A stretch of DNA of 64,000 nucleotides from Ruegeria sp. SCSIO 43209 (GTDB taxonomy: Bacteria > Pseudomonadota > Alphaproteobacteria > Rhodobacterales > Rhodobacteraceae): assembly GCF_019904295.1 (NCBI RefSeq), contig NZ_CP065359.1, positions 2,567,001-2,631,000 of the forward strand, given 5' to 3'. Within the stretch, counting starts at the first letter, position 1, and each line of letters begins with the position of its first letter. A program made the translations under genes and the position numbers. This document shows positions 1-64,000 of the stretch, one piece after another. The notes below the pieces were generated by a model. The model ran no database searches and was not told the DNA's origin. It was given only the letters and a program-made list of their open reading frames with translations.

Positions 1-145
1 ACGCCAGCAACGTTGATTTGCCCGCACCCGAAGGACCGAGTAGCGCGACGCTTTCACCGGGCTGCACCGACAGCGAAACATCTGAAAGAGCTGCCGCACT
101 GGCAAAGTGCTGCGATACCGCGTTGAGTGAAACTACAGGGTTCAT
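1..145 (-). CDS. ABC transporter ATP-binding protein, N-terminal fragment (PhnC-like)
   Basis: Only the first ~48 residues are in the window; the gene continues past base 1. The reverse-strand translation begins MNPVVSLNAVSQHFA and contains a complete Walker A motif, GPSGAGKST, at about residues 38-46, so this is an ABC ATPase. Its ATG overlaps the stop of the upstream binding-protein gene (ATGA), which indicates translational coupling and a shared transporter. Because that binding protein is of the PhnD type, a PhnC-like ATPase is the likely partner and a permease gene should follow outside the window. The substrate is not known; the MntR neighbour makes a metal-related substrate as plausible as a phosphorus one. 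Confidence 0.8.
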   Translation of the reverse strand, partial: MNPVVSLNAVSQHFASAAALSDVSLSVQPGESVALLGPSGAGKSTLLA

Positions 146-1002
146 TTCAGAAACCCATACCGCCGCGCAGTTTCGCGCACGCCTTCGTAAACCGATGGAT
201 CTGCAGGGAGATAGCCGTCCGGGCCGTAAAGGTAAGCCAGCAGGTGACGGTTCTCACTCTCGTTGAGGCGCAGCATGGTTTCAATGAACTTTGCCTGCAG
301 CCCGGCGTCCAGATCAGGGCGGGCAATGATTGCGTGGCTGGGAATTTGTTCTGATTCCGCGAGCACCCTGATCTCGGCCTGCTGATCCGGAGTCAGGTAG
401 AGATCTGCATACTGGCTCGCGCCCGCAGCATCGACCAGTCCGTTGGCCATGGCCTGCATCGCTTGCTGATAACCACCGGCAAAAAATTTCTGCCCGAAAA
501 AACTGTCAGCATCGCCCGTGCCCGAGAACAGCCCGGCGCGCACAAACAGATCAAGCGGATAGATGTAACCGGATTCCGAGACCGGATCAGAAAAGGCAAT
601 GTCATGTCCCCGGAGATCGGCCAACGTTTCGATACCGCTGTCACGTCGCACGAAGACACGGCCCGAATAGCTGGGTTGCCCGCGATAAACCTCGGACAAC
701 AGCGGTACGGCGCCGATCTGGTCTTCGGCCAACACAAAGGGCAACGCTCCCATGAACGAGATATCGGCATCACCGTTGCGCAACGCCTCGACGGCAGCAG
801 CGTGGTCGAACGTGACAAACCCCGTGACCGGGACGCCCATCTGCTCTGAAAGCCAGCCGGTGATGACGTTGATGTCACCCAACAGCTTTTCGGGGTTCTC
901 CTGCGGGATGAAGGCCAGCTTCAGCCCCTGGTCAGTTGCAGCCATTACGGGCAGGGCTGCAGATGCGGCTGCAGCACCCAGAAAATTGCGGCGCGACAAC
1001 AT
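142..1002 (-). CDS. PhnD-type periplasmic substrate-binding protein of an ABC transporter
   Basis: A 286-residue exported binding protein. The N-terminus carries a twin-arginine-like signal (SRRNFLGAAAASAALP, cleavage probably after VMAA). The body resembles the PhnD / phosphate-phosphite-phosphonate binding family: an early LAFIPQENPEKL segment, then DADISFMGALPFVLA and a DLRGHDIAFSDPVSESGYIYP stretch typical of the ligand cleft. The length is normal for the family. It overlaps the upstream peroxidase gene (its ATG lies in that gene's TGA region) and the downstream ATPase gene, so the three form one operon. PhnD-type proteins are known for oxyanions, but this operon faces an mntR gene and starts with a di-haem peroxidase, so the real ligand could be different. 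Family assignment is firm; substrate is inference. Confidence 0.8.
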   Translation of the reverse strand: MLSRRNFLGAAAASAALPVMAATDQGLKLAFIPQENPEKLLGDINVITGWLSEQMGVPVTGFVTFDHAAAVEALRNGDADISFMGALPFVLAEDQIGAVPLLSEVYRGQPSYSGRVFVRRDSGIETLADLRGHDIAFSDPVSESGYIYPLDLFVRAGLFSGTGDADSFFGQKFFAGGYQQAMQAMANGLVDAAGASQYADLYLTPDQQAEIRVLAESEQIPSHAIIARPDLDAGLQAKFIETMLRLNESENRHLLAYLYGPDGYLPADPSVYEGVRETARRYGFLK

Positions 1003-2855
1003 CAGAACATCCTCTCGTCAATTTCGGCCTGCATGGCCTTGAACAGTTCCCACTGGCGGGTGGCTTCGGTCCAGTTTCCTTCGGCGCTGGCATCGCCAAC
1101 CGCTCGCAGGATCGCGGCGAATTCGTAGATTTCGGGCTTGGCGTTCTGATTGACCATGACACTGGCATCCGCCGCCAGATCAGGAGCTACCGTGTCGATC
1201 AGAACCGCTATGTTTTCGGCATCCTGCATCGGCAGCAGGGTATCGAGCGTGCTGGCGAATGTTGTCAGCTCCTCCCAGGACAAGCGGAATACGCTGTTGC
1301 GACCCTCGAATACTTGATAGGGTTCTTCACCGTCTCCAACAGCTTCGACGTAGGCCGTCAGATCTGCGCGCTGTGCTTCGTCCAAACCCAAATTTTTGGT
1401 ATCATTGAACCAGTCAACAACGCTGGCCAGCGTCGGCAGCGATCCGTCATGCATGTAAGGTGCAGTGAAATTGACGTTGCGCAGCGTCGGGGTTTCGAAC
1501 GCAGAAGCCGTGCCGCCGGGGAATGGTGGTTCAGCGCTGCCGATGTCGTAGGTCAGACCATCGCGGAACTGACGGTCAGGCGTGTGACACGAAGCGCAGG
1601 ACTTGTCACCAAGTCCTGCAAATTTGGTGTTGAATAGCACCTCCCCGCGCTTGGCGTCATCTGACGCCAGATCCGTCAGCTTACCGGACCGATCGATCTT
1701 TGGGTTGGGAAGAAAGTCGAACTGTTTGACATAGGCTTCCAGCGCGTCCAGTTGGAACGGCGTTGGTTCCTTTCCCGCGAATTCGGTCACAATCACATTT
1801 CGGATGAACCGGCGCAGGCTGGGTTCGCGCCCGTCGCGGCCATAAGGTGCGGTAAAGCGGATGCCGCGCATGGAAGGCGTATCCAAGTGATCATCGGTCC
1901 GATCATTGAACATTGGATTGAAGAACGAACCGTCCACATCCATCCCACCCGGATGGGATGACAGGCCGGGAATGAAGAAATCCCGGTTCACGTCGGAGCG
2001 GTTGTGGCAGGTCGAGCAGGCGATGCCTAACTCGCGCGCCGGGCCGCCGAAGATTTCAGGGCTGTCGAACAGCATGTCGCCATAGGCCACCAGCGGTAGA
2101 TTGGCTTCATCCTCACCCGCCTCCTCAAACTGAAGAACCAGCCGTGGCAGCTGCGCCTGATCTCCGATGTTTGACCCTGGCGGCAGCGTGGCGGGCATTG
2201 TGATTTGTTCGCCGGAAAGCACAACTGTTTCAGGCAGCGGTGTTAACTTGTCGCGTTGGGCATACTCGGATGGCAGATAGTTGGCACGAATATAGGCAGC
2301 GACAATGGCCTGAGCTTCTGCAAATTGGTCGGCATCCACCGTTTGTGCACCATTGCCCAGTACTCCTGCGCTGCCAAGGGTGGAGTTCAGAACCAGCCAT
2401 GCCCGGCCCAGATCGCGAGCCGCCGACGCATCCGCAGCCTTGATACCATCTTCGAATGCGCGGAACAGAGCTGCCGCTTGCGCAACCTCGCGTGCCGCTT
2501 CAGGCTGACCCAACGCGGTCTTTGCGACATCCAGATGGCGCAGGATTCCCTCAGCAATGGCAATTGTGCTTGCTTCGAACAGCGCCTGGAGATCTTCGGC
2601 TTGCATAGCTTGGTTGATCGCAAGCGCCTCTTTGTCGGAAACGCGTGACAATGGAGCGACCTGAATGTCACTGCCAGGTGCGGGCGAGGTCCAACTCCTC
2701 TCAATTTCACCCCAGGGAACCGGGGTTAGATTTCCCATGAACAAGGTCAGTCGATACGCGGCAGCGCGCGGAGCCCAAGGAGATTCTTCAATCGCCGTGG
2801 CATCGGCGATCACTGGCAATGCGCAAAGAAGTGTGGACGCTATTAGATACTTCAT
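1002..2855 (-). CDS. MauG/CcpA-like di-haem cytochrome c peroxidase with a long N-terminal domain
   Basis: A 617-residue periplasmic protein with a signal peptide at residues 1-20. Two haem-binding motifs are visible, CSTCH at about 280-284 and CASCH at about 420-424. The segments TPSMRGIRFTAPYGRDGREPS and ETPTLRNVNFTAPYMHDGS are the paired TPSLR...APYMHDGS signatures of di-haem peroxidases and MauG. The catalytic part therefore begins near residue 250. The preceding ~210 residues are mostly helical and unlike ordinary bacterial peroxidases, and a further ~110 residues follow the peroxidase region. First gene of a tightly overlapping operon with a PhnD-type binding protein and an ABC ATPase. 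A DtxR-like palindrome lies just upstream of the start. Peroxide removal or oxidation of a metal or ligand for uptake are both possible; the role is not established. Confidence 0.85.
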   Translation of the reverse strand: MKYLIASTLLCALPVIADATAIEESPWAPRAAAYRLTLFMGNLTPVPWGEIERSWTSPAPGSDIQVAPLSRVSDKEALAINQAMQAEDLQALFEASTIAIAEGILRHLDVAKTALGQPEAAREVAQAAALFRAFEDGIKAADASAARDLGRAWLVLNSTLGSAGVLGNGAQTVDADQFAEAQAIVAAYIRANYLPSEYAQRDKLTPLPETVVLSGEQITMPATLPPGSNIGDQAQLPRLVLQFEEAGEDEANLPLVAYGDMLFDSPEIFGGPARELGIACSTCHNRSDVNRDFFIPGLSSHPGGMDVDGSFFNPMFNDRTDDHLDTPSMRGIRFTAPYGRDGREPSLRRFIRNVIVTEFAGKEPTPFQLDALEAYVKQFDFLPNPKIDRSGKLTDLASDDAKRGEVLFNTKFAGLGDKSCASCHTPDRQFRDGLTYDIGSAEPPFPGGTASAFETPTLRNVNFTAPYMHDGSLPTLASVVDWFNDTKNLGLDEAQRADLTAYVEAVGDGEEPYQVFEGRNSVFRLSWEELTTFASTLDTLLPMQDAENIAVLIDTVAPDLAADASVMVNQNAKPEIYEFAAILRAVGDASAEGNWTEATRQWELFKAMQAEIDERMF

Positions 2856-2867
2856 AGCTCTGTCTAT

Positions 2868-2886
2868 TAAAGTTAGCCTTGTCTAA
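2868..2886. promoter_or_regulatory. Candidate MntR/DtxR-type operator
   Basis: The plus strand reads TAAAGTTAGCCTTGTCTAA. On the minus strand it is TTAGACAAGGCTAACTTTA, which matches the classic DtxR/IdeR consensus (TTAGGTTAGGCTAACCTAA) at most positions, and its core has TTAG...CTAA dyad symmetry. It lies 13 bp upstream of the peroxidase start. A TTGACA-like -35 box on the minus strand (2910-2915) is followed by an AT-rich -10 candidate overlapping the upper edge of this site, so binding would block the peroxidase operon promoter. The mntR start is 86 bp to the right. The consensus is established for DtxR and IdeR; use by this MntR is inferred. Confidence 0.5.
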
Positions 2887-2971
2887 TTTATTGATGAAGG
2901 CATGCTCATTGTCAAGTTCGGCTTTCAGGTGCATACACTAGTGACTGGATTACCGACCTAATCGTGAGCCG

Positions 2972-3424
2972 ATGACTGAAACGACACCGCAAGATTCAGA
3001 TCGTACTATTGACACTCAGGCGAGTGGATTTGAGGCTGTGCGACAGGCCCACCAAAGCGAAATGGTTGAAGACTACGTTGAACTTATTGCGGAGTTGATC
3101 CATCAGAATGGCTCGGCGCGCCCGGTCGAAATAGCCGAGCGGTTGGGCGTAACCCAACCTACGGTTTCGAAGAATTTGGCCCGTTTGAAACGAGAAGGTT
3201 TCATAGAACAAATTCCCTACCGCTCACTTCAACTGACCGATGCCGGGCGTCAATTGGCGGAAGCTTGTAGAAGGCGTCACCGAATTGTCGTGGATTTCCT
3301 GATCGCCTTGGGTGTTTCAAAGGAAGTCGCAGAGCATGATGCTGAAGGTATTGAGCATCATGTAAGCGAAGAGACTCTTGCAGTTTTCAAAGGGTTCGTT
3401 AGGCGGACTGAGGAAACAAAGTAG
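2972..3424 (+). CDS. mntR: MntR-like DtxR-family metal-dependent regulator
   Basis: A 150-residue regulator very similar in layout to E. coli MntR. The winged helix spans about residues 45-95 with the recognition helix in VTQPTVSKNLARLKREGFIE. The C-terminal part contains SRRHR-like RRRHRIVVDFLIALGVS and DAEGIEHHVSEETL, which match the family's Mn(II)-binding and dimerisation segment (EHH, HVSEETL). In the family, Mn(II) binding makes the protein a repressor of Mn uptake and sometimes an activator of efflux. Here it diverges from the peroxidase/PhnD-type ABC operon, with a DtxR-like palindrome in the 116-bp gap. No mntH or sitABCD gene is in the window, so the divergent operon is the best candidate target. 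Confidence 0.85.
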   Translation: MTETTPQDSDRTIDTQASGFEAVRQAHQSEMVEDYVELIAELIHQNGSARPVEIAERLGVTQPTVSKNLARLKREGFIEQIPYRSLQLTDAGRQLAEACRRRHRIVVDFLIALGVSKEVAEHDAEGIEHHVSEETLAVFKGFVRRTEETK

Positions 3425-3623
3425 AAACTAAAAACCTAAGTTGTGCTGGCGAATTCTGGCACTCTTAGTTTTAGAAAGACTAAGACCACTTAAACCTTTG
3501 TTGGGCCGTTGCACTAGCCCCGCACGAACCCTTGTCGCATCTGAAAAGCGAAAATTGAGCGGGTTTAATGATTGAATCTTTTCCCAAGCAGCCAAGGTAA
3601 TAATCGGTCTAGCTCACTTATTT

Positions 3624-3875
3624 TCATTGGGGATCGAAACCTTTAGCGGCAGTGGCCTTACTACAGCAGCTATCCCCCAACTGAATTGGCGGACACGGTA
3701 CAGTCGCGTAGGAACAAAAGACACAGCAATCGCCTTCCAACGGTTTCAAAACTGCCTCACATGATTTGCATTCATAAAACCACTGGCACGAGTCAGTTGG
3801 CATTTTCTCGGTTTCAACGTGCCCACACCGAGGGCAGGTCAAAATGCTATCGAGCACCACAGTTTGATTTGTCAT
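3624..3875 (-). CDS. GDCCVxC-domain protein, small Cys-rich
   Basis: An 83-residue protein dense in cysteines: CPRCGH near residue 14, SCQWFYECKSC in the middle, then the signature GDCCVFCSYATVPCPP, and a terminal SCC. The GDCCVxC family is known as a small protein often found beside mercury-resistance genes and sometimes as a selenoprotein; here every signature position is a standard Cys codon. It starts 4 bp after the stop of the merT-like gene, so the two are co-transcribed under the MerR-type promoter. Metal chaperoning or sequestration is a reasonable guess, but the molecular role is not established. CxxC pairs suggest bound zinc or mercury. Confidence 0.75.
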   Translation of the reverse strand: MTNQTVVLDSILTCPRCGHVETEKMPTDSCQWFYECKSCEAVLKPLEGDCCVFCSYATVPCPPIQLGDSCCSKATAAKGFDPQ

Positions 3876-3879
3876 TGTC

Positions 3880-4203
3880 TCACATCTGCATGATTAGATA
3901 GTCGTTGATTTGAGCCTTATTGAACACGATGACCCATGCCAACGCGGTAGTCGCCGTGCTTCCGACAAGCCACCATTTCAGATTTGCCAACGTCCCGTTT
4001 AGATGCGCTAAGAACCACGAAACCGCGACCAGCGCTGTTGAGACGGCGAGAACATAGTAGCTTGCCGCCGCTATTTTTCCGAATACTGCCAACCAACTGC
4101 CGCCCAAGCCTAACAACATCATGGCCATTGGAAGAACACAGCATGTTGCGACGCCCAGAGCTGAAACCGATCCCAAGTAGCTGAGGTTCACGTATTTCTT
4201 CAT
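3880..4203 (-). CDS. MerT-like mercuric ion transport protein
   Basis: A 107-residue inner-membrane protein with three predicted helices. Helix 1 carries a vicinal cysteine pair (ATCCVLPM, residues 21-22), the hallmark through which MerT and MerF hand Hg(II) across the membrane. The second, cytoplasmic cysteine pair of classical MerT is missing, so it is a MerT-like variant rather than a standard MerT (116 residues). It is preceded by GGGAGC as a ribosome site and by the MerR-type promoter at 4257-4287. Upstream and divergent is the merR-like gene; downstream is the GDCCVxC gene. No merP or merA is nearby, so uptake would depend on a reductase elsewhere, or the protein serves another thiophilic metal. 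Confidence 0.7.
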   Translation of the reverse strand: MKKYVNLSYLGSVSALGVATCCVLPMAMMLLGLGGSWLAVFGKIAAASYYVLAVSTALVAVSWFLAHLNGTLANLKWWLVGSTATTALAWVIVFNKAQINDYLIMQM

Positions 4204-4256
4204 CTTTTGCTCCCGAGATGCTCGATTTGATTGTGTTGAAGCACCGGTATTCAGAG

Positions 4257-4287
4257 CGTATAACTCCTGTAGTAACTACAGGATCAA
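4257..4287 (-). promoter_or_regulatory. MerR-type promoter and operator of the merT-like operon
   Basis: On the minus strand a -35 box TTGATC (4282-4287) and a -10 box TATACG (4257-4262) are separated by 19 bp. Between them lies a perfect dyad, TCCTGTAGT-A-ACTACAGGA on the plus strand (4265-4283). An over-long 19-20 bp spacer with the dyad inside is the established hallmark of promoters that MerR-family proteins activate by twisting the DNA. The site sits between the divergent merR-like and merT-like genes. Confidence 0.85.
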
Positions 4288-4302
4288 GTGGAGGCACTTC
4301 AC

Positions 4303-4701
4303 ATGATTGCGATAGGTGAGGCTTCCCGGCAATCCGGGGTTGGCATAGAAACCATCCGCTACTACGAACGCGAAGGTATCGTACCAAGACCCGTGCGAGC
4401 TCTGAACAATCGTCGCCTCTATGCAGCAAGCGATGTGGGAAGACTTCGATTTTTGAAGAGGTGCCGCGACCTGGGATTTCCTCTCCCAGACGCAAAGGCG
4501 CTTTTAGAGCTGTCAGAAGGAAGTGCCGAAGACTGCTGGTCAGTGAAAGAACTGGCCGAGGCGCATATTGCCAGCGTTCGAAGCAAGATTGATGAGCTCA
4601 GACGTCTGGAGCGTGCCTTGAGTGAGCTTACTGCCAATTGTGATAGCGGTAATGTTCACTGCCCGATGCTGCAAAGCCTGCGAACGATGGATGATATCTG
4701 A
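4303..4701 (+). CDS. merR: MerR-family metal-responsive transcription regulator
   Basis: 132 residues from the ATG at 4303, chosen over a GTG 15 bp upstream because GGAGG sits 8 bp before it. The N-terminal winged helix reads IGEASRQSGVGIETIRYYEREGIV, followed by the RRLYAASDVGRLRFLKRCRDLGF segment of the family. Three cysteines lie where MerR binds Hg(II): one in EDCWSV and two in NCDSGNVHCPML, although the C-terminal loop differs from the usual spacing. It diverges from the merT-like operon across a perfect MerR operator. Hg(II) is the likely inducer; a related thiophilic ion is possible. Confidence 0.85.
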   Translation: MIAIGEASRQSGVGIETIRYYEREGIVPRPVRALNNRRLYAASDVGRLRFLKRCRDLGFPLPDAKALLELSEGSAEDCWSVKELAEAHIASVRSKIDELRRLERALSELTANCDSGNVHCPMLQSLRTMDDI

Positions 4702-4804
4702 CTCTGGCCACCGGGCGGAAGCTCAGAGTCTGAGATTTGGCCAGATCAGGTCAGACCAAGGTCTGTGGTGCGGTAACAGATTGTAGTTCATAGTCGATTT
4801 CACG

Positions 4805-6208
4805 ATGAGAGCGAAAGTAACTGACCTGACGATTGGCAATTGGTCGTTGTCGCGAGTCTTTCTTGCGGCCAGTATCTTCGTGATGGGTACTGCTACCGCA
4901 ATCGTTGGGGTCTGGGTGTCTAATCGAATTCAGAACGCAGTCGTGCAAAACTCCGCCAACTCCGCAGCGCTGTATATGGAAAGCGTAGTTTCCCCGCTCA
5001 GCCAGGAATTGGCACATGGCGACCGCCTTTCTGAGCAGGCGAGCCTGGCTCTGGACGAGATTTTCATGACCCAGCCAATGCGTGACCGTATCGTTTCCTA
5101 CAAATTCTGGAAGCAAGGCGGTGTGATTGCGCATGCCTCGGATACAGACATCATAGGAAACCGTTTCAATCCAACGGATGATTTAAGGCGAGCGTGGAGC
5201 GGAGATATCTCCGGCTCTTTCGAAGAGCTTGATCATGCCGAGAGCGCCGCCGAGGCGGCATTGGGGATACCACTGCTTGAAGTTTACAGCCCCATCCGCG
5301 AACTCTGGTCCGGCGAAATCATCGCAGTTGCGGAGTTCTACGAAAGAGCTGACCAGCTTGAGTTAGACTTAGCCAAGGCTAGGCGAACAAGTTGGTTGGT
5401 CGTCGGCTCCGCATTTCTGGCAAGTACTATTGTTCTGTATTCCATTGTCGCAATTGGCGACAAAACAATTCGACGACAGGGGTCTCTTCTTAAACAGCGG
5501 TTGAAAGAAAGTGAGAAGATGGCTGAGCAGAATGCGCTGCTGCGGTCGCGTGTGGTCGAGGCGTCGGAAAGATATACCACGCAAACAGATCGGTTCCTCA
5601 AGAATCTTGGAGCTGAGCTACATGATGGCCCTGCGCAATACCTGTCGCTCGCCGCCCTTAGGCTGGAGGCGGCGTTTTCCAAAGAGTCGGAAAGGCCTAA
5701 AGAGGCAGTGGAAATTCAGCAGTCTTTGCAAAAATCGCTGGCTGAAATTCGTGCAATTTCGCGAGGGCTGTCCGCGCCAGATATCGATAGCCTGTCACTC
5801 GTCGATGTTGTGAAGAGAGCCGTAGAGGATCACGCCGAACACAGCCCGTTGCGACCGGATATTTCATTCCTGGGTAGCCAGGCCCCGGAGTTGTCATTGT
5901 CCGACAAACTGTGCGTTTTTCGGTTCCTCCAGGAAACGCTTTCCAATGCCGCTAGATATGCTCCAGCTTCCAAGTGCACTGTTATCGCTGAGGCGCAGAA
6001 CGACCGCATAGTTGTAAAGATCACAGACGACGGACCAGGATTTGACAGGTCAGAAGAAACCGCGTTGCGAGACGATGGTGGCCAGGGGCTTATGGGCTTG
6101 CGAGATCGGGTCGAGAGCATTGGTGGCAGGTTCGACGTCGCATCGAGACCGGGCGAAGGCACCACCATAGCTATGACACTATTTCCCAGAAAGTTAGGCA
6201 CATCATGA
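4805..6208 (+). CDS. NarL-type sensor histidine kinase
   Basis: A 467-residue membrane sensor kinase. A first TM helix lies at about 17-38, a ~155-residue periplasmic sensor region follows, and a second TM lies at about 196-216. A coiled-coil linker leads to the HisKA_3 dimerisation motif ELHDGPAQYLSLAALRLEA with His273 as phosphate acceptor. The HATPase part contains QETLSNAARYA (N box), TDDGPGFD (G1) and GQGLMGLRDRVESIGG (G2), so it looks catalytically complete. Its stop overlaps the ATG of the response-regulator gene (ATGA). No sensor ligand is evident. It follows the mer-like locus but a separate signal is likely. Confidence 0.9.
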   Translation: MRAKVTDLTIGNWSLSRVFLAASIFVMGTATAIVGVWVSNRIQNAVVQNSANSAALYMESVVSPLSQELAHGDRLSEQASLALDEIFMTQPMRDRIVSYKFWKQGGVIAHASDTDIIGNRFNPTDDLRRAWSGDISGSFEELDHAESAAEAALGIPLLEVYSPIRELWSGEIIAVAEFYERADQLELDLAKARRTSWLVVGSAFLASTIVLYSIVAIGDKTIRRQGSLLKQRLKESEKMAEQNALLRSRVVEASERYTTQTDRFLKNLGAELHDGPAQYLSLAALRLEAAFSKESERPKEAVEIQQSLQKSLAEIRAISRGLSAPDIDSLSLVDVVKRAVEDHAEHSPLRPDISFLGSQAPELSLSDKLCVFRFLQETLSNAARYAPASKCTVIAEAQNDRIVVKITDDGPGFDRSEETALRDDGGQGLMGLRDRVESIGGRFDVASRPGEGTTIAMTLFPRKLGTS

Positions 6209-6852
6209 CTACATCTGTCGTAATAGCCGATGATCACCCGATATTCAGGGATGGTTTGCAGCGCACGTTGGATGAAGCCGATGGCTTCGAAGTTTTAGCC
6301 GCTGGGTCCAGTGCTGAAGAGGCAGTATCGCTGGTCGGCACGCATCAGCCGGACATAGCTATTCTTGACCTCTCGATGCCCGGTGGCGGGATAAGCGCGA
6401 CACGTAAAATCGCGGCGATGGCAAATCCACCTGTCATTGCAATCTTGACAGTCTCAGAGAACAGCGGCGATGTCGCGGACGCCTTGGAGGCGGGTGCGAT
6501 TGGGTACATTGTGAAGGGAGTAACCGCAAGCGAACTAACCGCTTCTTTACGCAGCATCGCCGCAGGTGAAGGGTTCGTTTCTCCTGGCTTGGCCTCGCGG
6601 GTACTTCTTCAAATCAACGCTGACACCGGCATGTCTGTTAACAGCAGCATTCTAGATGACCTTACACATCGTGAGGAAGAAATACTGAGACGTGTGGCCA
6701 AAGGACTGAGTAATCGTGAAATCGCTGACGAGTTAGACCTCCAGGAAAAGACCGTGAAGCACTACATGACCGCGGTCCTGTCCAAGCTTCATGCGCGAAA
6801 TCGGGTAGAGGCCGCGCTCATTGCACATGATGTTTGGAACAAGGGAGAATAG
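6205..6852 (+). CDS. LuxR/NarL-family response regulator
   Basis: A 215-residue response regulator. The receiver domain shows the acidic pair D9-D10, the phosphorylation site Asp55 in AILDLSMPGG, and the conserved Lys in YIVKGVTASEL near residue 107. The C-terminal LuxR-type helix-turn-helix reads LTHREEEILRRVAKGLSNREIADELDLQEKTVKHYM. It is translationally coupled to the upstream kinase by a 4-bp overlap and is its obvious partner. The next gene is convergent (Asp/Arg-repeat protein), so its targets cannot be read from operon structure. Confidence 0.92.
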   Translation: MTTSVVIADDHPIFRDGLQRTLDEADGFEVLAAGSSAEEAVSLVGTHQPDIAILDLSMPGGGISATRKIAAMANPPVIAILTVSENSGDVADALEAGAIGYIVKGVTASELTASLRSIAAGEGFVSPGLASRVLLQINADTGMSVNSSILDDLTHREEEILRRVAKGLSNREIADELDLQEKTVKHYMTAVLSKLHARNRVEAALIAHDVWNKGE

Positions 6853-6926
6853 CTGCGGTCTCTTTGACGACTATGGCGACCTCTCACTAAGAGAAGCCGC
6901 CAACGATTATCGACTGAAGTTGCTGT

Positions 6927-7796
6927 TCAGTTAGCAACCGACTGTAACCTCCGGCGATCAGAGGCCGTTGCGTTTCTTTCGACAACAGTCCGGTTGTACG
7001 GGTCTTTCAACTCGTAACGCCCAAACTCGATCTCCTCTTTCCAACCATTGGCATAATTCACTTCGATATTGTTGCCTTGGCGTTCGATTTTCGTGGGTCG
7101 ACTTCCAGCAGTGCCGCCTTGCCCAGATGAGCGTACATTTTCGATTGAGATACCATTCGCCAAGGACCGAAGCCTTGAAACGTCAGCGCCGGTCGCGGCC
7201 CGCTCCTCAACAGTTCGGTTCTGAGCATTCTTTCTCTCATACCGCCCGTTTTCGATCTCTTCCTTGGTTCCGTCCGAGTAACGCACCTCAATGCCGTTGG
7301 CGTTCGTTTCGACCTTTGTTATCCCAGCCGAACCCGACGATTTGCCCCCTGAATTAGACTTATCCTTCTTTCCGCTGCCCTTATTGGAGCGTTTGGAGTC
7401 ATCATCGTCATTATCGTCATCATCATCGTCGTCGCGAGCACTTTTTCCTGATCCCGAATTGTCGTCCCGGTCATCATCTCTGTCGTCGTCTCGATCATCG
7501 TCTCTATCGTCATCACGATCATCATCTCGGTCGCCACCACGGCCGCTATTACCCGACCCCGAATTATCATCCCGATCGTCGTCGCGATCATCATCCCTGT
7601 CATCGTCACGATCATCATCCCTGTCATCGTCACGATCATCCCCGTCTTTCCCTTTGCCGCTTTTGGCAAAGGCATATGACGGTTCAAAAAGTAGGCGACC
7701 ATCCTTATCAAAGGTTGGCACATAAGGCGTCGCGGCAATCAACGAAGCCAACGCCGCGGTACTTAGAAGTTGACCCAGCTTTCTTTGAATTTTCAT
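6927..7796 (-). CDS. Secreted Asp/Arg-repeat protein with a duplicated C-terminal domain
   Basis: 289 residues from the ATG at 7796, which has GGAGG 6-7 bp upstream; a longer reading frame would need a TTG. A signal peptide covers roughly 1-24. Residues 53-113 are two blocks of RDDD tetrapeptide repeats separated by a Ser/Gly/Asn linker, followed by a nearly pure Asp run (122-133) and a Lys/Ser/Gly linker. Two copies of a ~55-residue domain close the protein (about 159-213 and 235-289); both read I-E-V-x-Y-x-[DN]-G-x-K-E-E-I-E-x-G-R-Y-E and end in a V-E-R/RLxSxAN tail. I know no function for this architecture. The acidic repeats suggest binding of calcium or other cations at the cell surface, which is inference. 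Convergent with the two-component pair and beside a CDF transporter gene. Confidence 0.75.
   Translation of the reverse strand: MKIQRKLGQLLSTAALASLIAATPYVPTFDKDGRLLFEPSYAFAKSGKGKDGDDRDDDRDDDRDDDRDDDRDDDRDDNSGSGNSGRGGDRDDDRDDDRDDDRDDDRDDDRDDNSGSGKSARDDDDDDDNDDDDSKRSNKGSGKKDKSNSGGKSSGSAGITKVETNANGIEVRYSDGTKEEIENGRYERKNAQNRTVEERAATGADVSRLRSLANGISIENVRSSGQGGTAGSRPTKIERQGNNIEVNYANGWKEEIEFGRYELKDPYNRTVVERNATASDRRRLQSVAN
7398..7646 (-). repeat. 12-bp tandem coding repeat (RDDD units)
   Basis: Low-complexity tandem DNA with a 12-bp period encoding RDDD, arranged in two blocks around a Ser/Gly/Asn linker that itself occurs twice (DDNSGSG). On the plus strand it appears as alternating gatcatcc / gtcatcgt units. 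Such arrays change length by slippage, so copy number may vary between strains. Confidence 0.85.
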
Positions 7797-7955
7797 TTTC
7801 GCCTCCAATTTTGATCGACACGCTTCGTGACATTGGAGACAGGCTACTACCGGTCCGACTTTCCCACATCGGGCTTAGGTCTGACGAATTTCAAGCCGAA
7901 CGTCTTAATCAGATCAGTCAAACCAATAGATTTTTTGCAGAACCAAATGAGCAGT

Positions 7956-8837
7956 TTAGTGAGGATTAACCCCGTCGCCTTTCAGCTCGTCATCAGGTTC
8001 GAGGTGGATGACAAAGACGGAACCCGGGTACAGACACTCTAGTTCTTCCTCTATGTCGTTACATATATCGTGCGCTGCGCTGACTGGCATCGTGCCATCC
8101 ACAACAAGGTGAAACTCTACAAAGATAACATTCGCGGATCTGCGGCCTTTGAGGTCATGATACTCTAAGGCTGCGCCAAGGTTTGCTTCGATTGCATTAG
8201 AAACAGTCTGCAAGTCATGTTCCGACAGGCTCACATCCATCAGGCCATCGACGGATGCCCGAATAACTTTCCAGCCCTCCCACAAGATGTTCAGCGCAAC
8301 AAGAATTGCCAGGATCGGGTCAAGGATCAACCAGCCGGTGACAAGCGCTAGTATCAGTCCTGCGACGACACCAACAGAAGTCATAACATCCGTAAAAATG
8401 TGGCGGGAGCTCGCTTCCAAGGCGGGCGATCCCTCGCGCCTACCTGTCCTAAGCAAGAGGTAGGCCCATGCACCGTTCACACCCGTTGCAACGATATTGA
8501 CGGCAATTCCAAGCAGCGGCGCATCCTCAAGATGCGGGTTCGGGAGCGCCAGTACAGCTTCTCTGATGATCAAGAACGCCGCCAACACAATCAGCGCGCC
8601 CTCAACCACGGCTGAAAGATACTCAGCTTTTTTATGACCAAAGGGGTGGTTTTGGTCAGGGGGCTTATTGGCAACCCGAACTGCGAAATACGCCAACAAA
8701 GCCGCGACAACATTCACGGTTGATTCCATTGCGTCCGACAACAAAGCCACCGAGCCTGTCAGCCACCAAGCCAACAGTTTCAGGGCCAGTACCGCAATGG
8801 ACATCGGAATGGACCAAAGAGCGATTTTTTGTGTCAT
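7956..8837 (-). CDS. Cation diffusion facilitator (CDF) family transporter
   Basis: 293 residues from the ATG at 8837; a longer frame would start at TTG. Six TM helices are predicted in the first ~205 residues. The metal-site motifs of the family are present: LLSDAMESTVN in helix 2 (DxxxS/N type), the HPFGHKKAEYLSA loop, and RHIFTDVMTSVGV in helix 5 (HxxxD). The cytoplasmic C-terminal domain contains HDLKGRRSANVIFVEFHLVVDG and HLEPDDE, giving the usual His/Asp-rich metal-sensing fold. The pattern is closest to FieF-like proteins that export Zn, Fe, Mn or Cd by proton exchange. It stands alone, next to the Asp-repeat protein gene. Confidence 0.9.
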   Translation of the reverse strand: MTQKIALWSIPMSIAVLALKLLAWWLTGSVALLSDAMESTVNVVAALLAYFAVRVANKPPDQNHPFGHKKAEYLSAVVEGALIVLAAFLIIREAVLALPNPHLEDAPLLGIAVNIVATGVNGAWAYLLLRTGRREGSPALEASSRHIFTDVMTSVGVVAGLILALVTGWLILDPILAILVALNILWEGWKVIRASVDGLMDVSLSEHDLQTVSNAIEANLGAALEYHDLKGRRSANVIFVEFHLVVDGTMPVSAAHDICNDIEEELECLYPGSVFVIHLEPDDELKGDGVNPH

Positions 8838-9000
8838 TTGGCCGCGACCCTCAGTCAATCATAAACAGAAACTCGAGCTATTGCTGAGCTCCGAAGTTCA
8901 AAATGTAAAACAGGTGTTTGGTGAAAAGGGAATAGGCCTCACAGCTTCGTACTGGCGACCGACGACAGCATCTGGCCCCCCGCATAGCGCCAAACGACTG

Positions 9001-9909
9001 TTATTCGGATGGAAGCCCCGTCGACGAAACAGGAACAGCTTTGAGATAGGCGGCAATCGCCAAACGGTCCTCATCCGTGAGGCGTGATGTGTTCTCGATG
9101 ACGTCCACCATCTCACCACCAGCGCTGTCATAATCCGGTGTGAAGCCGGATTTCAGATACTCGGCAATGTCTGCCTCAGACCAATCAAGCTGGTCTGCGG
9201 TCAGGCCGGGGATACGCCCCTTTCCGCTGGGGTTTGGTGCTCCCGTCAACCAGAGATCGCGTTGCATGCCCCCTAAGCCGTTGCGTGGTGTATGGCACTC
9301 AGCGCAATGGCCAAGAGCCTCCACTAAGTACCGGCCATGTCGTTGTTGGTCGGTTAGATCCCCATCGAGCACCCAACCTGGCGACATGAACAAGAGCTTC
9401 CATCCCCCCAATCCGCGCCGAACGCTGAAAGGAAAACCTACGTCATGCGCAACACTTTCCGTTGCGGCTGCTGGCAGCGTGCCGAGGAATGCGTGTAGCG
9501 AAACCACGTCTTCGGCCGACATGTTGGCGTAAGAGGTATAGGGAAACGCTGGGAAATAGTGCTGCCCTTCGGGTCCGGTTCCATAGATCAAGGCATTGGC
9601 CAGATCCAGGGCAGACCAGGATCCGATACCAGCTTCCGGGTCACTGGAAATGTTGGGGGCAATGAACGTGCCGAATTCCGTCTCAAACCGGCGACCACCA
9701 GCGAGCGCTAGCTTGTCTTCACCGATCGCATCCGGCGCTGAATGACAGGATGCGCATCCTGCCGCGTGGAACACGATTTCACCTCTGGCAAGATCTGGGT
9801 TCAAACCGTCGAGTCGTGATTGATCCATTCGTTGAGGTCGGGTCAGGACCAAACCGGCCAACCCGACCAAAACAATGACGATTGCGACAAAGAAAAGAAA
9901 GCGCCGCAC
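9001..9909 (-). CDS. Membrane-anchored di-haem cytochrome c
   Basis: 302 residues beginning at a GTG that immediately precedes a hydrophobic helix (RRFLFFVAIVIVLVGLAGLVL), probably an uncleaved anchor. Two cytochrome c domains follow, with haem motifs CASCH (52-56) and CAECH (202-206). The APNISSD, LPAFPYTSYANMSAEDV and LHAFLGTLP segments are typical of the cytochrome subunits that take electrons from periplasmic alcohol, aldehyde or sorbosone dehydrogenases, where Met ligands lie in such P/Y-rich stretches. No dehydrogenase is adjacent. It follows a class II cytochrome gene by 13 bp, so both are in one operon, divergent from a LysR gene. The electron donor is unknown. Confidence 0.85.
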   Translation of the reverse strand: MRRFLFFVAIVIVLVGLAGLVLTRPQRMDQSRLDGLNPDLARGEIVFHAAGCASCHSAPDAIGEDKLALAGGRRFETEFGTFIAPNISSDPEAGIGSWSALDLANALIYGTGPEGQHYFPAFPYTSYANMSAEDVVSLHAFLGTLPAAATESVAHDVGFPFSVRRGLGGWKLLFMSPGWVLDGDLTDQQRHGRYLVEALGHCAECHTPRNGLGGMQRDLWLTGAPNPSGKGRIPGLTADQLDWSEADIAEYLKSGFTPDYDSAGGEMVDVIENTSRLTDEDRLAIAAYLKAVPVSSTGLPSE

Positions 9910-9922
9910 CGTTAGTGCCCAA

Positions 9923-10390
9923 TCAGTTCTTTGGAGCTCTGTATGCTTTGTGACATGCCGAACAGCTTCCGCCCAGATCGCCCATCGCTGCTTTCAGGGC
10001 ATCAACATCTTGACCTGCCGCAGCCTGCATCGCAACAGCGGCGTCTGCCATGGCCTGCCCTTTTGCACCCACGTCAGGGAAGTTCTCCCAGATCGCAGGC
10101 AATGCACGGGTGGTCGGATCGGACACATTGTCAGATCCCTGGGGCCACATCGCGGATTGATCGATTTGTGTCAGTACAACAAGATTATTCGCGGCCCGAG
10201 TTGCGGCCTCGGCATCATAATCGACCTCTCCCTTAGCCATTCCGCCAAGTGTACCAAGGTTGAAGGCATAGAGTTGCATGATTGAGGTACGAGCTTTCAC
10301 AGCTGGGTTTTCACTTTCTTGGGCGATGGCTGTGCCAATGGCGGCCAATGACAAAAGACCGGTCGCGAATACTGAGAACTTCTTCTTCAT
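9923..10390 (-). CDS. Class II cytochrome c (cytochrome c' / c556 type)
   Basis: 155 residues with a cleavable signal peptide (about 1-23, AIAQE). The single haem motif CSACH is at 143-147, very close to the C-terminus and followed by KAYRAPKN, exactly where cytochrome c' and c556 proteins carry it. The body is predicted as a four-helix bundle with Ala-rich heptads. A GGGAGACAC ribosome site precedes the ATG. First gene of the operon with the di-haem cytochrome, and divergent from the LysR gene. Class II cytochromes bind NO or pass electrons; nothing here distinguishes these. Confidence 0.88.
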   Translation of the reverse strand: MKKKFSVFATGLLSLAAIGTAIAQESENPAVKARTSIMQLYAFNLGTLGGMAKGEVDYDAEAATRAANNLVVLTQIDQSAMWPQGSDNVSDPTTRALPAIWENFPDVGAKGQAMADAAVAMQAAAGQDVDALKAAMGDLGGSCSACHKAYRAPKN

Positions 10391-10476
10391 GATGTGTCTC
10401 CCTGTTTAATGCTCCGAATGTTAACTTGAACGATTTTTCTTGTAATTGTTTGTTATTGGTCGTCACTTGTTAATTT

Positions 10477-11325
10477 ATGAACAACGAAAACTGGGATGAT
10501 ATTCGGTACGCGCTCGCCGTAAGCAAATACGGCTCACTCAATGCAGCGGCAGCGGCACTGGGCGTCACGCATGCGACCGTGTTGCGAAGGGTGGCCGCAT
10601 TCGAAGAGCGCAATAGCTGTGTGATTTTCCAGAAAAGCCCTTCGGGATACTCCGCCCTGCCCGAGGCCAGAGCAGTTCTGTCGGCTATGGAAAGCGTCGA
10701 AGATGCGGTGCTATCGGTCGAACGTGCGCTTGTAGGAGCAAACCGGTCTCCGGTAGGTCACGTACGTATCGCGTCAACTGACAGCCTTTGCCAGCTTGTT
10801 TTGCCCCAAATACTTAAAGAGATATCCCAGTTGTACCCTGGCTTGGAGCTGACTTTATTGAGCGGCAACAGCCATCATGATTTATCGAGATTAACTGCGG
10901 ACATCGCCGTAAGGCCCTCCATAAAACTTGAAGAAGGGCTTGTTGGGGAACGCGCAGGTACGCTGTCATTTGGAGTTTTCGACGACGGCGGCACCAATCA
11001 AAAATGGTTGCGGCTTGATGGGGCATTGAGTCGTTCTCTTCCAGCAAAATGGCTTGCCGATCATGTCAGTGCGGATGAAATGACCAACGGAGCAGATAGC
11101 TTCTTAGTGCTTCAGCAGATGGCTGCATCTGGGGTGGGCAGAGCGTTTCTGCCCTTGTTCATCGGGAACGCGGACCCTCGGCTTCAGCTATCGAGCGAGA
11201 TGGATCCTAGAATTGATGTTCCACTGTGGGTCGCGACACTTGATGAAATAGCACACACTCCGAGGTTTGCCATTGTACAACGAGCTTTGATTGATCGCAT
11301 AGCCAACAAAACACTCTGCCGCTGA
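10477..11325 (+). CDS. LysR-family transcription regulator
   Basis: 282 residues. The N-terminal helix-turn-helix is clear (FALAVSKYGSLNAAAAALGVTHATVLRRVAAFEE-like), followed by the long linker helix and an effector domain starting near HVRIASTDSLCQLVLPQILKEISQLYP. The effector domain is a little short relative to the ~300-residue norm. It is transcribed away from the two cytochrome genes across an 86-bp gap, the usual arrangement for a LysR protein that controls its divergent neighbour. The inducer is not evident. Confidence 0.88.
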   Translation: MNNENWDDIRYALAVSKYGSLNAAAAALGVTHATVLRRVAAFEERNSCVIFQKSPSGYSALPEARAVLSAMESVEDAVLSVERALVGANRSPVGHVRIASTDSLCQLVLPQILKEISQLYPGLELTLLSGNSHHDLSRLTADIAVRPSIKLEEGLVGERAGTLSFGVFDDGGTNQKWLRLDGALSRSLPAKWLADHVSADEMTNGADSFLVLQQMAASGVGRAFLPLFIGNADPRLQLSSEMDPRIDVPLWVATLDEIAHTPRFAIVQRALIDRIANKTLCR

Positions 11326-11984
11326 GAACAACGGGAAGTCGCGCCCTCGCTCGGGCGGACTGTACGCTTTCAGGCCTTCAAGGGTTTCGTCCGGTGGCAG
11401 GAAACGCGCGATCATTAAGGTTACTAACGTCGCAAAAGGCGCGGCTGACCTCTAAGGCAACCCCATTGTTCGCTGCCTGACCTACAAATCAGCTCTGATT
11501 TTCCGAAAGGGAAGTCAGATCAAACCAAACAGTCCGTCGGAGCATGAACTGGAGGCGGTGGGTTAGTTTATGAAGCAAATGTCAAATTCAACTAATGTCT
11601 AACATTGGGGGCGTCTTCTGATGACGAACGTCCACCGCTTGTCTGGTCCAACTATGACGGTTAGGTCGGGTTCGCTTGACTTTAAACAACAGGAATGCGG
11701 GGAGACATATAGCTTTGCGATTCGATAGATATTAGTTTACTGATTTTATATGTTATTTTTCCTTAGAGGAGCGCAGACACTAACATTCGCAAGTCAAGGC
11801 ATTTCCGATTAGTCAGCGCCCTTCTTAGAATTTCTCAGGTATTAGCTGCGTCTCGACCAATGAGCAAACGCGCTTCTCTCTGACATCCACTGTGGTTTGT
11901 GCCGGCTGGTGATCAGAGCCCGTAATAGGCCTTCGGCATCATCCATAGCCTCGCTCGTTTCGCAAATCGTGATGCCCAGGTCGT
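11326..11984. other. Gene-free stretch with a dispersed repeat and possible gene relics
   Basis: No intact gene is seen. A ~137-bp repeat copy lies at 11581-11717 (listed separately). On the minus strand a ~54-codon open stretch between 12003 and 11842 overlaps the end of the LacI gene in another frame and has no start of its own; it looks like the tail of a lost gene. Around 11330-11415 the minus strand encodes FLPPDETLEGLKAY, faintly like the C-terminus of enoyl-CoA hydratases, too weak to annotate. Confidence 0.5.
11581..11717 (+). repeat. Dispersed intergenic repeat A, copy 1
   Basis: About 137 bp that aligns end to end with 32196-32329. Shared blocks include GTCAAATTCAACT at the left edge, CTATGACGGTT in the middle and CAACAGGAA on the right, with scattered substitutions between. 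It encodes no convincing protein. Both copies lie in long degraded intergenic regions, which fits an old mobile or duplicated element. Confidence 0.7.
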
Positions 11985-12995
11985 CTAAATTCGTTTTGTA
12001 GAGCTCCGAACAACGAGTCGTGTGGCGAGCTCTTCGGATTTAGGTGCCTGATCAGAAGCGATCCAATCGGCTAGCGCGTCTGCTGCTCGTTCACCCATCT
12101 TAGAAACAGGTAGATGCACGCTTGTCAGAGGCGGAACGGTCACGGACGAAATTGGAAGGTCGTCAACGCCCATCATAGAAATCTGATCCGGGACGCTGAT
12201 GTTTTGCGCTTGAAGACCAAGCAAAACCCCAAGCGCAACGACGTCAGATAGGCATAAAATTGCATCTGGCTTGGTGTTTAGACCGCCGAGGTGTTTTGCA
12301 ACGTTTACTCCGCCCTGATGGCTGATCTCGGTTTCGAAGGTTGAAAGATTTCCAGCGAAGGGAAAGGTTGTAATGCCTGCAAGGCGAGCTCGTGTGCGAT
12401 CATTGTCGTGAACCGGGCCATGTACGACAGCAATGTCCCGATGTCCGAGATCTGCAAGGTGCTGCAATGCAAGTTGCGCCGCGGCTGCGTTATCATACCC
12501 GATGGTCGGCAACGGGTTTTCGGGGTCAAAGAAAGACGTAATGATTGTTGGCAACATAGTGCGCTCGATCAGATCGAGCAGCGCGGCATTGTGTGTGGCT
12601 CCGGTGATAATCAGCCCCTCAGCTCCGATATCCAGCAGGCTTTTGGCTTTCTTGGCTTCGATATCCAGATTTGCCTCGGTGGTTGCTACGATCAGTGACA
12701 ATTGGTGGTCCGACAGCTTGCGCTCTAGCGCCGCAAGAAAGCGGGCAAAGATTGCGTTGTCCAGAGTTGGGACCAATGCGCCGACAAATCTAGTGCGTCC
12801 GGAGTTGATCGCGCGCGCGGCCGCACTTGGGACAAATTTGAGGTCAGCGATGGTGGCTTGAACTTTTTCCAGAGTATCTTTCTTAACCACACTCGGTTCG
12901 TTCAACACGCGCGACACCGTCGCGACAGACACGCCCGCAGCCTTTGCTACATCTCTGAGATTTGCGCGTTTTTTAGGCTCTGGGGCTTTTTGCAT
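11985..12995 (-). CDS. LacI-family transcription regulator
   Basis: 336 residues. The DNA-binding head is textbook: NLRDVAKAAGVSVATVSRVLNE, then a hinge helix PSAAARAINS. The periplasmic-binding-protein-like effector domain begins at TRFVGALVPTLDNAIFARFL and ends with the TSVHLPVSKMGERAADAL segment typical of the family. It diverges from the DUF1989-GcvT gene across a 107-bp gap that contains two matching palindromes. Control of the DUF1989-GcvT/OpuA operon, and of itself, is the natural reading. The effector could be a methylated amine or betaine, but this is inference from the operon. Confidence 0.92.
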   Translation of the reverse strand: MQKAPEPKKRANLRDVAKAAGVSVATVSRVLNEPSVVKKDTLEKVQATIADLKFVPSAAARAINSGRTRFVGALVPTLDNAIFARFLAALERKLSDHQLSLIVATTEANLDIEAKKAKSLLDIGAEGLIITGATHNAALLDLIERTMLPTIITSFFDPENPLPTIGYDNAAAAQLALQHLADLGHRDIAVVHGPVHDNDRTRARLAGITTFPFAGNLSTFETEISHQGGVNVAKHLGGLNTKPDAILCLSDVVALGVLLGLQAQNISVPDQISMMGVDDLPISSVTVPPLTSVHLPVSKMGERAADALADWIASDQAPKSEELATRLVVRSSTKRI

Positions 12996-13044
12996 CGTAG
13001 GATTTGGTGTCCATTTCGCGGATTTCTGAGTAAAGAGTTGACAT

Positions 13045-13081
13045 ATGTAACTAGTTTCATCAACCTCTGTAACTAGTTACA
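13045..13081. promoter_or_regulatory. Two in-phase LacI-type operators
   Basis: Two copies of one palindrome: ATGTAACTAGTTTCAT (13045-13060, one mismatched pair) and TGTAACTAGTTACA (13068-13081, perfect). Their centres are 22 bp apart, about two helical turns, so two repressor dimers would sit on the same face. A TTGACA box (13038-13043) lies just left of the first copy, so binding would cover the region downstream of a plus-strand -35 element. No good -10 hexamer is visible at 17 bp. Confidence 0.8.
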
Positions 13082-13102
13082 TTTTGGGAATTCAGCAGCG
13101 AT

Positions 13103-15424
13103 ATGCAGGGGTCATCCGTCTTACACGCGTTTACCAACTCGGGGTTTGACAGCCCTGGCCGCCTGTTTCCTGGGTTTCAGAACGCTTCTGACACCCGCAT
13201 GCACATCCTTACCCCACGTGAGGCTGTTCGACTGGTCGTAAAGCACGGTGATTTGCTTTCGATAGAAGGGGTTGGTCCAAAGCAAGCACTGGATGTTGTG
13301 GCGTTCACCAATGATGGAAAGTCGGGACTGGCGGCGCTGAGTTTGACAGCAACCGGGCACGTCAAATGGGACGATTTTGATAGTACACAGCTCCTGACTT
13401 GGGTTACGGCGCATGGCGGCAGTCGGCAGGTTCCCTGTCACAGGCTGGACCACATACCCGAGCCGCTGATTCTCCGCGCAGACCACACGGTTACTGTCTG
13501 GGTGATAAGTACAACCGGGGTTACAGGGTTGATTGAAGGCAGTGCGACCGGGAACATCACAGTCTTGCACAAACCAGCAATGGTCAAAGGGCCGCCTTTG
13601 CCACCTTTGCTGGGTGATACACGGGACGAATTCACCGTGCAACGCGGCAGCGCTCTGGCCTATGAACTGAAGGCTGGAGAATTTGTTCAAATCATCGACA
13701 TTGAAGGCCAGCAGTGTTCTGACTTCATGGCGCTGCGAACTGATGGGCTGGATCGTGGCCAGGAATGGATGATCGATTCAACTGCCACTCGGTCGATGGT
13801 GCGCCGTGCCTATCCCGGCCCCGGCTTGCTGGACAAGTTCTTTGATCGTGAGATGCGCCCGCTGTTGAATGTGGTTCAGGATACCTGCGGTCGGCATGAC
13901 ACATTCGGGCTAGCCTGTACCGCTCGCGGGTATGAGGAGCGAGGGTTCCCCGGCCATCTGAACTGTTCGGATAATATGTCAAATGCCTTGGCCCCTCACG
14001 GTGTTTCACAGCGGGCTGCGTGGCCTGCAATCAACTTCTTCTGGAATACATGGATCGACCCGACAAACCATCACATTCTAACCGAGGAATCCCACTCGCG
14101 TCCCGGTGACTATGTCGCCATGCGCGCGCTTGAGGATCTGGTTTGCGTCTCGACCGCCTGCCCGGACGACATTGATCCCATCAATGGCTGGAACCCGACC
14201 GATGTGCATGTACGCATCTACCGCCCCGAAACGCCCATCCGCCGTGCGGTTGCCTATCGTGAAAAGGAAGACGCGCCCATGTCGATCAGTCAGGAGTCGG
14301 CCTTTCACGACCGTCTGGCCCCGTTAACCCAGCATTTCGCACCTGCGCGCGACCTATGGGCGCCCGTCAGTTACCCTGCCCACGGCACGTTGGGTGAATA
14401 CTGGGCGTGTCGCGAGGCGGTGACTGTTCAGGACATGAGCGGACTTCGCAAATTTGATATTGTCGGCCCGGATGCCGAGGCTCTGATGCAATTGGCCACC
14501 ACGCGCAATGTGGCGAAGCTACCGGTCTGGCGCGGGTCTTATACATTGATGTGTGACGAGAGCGGCTCGGTGATCGACGATGGCACCCTGTTCCGAATTG
14601 CGTCCGAAATCTTCCGTTGGTGTTGCGGCACCGAAGAAAGCGGGCGCGCGTTGCAAGAACTGGCCGATGCGCGTGGCCTGCAAGTGCGGATCCATGCATT
14701 GCGTGGAGCAATGCCCAACCTGGCCATTCAAGGGCCAAAGTCGCGCGAACTGCTACGCAAGATCGCCTTTACGCAACCGCATGTGCCAGGCTTGGATCAT
14801 CTGAAATGGTTCGGCGTCACCGTCGCGCGGCTACGTGACCGCGAGGGTGCGCCGTTTATGCTGTCACGCTCGGGGTATACCGGTGAGTTGGGGTATGAGG
14901 TCTTCTGTTCCAAATCCGACGCCGTTGCGATCTGGGATGCGGTGATGGCGGCTGGGGAAGAGTTTGGGATCACGCCAATGGGCTCGGCCGCCCTGGACGT
15001 CATCCGGATAGAGGCGGGGCTGGCCGCGGCCAATGCCGAGTTTGCGCCGGGTGTCGATGCCTTTGAGGCTGGTCTTGGCTTCGCCGTCGATCTGACAAAA
15101 ACCGAATTCACTGGAAAAGCCGCACTGGAACGCAACCTGCGCGAGCCACGTCGGGCGCTCAAAGGACTTTTAATCGGATGCGATGATGTGCCAGCGCACG
15201 GTGCACCCGTCTATACAGGTGAACGGCAAGTAGGTGTGGTAACGTCTGCCACCCGATCACCGACGCTGGAACACGCAATCGCAATGGCACGGTTATCCAT
15301 CGAACACGCGGAAAACGGCACTCAACTTGAGATCGGTCAACTCGACGGGCGGATGAAACGCCTGCGAGCCACCGTCTCGGATATTCCATTCATAGACCCG
15401 CAACGTAAGCGGGCGCGCGCCTGA
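13103..15424 (+). CDS. DUF1989 - GcvT (aminomethyltransferase) fusion protein
   Basis: 773 residues with at least two parts. Residues ~175-375 match DUF1989 (urea-carboxylase-associated family): IIDIEGQQCSDFMAL, NVVQDTCGRHDTFGLAC, NCSDNMSNAL, INFFWNTW, SRPGDYVAMRALEDLVCV and NGWNPTDVHV are its conserved cysteine, histidine and aspartate motifs. Residues ~400-765 form a folate-dependent aminomethyltransferase (GcvT) with DMSGLRKFDIVGPDAEAL, SRSGYTGELGYEVF and the IRIEAGLAAANAEF motif. The first ~150 residues look like a further DUF1989-related half. The first ATG lacks a clear ribosome site and an internal ATG at 13199 is an alternative. Followed by an OpuA-type transporter. GcvT domains move one-carbon units from N-methyl amines to tetrahydrofolate, so a role in catabolism of an imported methylated amine is likely. 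Confidence 0.85.
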   Translation: MQGSSVLHAFTNSGFDSPGRLFPGFQNASDTRMHILTPREAVRLVVKHGDLLSIEGVGPKQALDVVAFTNDGKSGLAALSLTATGHVKWDDFDSTQLLTWVTAHGGSRQVPCHRLDHIPEPLILRADHTVTVWVISTTGVTGLIEGSATGNITVLHKPAMVKGPPLPPLLGDTRDEFTVQRGSALAYELKAGEFVQIIDIEGQQCSDFMALRTDGLDRGQEWMIDSTATRSMVRRAYPGPGLLDKFFDREMRPLLNVVQDTCGRHDTFGLACTARGYEERGFPGHLNCSDNMSNALAPHGVSQRAAWPAINFFWNTWIDPTNHHILTEESHSRPGDYVAMRALEDLVCVSTACPDDIDPINGWNPTDVHVRIYRPETPIRRAVAYREKEDAPMSISQESAFHDRLAPLTQHFAPARDLWAPVSYPAHGTLGEYWACREAVTVQDMSGLRKFDIVGPDAEALMQLATTRNVAKLPVWRGSYTLMCDESGSVIDDGTLFRIASEIFRWCCGTEESGRALQELADARGLQVRIHALRGAMPNLAIQGPKSRELLRKIAFTQPHVPGLDHLKWFGVTVARLRDREGAPFMLSRSGYTGELGYEVFCSKSDAVAIWDAVMAAGEEFGITPMGSAALDVIRIEAGLAAANAEFAPGVDAFEAGLGFAVDLTKTEFTGKAALERNLREPRRALKGLLIGCDDVPAHGAPVYTGERQVGVVTSATRSPTLEHAIAMARLSIEHAENGTQLEIGQLDGRMKRLRATVSDIPFIDPQRKRARA

Positions 15425-15459
15425 AGGCGCATGCAACTCAACGCAACGGGAGAAAGTAC

Positions 15460-16428
15460 ATGAAAAAACTGAAACTTATTGCAACCTTGACCTTTGCTTT
15501 CGGCGCAACAACGGCGATGGCACAAGAAAAGGTTATGGTGGGCGAGCCCAGCTGGCCCGGTGCCAAAATAATGAGCCGTGTGATCGGCCAGATCATTGAG
15601 ACCCGCTTGGGTGGAGAAGCTGGCTATGCCCCCGGAGCAAACGCGGTGATCTTTGCCGCCATGGATGGCGGTCGTGGTGACATCGACGTACACCCGGATG
15701 TTTGGCTGCCGAACCAGTCGTCCTTCACGGATGAATATGTCGATCAGAAAGGCACCGTAGGTTTATCCTCAGGCAGTTACGAAGGCCGCGCCGGGATTTG
15801 CGTGCCAAACTACATGGTCGAAGATCACAACATCCGTTCGATCTACGACCTGGCGACACCCGTCGCGCAAGAGCTGTTTGACTCCGATGGCGACGGCATG
15901 GGTGAGGTCTGGGTTGGTGCCTCGGGCTGGGCCTCGACCAACACGTTCAAGGTGCGGGTGCGGGATTATGGGATCGAGACATTTCTGACGCCGACCACCG
16001 AAGACGAAACCGTGTTCTATTCCCGTCTGAAAGATCAGATCGACCAGAAGAAAGGCGCGGCCTTCTACTGCTACGCGCCACACTATGTGCACGCCTTATA
16101 TGATGTGACCATTCTGGAAGAGCCCGAGCACGACGCGGCCACCTACAAGATGGTTCAGCCCGATCAGGATGCCGATTGGTATAACAAATCCCATGTCAGC
16201 ACGGGTGAACCGGTCAAAACCGTGACAGTGGCGCATTCGAAATCGCTGGAACAGCGCAACCCGGCAGCGGCCTCTTTCCTTGCCAATATCGACATGGATG
16301 CGGGAGAGCTAAGCGGTCTGACTTATGAAGTCGTAGTCAAGGGCCGTGACACGGATGAAGTCGTAGCCGAATGGATCGCCGCCAACGGCGATATCGTCGA
16401 CGGTTGGCTGGGACTGACGACCAACTAA
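15460..16428 (+). CDS. Glycine betaine/quaternary amine ABC transporter substrate-binding protein (OpuAC-like)
   Basis: 322 residues with a cleavable signal peptide (cleavage near TAMAQE). The mature part starts VMVGEPSWPGAKIMSRVIGQII, and the family's aromatic-rich ligand segments are visible: DIDVHPDVWLPNQ, GASGWASTNTFKV and FYCYAPHYVHALY, which usually build the cation-pi cage around trimethylammonium groups. GGGAGAAA precedes the ATG. It lies 35 bp after the DUF1989-GcvT gene and ahead of the ATPase and permease genes, so it supplies the specificity of this importer. Exact substrate (glycine betaine, dimethylglycine, carnitine or another) cannot be read from sequence. Confidence 0.9.
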   Translation: MKKLKLIATLTFAFGATTAMAQEKVMVGEPSWPGAKIMSRVIGQIIETRLGGEAGYAPGANAVIFAAMDGGRGDIDVHPDVWLPNQSSFTDEYVDQKGTVGLSSGSYEGRAGICVPNYMVEDHNIRSIYDLATPVAQELFDSDGDGMGEVWVGASGWASTNTFKVRVRDYGIETFLTPTTEDETVFYSRLKDQIDQKKGAAFYCYAPHYVHALYDVTILEEPEHDAATYKMVQPDQDADWYNKSHVSTGEPVKTVTVAHSKSLEQRNPAAASFLANIDMDAGELSGLTYEVVVKGRDTDEVVAEWIAANGDIVDGWLGLTTN

Positions 16429-16435
16429 AGCCCAT

Positions 16436-16458
16436 GCGCCCCTGACTATCGGGGGCGC
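16436..16458 (+). promoter_or_regulatory. GC-rich stem-loop between the binding-protein and ATPase genes
   Basis: GCGCCCC (16436-16442) pairs perfectly with GGGGCGC (16452-16458) across a 9-nt loop, 7 bp after the binding-protein stop. No T-run follows, so it is more like a 3' mRNA-stabilising hairpin or leaky attenuator than a full terminator. Such hairpins are known to raise binding-protein output above the other transporter subunits. Confidence 0.65.
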
Positions 16459-16486
16459 GAACCAACACAATTCCAATGGGGCCAAT

Positions 16487-17536
16487 ATGACAGCGGAAAT
16501 AGCAATCGACGCAAAAGGCGTGTGGAAAGTTTTCGGTACACGCTCGCAGGAGGCTTTGAACGCTATCCACAGCGAGGGCCTGAGCAAGGCTGAGGTGCTG
16601 GAACGCTTCAACTGCGTTGTCGGCGTGGCTGATGCCAGCTTTGAGATCGAACGAGGTGAACTGTTCTGCGTCATGGGCCTGTCGGGTTCGGGTAAATCGA
16701 CCCTTGTGCGTCATGTGAACCGTCTGCTGGAGCCCACTGACGGCCATATCTATCTGGATGGCGAGGATGTGATGGGCCTGAACGATGAAGGTCTGCGCGA
16801 TCTGCGTAACCGGCGCGTTGCGATGGTGTTCCAGAACTTTGGCTTGATGCCTCACCGCACAGTCCGCGACAATGTAGCAATGCCGCTGGAAATTCGCGGA
16901 ACCGGAAAAGCACGCCGCTGGGAAGAGGCCGACCGGGTGCTGGAGCTGGTCGAGCTGAACGGTTGGGAAGACAAATACGCACATGAGCTGTCAGGCGGTA
17001 TGCAACAACGCGTGGGACTGGCCCGTGCGATCGCTGCAGACCCTGAAATCCTTTTGATGGATGAGCCGTTCTCGGCCCTAGACCCGCTAATCCGCAAGCA
17101 GTTGCAGGATCAGTTCATGGACCTCAGTCACAAGCTGAACAAAACCACGATGTTTATCACCCACGACCTGGATGAAGCAATCCGCATCGGCCACCGCATC
17201 GCGATCATGAAGGACGGGCGCATCGTGCAGATCGGCACACCGGAAGAGATCATACTCAACCCCGCTGACGACTATGTGGCCGACTTTGTGGCGGGGATTT
17301 CGAAACTCAATATGATCTTCGCCCATGCGGTCATGAAACCGGTCGATGAGTTCGAGGCGCATCACGGCGAACTCCCGGAGGATGCCAAAGAGGCTCACCC
17401 AGATATGGATCTGTCCGACCTGATGAATCTCTGCGTGGACGGACATGGAGTCGTAGCCGTAACGCAGGATGGCCAGACGGTAGGTGTTATTAACCGTGCG
17501 GGTTTGATCCGCGCAATTCAGGACAGTCAGGCGTAA
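16487..17536 (+). CDS. ProV/OpuAA-like ABC transporter ATP-binding protein
   Basis: 349 residues. An N-terminal extension (WKVFGTRSQEALN...) typical of ProV precedes the ATPase core. Walker A is GLSGSGKST, the Q-loop is in VFQNFGLMPHRTV, the signature is LSGGMQQRVGLARA, Walker B is ILLMDEPFSALDP, and the switch histidine lies in FITHDLDEA. A C-terminal CBS-like regulatory segment (DGHGVVAVTQDGQTVGVINRAGLI) follows, as in osmoregulatory OpuA proteins that sense ionic strength. Third gene of the operon that starts with DUF1989-GcvT; the permease gene follows by 10 bp. Confidence 0.93.
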   Translation: MTAEIAIDAKGVWKVFGTRSQEALNAIHSEGLSKAEVLERFNCVVGVADASFEIERGELFCVMGLSGSGKSTLVRHVNRLLEPTDGHIYLDGEDVMGLNDEGLRDLRNRRVAMVFQNFGLMPHRTVRDNVAMPLEIRGTGKARRWEEADRVLELVELNGWEDKYAHELSGGMQQRVGLARAIAADPEILLMDEPFSALDPLIRKQLQDQFMDLSHKLNKTTMFITHDLDEAIRIGHRIAIMKDGRIVQIGTPEEIILNPADDYVADFVAGISKLNMIFAHAVMKPVDEFEAHHGELPEDAKEAHPDMDLSDLMNLCVDGHGVVAVTQDGQTVGVINRAGLIRAIQDSQA

Positions 17537-17546
17537 GGGCAACGAT

Positions 17547-19064
17547 ATGAAACATGTTGATACGCAACAGATCCAACCGGAAACCGCCGACCGTCTGAAT
17601 GGGCTAATAGGAGATTTTGTCGGTCAGGGGAACGCCTATTACCAGAAGACCTTCGCCTACATGATGCAGGCCCCAGGCTATCGCTTTACTTTAAACACAG
17701 CTGCAGCAATCCTCGGGCCGATCTGGTTTGGTGCACGCGGGCTGTGGTCGTGGTTTCTCGGGTTTTTGGTTTTGGAAACGCTGGCCTACATCCAGATCGG
17801 TCTGGGTTTGTTTGGTGATCTTGGGCGCGAGTTCCGCGAGCGGGCGATACAGATCGAGCAGACACTGGAGCTGCGCCGACAGCAGATTGCAGCGGCGGAG
17901 CAATCCGGGTCGACCACGTTGGAGTCGTTGAAACGCGCGGCGGAATCACTTGAAGGTGCTCTGGCTGGCGCGCAGGAGGCCGCACGCACAGCGGACTCTA
18001 CCGGTGTCACGTATCTGATCATTGGGATCGCCCTTCTGCTGGCAGTCAAGTTTTTAGCTGCTTCGCTGGCCAACTGGACGCTTGAAGGTCAATTCGCGCG
18101 CTGGCGTTCAGACCCAAGTGTAGCCCATGGCTGGTCTATCTCTCGGCTGATTGTGGCAACGGCGTTGACCGCTGTGGTGGTGATCCTGTCTATGATCAAA
18201 TTTGCACAACCGGACGCGGTGGCTGTGCTCAAGACCTTCCCAACCAACCGGGACTGGCGTCTGAACGTAGGCGATGGTGTGCAAGCGGTGTTCGAGTGGA
18301 CCAAGACTGCCGGGCGCGGCTTCTTTGATGGGCTGACCTATGGTATGCGCACCCTGCTGGACTGGATCGAGGTTGTGCTGGTCGATACCCCCTGGCCGGT
18401 CGTAGCTTTGGTGATCATCATGCTGGCTTACCTGTCGGCTGGTCCCCGTGTGGCGATCTTCACCGGAGCCGCGCTGGCCTATCTAGGCCTGCTGGATTTT
18501 TGGGAAAAGGCGATGACTACAATCGCCCTGTTGGGCGCCGCGGCGCTGATTTCGATCACGCTGGGCATTCCATTGGGTATCTATTGCGCCCGTCGCCCAC
18601 GTGCTTTTGCCATCGTGCGGCCCATTCTAGATTTCATGCAGTCAATGCCCTCCTTCGTCTACCTGATCCCGGTGGTGGCTTTTATTGGATCTGGAAAGCC
18701 TGCAGGCGTAGTTGCAACCATGATTTTCGGTAGCCCTCCGGTAATCCGCTTTACGGTACTTGGCCTGCAGCAAGTCCCTGAAACTGTGCGGGAAGCCGCT
18801 TTGGCCTTTGGAGCAACGCCTCGTTACCTGCTATGGCGGGTAGACCTGCCCTTGGCGCACAAAACCATCATGGCAGGTGTGAACCAGACTATCCTGATGT
18901 CTCTGGCAATGGTTGTTGTCGCCTCGCTGATCGGCGCCAAGGGTTTGGGCGAGGACGTGCTAGAGGCACTGCAATACGCAGCGGCGGGACAAGGAATTCT
19001 GGCCGGTTTGGCAATCTTGTTCTGCGCGTTAATCTTGGATCGGATTGTGGCCGGACGAAAATAA
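17547..19064 (+). CDS. ProW/OpuAB-like ABC transporter permease with a long N-terminal domain
   Basis: 505 residues, clearly longer than the ~280-350 usual for ProW. The last ~200 residues form the ordinary permease core, with the ATPase-contact loop EAALAFGATPRYLLWRVDLPLA (EAA motif). The first ~300 residues contain additional TM helices and, at about 90-150, a charged helix likely to form a coiled coil (rich in E, Q, R and A). The extension contains no motif I recognise. It ends the operon with the binding protein and ATPase. No further gene follows on this strand for over 3.5 kb. Confidence 0.88.
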   Translation: MKHVDTQQIQPETADRLNGLIGDFVGQGNAYYQKTFAYMMQAPGYRFTLNTAAAILGPIWFGARGLWSWFLGFLVLETLAYIQIGLGLFGDLGREFRERAIQIEQTLELRRQQIAAAEQSGSTTLESLKRAAESLEGALAGAQEAARTADSTGVTYLIIGIALLLAVKFLAASLANWTLEGQFARWRSDPSVAHGWSISRLIVATALTAVVVILSMIKFAQPDAVAVLKTFPTNRDWRLNVGDGVQAVFEWTKTAGRGFFDGLTYGMRTLLDWIEVVLVDTPWPVVALVIIMLAYLSAGPRVAIFTGAALAYLGLLDFWEKAMTTIALLGAAALISITLGIPLGIYCARRPRAFAIVRPILDFMQSMPSFVYLIPVVAFIGSGKPAGVVATMIFGSPPVIRFTVLGLQQVPETVREAALAFGATPRYLLWRVDLPLAHKTIMAGVNQTILMSLAMVVVASLIGAKGLGEDVLEALQYAAAGQGILAGLAILFCALILDRIVAGRK

Positions 19065-19235
19065 CAATTGTGGCAAACGCACGATCATCCGACTGAAGTT
19101 CTAAGTGTGTTTTCAAAGCCAATTGGTAGAGGGCGCTGCCTGAAGAGCAATCCGATGCTTTGCCCATACCTCTCAAAAAAGGCTGAGAAACATCCGGTGC
19201 ATTAATCTAAAGAAAAGTCCAATAGTGTCCTCGGA

Positions 19236-19937
19236 TCAGTACCGGGTTACAACGACTGCGACCGCAGCGAACACCACACCAATCAAAAGAGCCTTTGTAT
19301 TCATTGAAGAACGATCGGGCAGTTTAACCCGAAGAGATAGAGCTATAATCACGCCCCCCGTTAACCCGGTCGCGATTGAATAGAGCATGCTACTTTTGTC
19401 CGCGTTGAGACCGATCAATATGCCGACCGTAAGTGAAGCGACAAAATATGTACGTAGCCATCCAGACATATGCCCGGGGTGGGTTTTATAGAGATAAATA
19501 TTCACTCCAAATAAATGCAGCGAATAGGCCAACGTTCCTATGACGTACAGTTCAGGCGAAGTTGCGGTTGCTTGCATGACTGTAATGGCAAGCAAGCAGT
19601 TATAGGTTCCGAGTGCCACAGCATCCAAGCCAAGAGACAACCTGTTGTCGACCCCTATCTCGCGACCGGCTTCCAACAAGTAGTAAGCGAGAAATCCTAG
19701 CAGAGAGTAACCATACAGCGAGTGTTCCCATTTCCCGGTTGCAGCTAAACCGGCTGACAATTCACCGATTTTTGGCAGCAAGAAAAGGAAAGCATAGCCA
19801 AGTCCGATCCCTGATGAAAAATCAGATAGCCAGCTTGCCGGGGCCGGGAATCTGCGGAAAAAAGACACGCAGAAGACGTGAACAGTACCAATGACTGCAA
19901 TCGATGTTATCGCGAGGTATGTCGGCGCTTCGAACAC
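19236..19937 (-). CDS. Multi-pass membrane protein of unknown function, ZIP-like layout
   Basis: 233 residues with about seven predicted TM helices and short loops. It begins in a hydrophobic helix and carries GLGYAFLFLLPKIGEL, ATGKWEHSLYGYSLLGFLAYYLLE and LAYSLHLFGVNIYLY, which contain E and H residues inside helices at positions reminiscent of ZIP-type metal transporters. The full ZIP signature (HxxPEG) is absent, so this is a resemblance in layout only. It stands alone, minus strand, flanked by non-coding DNA. I would call it a conserved-looking hypothetical protein. Confidence 0.6.
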   Translation of the reverse strand: MFEAPTYLAITSIAVIGTVHVFCVSFFRRFPAPASWLSDFSSGIGLGYAFLFLLPKIGELSAGLAATGKWEHSLYGYSLLGFLAYYLLEAGREIGVDNRLSLGLDAVALGTYNCLLAITVMQATATSPELYVIGTLAYSLHLFGVNIYLYKTHPGHMSGWLRTYFVASLTVGILIGLNADKSSMLYSIATGLTGGVIIALSLRVKLPDRSSMNTKALLIGVVFAAVAVVVTRY

Positions 19938-20375
19938 GGCTAAGATCCAACGAACATATTACAAGCAGATGAGACACTCGTTGTGATCAAAAGCACAACC
20001 CAGAAAGTGAAGAAGGTGCGATAGCGGCTTTCTCAGAATGCCTACCGACTAGTTTTTTGAGTACCGATCGTACTGAACGATCAACGGCAGCTTTTGTCTG
20101 CTTAACAGCCAATTATTCAAGTTTGCCAAACACGTGCCTCGAGCCCATCGCGCCCAATGACGCAAGGTTTGCCAATGAAAAAGAAGCACGGAAAGCGAGA
20201 ATTACATGGTTGAAGGCGTGCCTTGAAACAAACACTTGTAAAGGCGCTCGGCCTTGCCGAATTGAACCCGGTGCGTTCACAAGCGCATGGCCTTGTAACC
20301 CCCAAGAGAGCCTGGACCATGCGTCTCTTTCGGAAGCCTTGCTGCCAGTGAGTTAAATAAACTCAGATCAAAACG
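19938..20375. other. Gene-free stretch between two minus-strand genes
   Basis: Only a 99-codon plus-strand frame (20057-20356) occurs here; it is Cys-containing but has no recognisable domain, no clear ribosome site and codon use unlike the neighbours, so I leave it unannotated. No repeat or hairpin stands out. Confidence 0.5.
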
Positions 20376-22151
20376 TTATTTGGCCTCAAAAACCATCTCG
20401 CCCTCGACGAACGTCTTTAATATCTGCGCCTCACTGACCTCCGAGATCGGAATTTCAAATAGGTTGCGGTCAAGCACGATGAAATCGGCAAGCTTGCCGG
20501 TTTCGATTGAGCCAAGCTCTTCTTCCGCAAAATCCAAGTATGCAGAGTTGATTGTGCGGGCATCAATTGCCTGCTTCAGCGTGATCGCTTGGCCCACCGC
20601 AGGATCGGGTGGACTCGTGTCAGCCACAGGATCGATACGGGTCACGGCCGCCTCGATCGATGCCAATGGGGTCTGCATGAACAACGGACCATCAGAAGCG
20701 ATAACGACCCGTCCTCCGGCGTCAGCCACAGAGCGCATTGGGAAAACCCTCTGCGCGCGTTCCGGGCCAACCACGCGGTTGACGACATCGTTGTGGGGGT
20801 TCGAAAACCATAGTACTGGCGAGAATTCCGGTGTCAGATCGAGTTCTACCAGTCTTGGCATGTCATCTTCCGATATGAAAAACGAATGGGCAAGCTGGTA
20901 GCGGCCTTTCAGCTCGCCGAGTTGGTTTCGTGCGATTTCCATTGCGTCCAGAACAAGCCTAGCACCGCGATCACCCACAGTGTGGAAAACCATGCCTTTC
21001 ATACCTTGTTCTTCAAACCGGATAATGTCGGCCACAAGTTCCTCTTCGGTGAAAAAGATTAGCCCATAGTCGCCCTGACCAGAAGCAAGAGGATCATACT
21101 TTGAAACCGCGTCAGATTGGGACTGTTCCGCTTTCGAGGCGTTCGTCAGGAAAGGTTCCAGCATCGCTCCGGTTTCAGTCGGAATGCCATCGATATTGAC
21201 CTTAATAAAGGTTGGGTCCAGCCGTGGCGCGATCAAGTCTTGAAACGTGTCGATTGCAGCACGTTGGTCTTCCACGGATTGATATGCCCGCGTCGGAGAA
21301 TCGTAGGTCCACGCCACACTAACCCTGATCGGAAGCCCCTCGGTCGTTGCAAGCCGATGTAGCGCCTGCACATTTATCAATTCGCTATGCATGTTTCTGG
21401 CAGATGTCACACCCATTGAGGCAAGCAAGTGTAGCACGTCCCTTGCGCCATCAACGTGGGTTTCGATATCCAGCCCGCGTAGAAATGGCATCGCGTAAAG
21501 ACCCATCGCGGCCTCTTTCATGTAGCCTGTTGCTTCTCCTGTTTCTGGATCCCGCACAATGATCCCGTTCCGTGGGTCCGGTGTATCGACATCAATACCG
21601 CTATCGATCATCGCCGGTGTATTCAGCACTGCCTCGTGCCCGGTTGCAGTGATAATATAGGCCGGAATATCAGAGACTGCCTCATCAAGCCAAGTAGTGT
21701 TCGGTTCTCCATCAAACAACTCGTTGGCCAATCCAGATCCAAAAAGGTATTCGAGATCTGGGCGCGCAGCTACAAATTCGCGAATCAACTCCGTTGCCGC
21801 TTCCGGGTCGGCATCGCCCGGGAGTAGGATCACCTCGTCAGACAATGCCGCAGCAACGTACCAATTGCGGAAATGAACATGGATGTCATAAAGGCCCGGC
21901 AATACCATCGCACCCGCAAGGTCGATCGTTTCAGTCTCGCTCCCAGCCAGCGCAACGACTTCTTCTGCTGAACCGACAGCAATGAAACGTCCATCCTCAA
22001 TCGCAAACGCCTGGGCCCATTCTTGTTCAGGGTCGACCGTATAGACCTGCGCATTGGTGTATATGGTGTCGGCGGTTTGAGCGTGTACTGCCGTCGTCGC
22101 AAGGGCGATTAATGCAACGGGCGCTAACAGGAAGCGAAATGAGAAGGCCAT
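20376..22151 (-). CDS. Exported amidohydrolase family 3 protein (YtcJ-like)
   Basis: 591 residues from the ATG at 22151; a longer frame needs TTG. A signal peptide is present (FRFLLAPVALIALATTAVHAQ). The amidohydrolase-3 pattern is visible: DLAGAMVLPGLYDIHVHF (HxH metal motif), MHSELINVQALHRLA, FHTVGDRGARLVLDAM, YQLAHSFFI and IASDGPLFM with the conserved Asp. The C-terminus closes the beta-sandwich (GSIETGKLADFIVLDRNLFEI). YtcJ-type enzymes hydrolyse amide or ester bonds with bound zinc; the substrate is unknown. The next gene, divergent and ~700 bp away, is a DUF3604 protein, another exported presumptive metallohydrolase of marine bacteria. Confidence 0.9.
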   Translation of the reverse strand: MAFSFRFLLAPVALIALATTAVHAQTADTIYTNAQVYTVDPEQEWAQAFAIEDGRFIAVGSAEEVVALAGSETETIDLAGAMVLPGLYDIHVHFRNWYVAAALSDEVILLPGDADPEAATELIREFVAARPDLEYLFGSGLANELFDGEPNTTWLDEAVSDIPAYIITATGHEAVLNTPAMIDSGIDVDTPDPRNGIIVRDPETGEATGYMKEAAMGLYAMPFLRGLDIETHVDGARDVLHLLASMGVTSARNMHSELINVQALHRLATTEGLPIRVSVAWTYDSPTRAYQSVEDQRAAIDTFQDLIAPRLDPTFIKVNIDGIPTETGAMLEPFLTNASKAEQSQSDAVSKYDPLASGQGDYGLIFFTEEELVADIIRFEEQGMKGMVFHTVGDRGARLVLDAMEIARNQLGELKGRYQLAHSFFISEDDMPRLVELDLTPEFSPVLWFSNPHNDVVNRVVGPERAQRVFPMRSVADAGGRVVIASDGPLFMQTPLASIEAAVTRIDPVADTSPPDPAVGQAITLKQAIDARTINSAYLDFAEEELGSIETGKLADFIVLDRNLFEIPISEVSEAQILKTFVEGEMVFEAK

Positions 22152-22862
22152 GGGGCTATCCAATCATTGTGCAAACATTGATCCTCGCCAACGCAGGGAT
22201 TGGCTGAACGGGACCCTCAAGCAAGCTTCCGAGCAATGCGCGCGCGCCCATCTGATGCACAGCGTTGAATATCTTGATACTATTAGCAACTTAAATTACC
22301 GCGATTCAGTTCTGAAATTTACCCTTGCTTTGTCCGCAAGCGGGGCCTTCAGCTCCGGGTCGTCGAAGGTCAGCTTTCCTTAGCCTGACCGCTTTTTTTG
22401 CTTTCTTCTTTGATCTGAGAGCGGAAATTAAAACAGTTAATCGCTAATAGCGGCAAAGTCTGCAAAGCTAGAATTGCAAGGCGCAGGTTTGAAGGCCTGG
22501 TTTGGGCTGCGGCGAGTTGCTGATCTTAAATCATCCCAAGATCCATCTCAGGCCTTCATCTTAAAGTTAGATGGCTGCTGCAATGGAGGGCGGCCGAGCA
22601 TTTGCCAATCCTAACGGTGCTGAGTCGCAATTTCTCTAAAGCTTCCGTTATCGATGTTGAGCACAACAATCTAGGAGATGGCTTATGGAGTTATTGTTAG
22701 ACCAACTTCTTCAGACAAACTCCTAAGTGTACCACCGTGACAATGCCAAAAGCGGAATATCCCCACAAACGGAAAATTGATGTTATATAGAGAAATAGGA
22801 ATATTAATTCTTGAGTTGCAGATCATCGGCACCACCGAGCTATCTTGATTTAGGAGTTCCAC
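22152..22862. other. Long divergent intergenic region
   Basis: About 710 bp between the divergent YtcJ-like and DUF3604 genes. No protein-coding frame is convincing. Short AT-rich stretches near 22750-22830 could hold the DUF3604 promoter. The segment 22455-22570 contains GAAGGCCTGGTTTGGGC and a partly complementary CAGGCCTTCATC, a loose inverted repeat about 70 bp apart. Nothing else is recognised. Confidence 0.4.
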
Positions 22863-24785
22863 ATGCTTCGAGCTTTTGTTTGTTCTATCTCACTAGGGCT
22901 GGCATCATCGACTGTCCTTGCAGATGCTGTTCCAAGTGAAGAAGCCGCGGCAGGCTTGTTCTCAGATCAACCGTATTCCCCGTATGCCGAACGCACTTTT
23001 CCCGAGCGACCGCTGTGGGGAGACACGCATCTTCACACCGGGCTTTCGCTGGACGCAGGTGCTTTTGGGAACACTCTGTTGCCTGATGAAGCATGGCGTT
23101 TTGCAAAAGGTGAACAGGTTACTTCTTCAACGGGTCAACCAGTAAGACTGGCCCGGCCTTTGGACTGGATGGTTCTCACGGATCACACTGACCTAATGGG
23201 ATTCGCCCCTGACCTTCAGGCTGGCAAGCCAGGCGTTCTTGCCGATCCGAAAGGTTTGGAATGGTACGAAGGTTACAAGGCAGGCGGCGAAGAGGCCGGC
23301 AAAGCGGCGTTCGATATCATTACCAATTTCTCGCAAATGACCCTGCCAGAAGTCCTTCTGGACTCCTACAGCCCGGGTGCTGACGCTTTTGCTTTTACAT
23401 GGGAGCAAATCGTTCTGGCTGCGGAAGAACATAACGACCCCGGCAATTTCACGGCGTTCATAGGGTTCGAGTGGACTTCCGTACCCAAGGGCTTCAACCT
23501 GCACCGGAATGTTATGCTGCGCGATGGGCCCATCAGGGCGCTTCAGATGGTGCCGCCAGTCACGCAACCGCCCTTTGGTGATACCGACCCAAGAACGCTG
23601 TATTCATGGCTAGATGACTATCAAGAAAAAACGGGTGGTCGCGCGGTAGCTTTCGCCCATAATGGCAACCTGTCGAACGGATGGATGTTCCCGACCGAAG
23701 ACACCTATCACGGTGGCAAGGTCGACGAGGAATATGTGGCTGCCCGCGCAAAATGGGAACCCCATTACGAAGTCACTCAGATCAAGGGCGATGGCGAAGC
23801 GCACCCCTATCTGAGCCCCGACGACGAATTCGCGGATTACGAAAACTGGGACGTTGGCAACCTCGACATAACCGAGCTGAAAACTGATGACATGCTGGCC
23901 GGCGAGTACGCCCGAGAAGCCTTGAAGCGCGGTTTGTTGTTGGAAGATAAGTTCGGCGTGAACCCATATAAGTTTGGCATGGGTGGCGCGACGGACAGCC
24001 ATACGTCTCTGGCAACTGCTGAGGAAGACAACTTCTTCGGAAAATCCGTCAGCGTTGAACCTTCGGCCACGAGAATAAAGCATCCTTTCATCGCCAACGA
24101 TCTTGGCGAAATTCCTGGCGACCTCCTTGTAGCTTCCGGGTACACGGCCGTTTGGGCGACCGACAATACTCGCGCTGCGATCTTCGATGCGTTCAAGCGG
24201 CGCGAAACCTACGCGAGCACTGGACCGCGGATTGGTCTACGGTTCTTTGGCGGATGGGATTTCGATGACGCTGATGTTGAAACTCGCTTCCTTGCGGATG
24301 TGGGCTACACAAAAGGTGTTCCAATGGGTTCGGATCTGCGACCTCGCGAGGGTGAAGGTCCGCCCACATTCCTGATCGCTGCTCTGCGCGACCCGGTCGG
24401 GGCCAACCTGGATCGTGTACAGGTGATAAAGGGATGGCTCGATTCCGAAGGTGCTTTGCAGGAAAACGTCTATGACGTGGCATGGTCGGACAACCGTGTT
24501 GCCGATCAAAACGGCAAGATCCCTGCGGTTGGGAATACCGTGGATCTGGAAACCGCCAGCTGGACCAATACAATTGGAACCGCCGAACTGGTAACCGTTT
24601 GGTCTGATCCTGATTTCGATCCAAATGCGCGGGCATTCTATTACGTACGTGCGCTCGAAATCCCAACCCCACGCTGGGTGTTGTACGACAAACTGAGGTT
24701 TGGTGCGGAGCTGCCGGAAGATGCGGTACTTACGCATCAGGAGCGCGCGTATTCCTCGCCGATTTGGTACACGCCGGCAGAGTGA
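22863..24785 (+). CDS. DUF3604 family exported protein
   Basis: 640 residues with a signal peptide (about 1-20). The start of the mature domain reads [24 protein letters not shown]; the HLH resembles a PHP/amidohydrolase-type metal motif and is the hallmark of DUF3604. Further conserved segments are [47 protein letters not shown] and [16 protein letters not shown]. Conserved His, Asp and Glu residues suggest a metal-dependent phosphoesterase-like hydrolase, but no reaction is proven for the family. AGGAG precedes the ATG. The next genes, PpiC and HupE types, lie on the same strand and probably in the same operon. Confidence 0.9.
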
Positions 24786-24943
24786 CCTTACTTCGTGCAG
24801 ATTTGGGGACCCAGATCGCAATCACTAACTCGGGACGCTCTTATGATAAGCGGCGCACCTTGAGTTGCAATTCCTTGTGTTATTCAACTGCCTGATGCCA
24901 GCATAAAACATAATGCCGTATCGCGTTTCACGCAGGAGCCTTC

Positions 24944-25774
24944 ATGCGAATAGTGAAAGAACCTCTGTTCCATTTCTTCTTGATCGGAGCTGCCATATTC
25001 ATTTGGTTCCACATAATATCACCAGATAACGACGCCGCTGCAGATCCGGAGACGATAGCGATAAGCGAAAGTGATGCCGCGCTGTTAGCTTCACAGTTCG
25101 AAGCGAGGTGGAAACGCCAGCCAAGCGGTTCTGAGCTACAAGCGTTGGTCGACGCTTCAATTCGCGAAGAAGTTTTAGTTAGGGAAGCAAGAAAGCTTGG
25201 CTTGGAACGCGGAGATAGCGTGATTAGATCGCGGCTGAGCCAAAAGATGGATTTTCTGACCGAAGCCATCGCCGCTTCAGTTATTCCAGAAGACGAAGAT
25301 CTAGAGGCTTTCCTCCAACAAAACACGGACCGCTACGCGACACCCAATAAGGTCGCGTTCACTCAAGTTTTTCTTGGTGAAGAACCAAGTGAGACCGAGA
25401 TTGAAAGGGCACTGGCCGCCTTGCGTGCGGAGCAAGAGACTTCCGGCTTGGAAAGCGCGACACTACTGCCTGCATCAATGCCCCTAACCGCGACACGGGT
25501 AATCGACTCGGTCTTTGGAACCGGATTTTCCAATGGTCTCGCCAATCTCGAAAAAGGCCAGTGGATGGGGCCGGTCCAATCGGGTTACGGCATCCATCTG
25601 GTGAAAGTGCTTGCCATTGAACCAAGCCGGATACCTCGCTTGCAAGAGATCCACAGTGTGGTGCTTCGTGATTGGCGTCGCGCCATGAGCGAAGATTTGG
25701 CGCAGGCGCAATACGAGGCTCTTGCCGACAATTATGAGATCACAGCACCCGATCTCACAGGTCAGGTCAAATGA
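24944..25774 (+). CDS. PpiC-type peptidyl-prolyl isomerase, membrane anchored
   Basis: 276 residues with one N-terminal TM helix (FHFFLIGAAIFIWFHI) and a periplasmic part. Helical chaperone-like residues 40-125 resemble the SurA/PpiD N-domain. The parvulin domain follows at about 135-245, ending with LEKGQWMGPVQSGYGIHLVKVLAI, the usual strand-loop-strand of PpiC proteins. Its last codons overlap the ATG of the HupE-like gene (ATGA). Placed between DUF3604 and HupE/UreJ genes, it may assist folding of the large exported DUF3604 protein; this is inference from gene order. Confidence 0.85.
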   Translation: MRIVKEPLFHFFLIGAAIFIWFHIISPDNDAAADPETIAISESDAALLASQFEARWKRQPSGSELQALVDASIREEVLVREARKLGLERGDSVIRSRLSQKMDFLTEAIAASVIPEDEDLEAFLQQNTDRYATPNKVAFTQVFLGEEPSETEIERALAALRAEQETSGLESATLLPASMPLTATRVIDSVFGTGFSNGLANLEKGQWMGPVQSGYGIHLVKVLAIEPSRIPRLQEIHSVVLRDWRRAMSEDLAQAQYEALADNYEITAPDLTGQVK

Positions 25775-26760
25775 ACTTCTTCTTCAGCTTGATGTTTGCT
25801 CTGCTGTTCGCGTGGCCCACGGGGTACGCCAACGCGCATGCGCTTGATCCGGGATACTTGGAAATTCGACAAATCACTACGGACACTTGGAGTGTTCATT
25901 GGCGAAAACCAGATGTGTATGGTCAACCAATGGCGATTGATGCGGTGTTACCGGATGGCTGTACACCCACACACGGCCCTGACCCAATCTCCGATGGGCG
26001 AGCGTGGGTTTCTTCCTGGGTTGTCGAATGCCGTGCTGAGATCGCGGGCCAATCCATCGAGATCGACGGACTGGCGGCACAAAAGAACGACGTTTTGGTC
26101 CGTGTGCATCCTCTGCACGCCGAGCCTGCCACGCTTCGTTTCACCCCGGATGCTGCCATCCAAAATATACCTTTTGAACAGACAACATGGTCTGTTTTCA
26201 TAGCCTATTTTCAGTTGGGTTATGAACACATACTAGAAGGCTGGGATCATCTGCTCTTCGTCTTCGCCCTATTTATATTGGTCCCTAATCCGTGGAGACT
26301 GGCGGGAGCAATCACGGCATTCACCTTGGCACATTCAATAACACTGGCACTGGCAACGCTAGGATTTCTGAATGTCCCCGGCCCGCCGGTCGAGGCCGTC
26401 ATTGCGCTTTCTATCGTTTTTTTGGCAATGGAAATTGTTAAGGGCGGTGACGGGCGTTTTCGACTTTCAAAACAAAAGCCCTGGATCGTTTGTTTCGGAT
26501 TTGGGCTTTTGCACGGCCTTGGTTTTGCAGGCGCTTTGGCCGAGATAGGACTTCCCTCCAACGATATTCCTGCAGCCTTGTTTGCCTTCAACCTAGGCGT
26601 CGAAGCTGGTCAGTTGAGCTTTGTCGGAGCTTTGGCACTTCTTGTCGCGATCTGGCGATTGATGGCACGTCCAGTTAGCCAAAGGGCGACTGTGATTGCC
26701 GCTTATGGCATCGGGTCAGTATCGATGTACTGGCTCATAGAACGCATAAGTGGGTTCTAA
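25771..26760 (+). CDS. HupE/UreJ family membrane protein
   Basis: 329 residues. A signal peptide ends near NAHA, followed by a ~150-residue periplasmic beta-rich domain. The HupE_UreJ_2 membrane region runs from about residue 145: GYEHILEGWDHLLFVFALFILVP, AFTLAHSITLALATLG, LSIVFLAMEIVKG and LLHGLGFAGALAEIGLP. The conserved His and Asp residues in these helices are thought to bind nickel or another divalent metal in HupE/UreJ permeases. It is coupled to the PpiC gene by overlap. The window's urease cluster is ~12 kb away, so it need not serve urease. Confidence 0.88.
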   Translation: MNFFFSLMFALLFAWPTGYANAHALDPGYLEIRQITTDTWSVHWRKPDVYGQPMAIDAVLPDGCTPTHGPDPISDGRAWVSSWVVECRAEIAGQSIEIDGLAAQKNDVLVRVHPLHAEPATLRFTPDAAIQNIPFEQTTWSVFIAYFQLGYEHILEGWDHLLFVFALFILVPNPWRLAGAITAFTLAHSITLALATLGFLNVPGPPVEAVIALSIVFLAMEIVKGGDGRFRLSKQKPWIVCFGFGLLHGLGFAGALAEIGLPSNDIPAALFAFNLGVEAGQLSFVGALALLVAIWRLMARPVSQRATVIAAYGIGSVSMYWLIERISGF

Positions 26761-26974
26761 AGCGCTAAACCTCGATGTCGTTGAGGTGGTAGATCGGCTC
26801 AAGGCACTAGTCGATTGCGAAGCGCGCAAATTGACCGGATGCAGGTGCAACCGCGCAGAATAGGCTGCGAACAAAAGCCCACTTCATCGCATGCCCAACG
26901 TTTGTTTACCTAAGCGGCCATAGTTGCTCCCTGTACAAACTGCGGATCGGGTACGCATACTTCAGCCAGCACCT

Positions 26975-27190
26975 TCAAACCCGCTCGCCATAAATGGGAT
27001 AAAACAAACGACAAGCGATGTTTAACGGGTTTAATATGAAGCGATCTTTGGTTGAGTGGTCAGTTCCCCTGCGGACCAAGCAAACCACTACTTCAATCGC
27101 CGGATAGCGGTCGATGCCTACCAGGATCACGATTGGGCGAATGACCTCGGGAATGCTTTTGAAGTACTTGACGGAGTTTGGTCTGGTCAT
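26975..27190 (-). pseudogene. Degraded IS6-like transposase N-terminal fragment
   Basis: The minus-strand reading MTRPNSVKYFKSIPEVIRP resembles the start of IS6/IS26-family transposases (YFK-x-x-PE-[VI]-IR), followed by RYP and a weaker RRGTD...T..RF stretch like the family's RYPLSLRxVExLLxERGID segment. The frame then stops, and the DDE catalytic part is missing. The likeness is short and remembered, not aligned, so confidence is limited. No terminal inverted repeats are visible. Confidence 0.4.
27041..27061 (+). repeat. Dispersed repeat B, copy 1
   Basis: GCGATCTTTGGTTGAGTG followed by GTC. Near-identical copies occur at 54837 and 62079, all on the plus strand in non-coding DNA. This copy lies within the degraded transposase-like frame. 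Confidence 0.55.
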
Positions 27191-27243
27191 TCCCAAACGC
27201 CATCCCGTGCCACGGTGAAGCCTAGTTAATCTGACATAACCTT

Positions 27244-28638
27244 TCACTTGTGTTCTGCTAAGAAAGCCAATGCGTCTCTCTCGAAACGCGGCCACTCTGG
27301 GTCGTTGTCCGGCATGGCATGGTTAGAGCTTTCGTAGGCGATGAACTTCGCGTTGGGTAATCCCTTAGCGAACAGTCGCCCCTGATCGACCGGTTGCATC
27401 CTGTCTCCCGTCGCATGACAAACCAGGCACGGCACCTCAACCTTTGACAATGTTTGCCGGATATCAATTTGGTCGATCACATCGCGATACCGTCCCATGT
27501 TTTCGGGCGAGATCATTTGGCTCATGTCTTTTGCATATTGCCGCCGGGCTTCTTGGCTCGCGCCTGGCACAATGATCTGCGCCATCAAATCGCGTAGAGA
27601 CGGATACTCGTCGTCCCACCCTGCAGTCATCATGTGTTTCATAGCCAGAGCCCGCGCCACATCCTTCGGAGACTTACGTTTTGCTCGTCCTACTGGGAAA
27701 CCACCGATCATAACAATTGCCGAGACCCGGTCTGGTCGACGGGCTGCAAAGGCGGCGGCTACAGCAGACCCCTGTGAAATCGCAAGGATTGGCGCGCGCT
27801 TTAAACCAGCCGTGTCGTAAACGGTTTCCAAGTCATCGACGAACCTATCGAACGTGCAAGTTTCTGCATCCCAGTCAGAAAGACCGTTGAGCCGTGCATC
27901 AAATCGAATTAGTCGGTGATGTTGCGCAACCGAAGTGCAAATTGGAGCCACCGCAGGATTGCGCCAGTCCAGTTCTAGATGTCCAATCCAACTTGGTGCT
28001 TTAACAACCGGGGATCCGTCACCCACTACGCTCCAAGCCAGACTAATGCCGTCATCAGTTTGACAGTAGCGGATTTCTTGTGTTTTGGCGAAATCAACTC
28101 GTGACTTTGATACACCTTCATCAGTGAAATTAATCGACAATACCTCAATCGGCTGTGCAATACCTTTGAGTGTCCGCAGTCCCTCTCTGTGCAATCGGTT
28201 GGCATAATCCGACCCGGCAAGATCGCAGAGTACTTTTGAGACCAGAATGCCACCGGGTTCAGCTGCCGCTTGGAGACGTGCCGCAATGTTTACGCCGTCT
28301 CCGAAGATATCTTCACCGTCCACAGTGACATCGCCTACATGCAAGCCTGCTCTAAGCTGAATGCGTTCTGGAACCAAATATGGATGGTCTGGCTCTCTAA
28401 GGTGGGATTGAATCGCGATTGCCCCTTCGAGTGCGTGACTCGCTGACGGAAATTCTATTAGTGCCCCATCGCCAAGAAGTTTGACCACCCGGCCATGGTG
28501 CTGTCCGACGATTGGTGTCACCAAATCGCGGTACAGCGTGTTCAGTGTTTTGAGCAGTGCCTTTGAGCCACCCTGCATCATCCGACTGAAGCCGACGACG
28601 TCGAGAGACAGGATTGCAGCAAGGCGACGTTGGCTCAT
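27244..28638 (-). CDS. Class III nucleotide cyclase fused to an alpha/beta hydrolase
   Basis: 464 residues from the ATG at 28638 (a longer frame needs TTG). Residues 5-165 are a class III adenylate/guanylate cyclase domain. Both metal aspartates (D13 in SLDVVGFS, D57 in LLGDGALIEF), a candidate base-specifying Lys53 and the transition-state pair N117/R121 in GDGVNIAARLQ are present, so it looks active. Residues ~190-464 are an alpha/beta hydrolase with nucleophile elbow ISQGS (S288), acid D412 in ATGDRMQP and H440 in SSNHAMP. Cytoplasmic, no TM. It diverges from a TPR-repeat gene. The fusion suggests that ligand binding or hydrolysis in the second domain controls cyclic nucleotide synthesis; this is inference. 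The related alpha/beta-hydrolase-cyclase architecture is known in proteobacteria. Confidence 0.9.
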   Translation of the reverse strand: MSQRRLAAILSLDVVGFSRMMQGGSKALLKTLNTLYRDLVTPIVGQHHGRVVKLLGDGALIEFPSASHALEGAIAIQSHLREPDHPYLVPERIQLRAGLHVGDVTVDGEDIFGDGVNIAARLQAAAEPGGILVSKVLCDLAGSDYANRLHREGLRTLKGIAQPIEVLSINFTDEGVSKSRVDFAKTQEIRYCQTDDGISLAWSVVGDGSPVVKAPSWIGHLELDWRNPAVAPICTSVAQHHRLIRFDARLNGLSDWDAETCTFDRFVDDLETVYDTAGLKRAPILAISQGSAVAAAFAARRPDRVSAIVMIGGFPVGRAKRKSPKDVARALAMKHMMTAGWDDEYPSLRDLMAQIIVPGASQEARRQYAKDMSQMISPENMGRYRDVIDQIDIRQTLSKVEVPCLVCHATGDRMQPVDQGRLFAKGLPNAKFIAYESSNHAMPDNDPEWPRFERDALAFLAEHK

Positions 28639-29088
28639 GGTTATTTCCCGCAAGATTGCTCGAAAACTCTACCACGCCCATAAGATGTTAGAATCGATAA
28701 CTTGTCAGAAGGCGTGTTTTTTGCTTCGAGATTACCGTTCGCAAGGTCTCTAAAAGTCGGAAAATCGGAGATACAGTCACGTAAAGTGCCTGCAGATACG
28801 TCTTTTTGCGAAAGGCCGTTTTGTCCGAGTCTCTGTCCTTGCCTCGATCTTGATGAGCTTACGCAGACGGAAGAACCGGACCTGAAAGACTGAAACCTCG
28901 AACCGGAGACAGCCAAGAACCGCATAGCGAAGACAGGCGTCATCAGACAGAAGCGCCCACATGACAACAGTGAGCGCAAATCAGCTAAAAGAATGAGCAG
29001 GTACTCCATTTCTCGCCAAATTGCGGCGTCGCTATCGACTCAAGGCGTTCCATGATAAACTTAGCGAATTTAGTGGGGGAAAATCCCG
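28639..29088. other. Divergent intergenic region, cyclase / TPR genes
   Basis: About 450 bp. Open frames here (for example 28641-29009 minus) are Ser/Arg-rich and lack domains, so I regard them as chance. It should contain promoters for both flanking genes; no clear box or palindrome was picked out. Confidence 0.4.
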
Positions 29089-30735
29089 ATGGAGTACTAC
29101 GACCTCGGCGACTACACTCGTAAGATTTCAACGTCGTCAGATAACGCTCAGAGATGGTTTGATCGGGGCTTGGCGTGGACATATGCCTATAATCACGAAG
29201 AGGCGATAGTTTGCTTTCAAAAGGCTCTTGCCGCCGACCCCGATTGTGCGATGGCGCATTGGGGCATCGCGTATTGCATCGGACCTAACTACAACAAGCC
29301 TTGGGAAACTTTTGAGGACGACGAGAAGCCCGACTGCATCGCATTGGCAAGTGCATCAATCGAAGCCGCTACCGCGCTTTTAGATCGATTGACACCAATT
29401 GAACGTGCCTTGATCGAGGCGATCCCATCCCGCTATCCGAGTTCGCCAGACGTAGAGGATTTCAGACCCTGGAATGATGCCTTTGCTACCGCAATGCGCA
29501 AAGTCCATGCCGAATTCAGCAATGATCTGGACGTGTGCGCCGTCCTTGCCGAGGCTATCATGAACCGGACGCCTTGGCAGCTTTGGGATTTACGGACCGG
29601 GAAGCCAGCCGAAGGCGCAGACACGCTTGAGGCAATTGGCGTGCTCGACACAGCGTTCTCCTCTCTTCCTGGCGCATGGGAACATGCTGGGCTTCTACAC
29701 ATGTATATCCATCTGATGGAAATGTCCCCACACCCCGAAAGGGCGCTGCGCCATGGCGATGCGCTCAGCACACTGATTCCGGACGCCGGGCACCTACTGC
29801 ATATGCCTACTCATGTCGACGTTTTGTGCGGTGACTACATGAACGTGGTGCTTCGCAATCAAGCGGCCATCGTTGCCGACAGGAAGTTTCTGAAGCACGA
29901 AGGCCCCGACAACTTCTACTCCGTTTATCGCTGCCACAATTACCACTTCAAGATCTACGGGGCGATGTTCCTCGGACAACCGAGTGCAGCGATAGAAGCG
30001 GCGGAAGAATTGATTGCGACATTACCTGCGGAGACCCTTCGCCCCATGGCCGACTGGTTCGAAGGTTTCATCCCTATGAAGCAACATGTTCTGATCCGGT
30101 TCGGACGCTGGCAAGAGATACTCGATCAGGACCTGCCAGTGGATGAAGAGCTTTTCTGCGTCACTACCGCCATGATGCGGTACGCGCGAACCGTTGCCTT
30201 GGCGAACCAGCACAAGATCACTGAAGCCGATGGTGAAAAGGTAAAGTATTATGAAGCTTTGGATCAGGTGCCTGAAACCAGAATGCTGTTCAACAACACG
30301 TGCCTCGACATCTTGAAGGTTGCTGAGCAAATGATGCTAGGTGAGCTAGCCTATCACAAGGGAGAGCACGAGAGCGCTTTCGAGCATCTGCGCAGATCGG
30401 TCGAGATTGATGATGCGCTGCCCTATGACGAACCCTGGGGTTGGATGCAGCCCACTCGGCATGCGCTCGGCGCTTTATTATTGGAGCAAGGCCATATGGT
30501 GGAAGCGGAAAGCGTCTATCGCGCCGACCTTGGTCTGGATGCAACGCTTAGCCGGGCCTGCCAGCACCCAGGCAATGTCTGGAGCTTGCACGGCTTGTAC
30601 GAATGCCTAACTCGGCGCGGTGAAACGGTTGAAGCGCCCCAAATAAAACTACAACTGGACAAGGCCGCTGCCCGCGCCGAAGTGCCAATCAAAGCATCAT
30701 GTTATTGCCGGCACAAGGCTTTGGCAGCCGAGTAA
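29089..30735 (+). CDS. Large tetratricopeptide-repeat protein
   Basis: 548 residues, soluble, without signal peptide. An early TPR pair is clear (AQRWFDRGLAWTYAYNHEEAIVCFQKALAADPDCAMAHW), and TPR-like helices recur at about 250-300, 370-420 and 430-520 (GELAYHKGEHESAFEHLRRSVEID). Conserved His-rich pieces such as AGLLHMYIHLMEMSPHPERAL and AGHLLHMPTHVDV lie mid-protein and are typical of a family of ~550-residue bacterial TPR proteins of unknown role. GGGGGAAAA precedes the ATG. It diverges from the cyclase-hydrolase gene, which suggests, but does not show, a shared pathway. Confidence 0.85.
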   Translation: MEYYDLGDYTRKISTSSDNAQRWFDRGLAWTYAYNHEEAIVCFQKALAADPDCAMAHWGIAYCIGPNYNKPWETFEDDEKPDCIALASASIEAATALLDRLTPIERALIEAIPSRYPSSPDVEDFRPWNDAFATAMRKVHAEFSNDLDVCAVLAEAIMNRTPWQLWDLRTGKPAEGADTLEAIGVLDTAFSSLPGAWEHAGLLHMYIHLMEMSPHPERALRHGDALSTLIPDAGHLLHMPTHVDVLCGDYMNVVLRNQAAIVADRKFLKHEGPDNFYSVYRCHNYHFKIYGAMFLGQPSAAIEAAEELIATLPAETLRPMADWFEGFIPMKQHVLIRFGRWQEILDQDLPVDEELFCVTTAMMRYARTVALANQHKITEADGEKVKYYEALDQVPETRMLFNNTCLDILKVAEQMMLGELAYHKGEHESAFEHLRRSVEIDDALPYDEPWGWMQPTRHALGALLLEQGHMVEAESVYRADLGLDATLSRACQHPGNVWSLHGLYECLTRRGETVEAPQIKLQLDKAAARAEVPIKASCYCRHKALAAE

Positions 30736-31062
30736 TCGGCTGCCAGAAGGACAGTCTGAGTCAAAAGCAACATCTACTTTACCCGCAATGCGGGCTTCAA
30801 ATCGAGTTGGTCGAACGGCCGCATAGAATCCAAAACTCTAAAACGCAGCGCCCTAGCCGATTGCCGCTATGCAGCAATATCGTTGACTCTGCTCTCTCGG
30901 GTGTCTTATCGCTGTTGTCATGATGAAATCGTTCTTTGCACTCCAGGACTATTATCCTCAGCTTCGATAGCTGCGGGTGCTTCATCATTAGTTTCCGCTG
31001 CCCCTGACAGCGGTCAACAAACAATCGACCTTGTGCCGGGCGGCAAATTTAAAGGTCGAAAA
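30736..31062. other. Intergenic region upstream of the TyrA-like gene
   Basis: About 327 bp. The open frame of the downstream gene extends back to 30883 without an early ribosome site; the better start is 31063. No repeat or palindrome is evident. Confidence 0.4.
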
Positions 31063-31854
31063 ATGAACAACAACAGAAGAAATCAAAACACTTCACTAGG
31101 TATCGTGGGGTTTGGTGCGTTCGGACAGCTTGCAGCCCTTCATCTTAGCCAGCACTTCGAAATATCTGCTTACGATCCGTCCCCAGACGTTGCCAAGGCC
31201 GCAAAGCAACTCGGAGTACGTCCGTCATCATTATACTCAGTATCGCAGGCTGACGTGGTCCTCATTGCTGCACCAGTGTCCTCATTTGAGCAAGTTGTCA
31301 GCGAGATCGCGGCTGCTTGTAAGCCCAGCGCGCTGATTGTTGATGTAGGCTCAGTAAAGGTAGTTCCCTCGGAAATCATGCGGCGGCGGCTACCGAACGA
31401 TGTAGACATAATCGCGACCCACCCCTTGTTTGGTCCTCAGAGTGCTGCGACAGGTATTAAGGGTTTGAAAATTGCCGTCTGCCCCATTCAGGGAAGGCAA
31501 CATGCCAGACTTGCTGCGTTTTTGCGCAAGACACTGGGTCTGACTGTCATCATGACAACACCAGAAGATCACGACCAAGAAGCGGCAGTAGTTCAAGGGC
31601 TCACGCACCTCATCGCCAAAGTGCTTCTGCGAATGGGACCGCTGCCAACGCGCATGACCACGAAGAGTTTTGACTTGCTGTCTGAGGCGATTTCCATGGT
31701 TCAGCACGATGCGCCAGAAGTATTCGAAGCGATTGAGAAGGCCAATCCCTACGCCGAGACCGTGCGACGACGGTTTTTTGATATGGCCGCAAGTCTGAGT
31801 GTAGAGCTGGAGGCAGCATTTGATTACACCGCCAACAACAAAAACGGACATTGA
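31063..31854 (+). CDS. Prephenate/arogenate dehydrogenase-like protein (TyrA family)
   Basis: 263 residues from the ATG at 31063, which has AAAGGTCG upstream; the frame extends 180 bp further but that part has no family likeness. The NAD(P)-binding Rossmann motif is LGIVGFGAFGQLAA, followed by VVLIAAPVSSFEQVV. The catalytic segment IATHPLFGPQSA matches the HPxxGPxS motif of prephenate and arogenate dehydrogenases, and TTPEDHDQEAAVVQGLTHLIAK matches their helical dimer domain. Such enzymes make the tyrosine precursor by oxidative decarboxylation. It is not with other aromatic amino-acid genes, so it may be a second copy or serve a secondary pathway. Confidence 0.85.
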   Translation: MNNNRRNQNTSLGIVGFGAFGQLAALHLSQHFEISAYDPSPDVAKAAKQLGVRPSSLYSVSQADVVLIAAPVSSFEQVVSEIAAACKPSALIVDVGSVKVVPSEIMRRRLPNDVDIIATHPLFGPQSAATGIKGLKIAVCPIQGRQHARLAAFLRKTLGLTVIMTTPEDHDQEAAVVQGLTHLIAKVLLRMGPLPTRMTTKSFDLLSEAISMVQHDAPEVFEAIEKANPYAETVRRRFFDMAASLSVELEAAFDYTANNKNGH

Positions 31855-32688
31855 ATACTTATCGGATCTCGAACAACGCATAGTGAAAGCGTCGGGCGAA
31901 CAGGCCTTTTTCATTAAGGCCTTTCCAAAAACATCCCGAAGGGTGACGGGTCCGCAATACAAACCGGTTTTTTCCACCACGTCTCTCGCGAAACCGAAAA
32001 AGGCTGATGCGTCGAGGCGGTCCTCTTTGGATGTTTCGCGCAGAACAAGGGTTAGATCGATGTAACGCGATGCGGCTTCTTACAGTTCATCAAGATGCAC
32101 TGCTTTGCTCCTGCCTCGGACGGAGTAGATTCGCGTAACCGGGCCGCCCTCCGGCTGCAGCGCCCCCGTTATTGCGGAAAGCTTAGGACGCAAAGGTCAA
32201 ATTCAACTGATGCCCAACGTTGGCAGCGCCTTCCGATGTCGAAAGTACCCTGCTTTTCTGGTCTGACTATGACGGTTGGATCAGGTTTGTGTGACATTCA
32301 ACAGGAAAGTTGTGCGATACATAGTTTTACCCTCCAATGACACTTAAGTCATTGACTATTAGTCAATCGGTAATTCTTCGGCGTACAGGTTTTGCCGTTT
32401 GCTGCTCAAAAGCCTTCCACAACAAAGGTGCGTCTAGAAAGCCGTCACTACGTTAATTGCGGTGCAAGTTCGAGGAGCGTCCACGTCGAGCCATAGGACG
32501 AAATGAAGCCCGTCATCTGATCAAAAAATATTTGCTCTTCAAGCCGGAAGACATCGCACGATCGGGTTTCAGAAGAAAATACAGTTTCAATTGAACCTGT
32601 TCAGATGATCAAACCATGTCCCGAGCTTAGATTGTGCCAAATTTTGGATTTCATCCTTCAATTCCGAAACCAATTTCAAGTATCAGCA
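31855..32688. other. Long gene-poor stretch with dispersed repeat A
   Basis: About 830 bp. It contains repeat A copy 2 (32196-32329). An 81-codon plus-strand frame (31820-32065) overlaps the previous gene's end and resembles nothing known. The rest looks like decayed sequence. Confidence 0.5.
32196..32329 (+). repeat. Dispersed intergenic repeat A, copy 2
   Basis: Aligns along ~134 bp with 11581-11717 in the same orientation, sharing GTCAAATTCAACT, CTATGACGGTT and CAACAGGAA blocks. The copies have diverged by substitutions and a few indels, so the duplication is not recent. Confidence 0.7.
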
Positions 32689-33384
32689 CTAGACTGCTAC
32701 AGCCTGCAGCAACTCATCGCGTGTCACGTCTTCCCTGGTGCCGTTGATTATGACTTCTCCTCGTCGCAACGCGATAAATCTGTCGGCAAGTTCATAGGCA
32801 AAGTCAAAGTATTGCTCCACTAGAATGATTGCCATTCCGCTCGTGGTTCTGAGGTGTCGGATGACTTCGCCTATCTGTTGGATGATGTTGGGCTGAATAC
32901 CTTCGGTCGGCTCGTCCAACAGAAGCAGGCGTGGTCGTGTTATCAATGCCCGTGCAATCGCCAGCTGTTGCTGCTGACCGCCAGAAAGGTCACCTCCGCG
33001 ACGGTTTTGCATCTGTTTGAGGACCGGGAACATATCAAATATATCACCTGGAATGAAATGTTCGCTGGCAGGCAGACAGGCATACCCCGTTTCAAGATTT
33101 TCGCGAACTGTGAGCAAAGGAAATATCTCACGACCTTGTGGGACATAGGCCACACCTTTCCACGCCATTTGATGAGCGGGCAGGACGCCCAGAATTTCCC
33201 CGTCCAGTTCCAGACTGCCGCCCGATCGCGGATGCGTACCTGATATTGCTTTCATCAGGCTGGTTTTCCCGACACCATTGGTCCCCATCACGCAAGTCAC
33301 TTCACCTTGTCTGGCTTCCATGGAAATCCCGTTGAGGATTTGCGAATGCCCATAATGCAAAGTCAGATCTGTTAGCTTCAGCAT
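32689..33384 (-). CDS. urtE: Urea ABC transporter ATP-binding protein UrtE
   Basis: 231 residues, LivF-like. Walker A is GTNGVGKTS, the signature LSGGQQQQLAIARAL, Walker B LLLLDEPTEGIQP, and the H-loop region contains VEQYFDFAYELADR. The N-terminus LTLHYGHSQILNGISMEA and the DEPTEGIQPNIIQQIG piece are characteristic of UrtE rather than branched-chain amino-acid LivF. Last gene of urtABCDE; its start is 3 bp from the urtD stop. Confidence 0.93.
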   Translation of the reverse strand: MLKLTDLTLHYGHSQILNGISMEARQGEVTCVMGTNGVGKTSLMKAISGTHPRSGGSLELDGEILGVLPAHQMAWKGVAYVPQGREIFPLLTVRENLETGYACLPASEHFIPGDIFDMFPVLKQMQNRRGGDLSGGQQQQLAIARALITRPRLLLLDEPTEGIQPNIIQQIGEVIRHLRTTSGMAIILVEQYFDFAYELADRFIALRRGEVIINGTREDVTRDELLQAVAV

Positions 33385-33387
33385 TGT

Positions 33388-34128
33388 TTAGCGCCCTAGA
33401 TATACGTCGATGACGTCCTGGTTAGATGTCACGTGATCAAGACTGCCTTCAGCCAAGGCGGACCCTTCGTGTAGAACCGTGACTTTGCAATTCAGGCGTC
33501 GGACAAATTCCATATCGTGTTCCACCACAACAACGGCACGGGTTCTGGCGGCTTGTACTAGCAAGTCGGTGGTGTGTTCGCGCTCCTGCGGTGTCATGCC
33601 AGCGGCAGGCTCGTCCACCAGCAAAAGTCGCGGCTCCTGAGCCAGCAGCATGCCAATTTCCAGCCACTGCTTTTGACCGTGGCTCAGTTCACCAGCTTTG
33701 CGGCTTAGATTCTGATACAGGCCGATTTCGACAGCCAGATCTTCAACTTTCTGCAAATCGTCAGTGGAGGTTCGATAGAAAAGCACGTGAAGCCAGCCAC
33801 GTTTGTTCTGAAGCGCCATCAGCAAGTTTTCCTGCACGGTCTGGTCTTCGAAAACCGTGGGTTTCTGAAACTTCCTTCCGATCCCAGCCTGAGCGATCTT
33901 TGCCTCGGACAGCCCCAACAAAGATACCGATTTCTCCCCCCAGATGACACGTCCTTCATCGGGCCGGGTTTTACCTGTAATGATGTCCATGAACGTGGTC
34001 TTGCCTGCCCCGTTTGGGCCGATCACGGCGCGAAGCTCGGCCTCGCCGATCTGAAACGACAAGTTGTTGATAGCACGGAAACCATCGAAAGTGACCGAAA
34101 CGCCGCTAACCTCAAGCAAAGTGCTCAT
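33388..34128 (-). CDS. urtD: Urea ABC transporter ATP-binding protein UrtD
   Basis: 246 residues, LivG-like. Walker A GPNGAGKTT, signature region ELSHGQKQWLEIGMLLA (the SHGQ variant typical of UrtD), Walker B LLLVDEPAAGMTP and H-loop VEHDMEFVR are all present. It overlaps urtC by 4 bp and is followed by urtE. Together with UrtE it powers urea import through UrtB and UrtC. Confidence 0.95.
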   Translation of the reverse strand: MSTLLEVSGVSVTFDGFRAINNLSFQIGEAELRAVIGPNGAGKTTFMDIITGKTRPDEGRVIWGEKSVSLLGLSEAKIAQAGIGRKFQKPTVFEDQTVQENLLMALQNKRGWLHVLFYRTSTDDLQKVEDLAVEIGLYQNLSRKAGELSHGQKQWLEIGMLLAQEPRLLLVDEPAAGMTPQEREHTTDLLVQAARTRAVVVVEHDMEFVRRLNCKVTVLHEGSALAEGSLDHVTSNQDVIDVYLGR

Positions 34129-35354
34129 TCGATGGCCTCCTTCTCGCGCAGAGCGCCGTCATCCGGTCCCAGATTTGCCCCATGCCTGTCCGGGTGGCGG
34201 CTGTCGGTCCACAAGTCGAACAATCCTCCGATACCCTGCGGGGCGAACAGCGTAACCAACACAAAAGTTATGCCCAATAGCACCTGCCACCAGTCGACCC
34301 ATTTGATCGTGTAAAATCCAAGCGGAATATCCGGGGCCTGTCCGCCCGTGAACCACGTGCTCAGAAGACTGACAAAAGCTGCACCAATTACCGCGCCATA
34401 CAATCGGCCTCGTCCACCGATGGCGACCCAGACGGCCAAATAGATCGAGGCGATAGGGGCCATTTCCTCGGGATTGATGATGCCTGCTTGCGGGTAATAA
34501 AGCGCGCCGGCAATGGCTGCGATACAAGCAGTCAGGGTGAAGACGGCCAGCTTGAATACCTCGACTGAATAGCCAAGGAAGCGCACCCGTGCCTCGTTAT
34601 CGCGAATGCCGCGGATGACCGAGCCGAACTTGCCTGACACGATCCAGGCTGCCAGCATATAGCCCAGACCCAAGGCCAGCGCCGAGGCCCAGAGGAACCA
34701 GATCGACACCACGTCCTGCGAAGCGGTGACACCTGGCAGGTTCTGCAGGCCGGACAAGCCGTTGTTCCCACGCAACCCGCTGTCGTTCTGAAACAGATAC
34801 AGGGCCAGTGCCAACGTCATCGCCTGTGTCAGGATCGATAGGTATACACCGGTGACACGGCTCCGGAAAGCCAACCATCCGAAGACCAGCGCCAACAGAC
34901 CCGGGACCAGCACAACCAGGATCAGTTGCAGGGTCAGGCTGTGGGAGAACGCCCAGATCAACGGAAACTCCGACGATCCGACAACGCCAAAGACTTGTGT
35001 TCCAATCGCGTCCACCACTTCGGACGACGTCGGTGGAATTTCGGCCTGTGCCAGCGAGTCGACCACGATCAGGCGGGTGCGTTCGTACATCAGCCACATG
35101 CCGATCATGTAGCCCCCCAGCCCGAAGAAGGCGAAGTGACCCAGTGACAGGATGCCGGTGAAGCCCCAGACCAGATCCATCGCCACTGCGATCAGGCAAA
35201 GGCACAGGGTTTTGCCCAGCGTTTTGACGAAACTGGTCGAGATTACACCGATCCCGAAACCCTCGGACAGGATGGTTACGCTCAGGGTGAACAGGGACAG
35301 GATGGCAAGAAAGACCAGCACGGATGGGTTCTTGGCGATAAAGCTGCGTTCCAT
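34125..35354 (-). CDS. urtC: Urea ABC transporter permease UrtC
   Basis: 409 residues, LivM-like membrane protein with about nine to ten TM helices. The family segments AVAMDLVWGFTGILSLGHFAFFGLGGYMIGMWLMYE and RGIRDNEARVRFLGYSVEVFKLAVF are clear, the second being the ATPase-contact loop. WVAIGGRGRLYGAVIGAAFVSLL lies near the end. It overlaps urtD and lies 3 bp after urtB. Confidence 0.95.
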   Translation of the reverse strand: MERSFIAKNPSVLVFLAILSLFTLSVTILSEGFGIGVISTSFVKTLGKTLCLCLIAVAMDLVWGFTGILSLGHFAFFGLGGYMIGMWLMYERTRLIVVDSLAQAEIPPTSSEVVDAIGTQVFGVVGSSEFPLIWAFSHSLTLQLILVVLVPGLLALVFGWLAFRSRVTGVYLSILTQAMTLALALYLFQNDSGLRGNNGLSGLQNLPGVTASQDVVSIWFLWASALALGLGYMLAAWIVSGKFGSVIRGIRDNEARVRFLGYSVEVFKLAVFTLTACIAAIAGALYYPQAGIINPEEMAPIASIYLAVWVAIGGRGRLYGAVIGAAFVSLLSTWFTGGQAPDIPLGFYTIKWVDWWQVLLGITFVLVTLFAPQGIGGLFDLWTDSRHPDRHGANLGPDDGALREKEAIE

Positions 35355-35357
35355 GGC

Positions 35358-37310
35358 TCAATCCCCCGCCGCGCGACCCTTGAGGGCGATAATGCCCCGC
35401 GGCCGAAACTGGATGAAAATGATGATGAAGATGATCATGTAGGTTTGGGCCGCGAGGGTGTTCGACGGGTTCATCCACTCGATCCCCTTCTGCAGGAAGC
35501 CGATCATACCCGCACCTGCAAGCGCCCCCCAGATGTTACCAACCCCGCCCACAACCACTGTCATGAAACTTTGCACGATATAGTCGCTGCCCAGATCGGA
35601 CGTGACCTTGGCGAATAGGCCAATCGCGACCCCGGCGATGCCGGCAATGCCGGAGCCAAGCCCAAAGGTCAGCATATTCACTCGCCCGGGATTAATCCCC
35701 ATTGACGCCGCCATGCGCGAGTTCTGCGTTACTGCACGCATCTCAAGCCCTAGCCTCGTCCGTTTGATGATGTAGAGGAAAAGTCCCAGAAAAATAAGCG
35801 CCAGAACGAAGATCGCAATGCGGATGTAGCTGATTGAAACCACGTCATTCAGCATCCACGAACCATCCAACCAATCGGGAGCAGTCAGCGGGCGCGCCTG
35901 CGTGCCAAAGATATTCTTGGCCAGCTGCTGTAGGGCAATTGAGATGCCGAACGTTGCCAGCAACGTCTCCAATGGGCGAGCGTAAAGCCAGCGGATCACC
36001 AACCGCTCCATAGCGACGCCCATCGCGAAGGTGACAGCAAAAGCAATTGGAATAGCAACCATGATCGAAAGCGTATGATCAGGGATAATCTGCTGCACCA
36101 CGTAGCCGGTATAAGCACCCATCATGATGAACTCGCCATGGGCCATGTTGATCACGCCCATCACGCCGAAGGTGATGGCCAGACCGATGGCGGCGAGGAA
36201 ATAGATCGACGCCAGTGAGATCGCGTCCAGCGTCAGGTCGAGTGTTTGGCTCAGGCCGACCTTCAGTTCGATCTGTTGCAGGGCTTTCTCTGCTGCTTCA
36301 GTGACCTCGGCAGATGGCTCACTGTAGGTTTCGAAGAATACATGCGTGTTAACTGCGGCGTTGACATCCGCCTTCGTGACCAAGGCTGGCACAGTCCCCG
36401 CCTCTGCCAGAGAGTTATACGCACGCGCGCGCATTGCATCTGAATTCAGCTGTGCGACGGGAGTACCACCTACACGACCACCTTCTATATTGGCCGCCAG
36501 TGCCGATCTGATATCTTCCGCCGAAACACGCGGTGCGGCCAGGTTTCCTGCAACGAGCAAGTCATATGCTTCGTCAGACGTTAAGGCGTCTGAGCCCGCT
36601 TCAAGAATAACGGCGACGTTAAGGTCCTGGGGCAATTCGGTAGCGGCTTGGCGGGCAGTGACGAGCAACGGGTTCAGAGCCGCACGAACGTCTACGCCCA
36701 GATCGCCGGACATTTCTTTGATCGCCGCCACGCGGGCTGCGGTATCTTCGTCAAAACCAATCGTCAGCAACCGTTCCAGCCGCTGCTTTTGCGCCTTCAA
36801 CTCTGCTTCGGGTTCATCCCCTATCGAAGCGCGAAGTGGCTCCAAGAGTGCACTTTCGGGATCACGTTGGATGGATTGCAATGCGGCCAGACGTTTTGCG
36901 CGATCCGGATCGGTCAATTGAAACTGGACCAGAGCGGTCCCGATCATCGCGCGGATACCGCTGTTGGGCTTCAGCTGCCTAAGCTCGGATTTCTCAAATG
37001 TACCGACGACTTCTCCGGTATCGAAGTCGGTCAATTCATACGACCGCCCCTCTCCTTTCTGGCCAGAAAAGAACAGACCGTCCGACTTGCGCATCCACAT
37101 GTTCTTGGCTGCCCATGTCTCAAGCATCACTTGCGCCTGAGGCAAGCCGCTTGATGCAATCGCATCAATCGCCGGTTTGATCGTCTTGCGCGAGCTTTTG
37201 GCGATGATCTCCTGATGCTCTTGCAGGATCGGTTGTAGACCGACCTCTTGAGCGTTGGCAGTCAGGCAGGCGCACAGGATTGCGAGGCCCGCAAGGAAAA
37301 GTCGTACCAT
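35358..37310 (-). CDS. urtB: Urea ABC transporter permease UrtB, with long N-terminal periplasmic domain
   Basis: 650 residues from the ATG at 37310 (MVRLFLAGL, the start of a clear signal peptide); an upstream in-frame TTG lies inside the urtA-urtB hairpin and is less likely. After the signal, about 330 residues form an Ala/Glu-rich soluble domain found in UrtB but not in LivH. This extension makes the protein longer than the ~530 residues I expect for many UrtB proteins. The membrane part starts near LDAISLASIYFLAAIGLAITFGVMGVINMAHGE, the LivH/UrtB signature, and ends FQFRPRGIIALKGR. Confidence 0.93.
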   Translation of the reverse strand: MVRLFLAGLAILCACLTANAQEVGLQPILQEHQEIIAKSSRKTIKPAIDAIASSGLPQAQVMLETWAAKNMWMRKSDGLFFSGQKGEGRSYELTDFDTGEVVGTFEKSELRQLKPNSGIRAMIGTALVQFQLTDPDRAKRLAALQSIQRDPESALLEPLRASIGDEPEAELKAQKQRLERLLTIGFDEDTAARVAAIKEMSGDLGVDVRAALNPLLVTARQAATELPQDLNVAVILEAGSDALTSDEAYDLLVAGNLAAPRVSAEDIRSALAANIEGGRVGGTPVAQLNSDAMRARAYNSLAEAGTVPALVTKADVNAAVNTHVFFETYSEPSAEVTEAAEKALQQIELKVGLSQTLDLTLDAISLASIYFLAAIGLAITFGVMGVINMAHGEFIMMGAYTGYVVQQIIPDHTLSIMVAIPIAFAVTFAMGVAMERLVIRWLYARPLETLLATFGISIALQQLAKNIFGTQARPLTAPDWLDGSWMLNDVVSISYIRIAIFVLALIFLGLFLYIIKRTRLGLEMRAVTQNSRMAASMGINPGRVNMLTFGLGSGIAGIAGVAIGLFAKVTSDLGSDYIVQSFMTVVVGGVGNIWGALAGAGMIGFLQKGIEWMNPSNTLAAQTYMIIFIIIFIQFRPRGIIALKGRAAGD

Positions 37311-37338
37311 GTGGTGAAACCCGAATGTCTTTATTTTA

Positions 37339-37366
37339 GCAAGGCGGGCAAACAAACCCGCCTTGC
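37339..37366 (-). promoter_or_regulatory. Strong stem-loop between urtA and urtB
   Basis: GCAAGGCGGG (37339-37348) pairs perfectly over 10 bp with CCCGCCTTGC (37357-37366) around an 8-nt loop, just 7 bp past the urtA stop. On the minus strand it is followed by TAAAATAAAG, not a clean T-run, so partial termination or protection of the urtA 3' end is likelier than complete termination. The binding protein would then be made in excess over the permeases. Confidence 0.75.
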
Positions 37367-37373
37367 GTGTCGG

Positions 37374-38654
37374 TTAGTAGTTCGACAGGGTCTGAACGCA
37401 GGTCTTGGTCTCGGTGTTGTACATACCGCAACCCAGCTCTTTCCAATCGGAGACGAGCACAGCCGACTCCGGCAGGAAGTCGGTCCAGGCGTCACCCGGC
37501 ACGACGTCGGTTTCGCTGATGATATCGAACTGACCGTCTTCCTGAATTTCACCGATCAGAACCGGTTTCGCGAGGTGATGGTTCGGCAGCATCACAGCGG
37601 TGCCTCCGGTCAGGTTCGGGAATTCCTGCCCATACATCGCGGCGCGTACAGCATCGACTTCGGTCGAACCGGCCTCGGTCGCGGCGTTTACCCACATGTT
37701 GAAGCCGATGTAATGCGCCTCCATCGGGTCATTGGTCACACGTTCATCACCCATGGTGGCTTTCCAGGTGTCCACAAATTCCGCGTTGGCCTCAGTATCC
37801 GCCGACTGGAAGTAGTTCCAAGCGGCGAGGTGACCGACGAGGTTGGTGGTGTCCAAACCAGACAGTTCTTCCTCACCGACCGAGAAGGCCACGACCGGAA
37901 TGTCATCTGCCGAAACACCAGCCGCTGCCAATTCCTTGTAAAAACCAATATTGGCGTCACCATTGATGGTCGAGATCACACCGACTTTTTTACCATCCGC
38001 GCCCAGCGCGACCACGTCCGCCACGATCTTGGACCAGTCGGAATGGCCGAAAGGCGTGTAATTGACGAAGATATCTGCTTCCGCGATACCTTTTTGCTTC
38101 AGATAGCTTTCCAAGATATTGTTGGTGGTCCTGGGGTAGACATAGTCTGTGCCGAGCAGAGCGAATTTCTCGACCCCCAGTTCCTCCAGGAAATAGTCCG
38201 TGGCGGGGATGGCCTGTTGGTTCGGAGCGGCACCGGTATAGAAGACGTTTTTAGAGCTTTCTTCGCCCTCATACTGGACCGGATAGAACAGAAGACCGTT
38301 TAGTTCCTCGATCACTGGCAGAACCGACTTGCGGCTCACCGAAGTCCAATTGCCAAAGATTACATCCACCTCGTGGACGGTTAGCAGCTCACGCGCTTTT
38401 TCGGCAAACAGAGGCCAGTCAGAGGCCGGGTCGACCACGACAGCTTCAAGCTGTTTACCCAGCAGACCGCCCTTGGCGTTTTGCTGGTCAATCAGCATCA
38501 GCATGGTGTCTTTCAACGTCGTTTCCGAGATCGCCATCGTACCGGAAAGCGAATGCAGCACTCCAACCTTGATCGTGTCTTCGGTCGACAAGGCGGCGGT
38601 GGCCATGACAGCAAATACTGCCGATCCGGCGAGTGTGGATTTGAGCGATTTCAT
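37374..38654 (-). CDS. urtA: Urea ABC transporter substrate-binding protein UrtA
   Basis: 426 residues from the ATG at 38654, preceded by a strong GGAGG; a longer open frame upstream lacks family similarity. Signal peptide about 1-23. The mature protein begins IKVGVLHSLSGTMAISE, and the UrtA-specific pieces VIFGNWTSVSRKSVLPVIEELNGLLFYPVQYEG, NGDANIGFYKEL and MEAHYIGFNMWVNAATEAGS are visible. First gene of urtABCDE. It diverges from the urease cluster across 395 bp, as is common for urea import plus hydrolysis. Nitrogen control through NtrC is expected for the family but not demonstrated here. Confidence 0.96.
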   Translation of the reverse strand: MKSLKSTLAGSAVFAVMATAALSTEDTIKVGVLHSLSGTMAISETTLKDTMLMLIDQQNAKGGLLGKQLEAVVVDPASDWPLFAEKARELLTVHEVDVIFGNWTSVSRKSVLPVIEELNGLLFYPVQYEGEESSKNVFYTGAAPNQQAIPATDYFLEELGVEKFALLGTDYVYPRTTNNILESYLKQKGIAEADIFVNYTPFGHSDWSKIVADVVALGADGKKVGVISTINGDANIGFYKELAAAGVSADDIPVVAFSVGEEELSGLDTTNLVGHLAAWNYFQSADTEANAEFVDTWKATMGDERVTNDPMEAHYIGFNMWVNAATEAGSTEVDAVRAAMYGQEFPNLTGGTAVMLPNHHLAKPVLIGEIQEDGQFDIISETDVVPGDAWTDFLPESAVLVSDWKELGCGMYNTETKTCVQTLSNY

Positions 38655-39049
38655 GTGATCCTCCTGACGGGGCCGGGAGAGAGGGCTTGCACAAAGGCAC
38701 ACTCTTCTTCTACCTGATCCCCGCAACTGTTGTTGCGTTCCGTGTGGCGGTTGTGTTCGAGGTCCAATTCGCGCAGCCGTCACACACCCCCGGGTCATCT
38801 CCGCGGTGGCACCCATACGGTTTCTGCATCGCAGCAAGCTTGGCAACTTACCTTTAACCCAATTCGGAAAATCGGCGCGATGCGCCTATTTTTTCATCCA
38901 AGACCGAGGTCGCTGTCTAAAATTTAGCCGCGCGATGTCGAATTAAGCAGATTTCGACTCTGTAGATTAGTGTTCCGCCCCCTCAACAGAGAAACAAGTG
39001 GCACCAATCAAAGCTCCAAAGGTGCCCTATTACCCACGTTGCAGCCATA
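38655..39049. other. Shared divergent control region of urt and ure operons
   Basis: About 395 bp with no gene. It must hold the promoters of urtA (minus) and ureD (plus). A pair GGCACC (39000-39005) and GGTGCC (39021-39026) is an inverted repeat with NtrC-like half-sites, but the 15-bp gap is wider than the usual spacing, so it is only a weak candidate. No sigma-54 box was convincing. Confidence 0.4.
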
Positions 39050-39865
39050 TTGCCCACGCACAGTGCTATTCCACCGCGCGCTGCAGGCGCCGTCAGTTTG
39101 AGTACCAAGCAATTGGGTGACAGGACGGTGCTGAACAAGTTTCGCCAGTCCGGGTCTTATAAATGCCTGTTCCCCAGAACCAACACACCTGATCTTGACG
39201 CGGTTCTTCTTAACACGGCAGGCGGCGTAACCGGAGGCGACTCATTTCGACTTTCCGGTAAGGCAGCAAAAGGAACGGCGCTGACTTTGACAACACAAGC
39301 CTGCGAGCGCGCCTACAAGGCCAAGCCGCAAGAATGTGGCCAGATTACCAATCATCTGACTGTTGAGACTGAAGCCCGGCTGAACTGGTTGCCGCAAGAG
39401 ACTATTCTGTTCAATGGCAGCGCTCTGGAGCGACGCCTGAAAATCGAGATGGCGCCAGATGCCGAGATGCTGATGGTAGAGCCGCTGGTCTTCGGCCGCA
39501 TTGCGATGGGCGAGACGCTGACCGATATCCGTCTAAACGATCGGATCGAGATACGGTACCAAGGAAAAAAGGTGTTCCTTGACGCGATCCAGTACTCGGG
39601 TGATTGGCACAAACATCTGTCCAAACCGCATATTGCAAACGGCGCGGGTGCGATGGCGTTGATCGTCTTCGTATCGGAGTCAGCCGAAGGTCATCTGAAT
39701 GCCATTCGTCAGATGCTGCCCAATACCGCAGGTGCAACTATGATCCGCAATGACCTGTTGGTTGCTCGTGTTCTTGCCGAAAACAGCTTTGCCCTCCGTC
39801 GCACATTGATGCCTATCTTGCGACGGTTGAACAAAGACGCGCTACCTCGATGCTGGATACTTTGA
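39050..39865 (+). CDS. ureD: Urease accessory protein UreD
   Basis: 271 residues if started at the TTG at 39050; no ATG precedes the conserved region and no strong ribosome site is seen, so the start is uncertain. Family motifs are present: [39 protein letters not shown] and [15 protein letters not shown]. UreD (UreH) is the scaffold that holds apo-urease with UreF and UreG while nickel is inserted. First gene of the urease cluster; ureA starts 1 bp after its stop. Confidence 0.93.
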
Positions 39866-39866
39866 C

Positions 39867-40169
39867 ATGAACCTGACCCCTCGCGAAAAAGACAAACTGT
39901 TGGTCGCCATGGCCGCCGAAGTCGCCCGCAAACGGCTGGACCGCGGCGTCAAACTGAACCACCCCGAGGCGATCGCCCTGATCACCGATGCCGTGGTCGA
40001 AGGTGCACGCGATGGGCGTTCAGTTGCTGACATGATGCAAGTCGGGGCCGAGGTGATCACCCGAGAGCAATGCATGGAAGGTGTGCCCGAAATGATCCAC
40101 GAAGTTCAGGTCGAAGCCACCTTTCCAGATGGCACCAAGCTGGTGACCGTCCACAACCCCATTCGCTGA
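39867..40169 (+). CDS. ureA: Urease gamma subunit UreA
   Basis: 100 residues, the standard length. Sequence is typical: [47 protein letters not shown] and [21 protein letters not shown]. UreA is the smallest structural subunit of the (UreABC)3 nickel hydrolase that turns urea into ammonia and carbamate. It follows ureD directly and precedes the 53-codon gene. Confidence 0.98.
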
Positions 40170-40182
40170 AAAGGAAACCAAT

Positions 40183-40344
40183 ATGACACGCATGCTTTTC
40201 CCCGCCCTGATCTTCGCTGGCCCGGCAGCCGCCCATAACGGAACGCATATCCACGCCCACGGCACCGATTATGCGGCGATGGGCGTTGGGCTGGCGGTTG
40301 TTGCGCTGGCTGCTGTCGCGCTGATCACAAAGCTGAACAAATGA
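40183..40344 (+). CDS. 53-residue His-rich membrane peptide inside the urease operon
   Basis: A small gene between ureA and ureB, too short for many gene callers. The ATG at 40183 is preceded by AAAGGAAACC. The product starts with a hydrophobic signal-like stretch ending in GPAAAHN, has a His-rich segment [10 protein letters not shown], and then one TM helix ([15 protein letters not shown]) ending KLNK. Its TGA overlaps the ATG of ureB, so it is translationally coupled to the structural genes. The His cluster would face the periplasm and could bind nickel, but no function is known to me. Possibly a truncated HupE/UreJ-like relative. Confidence 0.75.
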
Positions 40345-40646
40345 TCCCCGGGGAGCTGTTCCCGGCTGATGGTGAAATTACCCTGAACCCCGACACTGAT
40401 GCGATCACTTTGATGGTCGCCAATACCGGCGACCGCCCGGTTCAGGTCGGCTCACACTACCATTTCGCCGAAACCAACCCGGCGCTCGACTTTGACCGAA
40501 CTGCCGCGCGTGGCCTGCGCCTGGACATTGCGCCAGGCACCGCTGTGCGGTTCGAACCGGGGCAGGCCCGCGAAGTTTTGCTAATCCCGATCAGTGGTGC
40601 GCGCAGGGTCTACGGCTTCAATCAAAAGGTCATGGGGGCACTCTGA
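40341..40646 (+). CDS. ureB: Urease beta subunit UreB
   Basis: 101 residues, standard length. Recognisable segments: [63 protein letters not shown] and [10 protein letters not shown]. It overlaps the small upstream gene (ATGA) and ureC (TGATG), so the structural genes are tightly coupled. Confidence 0.98.
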
Positions 40647-42355
40647 TGCCAGCAAAAATCAAGCGCTCAGACTACGCCGCGATGTTCGGCCCGACCGCAG
40701 GGGACAAGCTGCGGCTGGCCGACACCGATCTTGTGATCGAGGTCGAACATGATCTGACCAGCTATGGCGAAGAGGTCAAGTTTGGTGGCGGAAAGGTAAT
40801 CCGCGACGGGATGGGGCAATCTCAGACCACGCGCGCCGAAGGCGCCGTGGATACGGTCATCACTAATGCTCTGATCGTTGATCACTCGGGCATCTACAAG
40901 GCCGACGTTGGCCTGAAAGACGGGCGGATCGCCAAGATCGGCAAGGCGGGAAACCCCGATACACAACCCGGTGTCGACATCATCATAGGACCCGGAACCG
41001 AGGCCATTGCTGGCGAGGGTCGTATCCTGACGGCAGGTGGGTTCGACAGTCATATCCACTTCATCTGCCCGCAACAGATCGAAGACGCGCTGCATTCCGG
41101 CCTGACAACCATGCTGGGCGGGGGCACAGGTCCTGCGCATGGGACATTGGCCACCACTTGCACCCCCGGTCCATGGCATATCGGGCGGATGTTGCAGGCG
41201 GCGGATGCTTTCTCGATGAATCTAGCCTTTGCGGGTAAGGGCAACGCTTCGCTGCCTGCCGCGCTCGAAGAACAGGTCAAAGCCGGAGCCTGTGCCCTGA
41301 AACTGCACGAGGACTGGGGAACCACCCCGGCCGCCATTGATTGCTGCCTGTCGGTGGCCGACGCGATGGACGTGCAGGTGATGATTCACACCGACACGCT
41401 CAATGAATCAGGCTTTGTCGAAAACACCGTGGCGGCCATGAAGGGTCGCACTATCCACGCCTTCCACACCGAAGGCGCAGGCGGAGGCCATGCCCCGGAT
41501 ATCATCAAGATCTGCGGCGAGAACCACGTTCTGCCGTCCTCCACCAATCCCACGCGGCCCTTCACCGTGAACACGGTTGAGGAACATTTGGATATGCTGA
41601 TGGTCTGTCACCACCTCGACAAATCCATCCCCGAGGACGTGGCCTTTGCCGAAAGCCGCATCCGGCGTGAGACGATCGCAGCCGAAGATATACTGCACGA
41701 CATGGGCGCATTCAGCATCATCGCGTCTGACAGTCAGGCCATGGGTCGGGTCGGAGAGGTTTTGATCCGCACGTGGCAAACCGCTGACAAGATGAAGAAA
41801 CAGCGCGGGCGCCTGGCCGAAGAAACCGGTGAGAACGACAACTTTCGCGTCCGTCGCTATATCGCCAAATATACGATCAACCCTGCTATTGCCCATGGGC
41901 TCAGCCACGAGATCGGGAGCATCGAGGAAGGCAAACGCGCTGACCTCGTCCTTTGGAACCCGGCCTTTTTCGGCGTGAAGCCCGAGATGGTTCTGCTGGG
42001 CGGCACCATAGCCTGCGCGCAAATGGGCGATCCCAACGCGTCGATCCCTACACCGCAGCCGGTTTATAGTCGGCCGATGTTTGGCGCTTACGGACGGTCG
42101 GTGGAAAACTCGGCGATCACATTTGTCTCGCAGGCGGCCCATGCGGATGGGATCGGTGATACACTGGGATTGGCAAAGCAAACCGTCGCCGTCCAAAACA
42201 CACGAGAAATTGGCAAGCAGGATCTTCTGCTGAACAACGCGACACCGCATGTCGAGGTCGACCCGGAAACCTACGAGGTGCGTGCGGATGGCGAATTGCT
42301 GACTTGCCAACCCGCCGAAACGCTGCCGATGGCGCAACGATATTTTTTATTCTGA
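40646..42355 (+). CDS. ureC: Urease alpha (catalytic) subunit UreC
   Basis: 569 residues, full length. All nickel-site residues appear intact: H136 and H138 in [11 protein letters not shown], the carbamylated lysine K219 in [11 protein letters not shown]248 in [11 protein letters not shown]274 in [16 protein letters not shown], and the Asp in ASDSQAMGR. The flap histidine lies in MVCHHLDK. It ends with the family's QRYFLF. Acts in the cytoplasm on urea imported by UrtABCDE. Confidence 0.98.
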
Positions 42356-42476
42356 TCAAAAAATGTGCTGCGTTGCGGCGCGTGCAAGGCAGCAATGACC
42401 AAATACGCACTTCTAAGTGAGGCCAATATGACAGATATAAAAACCCATGGGAGGACCAACGTTTACGAGGGTCCAA

Positions 42477-42701
42477 ATGGCACACTCAGCAACACATACA
42501 AACACGCGCTTTTCGCTGGCCGGTTTAATCGTATCCATCGGGTCGTCAATTTACTCGGCCCTGATCAGCGTAGCCGAAGCTCAATCTCGCGTCCGGCAAG
42601 TCGAATTCCTGCAATCGCTCAGCGACGAAGAGTTGAAAAACCGCGGTCTGACGCGCGAACGGATCGTGCACCGAGTGTTCTCGGACTCAATCTGGCTCTG
42701 A
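42477..42701 (+). CDS. Small DUF1127-type protein
   Basis: 74 residues from the ATG at 42477. The C-terminus reads FLQSLSDEELKNRGLTRERIVHRVF, which matches the DUF1127 signature (LxxLsDreLxDIGLtRxxI). The N-terminal half is weakly hydrophobic. DUF1127 proteins are small and Arg-rich; some bind RNA and affect phosphate, carbon or stress responses in alphaproteobacteria. Its place between ureC and ureE, on the same strand, is unusual. Confidence 0.75.
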   Translation: MAHSATHTNTRFSLAGLIVSIGSSIYSALISVAEAQSRVRQVEFLQSLSDEELKNRGLTRERIVHRVFSDSIWL

Positions 42702-42729
42702 ATATTCCCGCTGCAGAGGAGGTGATGGT

Positions 42730-43182
42730 ATGACCGCCCTGCTCTGCACTGCGCGCCAGTATTCGGATCACACGCATGGCGATCCGGCAGACTGTCTCTC
42801 GTTGACCTACGACAACCGTTTTTTGCGGCGTAAGGTTCTTACCTGCGAAAGCGGCGAACAGATTCTCATCGATCTCGCGCAAACGACCTCACTGAACCAC
42901 GGTGGCGCGTTGGTTTTGGACGACGGTCGCGAAGTGGAAATACAGGCAGCACCGGAAGTGTTGCTGGAGGTAAAAGCACCGGACCTGACACGTATCGCCT
43001 GGCATATCGGCAATCGGCACACGCCTTGTCAGATTGAAAAGACTCGCCTGTTGATCCAAGTCGATCACGTCATCCGTGATATGCTTCTTAAAATCGGAGC
43101 AAAAGTGCGAGAGGTGAATGAACCATTCACCCCCGAAGGCGGGGCCTATGGCCACGGCAGGACCCATGGCCACACCCACTGA
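42730..43182 (+). CDS. ureE: Urease accessory nickel chaperone UreE
   Basis: 150 residues. The N-terminal domain shows DCLSLTYDNRFLRRKVLTCESGEQILIDL, and the metal-binding domain shows HIGNRHTPCQIE, the conserved GNRHxP nickel histidine motif. The C-terminus is His-rich ([13 protein letters not shown]) but short compared with enteric UreE. It delivers nickel to the UreDFG-urease complex. The ureF start lies inside its 3' end. Confidence 0.95.
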   Translation: MTALLCTARQYSDHTHGDPADCLSLTYDNRFLRRKVLTCESGEQILIDLAQTTSLNHGGALVLDDGREVEIQAAPEVLLEVKAPDLTRIAWHIGNRHTPCQIEKTRLLIQVDHVIRDMLLKIGAKVREVNEPFTPEGGAYGHGRTHGHTH

Positions 43183-43819
43183 CGCCAATATCCTGACGCT
43201 GACACAATGGTTGTCCCCTGCCTATCCTGTTGGGGGGTTTGCCTACTCTCACGGGCTTGAAGCTGCGATTGACCAGGGAACTGTCGCGAATTCTCGGGAT
43301 ACTGAAGCCTGGATTTCAGATGTGCTTGAACATGGCTCTGGGTGGAATGATGCTGTGTTCGTTGTGGCGGCCTTCAACGCGCATGACAAAGAAGAACTGA
43401 TCGACGTCGATATCGCGGCGCGCGCCTTTTGTGCGACATCCGAAAGGCTCATGGAAACCGAGTTGCTGGGACAGGCCTTCGGAAACGTCACTAAAGGTGT
43501 CTGGGAATTGGACCTTGGGCAATTCACCTACCCCGTCTCGATTGGACGGGCTGCAAGACTAGAAAACCTTCCTTTGCTGCTGACGACCAAGATGTTTCTG
43601 CAAGCATTCGCAAGCAACCTTGTCGCCTGTGCGACGCGCCTTGTACCACTGGGACAGACCGATGCGCAGCGGTTGATCCGCCAGCTGACACCGTTGTGCG
43701 CCCAGATTGCTGAAAGGGCAAAAAAGGCGAGCCTGGATGAGTTAAGCTCTACCGCGTTCTTGGGGGACATTGCGGCCATGAAGCACGAAACACAATATTC
43801 GAGGATTTTCCGCACATGA
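43166..43819 (+). CDS. ureF: Urease accessory protein UreF
   Basis: 217 residues from the ATG at 43166, chosen because family members start just before [28 protein letters not shown]; upstream ATGs at 43118 and 43148 are possible. The [16 protein letters not shown] piece is diagnostic. It ends ...[13 protein letters not shown], the conserved C-terminus that bridges UreD and UreG. Overlaps ureE by 17 bp and ureG by 4 bp. Confidence 0.95.
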
Positions 43820-44445
43820 CCAGTATGAACGGCCCGCTTCGCGTAGGTATTGGAGGCCCAGTAGGAGCCGGAAAAACCACTTTGACCGCCGCCTTGTCTG
43901 AAGCGCTGCGCGATGTCTGTTCGGTGGGAGTTATTACTAACGACATATATACGCAGGAAGATGCCGAAGCGCTGATGCGCATGCAGGTCCTGCCGCGGGA
44001 CAGGATCATCGGCGTCGAAACTGGCGGTTGCCCGCATACAGCAATTCGCGAAGACGCCTCGATCAATTTGGCCGCCGTCGCCGAGATGCAGACACGTCAT
44101 CCGGACCTCGATATTGTTTTGATTGAAAGCGGAGGCGACAATCTATCAGCCACATTCAGCCCGGAACTGGCGGATCTGACCATCTACGTGATCGATGTCG
44201 CTGCAGGCGAAGAAATACCCAGGAAAGGCGGGCCGGCGATTACGAAATCAGACATCCTCGTAATCAACAAGACCGACCTTGCACCGCATGTTGGCGCTTC
44301 GCTGCAGGTTATGGAACGTGATGCGAAAATTATGCGTAAAGGAAGGCCATTCTTGTTTTCGTCACTTCGTCACAGAAGCGGGGTCGACGCAATTGTGGAT
44401 CTGCTTGTGAAAGGCGGAGGTTTAAGAATTTCGGAAGCGAATTAG
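43816..44445 (+). CDS. ureG: Urease accessory GTPase UreG
   Basis: 209 residues. P-loop [10 protein letters not shown] near residue 13; [16 protein letters not shown]; the metal-binding CPH motif in [16 protein letters not shown]; the Switch/Walker [42 protein letters not shown]; and the guanine-specifying NKTD. UreG uses GTP to drive nickel insertion. Last gene of the cluster; the next gene is convergent. Confidence 0.97.
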
Positions 44446-44515
44446 TCCCAGAGACGAAGAGGCTAAGATAGCTCGCCAATTAGCCCATTCCCAAGCCCTT
44501 TACACCAGTGCTTTA

Positions 44516-45640
44516 TTAAGAATCCTTGGAGAGCGTGACCAAAAACGCAACTAAGTCTGCAATCTCCTGCTCAGATAAATTCAATTCCGAAAGAATGGCT
44601 TCACCGTCGGCGTGCAGCCTTTCAGTATCAATTTTGCTGTAATGCCGTATCACAGACTTCAGATCATCTAAGCTGCCGTTATGCATGTAAGGAGCAGTTT
44701 CAGCCACTCCCCGCAGGCTGGGCGTCCGAAAGGTTCCAAAATCAGAATGGCTCCTGCGTACATTTCGCACGGCCCAGGCACCTTTCTTTTCCGGATCGTC
44801 GTTCCAATTGCCGTCCAGTGTGTAGGGGCTTGAGAGTAAAATGTTCAATCCTCCGAACCGACCTTGGTCAACCTCGGTTTCATTCAGAAAATATGGCACA
44901 CCAGCGTCATGGAACTCGTTGTTGGAAAACCTCGGACCGTTGTGGCAAAATACGCATTTCCCGCGCCCTAAAAAGAGCTGAAGACCTCGCTGAGCTGCTT
45001 CGGGGTATTCCTTAGCCGCTGCAATATCTCGGCGCTCCAAAGCATCGCGAAAATCGTCAAATATCGTCCGGTCGGTGGCTAAGGTCTCCAAGTAAGAAGA
45101 AAGAGCTTTTGCAGTATTCACCAGAAAAAGTTCAGGGCTTTGATCCTGGAGGTGACCAAATATGGCTTCAAAATCATCAATGTAGGTACTTTCAGAGATA
45201 GCTATCTTTAGGCTTTCGGCACTATGCGCCATCTCTTGTTCTTCGATGATCGGATGCAGGCTGGCTGCCCAAAGATTATCGCTTTTGCCGCCCCAACCAT
45301 ACCAGCGCAGCCCGGCAAGGTTTCGCAGTGATGGTGTGTTTCGATTTAACAAATCACGACCGAGTGCCCGCGCCTCCGGCGTCGTAAATGCCTGATCAGG
45401 ATCATGACAACTTGCACAAGAAAATGCACCATCGACTGACAACACCGGATCGTTGAATAAAGCCTGTCCGAGCTTGATTGCCGTGGCGTCTTTGGAAAAT
45501 CTATTGCTTGGATCCGACTGGAAGGATGGTGGCCACGGCCCAAAGGACAACGTTTGTTCAATTTCGTCTTCGGTCAACAAGACATCTGCACGTACTGCCC
45601 CGGTCAGAAAAATTAGCGCAGCTGTCATCCACAGCTTCAT
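44516..45640 (-). CDS. MauG/cytochrome c peroxidase-like di-haem protein
   Basis: 374 residues from the ATG at 45640, which overlaps the upstream gene's TGA (ATGA). Signal peptide about 1-18. Haem motifs CASCH (75-79) and CVFCH (229-233); paired signatures NTPSLRNLAGLRWYGWGGKSDNLW and FRTPSLRGVAETAPYMHNGS. The W/Y-rich GKSDNLW region follows MauG-type proteins, which oxidise protein residues rather than simply remove peroxide. Last gene of a long minus-strand operon and directly after a YtkA/FixH-like protein. The substrate is unknown. Confidence 0.88.
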   Translation of the reverse strand: MKLWMTAALIFLTGAVRADVLLTEDEIEQTLSFGPWPPSFQSDPSNRFSKDATAIKLGQALFNDPVLSVDGAFSCASCHDPDQAFTTPEARALGRDLLNRNTPSLRNLAGLRWYGWGGKSDNLWAASLHPIIEEQEMAHSAESLKIAISESTYIDDFEAIFGHLQDQSPELFLVNTAKALSSYLETLATDRTIFDDFRDALERRDIAAAKEYPEAAQRGLQLFLGRGKCVFCHNGPRFSNNEFHDAGVPYFLNETEVDQGRFGGLNILLSSPYTLDGNWNDDPEKKGAWAVRNVRRSHSDFGTFRTPSLRGVAETAPYMHNGSLDDLKSVIRHYSKIDTERLHADGEAILSELNLSEQEIADLVAFLVTLSKDS

Positions 45641-46014
45641 TTCAGCGCAATTTCTGACGTGTAGAACACCGATTGGCCACTGACGTCGACATCGATTTGC
45701 AGCTCCCACAAACCCGGCATGTGAAACAACATATCATCAATTCGGAACACTCCGCCGTCCAATGCGGTAACCTTGGGAGTATAGTTCATACCATGTTGAT
45801 GAGCGGGCATGATTGCATCCACACGCATTTGGCCCACAGCAGTTTCACTACAAACTGAAACCAACACCGAAAACGGTTGGGCCAACGGAATTTCGTCAAC
45901 CGTCAGATAAACCTTGGGTGCGTTTTGTACTTCCGAATTCATGCGTTGCCCCGTCGCTTCACAAGCAACCGCCGCGCTGGACCATATAAGAAACCAAGCA
46001 GCGCAGTGGGTCAT
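45637..46014 (-). CDS. Periplasmic YtkA/FixH-like protein
   Basis: 125 residues with a signal peptide that includes a lipobox-like AVACEA. The single immunoglobulin-like domain reads PFSVLVSVC, RVDAIMPAHQHGMNY and MLFHMPGLWELQIDV, matching the YtkA/FixH-like pattern (MPxHxHGM, FxMPGxWEL). The His/Met cluster AHQHGM could bind copper. Overlaps the genes on both sides by 4 bp, between an amidohydrolase and a MauG-like di-haem protein, which suggests the three act together in the periplasm. The recurrent role is not known to me. Confidence 0.75.
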   Translation of the reverse strand: MTHCAAWFLIWSSAAVACEATGQRMNSEVQNAPKVYLTVDEIPLAQPFSVLVSVCSETAVGQMRVDAIMPAHQHGMNYTPKVTALDGGVFRIDDMLFHMPGLWELQIDVDVSGQSVFYTSEIALK

Positions 46015-46817
46015 TCTGATGCCAGCAAACGTTCTGCGTTAGCATAGGCAATGTTGTCTGCGATCTGGTCCGGCAGCAAATCCAACCATTCACGCGAAAA
46101 ATCGGCATGAGGGCCTACGTAGTACCAACGTTCAGGTGCGAACGTATCCGTACCGACCATGAACCTATCGGGATGGGCTTGGAACGCAGCCCTCCAATCC
46201 GGGTCGACACGGCCTCGCGAAACCATGTCCGAACGAAATGCCAGATCGGCCCATAGCCCGGGATAGATGTCTAGCGCATCGACCACACTGGCTGGATCGT
46301 CAAACCCAGAATGGGCCCACAATACCCGAGCTTCCGGCCATGTTTCGAAGATCAAGTCAACGGCCTCGCGATCACCATGGTGGTGCAGGATTAGGTTCCG
46401 CTCTTTCGCCAGTGCAATCATACGCTGGATGACCGGCGTCTTGATGTCATCTCCGTAAGCGTGAAACTCGCCGATGGCCTCGTAGTTGTTTTTTGCCAGG
46501 TTTGTTTCCAGATACTCGATTACAGTTTCATCGTGCATCCAGGTGTTGATCTCACCGCGACGACGATAAGGGCGAAGCGCCGGAACAACGATGTCCGGTG
46601 CCACGGCCAACAATAGCTGAGTGCCATTGTCATCCGAGCTGGAAATCAGCGCTTTACGCACGCCTGCATCTCGAAGGATTTCGGCCACCTGTTCAGGCGG
46701 AACCAGTTTGACTGCATCGTGGCTGTAGTGAATATGTGCGTCAAAGATCGGTCGCTGTTCTGCGACGGCGGTACTGCAAAATAACGCTGCACTTAAAATG
46801 GAGATATGTTTCAGCAC
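46011..46817 (-). CDS. Exported amidohydrolase-2 family protein
   Basis: 268 residues from a GTG at 46817 with GAGGAGG 7 bp upstream; an upstream ATG (46838) lacks such a site. A signal peptide runs to about residue 20 (CSTAVAEQ). The TIM-barrel amidohydrolase-2 features are FDAHIHYSHD (HxH), IGEFHAYGDD, LHHHGD, VLWAHSGF and MVGTDTF with the final metal Asp. Family members decarboxylate or hydrolyse ring-derived acids and lactones, but an exported form is less usual for ring catabolism. It sits between the ring-cleavage dioxygenase gene and the YtkA-like gene. Confidence 0.85.
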   Translation of the reverse strand: MLKHISILSAALFCSTAVAEQRPIFDAHIHYSHDAVKLVPPEQVAEILRDAGVRKALISSSDDNGTQLLLAVAPDIVVPALRPYRRRGEINTWMHDETVIEYLETNLAKNNYEAIGEFHAYGDDIKTPVIQRMIALAKERNLILHHHGDREAVDLIFETWPEARVLWAHSGFDDPASVVDALDIYPGLWADLAFRSDMVSRGRVDPDWRAAFQAHPDRFMVGTDTFAPERWYYVGPHADFSREWLDLLPDQIADNIAYANAERLLASE

Positions 46818-46838
46818 CGCAAGCCTCCTCAATATCAT

Positions 46839-47705
46839 TCAGACCCTGGCAAGCGTCACGTCGAAATTCACGTGCAAGAAAGGTTCGGCAATCTTACCAG
46901 AAAGCTCCATGCCATCGGGAAATTCTGATGCAGGTCGTTCAACATATGTCATTACCAGATCGTCCCGAACGCCAAAGACAGTATCCTGATCTAAATAGGG
47001 ATCATTGTCCGGAAAAATCTCCGTCACGAGTGAGCGATACCCGGGGGCTTTGACGATAAAGTGCAAGTGTGAGGGCCTCCATGGATGGCGACCACAAGCG
47101 CGCAGAATATCACCGACTGGCCCGTCAGACGGCACGGTGTATTCAACTGGCTTAACTGTGGTGAACGCATATCTGCCATCATCGCCAACTGACATCAGCC
47201 CGTGGAAAGAATAGGTGTCCTGTTCTTCATCCTGACTGGCGTAGAGGCCGTTGGGTGCCGTTTGCCAGATATCCAGTTCTGCCCCGGCAATCGGATGACC
47301 TTCGGTATCGCGGATCACGCCCTCTGCAAGTAGAACCGGCCCGCCGTAGTGACGCTTCATATCGCCACCGATTGGCAGCGGGGGGGCGCCCGAGACGTGA
47401 AATGGACCTAAAACGGACGAACTGGTCGCATCGGCACTGGAATGCAGCATATCAACCAATGACGACAGGCCCAACACGTCCGAGGCTAGCACGAATTCAT
47501 GCCTATCCTCGGTTTCCACCGCAGCGCAGCCTTCCAGAAACGCAATCCCGGCCCGCCACTCGTCATGCGTCAGGTTGGTTTCCCGCGCAAAGTCGTGGAG
47601 GTGTTTGACTAGGGAGCCCATGATTTCACGCATCCGTGGATCAGTATCTTTTGACAGGTACCCCATGAAGACGTCGGTGATATTGTCTTTGGTGACAGAG
47701 CGCAT
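46839..47705 (-). CDS. Intradiol ring-cleavage dioxygenase (hydroxyquinol/catechol 1,2-dioxygenase type)
   Basis: 288 residues, cytoplasmic. An N-terminal helical linker domain (residues 1-100), typical of catechol and hydroxyquinol 1,2-dioxygenases, precedes the beta-sandwich. Fe(III) ligands are visible: Tyr in NGLYASQDEE, Tyr in PVEYTVPSDGPVG, and the two His in RPSHLHFIV. SSVLGPFH and GRHPWRP also fit. The enzyme opens an ortho-dihydroxylated ring between the hydroxyls to give a muconate or maleylacetate. The DGPVGD piece and overall length suit hydroxyquinol dioxygenases, but I cannot exclude catechol. Follows the TRAP transporter genes in the operon. Confidence 0.9.
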   Translation of the reverse strand: MRSVTKDNITDVFMGYLSKDTDPRMREIMGSLVKHLHDFARETNLTHDEWRAGIAFLEGCAAVETEDRHEFVLASDVLGLSSLVDMLHSSADATSSSVLGPFHVSGAPPLPIGGDMKRHYGGPVLLAEGVIRDTEGHPIAGAELDIWQTAPNGLYASQDEEQDTYSFHGLMSVGDDGRYAFTTVKPVEYTVPSDGPVGDILRACGRHPWRPSHLHFIVKAPGYRSLVTEIFPDNDPYLDQDTVFGVRDDLVMTYVERPASEFPDGMELSGKIAEPFLHVNFDVTLARV

Positions 47706-47715
47706 CTTGTCCTCC

Positions 47716-49020
47716 TTAAATCAGGGCAAGGCTGAGGATCGGGAACTCGATCAGAATGAACAGAACGATCAGCATCACGAACGCAAAGGGAAGTGCGCCC
47801 ATGAACACGTCCTTAAGTGATATGCGGTCATCGTTAATCGTGGATTTGATAACGAAGCAGGATATACCCAAAGGTGGTGTCAAAAGACCGATCTCAGCCC
47901 CGACCACGGTGATAATGCCAAACCAGATCAGCGACATATCAAGCGCTTCGGCCATGGGCAGGAACAGCGGTACCACAATCAGAATGATCGACGCGGTGTC
48001 GAGCAATGTTCCCAGAAATAGCATCAACAGAACATAGAGCAGCATGATCGACCAGAAAGATGCGGAATTCCCCGCAAGCAGATCCTGTAGTTGATTGGGC
48101 AGCCCGGCCAGCCCCAGCATGCGGCTGTAGATTGAAGCGGCCGTGATCAGGAACAGGATCGCGGCTGTGATGTGACCGGTTTCCAGCAACGCGTCCCAGA
48201 ATGCGCGTGGAGACATCGACTTACGGGCAACCGCGATGATTAGCGCAACGAGAGCTCCGGCGGCCCCTGCTTCTACGGCAGTCAACCAACCTGTGTAGAT
48301 ACCACCAAGGACGATGGTAATGATGAACAGTGTCGGCAGTGTTTTGGAGGCTATCTCGCGCCCTGACATCCACTCGGTGTCTTCGACAACGCGGCCACCG
48401 ACGAATGCTGGGGTGAAACGACCCATAACCCAAATCGCGCCTACATAAGCGATCGCCAGCATGATCCCCGGAATAACCCCCGCAAGGAACATGTCCCCTA
48501 CAGATTGCTCGGCGACAAAGGAATAGATGATCAGCATCGCCGAGGGCGGGATGATCATCCCCAAAACCGAAGACCCGGCGACCACGCCAACAGCAAACCG
48601 TGGGTTATAAGCCTGCGCCATCATCTGCGGGACCGAGACCTTGGTGAACACGGATGCGGAGGCTATTGACGACCCAGTCACTGCGGCAAAGACGGCGTTG
48701 GCTCCAACGGTTGCCATACCGATACCGCCTTTGACCTTGCGAAATCGCATGGTCATGACTTCGTAGATGTCCCTGCCCAACCCGGCTTTTGAGACAATGA
48801 GCCCCATGAAAGTAAACAATGGGATGGTTGCAAAGCTGTATTCCATCGCGCTGTCGCCGACTGCCACTTTCAGCAGGTTGAGCGCCAGCGTGAAATTGTC
48901 CCGCATCAGCCAGATCGACACGAACGAGACAACGCCCAATGCGATCGGAATGTAAACGCCTGCGTAAATCAGAAAGACGATGGCAACGACCGAGATCAGG
49001 CCAATCTCAATCGGCGTCAT
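47716..49020 (-). CDS. dctM: TRAP transporter large permease (DctM-like)
   Basis: 434 residues with about twelve TM helices. Family segments: MEYSFATIPLFTFMGLIVSKAGLGRDIYE, MATVGANAVFAAVTGSSIASASVFTKV, GVVAGSSVLGMIIPPSAMLIIYSFVAEQSVG and GLLTPPLGISCFVIK. It overlaps dctQ by 4 bp and lies between dctQ and the dioxygenase gene. With the small permease and binding protein it forms a sodium-driven importer, presumably for the aromatic or organic acid substrate of this operon. Confidence 0.95.
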   Translation of the reverse strand: MTPIEIGLISVVAIVFLIYAGVYIPIALGVVSFVSIWLMRDNFTLALNLLKVAVGDSAMEYSFATIPLFTFMGLIVSKAGLGRDIYEVMTMRFRKVKGGIGMATVGANAVFAAVTGSSIASASVFTKVSVPQMMAQAYNPRFAVGVVAGSSVLGMIIPPSAMLIIYSFVAEQSVGDMFLAGVIPGIMLAIAYVGAIWVMGRFTPAFVGGRVVEDTEWMSGREIASKTLPTLFIITIVLGGIYTGWLTAVEAGAAGALVALIIAVARKSMSPRAFWDALLETGHITAAILFLITAASIYSRMLGLAGLPNQLQDLLAGNSASFWSIMLLYVLLMLFLGTLLDTASIILIVVPLFLPMAEALDMSLIWFGIITVVGAEIGLLTPPLGISCFVIKSTINDDRISLKDVFMGALPFAFVMLIVLFILIEFPILSLALI

Positions 49021-49568
49021 TCTGCGGCCTCGTCATGTTCAGGTGCACGAATTAGATGCGGGCGGTCCTGCGCCGTGACAACCTTGAGCAGGAAGATCAC
49101 GCAGGCAAGCGCAGTACCGCACGCGATGACCAGTTTGACCGGCCACCATGGCAGAGTGAAAAGACCCGGAACTCCGAAGTAGTCCTGTGTCTCCCACATA
49201 TGCAGGAACTCGGGAAAGGTTACATAAGCAATCAGACCCATGAAGATTGCGGAGATGGCATTGATAATGCGCCTCAGGTTGGCCGTTAGCCCAGGACGGC
49301 GGTGGTGTAGCAGGTTCAGAAACCCGTCCGAGCGCGTCAGCCGATCCACTCTGACTACGTCGGCCAGCTGCAAAAAAACGATCATCACGACCGAAAATTG
49401 CACCATTTCATAGGTGCCACGCAGAGGTGCCGAAAACAGACCGCGCGCAATGACGTCGACATTCAGAATGACCACCAACGCAAGGACGACAAGCGTACCC
49501 AATGCGTTGGCGGCGATAGCAAGCGAATTGGCGACCCGCGACAAGCCAGCAACTGCGGTCTTCAGCAT
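49017..49568 (-). CDS. dctQ: TRAP transporter small permease (DctQ-like)
   Basis: 183 residues with four predicted TM helices. Typical pieces are VVILNVDVIARGLFSAPLRGTYEMVQFSVVMIVFLQLADVVR, and helix 4 contains LVIACGTALACVIFLLKV. Overlaps dctM (ATGA) and follows dctP by 30 bp. Confidence 0.93.
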   Translation of the reverse strand: MLKTAVAGLSRVANSLAIAANALGTLVVLALVVILNVDVIARGLFSAPLRGTYEMVQFSVVMIVFLQLADVVRVDRLTRSDGFLNLLHHRRPGLTANLRRIINAISAIFMGLIAYVTFPEFLHMWETQDYFGVPGLFTLPWWPVKLVIACGTALACVIFLLKVVTAQDRPHLIRAPEHDEAAE

Positions 49569-49598
49569 GAAAGGCCCCTTTCGTGGATCGCCAGACTG

Positions 49599-50672
49599 TT
49601 ACTCGGCTGTCCAGTCACGCACTCCGGTAAAACCGGCGTCCTGCAGCTTGCCGAGATAAGCGGCCAGTATCGCGTCGCCTTGTTCACCGTTCTCATTCAG
49701 TGTGGCTGCCCATTCCTGTGCTACATTTGGCATTGCGTTGGCCCAGGCCGCTCGGTCTTCGTCCGAAACTTCGACAATCGTCCCGCCGGCTTCGGTGTAT
49801 GCGTCCCTTGAGGCCGCAGCCCGGTCCATAGCGATGCCAGCCACATGATCACGGTAGTCAATTGCGACGGCCTGCAGAACGCCTTTGACTTCATCCGGCA
49901 ACTTTGCCCAATAGTCAGAATTCACTGTGATCGTCTTGGAGTTCACGGCACCCAAGTCAGCTTTGAGCATGTAAGGAGCTACTTCGGCGATCTTGAAGGT
50001 CTTGGCGGCTTCAGGCCACAGCATCGCACAATCAACAAGGCCGGTTTGCAGCATATTGTAGAAATCGGTCAGGCCACCGCGAACCCCCGCTGCATCTTTG
50101 ATACCTTCGAGATATCGGAGGTTCAGTCCCGCCCCTGCCACTTTTCGGCCTTCCAGATCAGAAACAGCCGAGACCGGCTCTTTACAAAAAACCTGATAAG
50201 TATCGAGCACTACACCGGTCGCCAGATAGACTTGGTTCTGCGCAGCGAACTCATTTTGCATCGCTGGGTATTCGCGCGCGATCTCATCCACGGCTTTGGC
50301 TACCGCGCGAGAGTCCGATGACACGAAGGGGGTCGACCCCGATATCCCCTGACTGGGCAACTTGGACGAATGGAAGATAGTTGTGACAATGCCGATGTCG
50401 CCAAGGCCAAGCTGGATCCCTTCCAGCACGCCCTTCGGCTTTACGATCGAACCGCCATAGTTCTCTTGCCAGTTCATCTTGTAGTTGCCGGAGTCGGCCA
50501 GCCGCTTGTCCACTTCTGGAATGAAGAAGTTGGTGAATTCTTTCACCCACAAGGCCCGATCGGGATAGCCATCAATCACGACGGCGGAAATGGTCTCTTC
50601 TGCTGCAAGAGGCAACGCCATGGTGCCTGCCAGAGCAAATCCCATTAGGCTGCGTTTAGTCCAGTTTTTCAT
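49599..50672 (-). CDS. dctP: TRAP transporter substrate-binding protein (DctP-like)
   Basis: 357 residues from the ATG at 50672 with GGAGGAGAG before it; the longer frame upstream overlaps other DNA without similarity. Signal peptide to about residue 22 (PLAAEE). Family features: LQLGLGDIGIVTTIFHSS, VSDLEGRKVAGAGLNLRYLEGI and MLQTGLVDCAMLWPEA, with a conserved Arg in the carboxylate site likely in the KVAGAGLNLRY region. It defines the substrate of the importer. Upstream in the operon are OsmC, nitroreductase and FAH genes. Confidence 0.93.
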   Translation of the reverse strand: MKNWTKRSLMGFALAGTMALPLAAEETISAVVIDGYPDRALWVKEFTNFFIPEVDKRLADSGNYKMNWQENYGGSIVKPKGVLEGIQLGLGDIGIVTTIFHSSKLPSQGISGSTPFVSSDSRAVAKAVDEIAREYPAMQNEFAAQNQVYLATGVVLDTYQVFCKEPVSAVSDLEGRKVAGAGLNLRYLEGIKDAAGVRGGLTDFYNMLQTGLVDCAMLWPEAAKTFKIAEVAPYMLKADLGAVNSKTITVNSDYWAKLPDEVKGVLQAVAIDYRDHVAGIAMDRAAASRDAYTEAGGTIVEVSDEDRAAWANAMPNVAQEWAATLNENGEQGDAILAAYLGKLQDAGFTGVRDWTAE

Positions 50673-50707
50673 TTCTCTCCTCCCAGAAAGTCGGGTCCTG
50701 TCGATTT

Positions 50708-51169
50708 TTATTGGTTGGTTTTGACCCAGTTGACGGTCAGGTCCGTGCCTGCCGCTTGAAACAGTTTTGCGATGGCGCAATACTTGGCTGTCTCCTCGCC
50801 CACGCGTGTCAGATCCTCCTGACTGGCGGGCGTATCGCACTTCACAGTGAGTTCGATTTCGGGAAACGGAACATCGATCTCCTCTTCCATCAGGACACCG
50901 CGCCGATCCAGCCTGCATTTCGCGTCGATTGTCACAGTGCCGAGGTCAACTCCCAACCGATGTGCGTTCTTGTGCCCGATGACATTCGTACAGGCGATCA
51001 GGGCTGCCATTGCGGTTTCGGTCGGAGACGGGCCAAGATTTGTTCCGCCTCGTTCCACGGGCTCGTCGATAATCACGTCCAGATCGCGAATTGGGATCTC
51101 GGTTCGCGCGTGTGTCGGGCATTGAGCTGTCGTACGGTAGGTTACGACAGGTTTGACTTTCATCGCCAC
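50708..51169 (-). CDS. OsmC family protein
   Basis: 153 residues. GPSPTETAMAALIACTNVIGHKNAHRLG holds the OsmC-type reactive cysteine in a helix, and the second cysteine lies in AKYCAIAKLFQAAG. This spacing is that of OsmC/Ohr thiol peroxidases that reduce organic hydroperoxides. Inside a ring-cleavage operon it may remove peroxides or act on thiol adducts; the role is inferred. Confidence 0.85.
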   Translation of the reverse strand: MAMKVKPVVTYRTTAQCPTHARTEIPIRDLDVIIDEPVERGGTNLGPSPTETAMAALIACTNVIGHKNAHRLGVDLGTVTIDAKCRLDRRGVLMEEEIDVPFPEIELTVKCDTPASQEDLTRVGEETAKYCAIAKLFQAAGTDLTVNWVKTNQ

Positions 51170-51181
51170 AGCGTCACCTCC

Positions 51182-51847
51182 TCATGCATAAGAGCAAACC
51201 TTTTCGAATGAGAAGCGAGGCAGCTTGTGAAACAATCCTGTTTCGTCTGCGTAGCCCAGATTGCAAAGAAAGTTAGACTTGAGCGTCGTACCCGCGAAGA
51301 ATTCCTCGTCGACGATCTTGTTTGAAAAGCCAGACATGGCGCCGACGTCCAACCCAACCGCACGCGCGGCGATCATGAAGTAAGCGCCCTGAAGCGTTCC
51401 ATTGCGAAACGCTGTATCGGCTACATATTCGGGATTATTTTCGAAAAGTGGCCGTCGATCTTCGTGCGGGAAAAGAAAAGGTAATTCCTTCCAGAAGTCC
51501 ATGTCATAAGCAATGATCGCAGTGACCGGCGCATCCATCATCTTTGGCACGTTCTTCGGCTTTAACGACTTAGCTAGGCGCTCTTTTCCTTCCGCACTTT
51601 TAACGAAAACGAAGCGGGCGGGCAGCGTGTTCATGCTGGTCGCGCCGTTGATCGTGATGTCATAGATCTCTTCAAGCAATTCGTTAGAAACAGCCTTGTC
51701 GGTCCAGGCGTAATGAGATCTGGATTCGCGGAGGATCAGAGCAATTGCGTCGTCTGAAAGACGTGGAATGCGCTCGCGCAGATCGCGATGATCTTGCTGC
51801 GCCTTTGCGCGAAGTGCCTCCAGCTCTGCCCCGGTTGGTGCGCTCAT
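51182..51847 (-). CDS. Nitroreductase-family flavoprotein (RutE/HadB-like)
   Basis: 221 residues. FMN-binding features of the nitroreductase fold: SRSHYAWTDKAVSNELLEEIYDI, MNTLPARFVFVKSAEGKERLA and, late, FSNKIVDEEFFAGTTLKSNFLCNLGYAD. The layout resembles malonic semialdehyde reductase RutE. It overlaps the FAH gene by 4 bp. Reduction of a nitro group, quinone or semialdehyde intermediate in the same pathway is plausible; the sequence does not decide. Confidence 0.85.
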   Translation of the reverse strand: MSAPTGAELEALRAKAQQDHRDLRERIPRLSDDAIALILRESRSHYAWTDKAVSNELLEEIYDITINGATSMNTLPARFVFVKSAEGKERLAKSLKPKNVPKMMDAPVTAIIAYDMDFWKELPFLFPHEDRRPLFENNPEYVADTAFRNGTLQGAYFMIAARAVGLDVGAMSGFSNKIVDEEFFAGTTLKSNFLCNLGYADETGLFHKLPRFSFEKVCSYA

Positions 51848-52728
51848 GCTGCGGCCACCTTAGTCTCGGCGTCCTTTTCGTCGATGACGGGGCTGGCGCA
51901 TATGCCGATGCCCTCAATCTCGACCTCGACGGTTTCACCCGGCTTCAACCAACGTGGATTGGGCTTTTTGGCGTGACCAACACCCGGCGGCGTACCCAAC
52001 GCAATCAGATCACCGGGTTCGAGAGTGGTATATTCCGAGATCGTGGCGATGACCTGACGAACCCCCCAGATCATGTTGGCGGTGTTCGAGCTTTGCAGGA
52101 TTTCGTCCCCCACTCGGCTTTCGATTTTCAGGCCGGATGCTCCCTCCGGCAAGTCTTCCGGCGTTACAGTGAAAGGGCCGATCGCGCCTGTGTCATCGAA
52201 GTTTTTGCCGGGCGTCCATTGAACGGTTTTACGCTGATAATCCCGCAGCGACCCGTCGTTAAACACGGTGTAGCCGAAGACATAATCCAATGCGTCCTCT
52301 TCCGAGATATGACGGCCGCGTTTTCCAACGATCAGCATAAGCTCGGCTTCGTAGTCGAGTTTCTCGGAACAGGTAGGCCGCACCATAGGTTGCCCTGCCG
52401 CCATGATCGAATTCTTCCCACGCATAAACAGCGTCGGATACTCCGGGATATCATACCCGCCTTCCTTGATGTGGTCCGTGTAGTTCAACCCCATGCAAAT
52501 GATCGTTCCGGGAGCGGCTACGGGCAATGCCGGAGTGATGGAAGACACGGGCACACTGTCTGCCGCGTCAATTTGGGGGGCAAGTGAGTCGGCCAGTTCA
52601 GGCTTGGCTATCAAACCCATCAAATCCGAACCGATTGCAGGATGCAAAGCCGTTAGATTCACTGCATTTTCGCCGTTTACAGCAAAAACCGCTGTGCCAT
52701 CCAAAGTCTCTCCCACCAGGTATTTCAT
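51844..52728 (-). CDS. Fumarylacetoacetate hydrolase (FAH) family protein
   Basis: 294 residues from the ATG at 52728 with GGATGG upstream; an ATG at 52737 is an alternative. Core segments: ICMGLNYTDHIKEGG, PTLFMRGKNSIMAAGQPMVRP, LDYEAELMLIVGKRGRHISEEDALDYVFGYTVFNDGS and GDLIALGTPPGVGHAKKP. The metal ligands E, E and D are in the DYEAEL and FNDGS motifs. FAH enzymes cleave C-C bonds or isomerise ring-cleavage products such as fumarylpyruvate or oxo-acids. First gene of the long minus-strand operon; divergent from yciI/gntR. Confidence 0.92.
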   Translation of the reverse strand: MKYLVGETLDGTAVFAVNGENAVNLTALHPAIGSDLMGLIAKPELADSLAPQIDAADSVPVSSITPALPVAAPGTIICMGLNYTDHIKEGGYDIPEYPTLFMRGKNSIMAAGQPMVRPTCSEKLDYEAELMLIVGKRGRHISEEDALDYVFGYTVFNDGSLRDYQRKTVQWTPGKNFDDTGAIGPFTVTPEDLPEGASGLKIESRVGDEILQSSNTANMIWGVRQVIATISEYTTLEPGDLIALGTPPGVGHAKKPNPRWLKPGETVEVEIEGIGICASPVIDEKDAETKVAAA

Positions 52729-52786
52729 TTTCACCATCCATGTCAGTTCACTTGATTTTTGCCGACTATTTTGCAATATGTCAAAT

Positions 52787-52798
52787 AATATCGATATT
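52787..52798. promoter_or_regulatory. Palindrome in the divergent FAH / YciI control region
   Basis: AATATCGATATT is a perfect 12-bp palindrome in the 84-bp gap between the two divergent transcription units, next to AT-rich TTTTGCAATATGTCAAAT. It is a plausible operator for the GntR protein encoded two genes to the right, but it is too short to be certain. Confidence 0.4.
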
Positions 52799-52812
52799 TT
52801 TGGAGGACGCAA

Positions 52813-53199
52813 ATGGTTGCCTGGGCGAACTACAAATCAGAAGCAAAAAGCCGTGGTGCACTTGCTTTGGAACTCTACGTAGTACTCAGCACGCCTGCCA
52901 AAAAACCCGAAGATGTAAAGGCGTCGCTACCTGACCACCTGGCCTATCAGGCACAGCTTGAACGCGCGGGACAGCTGGCTTTTGCAGGGCCAATTTCTGA
53001 TGAGACTGGTGAGCACATGCAAGGAATGGGCCTGATTATCTATCGTGCTGACAGTCTTGAGGCTGCCCGAAAACTGGCCGAGGACGATCCGATGCATCAA
53101 AGCGGTGCGCGCGAATTTGAACTTCGGCGCTGGATGATCAACGAAGGCTCGCTGAGCCTTTCAGTTGGCCTATCGACTGGAACGAGTGCCCTCAGTTAA
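52813..53199 (+). CDS. YciI-like (YCII-related) protein
   Basis: 128 residues. The ferredoxin-like core reads LELYVVLSTPAKKPEDVKASLPDHLAYQAQLERAGQLAFAGPISDE with the His-Asp pair typical of the family, and GLIIYRADSLEAARKLAEDDPMHQSGAREFELRRWMINEG. GGAGG precedes the ATG. YciI relatives include dehydrochlorinases and lactone isomerases in ring-cleavage pathways, so an enzymatic role in this pathway is reasonable. Divergent from FAH and in line with gntR. Confidence 0.88.
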   Translation: MVAWANYKSEAKSRGALALELYVVLSTPAKKPEDVKASLPDHLAYQAQLERAGQLAFAGPISDETGEHMQGMGLIIYRADSLEAARKLAEDDPMHQSGAREFELRRWMINEGSLSLSVGLSTGTSALS

Positions 53200-53241
53200 G
53201 AGCAATCAAAAGTTTTGCCGCGAACAAAGGAACGGTCGGAT

Positions 53242-53907
53242 ATGGACGCCATGCTTGATACTGAGGGCAAAGAGACATCTGCCACGCATGGCGCGTATCG
53301 AAGGCTGCGCGACATGATATTGACCGGAGAATTACCTCCGGGACAAAAACTCAAGATCGAGCAGCTTCGGGGCCTTTTGGACACCGGCGCTAGTCCGGTT
53401 CGCGAAGCGCTTAGCCTTTTGACTTCGGACATGTTGGTCGAGCGGATTGATCAGCGCGGATTTCGCGCAGCACCAGTCAGCAAATGTAATTTCGAAGAAA
53501 TACTTCTGTTGCGCTGCAACCTTGAGGAAACCGCGTTGCGCGCCTCTATCACCAACGCGGATGAGGCCTGGGAAGATCGGCTTGTTTTGCGTCACCATCA
53601 TATGAAAAAGGCCGGCCAGAACGGCGCGCGTGACTTTGAAGACGCTCACAAGGAGTTTCATATGGCCTTGTTGGACAATTCGAATCTGCCGTTGCTTATG
53701 CGGTATTGCTCGCAGCTTTACGACCTGAACATTCGCTATCGCTATCTGGCGGCTGGCGGTTCGAGCTACAAGAAGCGGGACATTGCCGCTGAGCACCAGC
53801 AAATCTTGGACGCCGCACTGAACCACGACGCGGACAGCGCAACTCGGCACCTGGTTGATCACTATCGTCGAACAGGCGAATACCTGAGTAGTCAGATGGA
53901 GCCCTGA
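53242..53907 (+). CDS. GntR-family (FCD) transcription regulator
   Basis: 221 residues from the ATG at 53242; an in-frame TTG 27 bp upstream gives a longer form. Winged helix: AYRRLRDMILTGELPPGQKLKIEQLRGLLDTGASPVREALSLLTSDMLVERIDQRGFRAAPVS. The all-helical FCD ligand domain follows, with metal-binding His residues in HKEFHMALL and EHQQILDAAL. Probably controls the divergent catabolic operon and its own with yciI; the ligand is likely a pathway acid. Confidence 0.92.
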   Translation: MDAMLDTEGKETSATHGAYRRLRDMILTGELPPGQKLKIEQLRGLLDTGASPVREALSLLTSDMLVERIDQRGFRAAPVSKCNFEEILLLRCNLEETALRASITNADEAWEDRLVLRHHHMKKAGQNGARDFEDAHKEFHMALLDNSNLPLLMRYCSQLYDLNIRYRYLAAGGSSYKKRDIAAEHQQILDAALNHDADSATRHLVDHYRRTGEYLSSQMEP

Positions 53908-54242
53908 AATGCAGCGGAATTGGTTTCTGGGTGATCTATTGAACCAATTTCTGGAGCGTACTGAAATAGGCGTGGCCAAGATGACAAACGGTCCATTGCC
54001 GAACTATGCGAAGCGCTATTGTCTGCCGAAGGTGAAGTTTCAGGCTTCACTCTCGCGTCTACGATCCTATGGCGCTACCACACCCTGAATGATACGGAGA
54101 AACTAGACTTTTTTGTCTAGTTGAATGACCAACTTGAGTTGGATGCGGCTCAACTTTCTGCGACAGCCCGCATCTACGCCAGTGATCAAAGTGTCAATTT
54201 TTATCAAAGGCTTAGTGAAGTTTCAGAGCCAGGGCGGGATGA
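53908..54242. other. Gene-free stretch before the dienelactone hydrolase remnant
   Basis: No intact gene. The hairpin at 54101-54122 lies here. Short frames between 54121 and 54260 may be remains of the lost 5' part of the hydrolase gene, but I see no motif in them. Confidence 0.4.
54101..54122 (+). other. Perfect hairpin with T6 loop
   Basis: AACTAGAC (54101-54108) and GTCTAGTT (54115-54122) form an 8-bp perfect stem around six T residues. No T-run follows, so it is not a standard terminator. It lies just before a broken gene and could mark an insertion or deletion scar. Confidence 0.4.
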
Positions 54243-54587
54243 GTTGTGGGTTTCTTCTATGGCAGTGGTGTGGTCAGCGCAATTGCCGTGGCCTCCCCAA
54301 AATTGGCGGCGGGCGTGCCATTCTATGGTCGCCAGCCAGCAGTTGAGGATGTGGCCAAAATTCAGGCACCGTTGCAGATTCAGATGGGAGAGCTTGATGA
54401 GCGCAGCAACGCAGGTTGGCCGGATTTTGAAGCCGCCCTGCAATCCAACGAAAAGGTTTACCAAGCCTACATCTACGATAATGCCAACCATGGTTTTCAT
54501 AACGACAGCACGCCTCGTTATGACGAGGAAATGGCAAACCTAGCCTGGTACCGCACCATTGATTGGCTCAACACTTATCTGAAGTAA
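54243..54587 (+). pseudogene. Truncated dienelactone hydrolase
   Basis: About 113 residues equal to the C-terminal half of a dienelactone hydrolase: ELAAGVPFYGRQP-like KLAAGVPFYGRQPAVEDVAKI, the Asp segment GELDERSNAGW, and the His segment NANHGFHNDSTPRYDE. The nucleophile motif GFCxGG is replaced by GFFYGSG, so the catalytic Cys is lost. A TGA sits directly before it in the same frame, and the N-terminal ~110 residues are missing or shifted. It lies just beyond a ring-cleavage operon whose pathway could once have used it. Confidence 0.8.
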
Positions 54588-55289
54588 CTACAGTGTACGG
54601 CGAAGCGCGCATTGTGTTTTAATCGCTTCGTCGTAACCCTCAGTCTACCGGTGCCGATTCATTTTAAGCTCCAGTAATCTATCTTCCATGATCAGATAGG
54701 TCGAAAGGAACGCTTGGCTACAAGGCTTGGGAAAAAAGACATCATCGCTAAAAGAAGCCTTCATTGGCGGGGTACAAAACCATTGGTTGTTTACTAAAAA
54801 CGTCGAAACACGAGCGTCCTGTGGGAGTTATGTGAGGCGTTCTCTGGTTGAGTGGTCGACTCGTCAGAGTATAGCCTGCACAGTCACCTAAGCCTGAATG
54901 CTTGCTACTTAAGTTCGCCGGATATCCCTCTCACCTGCTGCGAATTTCCGCATTCCGCCCGAAGTAATCCCAAAAGATGAAGTTGAATTGGATACCTGAT
55001 GAAAGAAGTGAGGCGAAAATGGCAAGGTTTTGTCACTGGTGGCAGAACTATGTGTCGTTCACGCTTAACTAAGCGATTGATTTTACTTTAGCTGCCATTT
55101 CAATAGTGCACACGTTTTTCCATTTGCGTCTCAAAGTCCTTCCATCATGTCGGCTGAACTCTAAGAGAGTTTCCATTCAACTAAAGTGTGGAATACATCG
55201 AGAGAAAACCCAAAGCAAAGATCGCATCCTGAAAGCGATGTCATTCTTTTTGAACTTTATTTGTGTTCTTTTGTCGACTGCCTTCGCCA
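54588..55289. other. Gene-free stretch with repeat B
   Basis: About 700 bp, AT-rich in places. It carries repeat B copy 2 (54837-54857). No open frame is convincing and no stem-loop terminator for the convergent flanks was picked out. Confidence 0.45.
54837..54857 (+). repeat. Dispersed repeat B, copy 2
   Basis: GCGTTCTCTGGTTGAGTG followed by GTC. Differs from copy 1 at two positions. Surrounding DNA is non-coding. Confidence 0.55.
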
Positions 55290-57938
55290 CTACTGCAGTT
55301 GTAAAATATCCGGAACGCAGAGTTTTCTTTTTGCCGGCATTTTGTCCGCACCATCCGATCGTTTCAGTCGCTTGGGACCGTCTTTTACCTTGATCTTCGG
55401 CTTCGCTAGTGGGCCTTTCAAGGTCACGGGCCAGGGGCTCTTCGACAGAGGTTCGCCAATCTTGCGGGGCTGCAGGTTTAAGTCCAAAACCTTGCCCGCC
55501 ACATTAACACCGCCAAAGACGACGACTTGGACATGATCTGTCTCCAATGTGGTTTGTTTCGTCGAAATACTTCCATTTGAAATACTAATCGGTGCACGCA
55601 AACATACGATCGGAGCAATCTTTTGTTTCTCTTTGGTAAACACCCAAGGTAGTATCCCTAGCCCTGCCAGATCCAAAAGCTGGGTCTCGATCGAGCCGTC
55701 ACGCATTGAGACCGTGGCATTGCCGTTCATGCTGTTGGCAAAATGCTTAGGTGAATCGGTTCCGCCGGTCACCGAAAAATCTGCATAGATGGTACCGCTT
55801 GCACCCTTTTTGAAGTTCAGGTTGTGAAGAATTTCATCCAGCTGCCAGCCGCCTGCTGTGCCGGTCAGCGTGAGCAGATGCGCGTCGTTCGATAGATCCA
55901 TTTGTCCGCTGACATCGAAATGAGCACCTCCGTATTCAAAATTCAAAGGTCCGGCCTTGAGTTCATTTTCGTTGAGCGTCAGTCCACTCCGCAGACTGCT
56001 GATGCCTTTGGCGCCCTCTATGTGCCGAAGATCAACGTCGACATCCATATCCATACCGGACAAGAGAATTGAACGCCCAATAGGTTTAAGTGTTACGTCT
56101 CTTAGAGGACTAGAGACGCCAGATTCCTCAATGACGTCTTCCTCGTCGGGCTCTGGACCGCCAATTTTCCTCAATTGTGCAGCGGCCTGAACGATGGTTC
56201 GGATCTGATCTATCTTTATCAAGTCACTCTCTATGGAACCCTGTAGTACAGGATCACTCGTTGCATCATCAAGATCGGCCACAATTTGCAGGACAGAGTC
56301 GGCAACCTTGACTTTGGCATTCGCATCCCAATCGGTTCCTTCGCTGGCAAGGCCAATTTCAAAGATAGCCTGTCCAGTTTCCACCCGTTCAAGCGATAGG
56401 GCTTCTAACAGGTCCGCTCCGGAGGGGACTTCTACTTGAATTGCCAAGTCCAGGTTCTCGAATTTGAGCACATTTTTGACAGAGCCATGCACCTCAAGGT
56501 TCCAAAGTTCCGTTTCGCTTGTCTGGCCATCCAAATTTGTCAGCGAAAGCTGATTGATGTCGCCGTTCAAATGAAAGTTACCAGAAAATCGACCAAGTTG
56601 ATCATCCGGTCCCAGAAGCTCTGGTGAGATCAAGCTGCTTGCGGGTATATCCATTAACCCGTCGGCCGATATGCCTTGTAATTGCAACGCGTCTTCGACC
56701 GAACCGTCCAAAATGATAAATGGATCAGCAGGGTTCCCAATTCTCAAATTGATGTTTCCAACACTCAAGGCGCCTTCGGGTGTTCTGGAAAGCTCGGAAA
56801 ACTTAATCGGGGGCGGCCCTTCACCAGAGGTATCCAATGTGAACCCGTTGGTTTCAATGACCATTTGCCGCTGCGGGACCTGCCCGGGTACGCTATCGAT
56901 AACCATGTCAACTGCTATTAGTTTTAGATCATACCGCGACGCGGCTGGGGCGGGTTCAGCATCTTCAGGGTACAACCGAATGCGGGTTGTCAGGGATACG
57001 TCTTCTGGGTTTCCCAACTCTCCGATTTGTCCCGTCAGCGAAAGGCTTTGCCCACCATCCAATTCAGTCAATACAGCCAGGTCATCAATCCGGGCTACGC
57101 CGTCGACTGATTTGAATGTTGCACCAATGCTTCCTGAACCCTCCAGAACGCGATTGAGTTTCAGGATATCAAGAAGCTGACCAAGTTCGGCAACCTCTAT
57201 GGTCGTATTCACTTGTAGCCCGTTCTCTTCAGGGACTTCTTCGGCGGCAATCGCAATCTGTTCGAAGTTCACTGCGACCTGAAACGGGTCGTCCGCGGGA
57301 ATGCTCGCGTTCAGATCAAACTTCTCTCCATTTAGTGAACCAGCCCCAACCGCGGTCGCAACGTCGGTTTCCGTATCACGCTTTAAAAACAGCTCAGGAA
57401 GCTGCAGATCCAACACAAGCCCGTTTAGATCGTTCTGGTAAAGAACGGCAACATCGGTCAGGTCAATTTTTTGGTCCGTTAGAATTCCAGCCACAGACAG
57501 GTTTGCAGGTTTGGCCGGATCCCCGGCTTTAGCGCCCGTTTGGGAAGCGGACTGCCAGTTTCCGACACCGTCTTTGTCCGTGATCAAGTTGAGGTGAACA
57601 CCCGAGATAGAAAGCTCACTCAGCGACAATTTGCTGTTCCAAAGGTCGCGGGCAGAAATATTGAACTCAAGTTTGTCGATTGCCGCCAGATTCGCTTTGG
57701 TCTTGATCGCGCCGGGTAGTACCAATCCCGCTGCGGATACCTGCAGTTGCCGACCAAGGCCTAGACGCACTTCATCTTCTATTAACACGTCCTGACCAAG
57801 TTTCTTCGAGATCAGGTTTTCAACAAAAGTGGTTCTGAAAGAAGAAAACAACGCAGAGGACAGGAAAAGCCATGCCACAACAACCGCGACGAACGCGACA
57901 GCGCAACAAACCATTACACCTCTTGTGATGAACCGCAC
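55290..57938 (-). CDS. AsmA-family protein
   Basis: 882 residues from a GTG at 57938 with TAGGAG upstream. One N-terminal TM helix (VMVCCAVAFVAVVVAWLFL) anchors a long periplasmic beta-rich chain. The start after the helix (FVENLISKKLGQDVLIEDEVRL) and the C-terminal block (GTIYADFSVTGGTDSPKHFANSMNGNATVSMRDGSIETQLLDLAGL ... FGGVNVAGKVLDLNLQPRKIG) match AsmA and its AsmA_2 domain. AsmA-like proteins are bridge-type lipid carriers between inner and outer membranes. No linked partner; it stands alone. Confidence 0.88.
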   Translation of the reverse strand: MRFITRGVMVCCAVAFVAVVVAWLFLSSALFSSFRTTFVENLISKKLGQDVLIEDEVRLGLGRQLQVSAAGLVLPGAIKTKANLAAIDKLEFNISARDLWNSKLSLSELSISGVHLNLITDKDGVGNWQSASQTGAKAGDPAKPANLSVAGILTDQKIDLTDVAVLYQNDLNGLVLDLQLPELFLKRDTETDVATAVGAGSLNGEKFDLNASIPADDPFQVAVNFEQIAIAAEEVPEENGLQVNTTIEVAELGQLLDILKLNRVLEGSGSIGATFKSVDGVARIDDLAVLTELDGGQSLSLTGQIGELGNPEDVSLTTRIRLYPEDAEPAPAASRYDLKLIAVDMVIDSVPGQVPQRQMVIETNGFTLDTSGEGPPPIKFSELSRTPEGALSVGNINLRIGNPADPFIILDGSVEDALQLQGISADGLMDIPASSLISPELLGPDDQLGRFSGNFHLNGDINQLSLTNLDGQTSETELWNLEVHGSVKNVLKFENLDLAIQVEVPSGADLLEALSLERVETGQAIFEIGLASEGTDWDANAKVKVADSVLQIVADLDDATSDPVLQGSIESDLIKIDQIRTIVQAAAQLRKIGGPEPDEEDVIEESGVSSPLRDVTLKPIGRSILLSGMDMDVDVDLRHIEGAKGISSLRSGLTLNENELKAGPLNFEYGGAHFDVSGQMDLSNDAHLLTLTGTAGGWQLDEILHNLNFKKGASGTIYADFSVTGGTDSPKHFANSMNGNATVSMRDGSIETQLLDLAGLGILPWVFTKEKQKIAPIVCLRAPISISNGSISTKQTTLETDHVQVVVFGGVNVAGKVLDLNLQPRKIGEPLSKSPWPVTLKGPLAKPKIKVKDGPKRLKRSDGADKMPAKRKLCVPDILQLQ

Positions 57939-58304
57939 GCTTTTCTCCTAAGGTTCTGATTCCTTTCTTGGGCAGACTAGACCATTAAAGCATCATGTTA
58001 ATGGAATATGTGGCTTCTTATTTTGCTGAACCCTAAATGACCTTGACCATTTAGCCGACTTCTCTTGCGGAATTGGTCGGGCGGCCAAGAAACGGTTAAA
58101 GGACTAAATTTAGGATGTGCTGCTGATCCAGTTTCAAAATAGCTGGCTTGAAACGCGTTTAACGTTTCATAAACGAGCACATTGCATTAGCTTTGACGAC
58201 TGCGCCTGGACGCCCCAATTAAACTAGACGCGGTTAAAATGCTTCAATTTCCCACATCCATCTAATTACTGTTATATGTGAATTCTTCAAACGACGGGGA
58301 CACA
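57939..58304. other. Divergent intergenic region, AsmA / channel genes
   Basis: About 366 bp with no plausible gene. It should hold promoters for both neighbours; nothing more specific is recognised. Confidence 0.4.
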
Positions 58305-58631
58305 ATGAATTCGCTAACTAGAATAACACGTGGGATAGGCGTCGCTTTCAAGGACGGTAGAGTGAAAGGCCTTCTTGCCTTCACAGTCGGAATTATTTTA
58401 TGGGCCTCGGTCTTCTACCACTTTGTCGAAGGTTGGAGTTGGCTAGACTCGATCTACTTTTCCGTAGTGACAATTTCGACCGTAGGGTTCGGTGACTTCT
58501 CACCTGAAACTGCGGCGGGGAAAATCTTCACAATGGTGTATATCATTGTAGGCTTGGGTGTTTTCGTGACTGCGGCGACCACAGTGGCAGATACAATCTT
58601 GTCCCAAGACGACGAAAAAACGGACAAATAG
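58305..58631 (+). CDS. Two-TM potassium-channel-like protein
   Basis: 108 residues from the ATG at 58305, preceded by GGGGA; a GTG at 58278 would add 9 residues. TM1 (LLAFTVGIILWASVFYHF), a pore helix with the selectivity filter TVGFGD in SVVTISTVGFGDFSPET, and TM2 (IFTMVYIIVGLGVFVTAATTV) form the minimal K+ channel pore (Ion_trans_2). No regulatory RCK or ligand domain is attached. Four copies would make a channel. Whether it really conducts K+ is not shown. Confidence 0.88.
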   Translation: MNSLTRITRGIGVAFKDGRVKGLLAFTVGIILWASVFYHFVEGWSWLDSIYFSVVTISTVGFGDFSPETAAGKIFTMVYIIVGLGVFVTAATTVADTILSQDDEKTDK

Positions 58632-58811
58632 ATTATCCCAAATTAAGGCAATTTGAGTTCATGCGCAGGTATCAGTGCGACCGCGCATCTGAAGCCGTGC
58701 CTCGGATTCACTCGTACCTTCAAACTGATAGATGATCGCCGAAAACTCAAAAAATATACATATTACGTTTTTTGAGTGTATTGTTTGGAAAACAGATAGT
58801 GGAGGGATGGA

Positions 58812-59891
58812 ATGGAAAAGACCCAGGACGCGAAGATTGTCGACCTCGCGATACGATTGCTCTTTCTCGGATTATTCCTCTACAGCGCCCTGGTCATGGT
58901 GGCTCCGCTTGCAAGTGTGGTTATCTGGGCAACGATACTCTGCGTCGCGCTCTACCCGGCATTTGATTGGCTGCAATCCAAGCTGGGAGGACGTAAGAAG
59001 CTTGCCACAACAATTATCGTTCTGTTGGGCCTTGTTCTGACCCTGGGGCCAGTCGCAACTGCGGTGTCTGGTGCTGCAGAACTAGGGTCTGAATTCGCGG
59101 AACAAGCAGACAAGGGTGAATTGAAAATCCCCCCTGCGCCCGAGGGCCTCAAGGAATTGCCGTTGGTTGGAAATAAAATCTCCGATGTCTGGGGAATGTT
59201 TGAGCGCAATCTTGACGGCGCGCTTGCAAAATACGGCGCGCAAATCCTTGAGATCACCAAATCGCTCTTCGGAAAGGTGTTGGGCATTGGTATCGGGCTT
59301 CTTGGCTTAGCTCTGTCCGTATTGATTATGGGGGCATTGTTCAGCCCGGGGCCAAATTTGGTCCAGGGTCTTCAGCGCTTTGCCAACCGTGTCTTTGCAC
59401 CACGCGGCGGTGAATTCGTGACACTGGCAGGCGCAACGATCCGGAACGTTACAAAAGGCGTGATTGGCGTAGCAGCCATTCAGGCTGTTTTCGTTTGGAT
59501 ACTGCTGGCTTTGTTCGGGATTTCTTCGGCCGCCACACTGGCATTTGTCTGCCTCATACTCTCAATTATCCAAATCGGGCCCGGATTGGTTCTTATACCG
59601 GTAATTATCTACGCATGGAGCTCCATGTCTGGCGGAACTGCTTTGATCTTCACCATACTGGCCGTTCCAGTCATGATAATGGACAGTTTCCTAAGACCCG
59701 TGTTCATCTCAAAAGGCCTTGAGACTCCCATGTTGGTCATCCTCATCGGTGTTCTCGGAGGTATGATGGCGTACGGGTTGATCGGCGTTTTTATGGGGCC
59801 GGTACTCTTTGCTGTCTTCTATGAGCTGTTCAAGGTTTGGATTGATACCTCACCTGAAGCCGAGGGCACGGTTGAAGGTGCGGCGAAATGA
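58812..59891 (+). CDS. AI-2E family transporter (TqsA/PerM-like)
   Basis: 359 residues with eight predicted TM helices. Family cues: the N-terminal pair of helices, the long amphipathic segment with PPAPEGLKELPLVGNKISDVW, the GGEFVTLAGATIRNVTKGVIGVAAIQAVFVWILLALFGI stretch and the C-terminal LGGMMAYGLIGVFMGPVLFAVFYELF. The name comes from TqsA; many members are sodium/proton exchangers or exporters. Its last codons overlap the HlyD gene, so the three downstream genes form one operon. Confidence 0.9.
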   Translation: MEKTQDAKIVDLAIRLLFLGLFLYSALVMVAPLASVVIWATILCVALYPAFDWLQSKLGGRKKLATTIIVLLGLVLTLGPVATAVSGAAELGSEFAEQADKGELKIPPAPEGLKELPLVGNKISDVWGMFERNLDGALAKYGAQILEITKSLFGKVLGIGIGLLGLALSVLIMGALFSPGPNLVQGLQRFANRVFAPRGGEFVTLAGATIRNVTKGVIGVAAIQAVFVWILLALFGISSAATLAFVCLILSIIQIGPGLVLIPVIIYAWSSMSGGTALIFTILAVPVMIMDSFLRPVFISKGLETPMLVILIGVLGGMMAYGLIGVFMGPVLFAVFYELFKVWIDTSPEAEGTVEGAAK

Positions 59892-60952
59892 GGAAAACGA
59901 TATGGACAACCCTGGCTGTCATTCTGATTTTTCTTGTCTGGTATCTGGTCGCTGATCGAAAAACGCCATTTACCGGGAACGCCAGAGTAAAAGCTGTGGC
60001 CACCCAAATCGTGCCTCAGGTGACTGGAACGGTAACGGAAGTTTTGGTAGAAAACGGCCAAGTCGTTTCGGCAGGTGATGTTCTGGTTCGAATAGATTCC
60101 AGACCCTACGAAATCGAGCGTTCAAGGGCGGAAGCTGATCTTGAAGCGGCAACCCAAGAGGTGGGTGCGTCTTCGGCAGAGGTAAGTGCGGCACAAGCCA
60201 AACTCGCAAGGGCGCAGAGCGATCTGGATACGATGCGCATTCAGACGGAACGTGTATTTGCGCTCGAAAAGAAAGGGTTGATTGCCGTCTCAAAGGCCGA
60301 TGATGCACGAGGACAACTGGCAGAATCTGAGGCAAACTTTGAGAACGCAAAAGCTGATTTGGAAAAAGCGAAGCAAAGGCTTGGTGACGATGGGATTGAA
60401 AACCCGAAAATCCAGCGCGCACTGGCGGCCTTGGCGGATGCGGAATTGAACCTTGAATGGACCGAACTGCGTGCTCCGGCGACAGGTGTCATTTCTAATC
60501 TGCTGATTGCCCCCGGAACGTATGCGCGATCCGGTCAGGATCTTTTGACGTTTCTGGATGCAACCGACGTCTGGATAGAGGCGTATTTTACCGAGAACAA
60601 TCTGGGAAGAGCTTCAATAGGGTCTCCGGTTGATGTGGTGTTGGATATGCATCCAGGTAAGATCGTTCCGGGCGTCATTGAGAGCTTTAGTGCTGCTGTT
60701 TCTTTGAGTGGCGGTGATGAGCCGGGGCAATTGGCGAGCCCGCCAAGCACCAAGGGATTTTTGCGGGAGCCTGAAAGGTTTCCGGTCAGGATTGTTTTAC
60801 CCGGCTATGAAGCTGGAAGTGCCGAAGACGATCTTCGCTTTCAACTGAACGGGCAGGCCGATGTGATCATGTATCTAAGCGACAACTCGTTGCTGAACCT
60901 CGTAGGCCGCGCCTACATCCGCGTAGTTTCAATCTTCTCCTATGCGTACTGA
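59888..60952 (+). CDS. HlyD/EmrA-like membrane fusion protein
   Basis: 354 residues with one N-terminal TM helix (TIWTTLAVILIFLVWYLVA). The biotinyl-lipoyl-like strand VKAVATQIVPQVTGTVTEVLVENGQVVSAGDVLVRID is followed by a long alpha-helical hairpin (about 65-185) and a beta-barrel that contains LNLEWTELRAPATGVIS. This is the usual periplasmic adaptor of a tripartite pump. It overlaps the AI-2E gene and the DUF2955 gene. An outer-membrane channel is not in the window. Confidence 0.9.
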   Translation: MRKTIWTTLAVILIFLVWYLVADRKTPFTGNARVKAVATQIVPQVTGTVTEVLVENGQVVSAGDVLVRIDSRPYEIERSRAEADLEAATQEVGASSAEVSAAQAKLARAQSDLDTMRIQTERVFALEKKGLIAVSKADDARGQLAESEANFENAKADLEKAKQRLGDDGIENPKIQRALAALADAELNLEWTELRAPATGVISNLLIAPGTYARSGQDLLTFLDATDVWIEAYFTENNLGRASIGSPVDVVLDMHPGKIVPGVIESFSAAVSLSGGDEPGQLASPPSTKGFLREPERFPVRIVLPGYEAGSAEDDLRFQLNGQADVIMYLSDNSLLNLVGRAYIRVVSIFSYAY

Positions 60953-61952
60953 GGATCAAAGCTCTGTCACCCGGCTTGCGCTGGGTGTTACGGGTGTCTT
61001 TGCATTGGGCCTATTTCTTGGGTGGCCCCTTGCCGTTGTTGGGGCGGTGTTCACTGCCCTTTTCCTTCAAGCACCTGCGGCACTACCTTTGGCAGCATTT
61101 GGTAAGCTGTTTGTCTTCTCGATTGGATTGATGTTCATTTCGTTCCTTTTGTCGTCAATCTTCTCACCTTATCCACTTGTGTTTCTCATTCTGGTGGCCA
61201 TTGGAATAATCCTGTCTTTCATTTGGTCAGTTTCCGGTGCCGGAGTATTGCCGGGTGTCATCGCTCTCATGGGGGCGTTGATGATTCCGAATTTGGTGCT
61301 GCAATCACAGGATCTGGCTTTGGTGCTTGTGTATTGGATCCCGTTGAACCTGCTGTTTGCTGGCTTCGTATCGACGCTGATGTTCGTGTTGATACCCGCT
61401 GCACCTCAAACGGCACCTCAAAAGAAAGCTGCAGCATCGCCGGACTTCGACTCACATCGCCGAATAGTCAGGATGTCTCTTGTCACAGTGCCCTTTGCTA
61501 TGGCGTTCTTTATTTCCGGCGCTTCTGCTTTGTTAGTCCTGTTTTTTGTCGCCCTGCTGAGCCAGCAACTTGCGGCAATGCCTGCTGCAGGCAAAGCAGT
61601 TGCAAAAGCAATGCTGACGGCAAATCTACTTGGGGCGGCAGTCTCCATCATATGCTATGAAATAAACGTAATAGCTCCGGTTATTCTAACCCCCATTCTG
61701 CTGTGTTTTTTCTTTTGCCTAACACTCGGAGCACTTGGAAAGTCAAAAGTCCCGCTCGCCGCCGCCGCCGGTTCCGCTATTACAACAGCTCTGATTGTAT
61801 ATGGCGGTTCGGTTGCGCCCTTTTCAGACGAGGCTGACGTCAAGAGCATCACTCGAGTATTGCAAGTCGCCAGCGCCGCTTTCTTTGTAATTATCGCATA
61901 TGTCGTGGTGGATGAATTCTGGCCAGAAAAAGAGCGCCAGGCGACTCCATGA
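60942..61952 (+). CDS. DUF2955/FUSC-like membrane protein
   Basis: 336 residues with about ten TM helices in two blocks separated by a short cytoplasmic segment near residues 150-175. The arrangement resembles FUSC-type aromatic-acid exporters, which pair with HlyD adaptors, and DUF2955 in particular. The start overlaps the HlyD gene by 11 bp, so translation is coupled. As a set with HlyD, it likely forms an efflux pump; the substrate is unknown. Confidence 0.8.
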   Translation: MRTEDQSSVTRLALGVTGVFALGLFLGWPLAVVGAVFTALFLQAPAALPLAAFGKLFVFSIGLMFISFLLSSIFSPYPLVFLILVAIGIILSFIWSVSGAGVLPGVIALMGALMIPNLVLQSQDLALVLVYWIPLNLLFAGFVSTLMFVLIPAAPQTAPQKKAAASPDFDSHRRIVRMSLVTVPFAMAFFISGASALLVLFFVALLSQQLAAMPAAGKAVAKAMLTANLLGAAVSIICYEINVIAPVILTPILLCFFFCLTLGALGKSKVPLAAAAGSAITTALIVYGGSVAPFSDEADVKSITRVLQVASAAFFVIIAYVVVDEFWPEKERQATP

Positions 61953-62078
61953 AGTTAGTTGCGATAAAGCTTGGCGCTGAAACCAGCAGAGTTCCCAGTT
62001 TGACCGATTTTTGCAACCATCGCTCGAATTGCAGCGCCATAATAAACCGCGAACATTGCTGAAGCGGTTTTATGTCAA

Positions 62079-62099
62079 GCGATCTCTGGTTGAGTGATG
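62079..62099 (+). repeat. Dispersed repeat B, copy 3
   Basis: GCGATCTCTGGTTGAGTG followed by ATG. Lies in the 241-bp gap between the DUF2955 gene and the AraC gene. Sequence to its left (TTTTATGTCAA) also resembles the left flank of copy 1 (TTTAATATGAA). Confidence 0.5.
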
Positions 62100-62193
62100 G
62101 CCGTTCTGTGGAACAAGTTCGAAAGGCTGCCTCCTCACGGGACGAATGAAGCTTTCGCCGAAGCTGCGCCAACGTCTGCCTTCCCTTCGAAAG

Positions 62194-63093
62194 TCAGCGT
62201 TGAGCAACACTGACCGGAAGTTTCTGTGCGTTACCCCATTGCCTCGGCGATTGCCCATACATGCGCCTGAACTCGCGACTGAACTGGGACGGGCTGACGT
62301 AACCAACGTCCATTGCGGCTTCGTTCACAGGCATCCCGCCCGCGATCTTCATGGCGGCGTTGTTGAGGCGCATCGACTTAACGAATTGGATTGGTGCCAT
62401 CGTCGTGACTTGCTTGAATTTACGATGGAAGACGGCCCGGCTCATGCCCGCTCGGCTTGCCATATCGTCAATCGAGACCGGCGCATCCAAGTGTGACGAC
62501 ACATGTGCAATTGAACGTGCGATGGCGTTGCCAGCACCGAATGCCTGCCGGGCGAAGGTGCCAGCTTCTCCCCTCAGGATCGCATAGAACACCTCACGTA
62601 ATCGCGCCTCGCCAAGAACTGCTGTATCCGTCTCGCTGTTTCCGAGCTGCAGTAGCCGCAGCAGAGCTTCAGTGAATCCATCGTCCCATCGTGCAAACCT
62701 AATTCCTGGCTCCCGCAGATCTCCTTTGACCGAAGGCAGAACGCCCCCGGCATTTTCCATCTCCATTGCCAACTCGGCCATGGCGCGTTGCTCAAGAGAG
62801 ATCATAACCCCGTAGAGAGGGTTGTCATGCGAGGCCAAAGGCGTCCCCGCCTTGACCGGCATCGACATTGGGCAGCAGAGGTATTGACTGTTGTCATATT
62901 CGTATCTTCGGCCATCCAGAACGGCTTCCTTCACACCACTCACAATGGCCACGATGCAGGGCTCGTAAACGGCTGGAACACAGGGGATTGATTGCGTGGC
63001 GCGAAATAGCCGCACGCCCTTGATGCCTGTCTCGGTCAGGCCGTCTGTTTCGGTTCGGTTAGCGATGATTTGTTTAATCTGATCCTTGCTCAT
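62194..63093 (-). CDS. AraC-family transcription regulator
   Basis: 299 residues from the ATG at 63093. The N-terminal cupin-like ligand domain (AraC_N: FRATQSIPCVPAVYEPCIVAIVSGVKEAVLDGRRY, PMSMPVKAGTPLASHDNPLYGVMISLE) is followed by two HTH motifs: SIDDMASRAGMSRAVFHRKFKQVTTMAPIQFVKSMRL and AAMDVGYVSPSQFSREFRRMYGQSPRQW. It diverges from the SDR gene across a 168-bp gap, the common layout for an AraC activator of an oxidoreductase. Confidence 0.92.
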   Translation of the reverse strand: MSKDQIKQIIANRTETDGLTETGIKGVRLFRATQSIPCVPAVYEPCIVAIVSGVKEAVLDGRRYEYDNSQYLCCPMSMPVKAGTPLASHDNPLYGVMISLEQRAMAELAMEMENAGGVLPSVKGDLREPGIRFARWDDGFTEALLRLLQLGNSETDTAVLGEARLREVFYAILRGEAGTFARQAFGAGNAIARSIAHVSSHLDAPVSIDDMASRAGMSRAVFHRKFKQVTTMAPIQFVKSMRLNNAAMKIAGGMPVNEAAMDVGYVSPSQFSREFRRMYGQSPRQWGNAQKLPVSVAQR

Positions 63094-63261
63094 AACAGAG
63101 ATGTAATGGCTCCAGATCGATGCTGGCAACTACCTTGATGTAATCGGGCAAGTATTCGCGATGATCTCGCCTGTTTCTGTGCTTTGGTGAGAGTTATATG
63201 CATTTCCAAGTTAACACACTCTTCACTCGATCCCTGCGCTGACGCAGTTAGGAGACAAAAG

Positions 63262-64000
63262 ATGCCCGATACCACCTTTGGACCCAAAGGCTGGATGCCT
63301 GAGCGCCTCGGCGACCTCTCCGGCAAGACCTATCTCATCACGGGTGCCAATGCCGGTGCCGGGTTCCAGGCCGCGCGGATGCTTCTTAAGAAGAACGCCA
63401 AGGTCGTGATGTTGAACCGCTCGGCTGAGAAGTCTCAGGCAGCTGTGGCGGATCTGAAAACTGAGTTCGGCAGCGAGGCGGAAGTAAGCTTCATTCGCAT
63501 GGACCTGGCCTCGCTCGCAAGTGTACGCGAAGCTGCGGACGAGGTTCTGAATTCCGTTCCCCGGATCGATGCGCTCATCTGCAATGCTGCTATCGCGCAG
63601 GTGCCTATCCGTAAGCTGACAGAGGATGGGTTCGAAAGTCAGCTCGGCACCAACCATTTCGGTCACTTCCTGCTTTGCGGGATGCTGTTCGAACGGATCG
63701 AAGCCTCGAAAGGTCGGATCGTTGTTGTCGCCAGTCTTGGCTACAACATGGGTCTGAAGACGATCAAGTTTAACGACATGAACTGGGAAGAGGGTTACGG
63801 GCCGAATACCGCCTACTCACAAAGCAAGCTGGCGCAAATGATGTTTGCCTATGAATTGCAGGACAGACTCGCCGCCGCAGGGCGCACCGAGGTCGAGGTC
63901 TATGTCTGTCACCCCGGCTCATCGGCAACATCCCTGATCAGCACGAGTGGCAGCCGGACGATGCGTTTCATCTGGTGGCTCATGACCAAGACGCCGATGG
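63262..64000 (+). CDS. SDR-family oxidoreductase (protochlorophyllide-reductase-like), C-terminus outside window
   Basis: About 246 residues are visible from the ATG at 63262 (GGAGAC upstream); the frame is open to the window edge. The Rossmann motif is TYLITGANAGAGFQAARML, with the ICNAA motif, the Ser in VVVASLG and the catalytic YxxxK in AYSQSKLAQ. TNHFGHFLL and YVCHPGSSATSL also fit. The pattern resembles retinol/protochlorophyllide-type SDRs used widely as NAD(P)H dehydrogenases. The AraC regulator diverges from it. Confidence 0.9.
   Translation, partial: MPDTTFGPKGWMPERLGDLSGKTYLITGANAGAGFQAARMLLKKNAKVVMLNRSAEKSQAAVADLKTEFGSEAEVSFIRMDLASLASVREAADEVLNSVPRIDALICNAAIAQVPIRKLTEDGFESQLGTNHFGHFLLCGMLFERIEASKGRIVVVASLGYNMGLKTIKFNDMNWEEGYGPNTAYSQSKLAQMMFAYELQDRLAAAGRTEVEVYVCHPGSSATSLISTSGSRTMRFIWWLMTKTPM

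What the first reader, a model, noticed from the sequence alone, without database searches (positions are those of the whole stretch)
1..3424. MntR facing an operon of a PhnD-type ABC importer and a large di-haem peroxidase
The mntR gene diverges from genes for a 617-residue di-haem peroxidase, a PhnD-type binding protein and an ABC ATPase, all overlapping (ATGA). A minus-strand site TTAGACAAGGCTAACTTTA resembles the DtxR/IdeR box and lies over the likely promoter. No classical Mn importer is in the window. This suggests a manganese-controlled import system in which periplasmic redox chemistry is linked to transport. PhnD-type proteins are normally linked with phosphorus oxyanions, so a metal link would be new.
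Basis: partly seen in the sequence, partly recalled or inferred. Interest (0 to 1): 0.72.

Follow-up and report, generated by a model that had tools for sequence, protein, structure and literature searches.

The report
Manganese-switched importer with a haem peroxidase
A conserved, mobile gene block of marine bacteria couples a manganese-sensing switch to a transporter whose phosphorus-type binding protein has a pocket rebuilt to look like a metal site, next to a haem enzyme that may oxidise the metal, which would be a new way of taking up manganese.

Summary
A Ruegeria-like genome carries mntR divergent from an operon of di-haem peroxidase, PhnD-type binding protein (SBP), ATPase and, just outside the window, permease. 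The order is kept in 15 of 15 family genomes with the peroxidase; mntR is divergent in 78 of 80 named loci. A palindrome sits in 78 of 78 gaps and once, at fewer than 3 mismatches, in this genome. Of 58 mntR genes in 295 genomes, 27 face mntH, 15 this module, 5 a multicopper-oxidase/ZIP-like pair, and 3 lie beside mntABC(D). No phnG/H/I/J was found in the stretches held of 80 loci. New here: the oxyanion pocket (Y, STS, H, capping Y/D) is replaced by invariant H67, S-E143-S, Y178, H223, a metal-type set in the order of transferrin's ligands. Best reading: an MntR-repressed manganese importer with a metal-adapted PhnD-type SBP; Mn oxidation by the peroxidase is inferred. No binding, transport or enzyme activity was shown, and the genome also has an ordinary sitABCD outside the window.

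The parts
2972..3424 (+). mntR, manganese-type DtxR-family regulator (150 aa)
   Evidence: NF008273 207.1 bits over cut-off 153; best solved relative MntR 2h09, E 6.6e-42; D34, E37, H103, E125, E128, H129 in 79 of 79 (role of these residues recalled)
2869..2890 (.). MntR-box-like palindrome AAAGTTAGCCTTGTCTAATTTA over the operon promoter
   Evidence: present in 15 of 15 family loci and 78 of 78 named gaps; window score 32.0, next 6.2; only genome match with fewer than 3 mismatches
2887..2915 (-). probable promoter TTGACA-17-AATAAA; the box overlaps the -10
   Evidence: read from the sequence by eye; TTGACA stands before each of the 39 distinct boxes printed; the consensus scan lists none here
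1002..2855 (-). di-haem (MauG/CcP-like) peroxidase, 617 aa, probably periplasmic (signal peptide by eye), haem motifs C280-C283-H284 and C420-C423-H424, helical N- and C-terminal extensions
   Evidence: PF03150; haem motifs in 81 of 81; helices in the model (mean pLDDT 54.5, haem part unreliable)
142..1002 (-). PhnD-type solute-binding protein (286 aa), twin-arginine signal by motif, pocket H67/Y112/S142-E143-S144/Y178/H223
   Evidence: PF12974 191.3 bits; pocket residues; model
1..145 (-). start of the ABC ATPase gene (256 aa; whole gene C1:2566375-2567145); the permease gene follows outside the window at C1:2565632-2566378
   Evidence: PF00005 and PF00528

Best explanation
The block is a self-contained manganese uptake module. 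MntR, loaded with Mn(II), sits on the palindrome over the operon promoter and shuts the operon off when the cell has enough manganese (regulator identity and box: tested by comparison; binding: inferred). When Mn is scarce the cell makes an ABC importer whose PhnD-type binding protein no longer has the phosphorus-oxyanion pocket but a pocket of His67, Tyr112, Glu143, Tyr178 and His223 (sequence: shown; metal binding: inferred). The protein is probably exported folded by Tat (motif seen, route inferred). It catches manganese, as the ion or a small complex, and hands it to the permease/ATPase. The di-haem peroxidase, the first gene of the operon, most likely acts on the same metal in the periplasm, for example by oxidising Mn(II) to Mn(III) for the Tyr/His/Glu site, or by clearing peroxide there (inferred; the weakest step).
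Against: No experiment. The genome has sitABCD without this box in the 10 kb taken, and 9 of 15 module genomes have two or more ABC-3 permeases, so the module is often not the only route. Over all 295 genomes Nramp is not significantly rarer with the module (1 of 15 vs 52 of 280, p 0.49). Eleven of the 13 mntH loci scanned score under 17 with this matrix, ten of them under 7, so only a subclade of MntR links the two. The module sits on mobile replicons near copper and heavy-metal genes, so another metal is possible. The model is of low confidence around E143 and Y178 (block means 53 and 55), and the transferrin resemblance is fold-level: no other PhnD-fold protein was run as a control.
Confidence: 0.6

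Rival explanations
1. The module imports another metal (Fe(III), Cu, Co or similar) or a metal complex, and MntR controls it because that metal is wanted or dangerous when Mn is low.
For: Tyr/His/Glu sites suit Fe(III) as well as Mn(III) (general knowledge); neighbours on two plasmids read include SCO, PCu(A)C, P-type ATPase and, on one, ZIP genes; transferrin lobes resemble the model.
Against: Most mntR partners elsewhere are Mn importers; in the stretches held, copper-chaperone-type neighbours are near only part of the 80 loci (SCO-like 34, M23 29, PCuAC 11).
Confidence: 0.17
2. It is an oxyanion or phosphonate importer of the ordinary PhnCDE kind that came under MntR control by chance.
For: SBP passes PF12974 and the TIGR01098 subfamily cut-off (146.6 vs 112.05); nearest solved relatives are phosphite, hypophosphite, phosphonate and arsenic binders.
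Against: SBP is far below the PhnD equivalog cut-off (146 vs 261.1); the STS-H oxyanion motif is gone and a Glu sits in it; phnG/H/I/J found in 0 of 80 loci held, with a true phn locus elsewhere in the genome.
Confidence: 0.08
3. The unit is a periplasmic peroxide-defence or protein-maturation system: the peroxidase is the business end and the importer brings in a cofactor or product, with Mn scarcity as the trigger because Mn-dependent defence fails.
For: The peroxidase is the first gene; its relatives are MauG and MbnH-type enzymes, which modify partner proteins (recalled); one MAG (L104) has the peroxidase without mntR or PhnD-type SBP, beside an NMT1-like SBP.
Against: The metal-type pocket and the fixed four-gene operon point to one substrate; a Tyr of the solved di-haem enzyme 6e1c aligns with an invariant Phe (F483, 81 of 81), which speaks against MauG-type chemistry if that Tyr is the haem ligand (recalled).
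Confidence: 0.1

Closest known systems
PhnCDE / PtxABC / HtxBCD phosphorus-oxyanion ABC importers (PF12974 SBPs)
   Same: SBP, ATPase and permease families and overall SBP fold
   Different: Oxyanion-binding Y, STS, H and capping Y/D replaced by H67, SES, Y178, H223; MntR control; peroxidase in the operon; no C-P lyase genes found nearby
SitABCD/MntABC and MntH manganese importers under MntR
   Same: Same regulator family, mostly the same divergent arrangement, related operator in part of the MntR tree
   Different: Unrelated SBP family (PF12974 instead of PF01297) and a haem enzyme in the operon
Oxidase-coupled iron uptake (EfeUOB, Fet3-Ftr1, FtrABCD; recalled)
   Same: Idea of an oxidase or peroxidase paired with a metal permease
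   Different: Different protein families (recalled); coupling here is inferred only
MauG/MbnH/bacterial cytochrome c peroxidase family
   Same: Two c-type haem motifs, PY(M/F)HDG element, an invariant Glu
   Different: 617 aa with helical extensions; Phe where solved enzyme 6e1c has Tyr; no NCBIfam cut-off met
AioX/ArrX arsenic-binding PhnD-fold proteins
   Same: PhnD fold used for a non-phosphorus ligand
   Different: Solved with arsenite or arsenate (titles); here the pocket gains His, Glu and Tyr

Membership tests
MntR (proteobacterial Mn-type DtxR family) | curated family model over cut-off | tested here: met
   NF008273 207.1 bits, cut-off 153
MntR (proteobacterial Mn-type DtxR family) | six Mn-site residues of the B. 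subtilis MntR type (residue roles recalled) | tested here: met
   D34, E37, H103, E125, E128, H129 in 79 of 79, aligned to MntR 1on1
MntR (proteobacterial Mn-type DtxR family) | Mn-dependent binding to the operator | not testable with these tools
   needs a gel shift
PhnD phosphonate-binding proteins (TIGR03431) | equivalog cut-off | tested here: not met
   146 bits against cut-off 261.1
PhnD/PtxB oxyanion-binding SBPs | STS-H oxyanion motif with capping residue (PMC5700983, passages) | tested here: not met
   SES, Y178, H223 instead
PF12974 fold family | Pfam gathering score; fold | tested here: met
   [not shown]
Phosphonate utilisation loci | C-P lyase genes beside the importer | tested here: not met
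   phnG/H/I/J in 0 of 80 loci (up to 6 kb each side, E 1e-6); separate phn locus in the genome
Classical Mn ABC importers | ZnuA/SitA-type SBP (PF01297) and ABC-3 permease (PF00950) | tested here: not met
   SBP is PF12974, permease PF00528
Manganese importers by function | Mn binding and uptake | not testable with these tools
   needs protein and transport assays
MauG / bacterial CcP di-haem peroxidases | two CXXCH motifs and Pfam CCP_MauG score | tested here: met
   PF03150 43.6 bits vs 25.6; motifs in 81 of 81
MauG / bacterial CcP di-haem peroxidases | Tyr (MauG, MbnH) or Met (CcP) sixth ligand of the C-terminal haem (recalled) | tested here: inconclusive
   the position aligned with a Tyr of 6e1c is F483 in 81 of 81; alignment only, haem part of the model unreliable

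The most novel reading that the evidence does not exclude
A bacterial transferrin-style manganese(III) importer: the di-haem peroxidase oxidises Mn(II) in the periplasm, and the PhnD-type SBP, with two Tyr, two His and a built-in Glu where the anion would sit, binds Mn(III) (free or as the Mn(III) complexes of seawater) for ABC import, all repressed by MntR. The MntR-linked multicopper-oxidase/ZIP-like pair would be a second, independent form of the same oxidise-then-import idea.
Probability: 0.25. Interest if true: 0.92.

Novelty: new variant of a known kind. Interest (0 to 1): 0.74.

Why it matters
If right, PhnD-type proteins, commonly annotated as phosphonate binders, include a metal-binding branch that can be recognised by four residues, and marine Rhodobacterales and their relatives carry a mobile Mn-uptake system unlike MntH or SitABCD. 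Coupling to a haem peroxidase would give a manganese counterpart of oxidase-linked iron uptake and a candidate route for Mn(III). One purified protein and one operator fragment would make the question directly testable.

Tried and rejected

Literature, with what was seen: Bisson et al. 2017, PMC5700983, passages only. Rodionov et al. 2006 on alphaproteobacterial Mn/Fe regulons (recalled) is not held, so a mention of this operon there cannot be excluded. The searches gave listings of 1 to 20 papers, of which I read only titles and abstract starts, and none of these names the system; one search found no paper.
Full report
What is there. The window is C1:2567001-2631000 of a 4.6-Mb genome; the nearest named relative of its peroxidase is from a Ruegeria (98% identity). 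On the minus strand, peroxidase (1002-2855), SBP (142-1002), ATPase (start at 145) and permease (outside the window, C1:2565632-2566378) lie in one run with overlapping genes (TGATG, ATGA, and TTGA or TGATG depending on the permease start); mntR (2972-3424) diverges. ATPase and permease are PF00005 and PF00528.

Conservation. Of 295 genomes sampled from the family, 15 have the peroxidase at E <= 1e-30 (at most four candidates per genome were scored, so this is a lower bound). In this genome and in the 14 others the order mntR / peroxidase-SBP-ATPase-permease is kept. A scan of the 84,980 species genomes found 139 relatives, of which the best 80 were kept: mntR divergent in 78, SBP in 78, ATPase in 77, permease in 74. 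L104 lacks all four; the other misses are mntR in L103 and genes cut off by contig ends. I count 45 genus names in the titles, some of them MAGs of doubtful name.

Operator. In the 15 family gaps and in 78 of 78 gaps of the named set a palindrome close to AAAGTTAGCCnnGGCTAACTTT occurs, with 12-16 of 16 consensus letters against 8-11 in one shuffle of each gap (a simple shuffle of base pairs); the consensus was chosen on the first set, so the 78 are partly circular. The 78 sites are 39 distinct ones. The matrix was then used on mntR loci without the module (28 distinct genes of the 43). It gave over 20 at mntABCD of G004, at mntH of G291 and G191 (the G191 Nramp match falls in two pieces), at the five MCO-ZIP loci, at the second mntR of G048 and at the four remnants. 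It gave 13-16 at G015 and G050 (mntABC type; in G050 the site lies between mntR and the importer genes, not before mntR) and at mntH of G093, and under 7 at the other ten mntH loci scanned and at the two lone mntR (G115, G154). In this genome the pattern occurs once with fewer than 3 mismatches, at the gap itself (three further places at exactly 3; the reversed-pattern control has 16 per strand). The module thus looks like the only target of this MntR besides possibly mntR itself; sites of another form would be missed.

Partners. The 58 mntR genes over the cut-off in 50 of 295 genomes (12 candidates per genome scored) face mntH in 27 cases (a 28th, G085, has a gap of 639 bases, over my 600-base limit) and the module in 15. 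Five face an MCO-ZIP pair (the ZIP-like protein tested scores 33.7, just under the Pfam cut-off of 35.1), and three lie beside mntABC(D). Four sit at module remnants with about 61 residues of the peroxidase left, one beside a P-type ATPase, and two have no such partner nearby. In the tree of 51 MntR rows one clade (support 98/97) holds module, MCO-ZIP and two mntH partners, so the partner has been exchanged on one regulator lineage; the other 11 mntH rows lie outside it. One genome, G258, has both arrangements, each with its own mntR. Among MntR genomes Nramp is found in 1 of 15 with the module and 26 of 35 without (p 1.8e-5); over all genomes the difference is not significant (1 of 15, 52 of 280, p 0.49, lists copied by hand).

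Other Mn importers. This genome has a sitABCD operon (C1, about 3.0 Mb; no such box in the 10 kb taken) and a znu locus on C4 (names from family matches and reading the proteins). ABC-3 permease counts in the 15 module genomes at E <= 1e-20: nine have two or three, five have one, one has none. Six (G089, G170, G195, G208, G223, G267) have neither Nramp nor more than one ABC-3 permease, against 35 of 280 genomes without the module.

The peroxidase. Two CXXCH motifs are present in 81 of 81. E358 is invariant, and F483 stands where the solved di-haem enzyme 6e1c has Tyr. The N-terminal and C-terminal parts are helical; the model of the haem part is poor (pLDDT 54.5 overall). Nothing measured here says what it oxidises.

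Spread. By single linkage, five groups of loci share at least 98% identical peroxidase genes, the first of them across six genus names. In 72,556 plasmid records 85 match, but only 17 over at least 80% of the query; 76 of the 85 are on plasmids called conjugative or mobilizable. On the two plasmids read the neighbours include P-type ATPase, SCO and PCu(A)C genes, so the module travels in metal-related regions.

Judgement. A manganese-controlled import module is well supported by comparison; the metal-adapted pocket is a new and testable finding; redox coupling is a hypothesis.

Noticed in passing
L077 6562-8912, L079 3518-5850, L080 3518-5922, L082 6534-8953, L203 1535-3750: MntR faces a two-gene operon of a multicopper oxidase and a ZIP-like permease with the same kind of box: possibly a second oxidase-plus-transporter Mn system.
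   Followed up: partly
L071, L072, L076, L078: mntR and its box are kept beside a peroxidase remnant of about 61 residues; SBP, ATPase and permease gave no match in the 12 kb held, and in L071 a P-type ATPase gene lies next to it.
   Followed up: partly
L104 4454-7854: Peroxidase of the same family without mntR or PhnD-type SBP, downstream of an NMT1_3-type binding protein, in an Anderseniella MAG.
   Followed up: partly
L103 5963-5984: Peroxidase-SBP pair without an adjacent mntR that still has the palindrome (22.8) just before the peroxidase gene.
   Followed up: yes
window 3624-4701: GDCCVxC (seleno)protein-like gene, weakly MerT-like membrane protein and divergent MerR-type regulator next to mntR: a small mercury-like cassette.
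   Followed up: no
window 6927-7808: Protein with long DDRDD-type acidic repeats and no Pfam match, between a response-regulator-like gene and a cation-efflux (CDF) gene.
   Followed up: no
[not shown]
   Followed up: partly
L007 1000-5777: SCO, DsbB, DsbA, PCu(A)C, SCO and M23 peptidase genes downstream of the operon; SCO-like genes were matched in 34 and M23 in 29 of the 80 named loci.
   Followed up: partly
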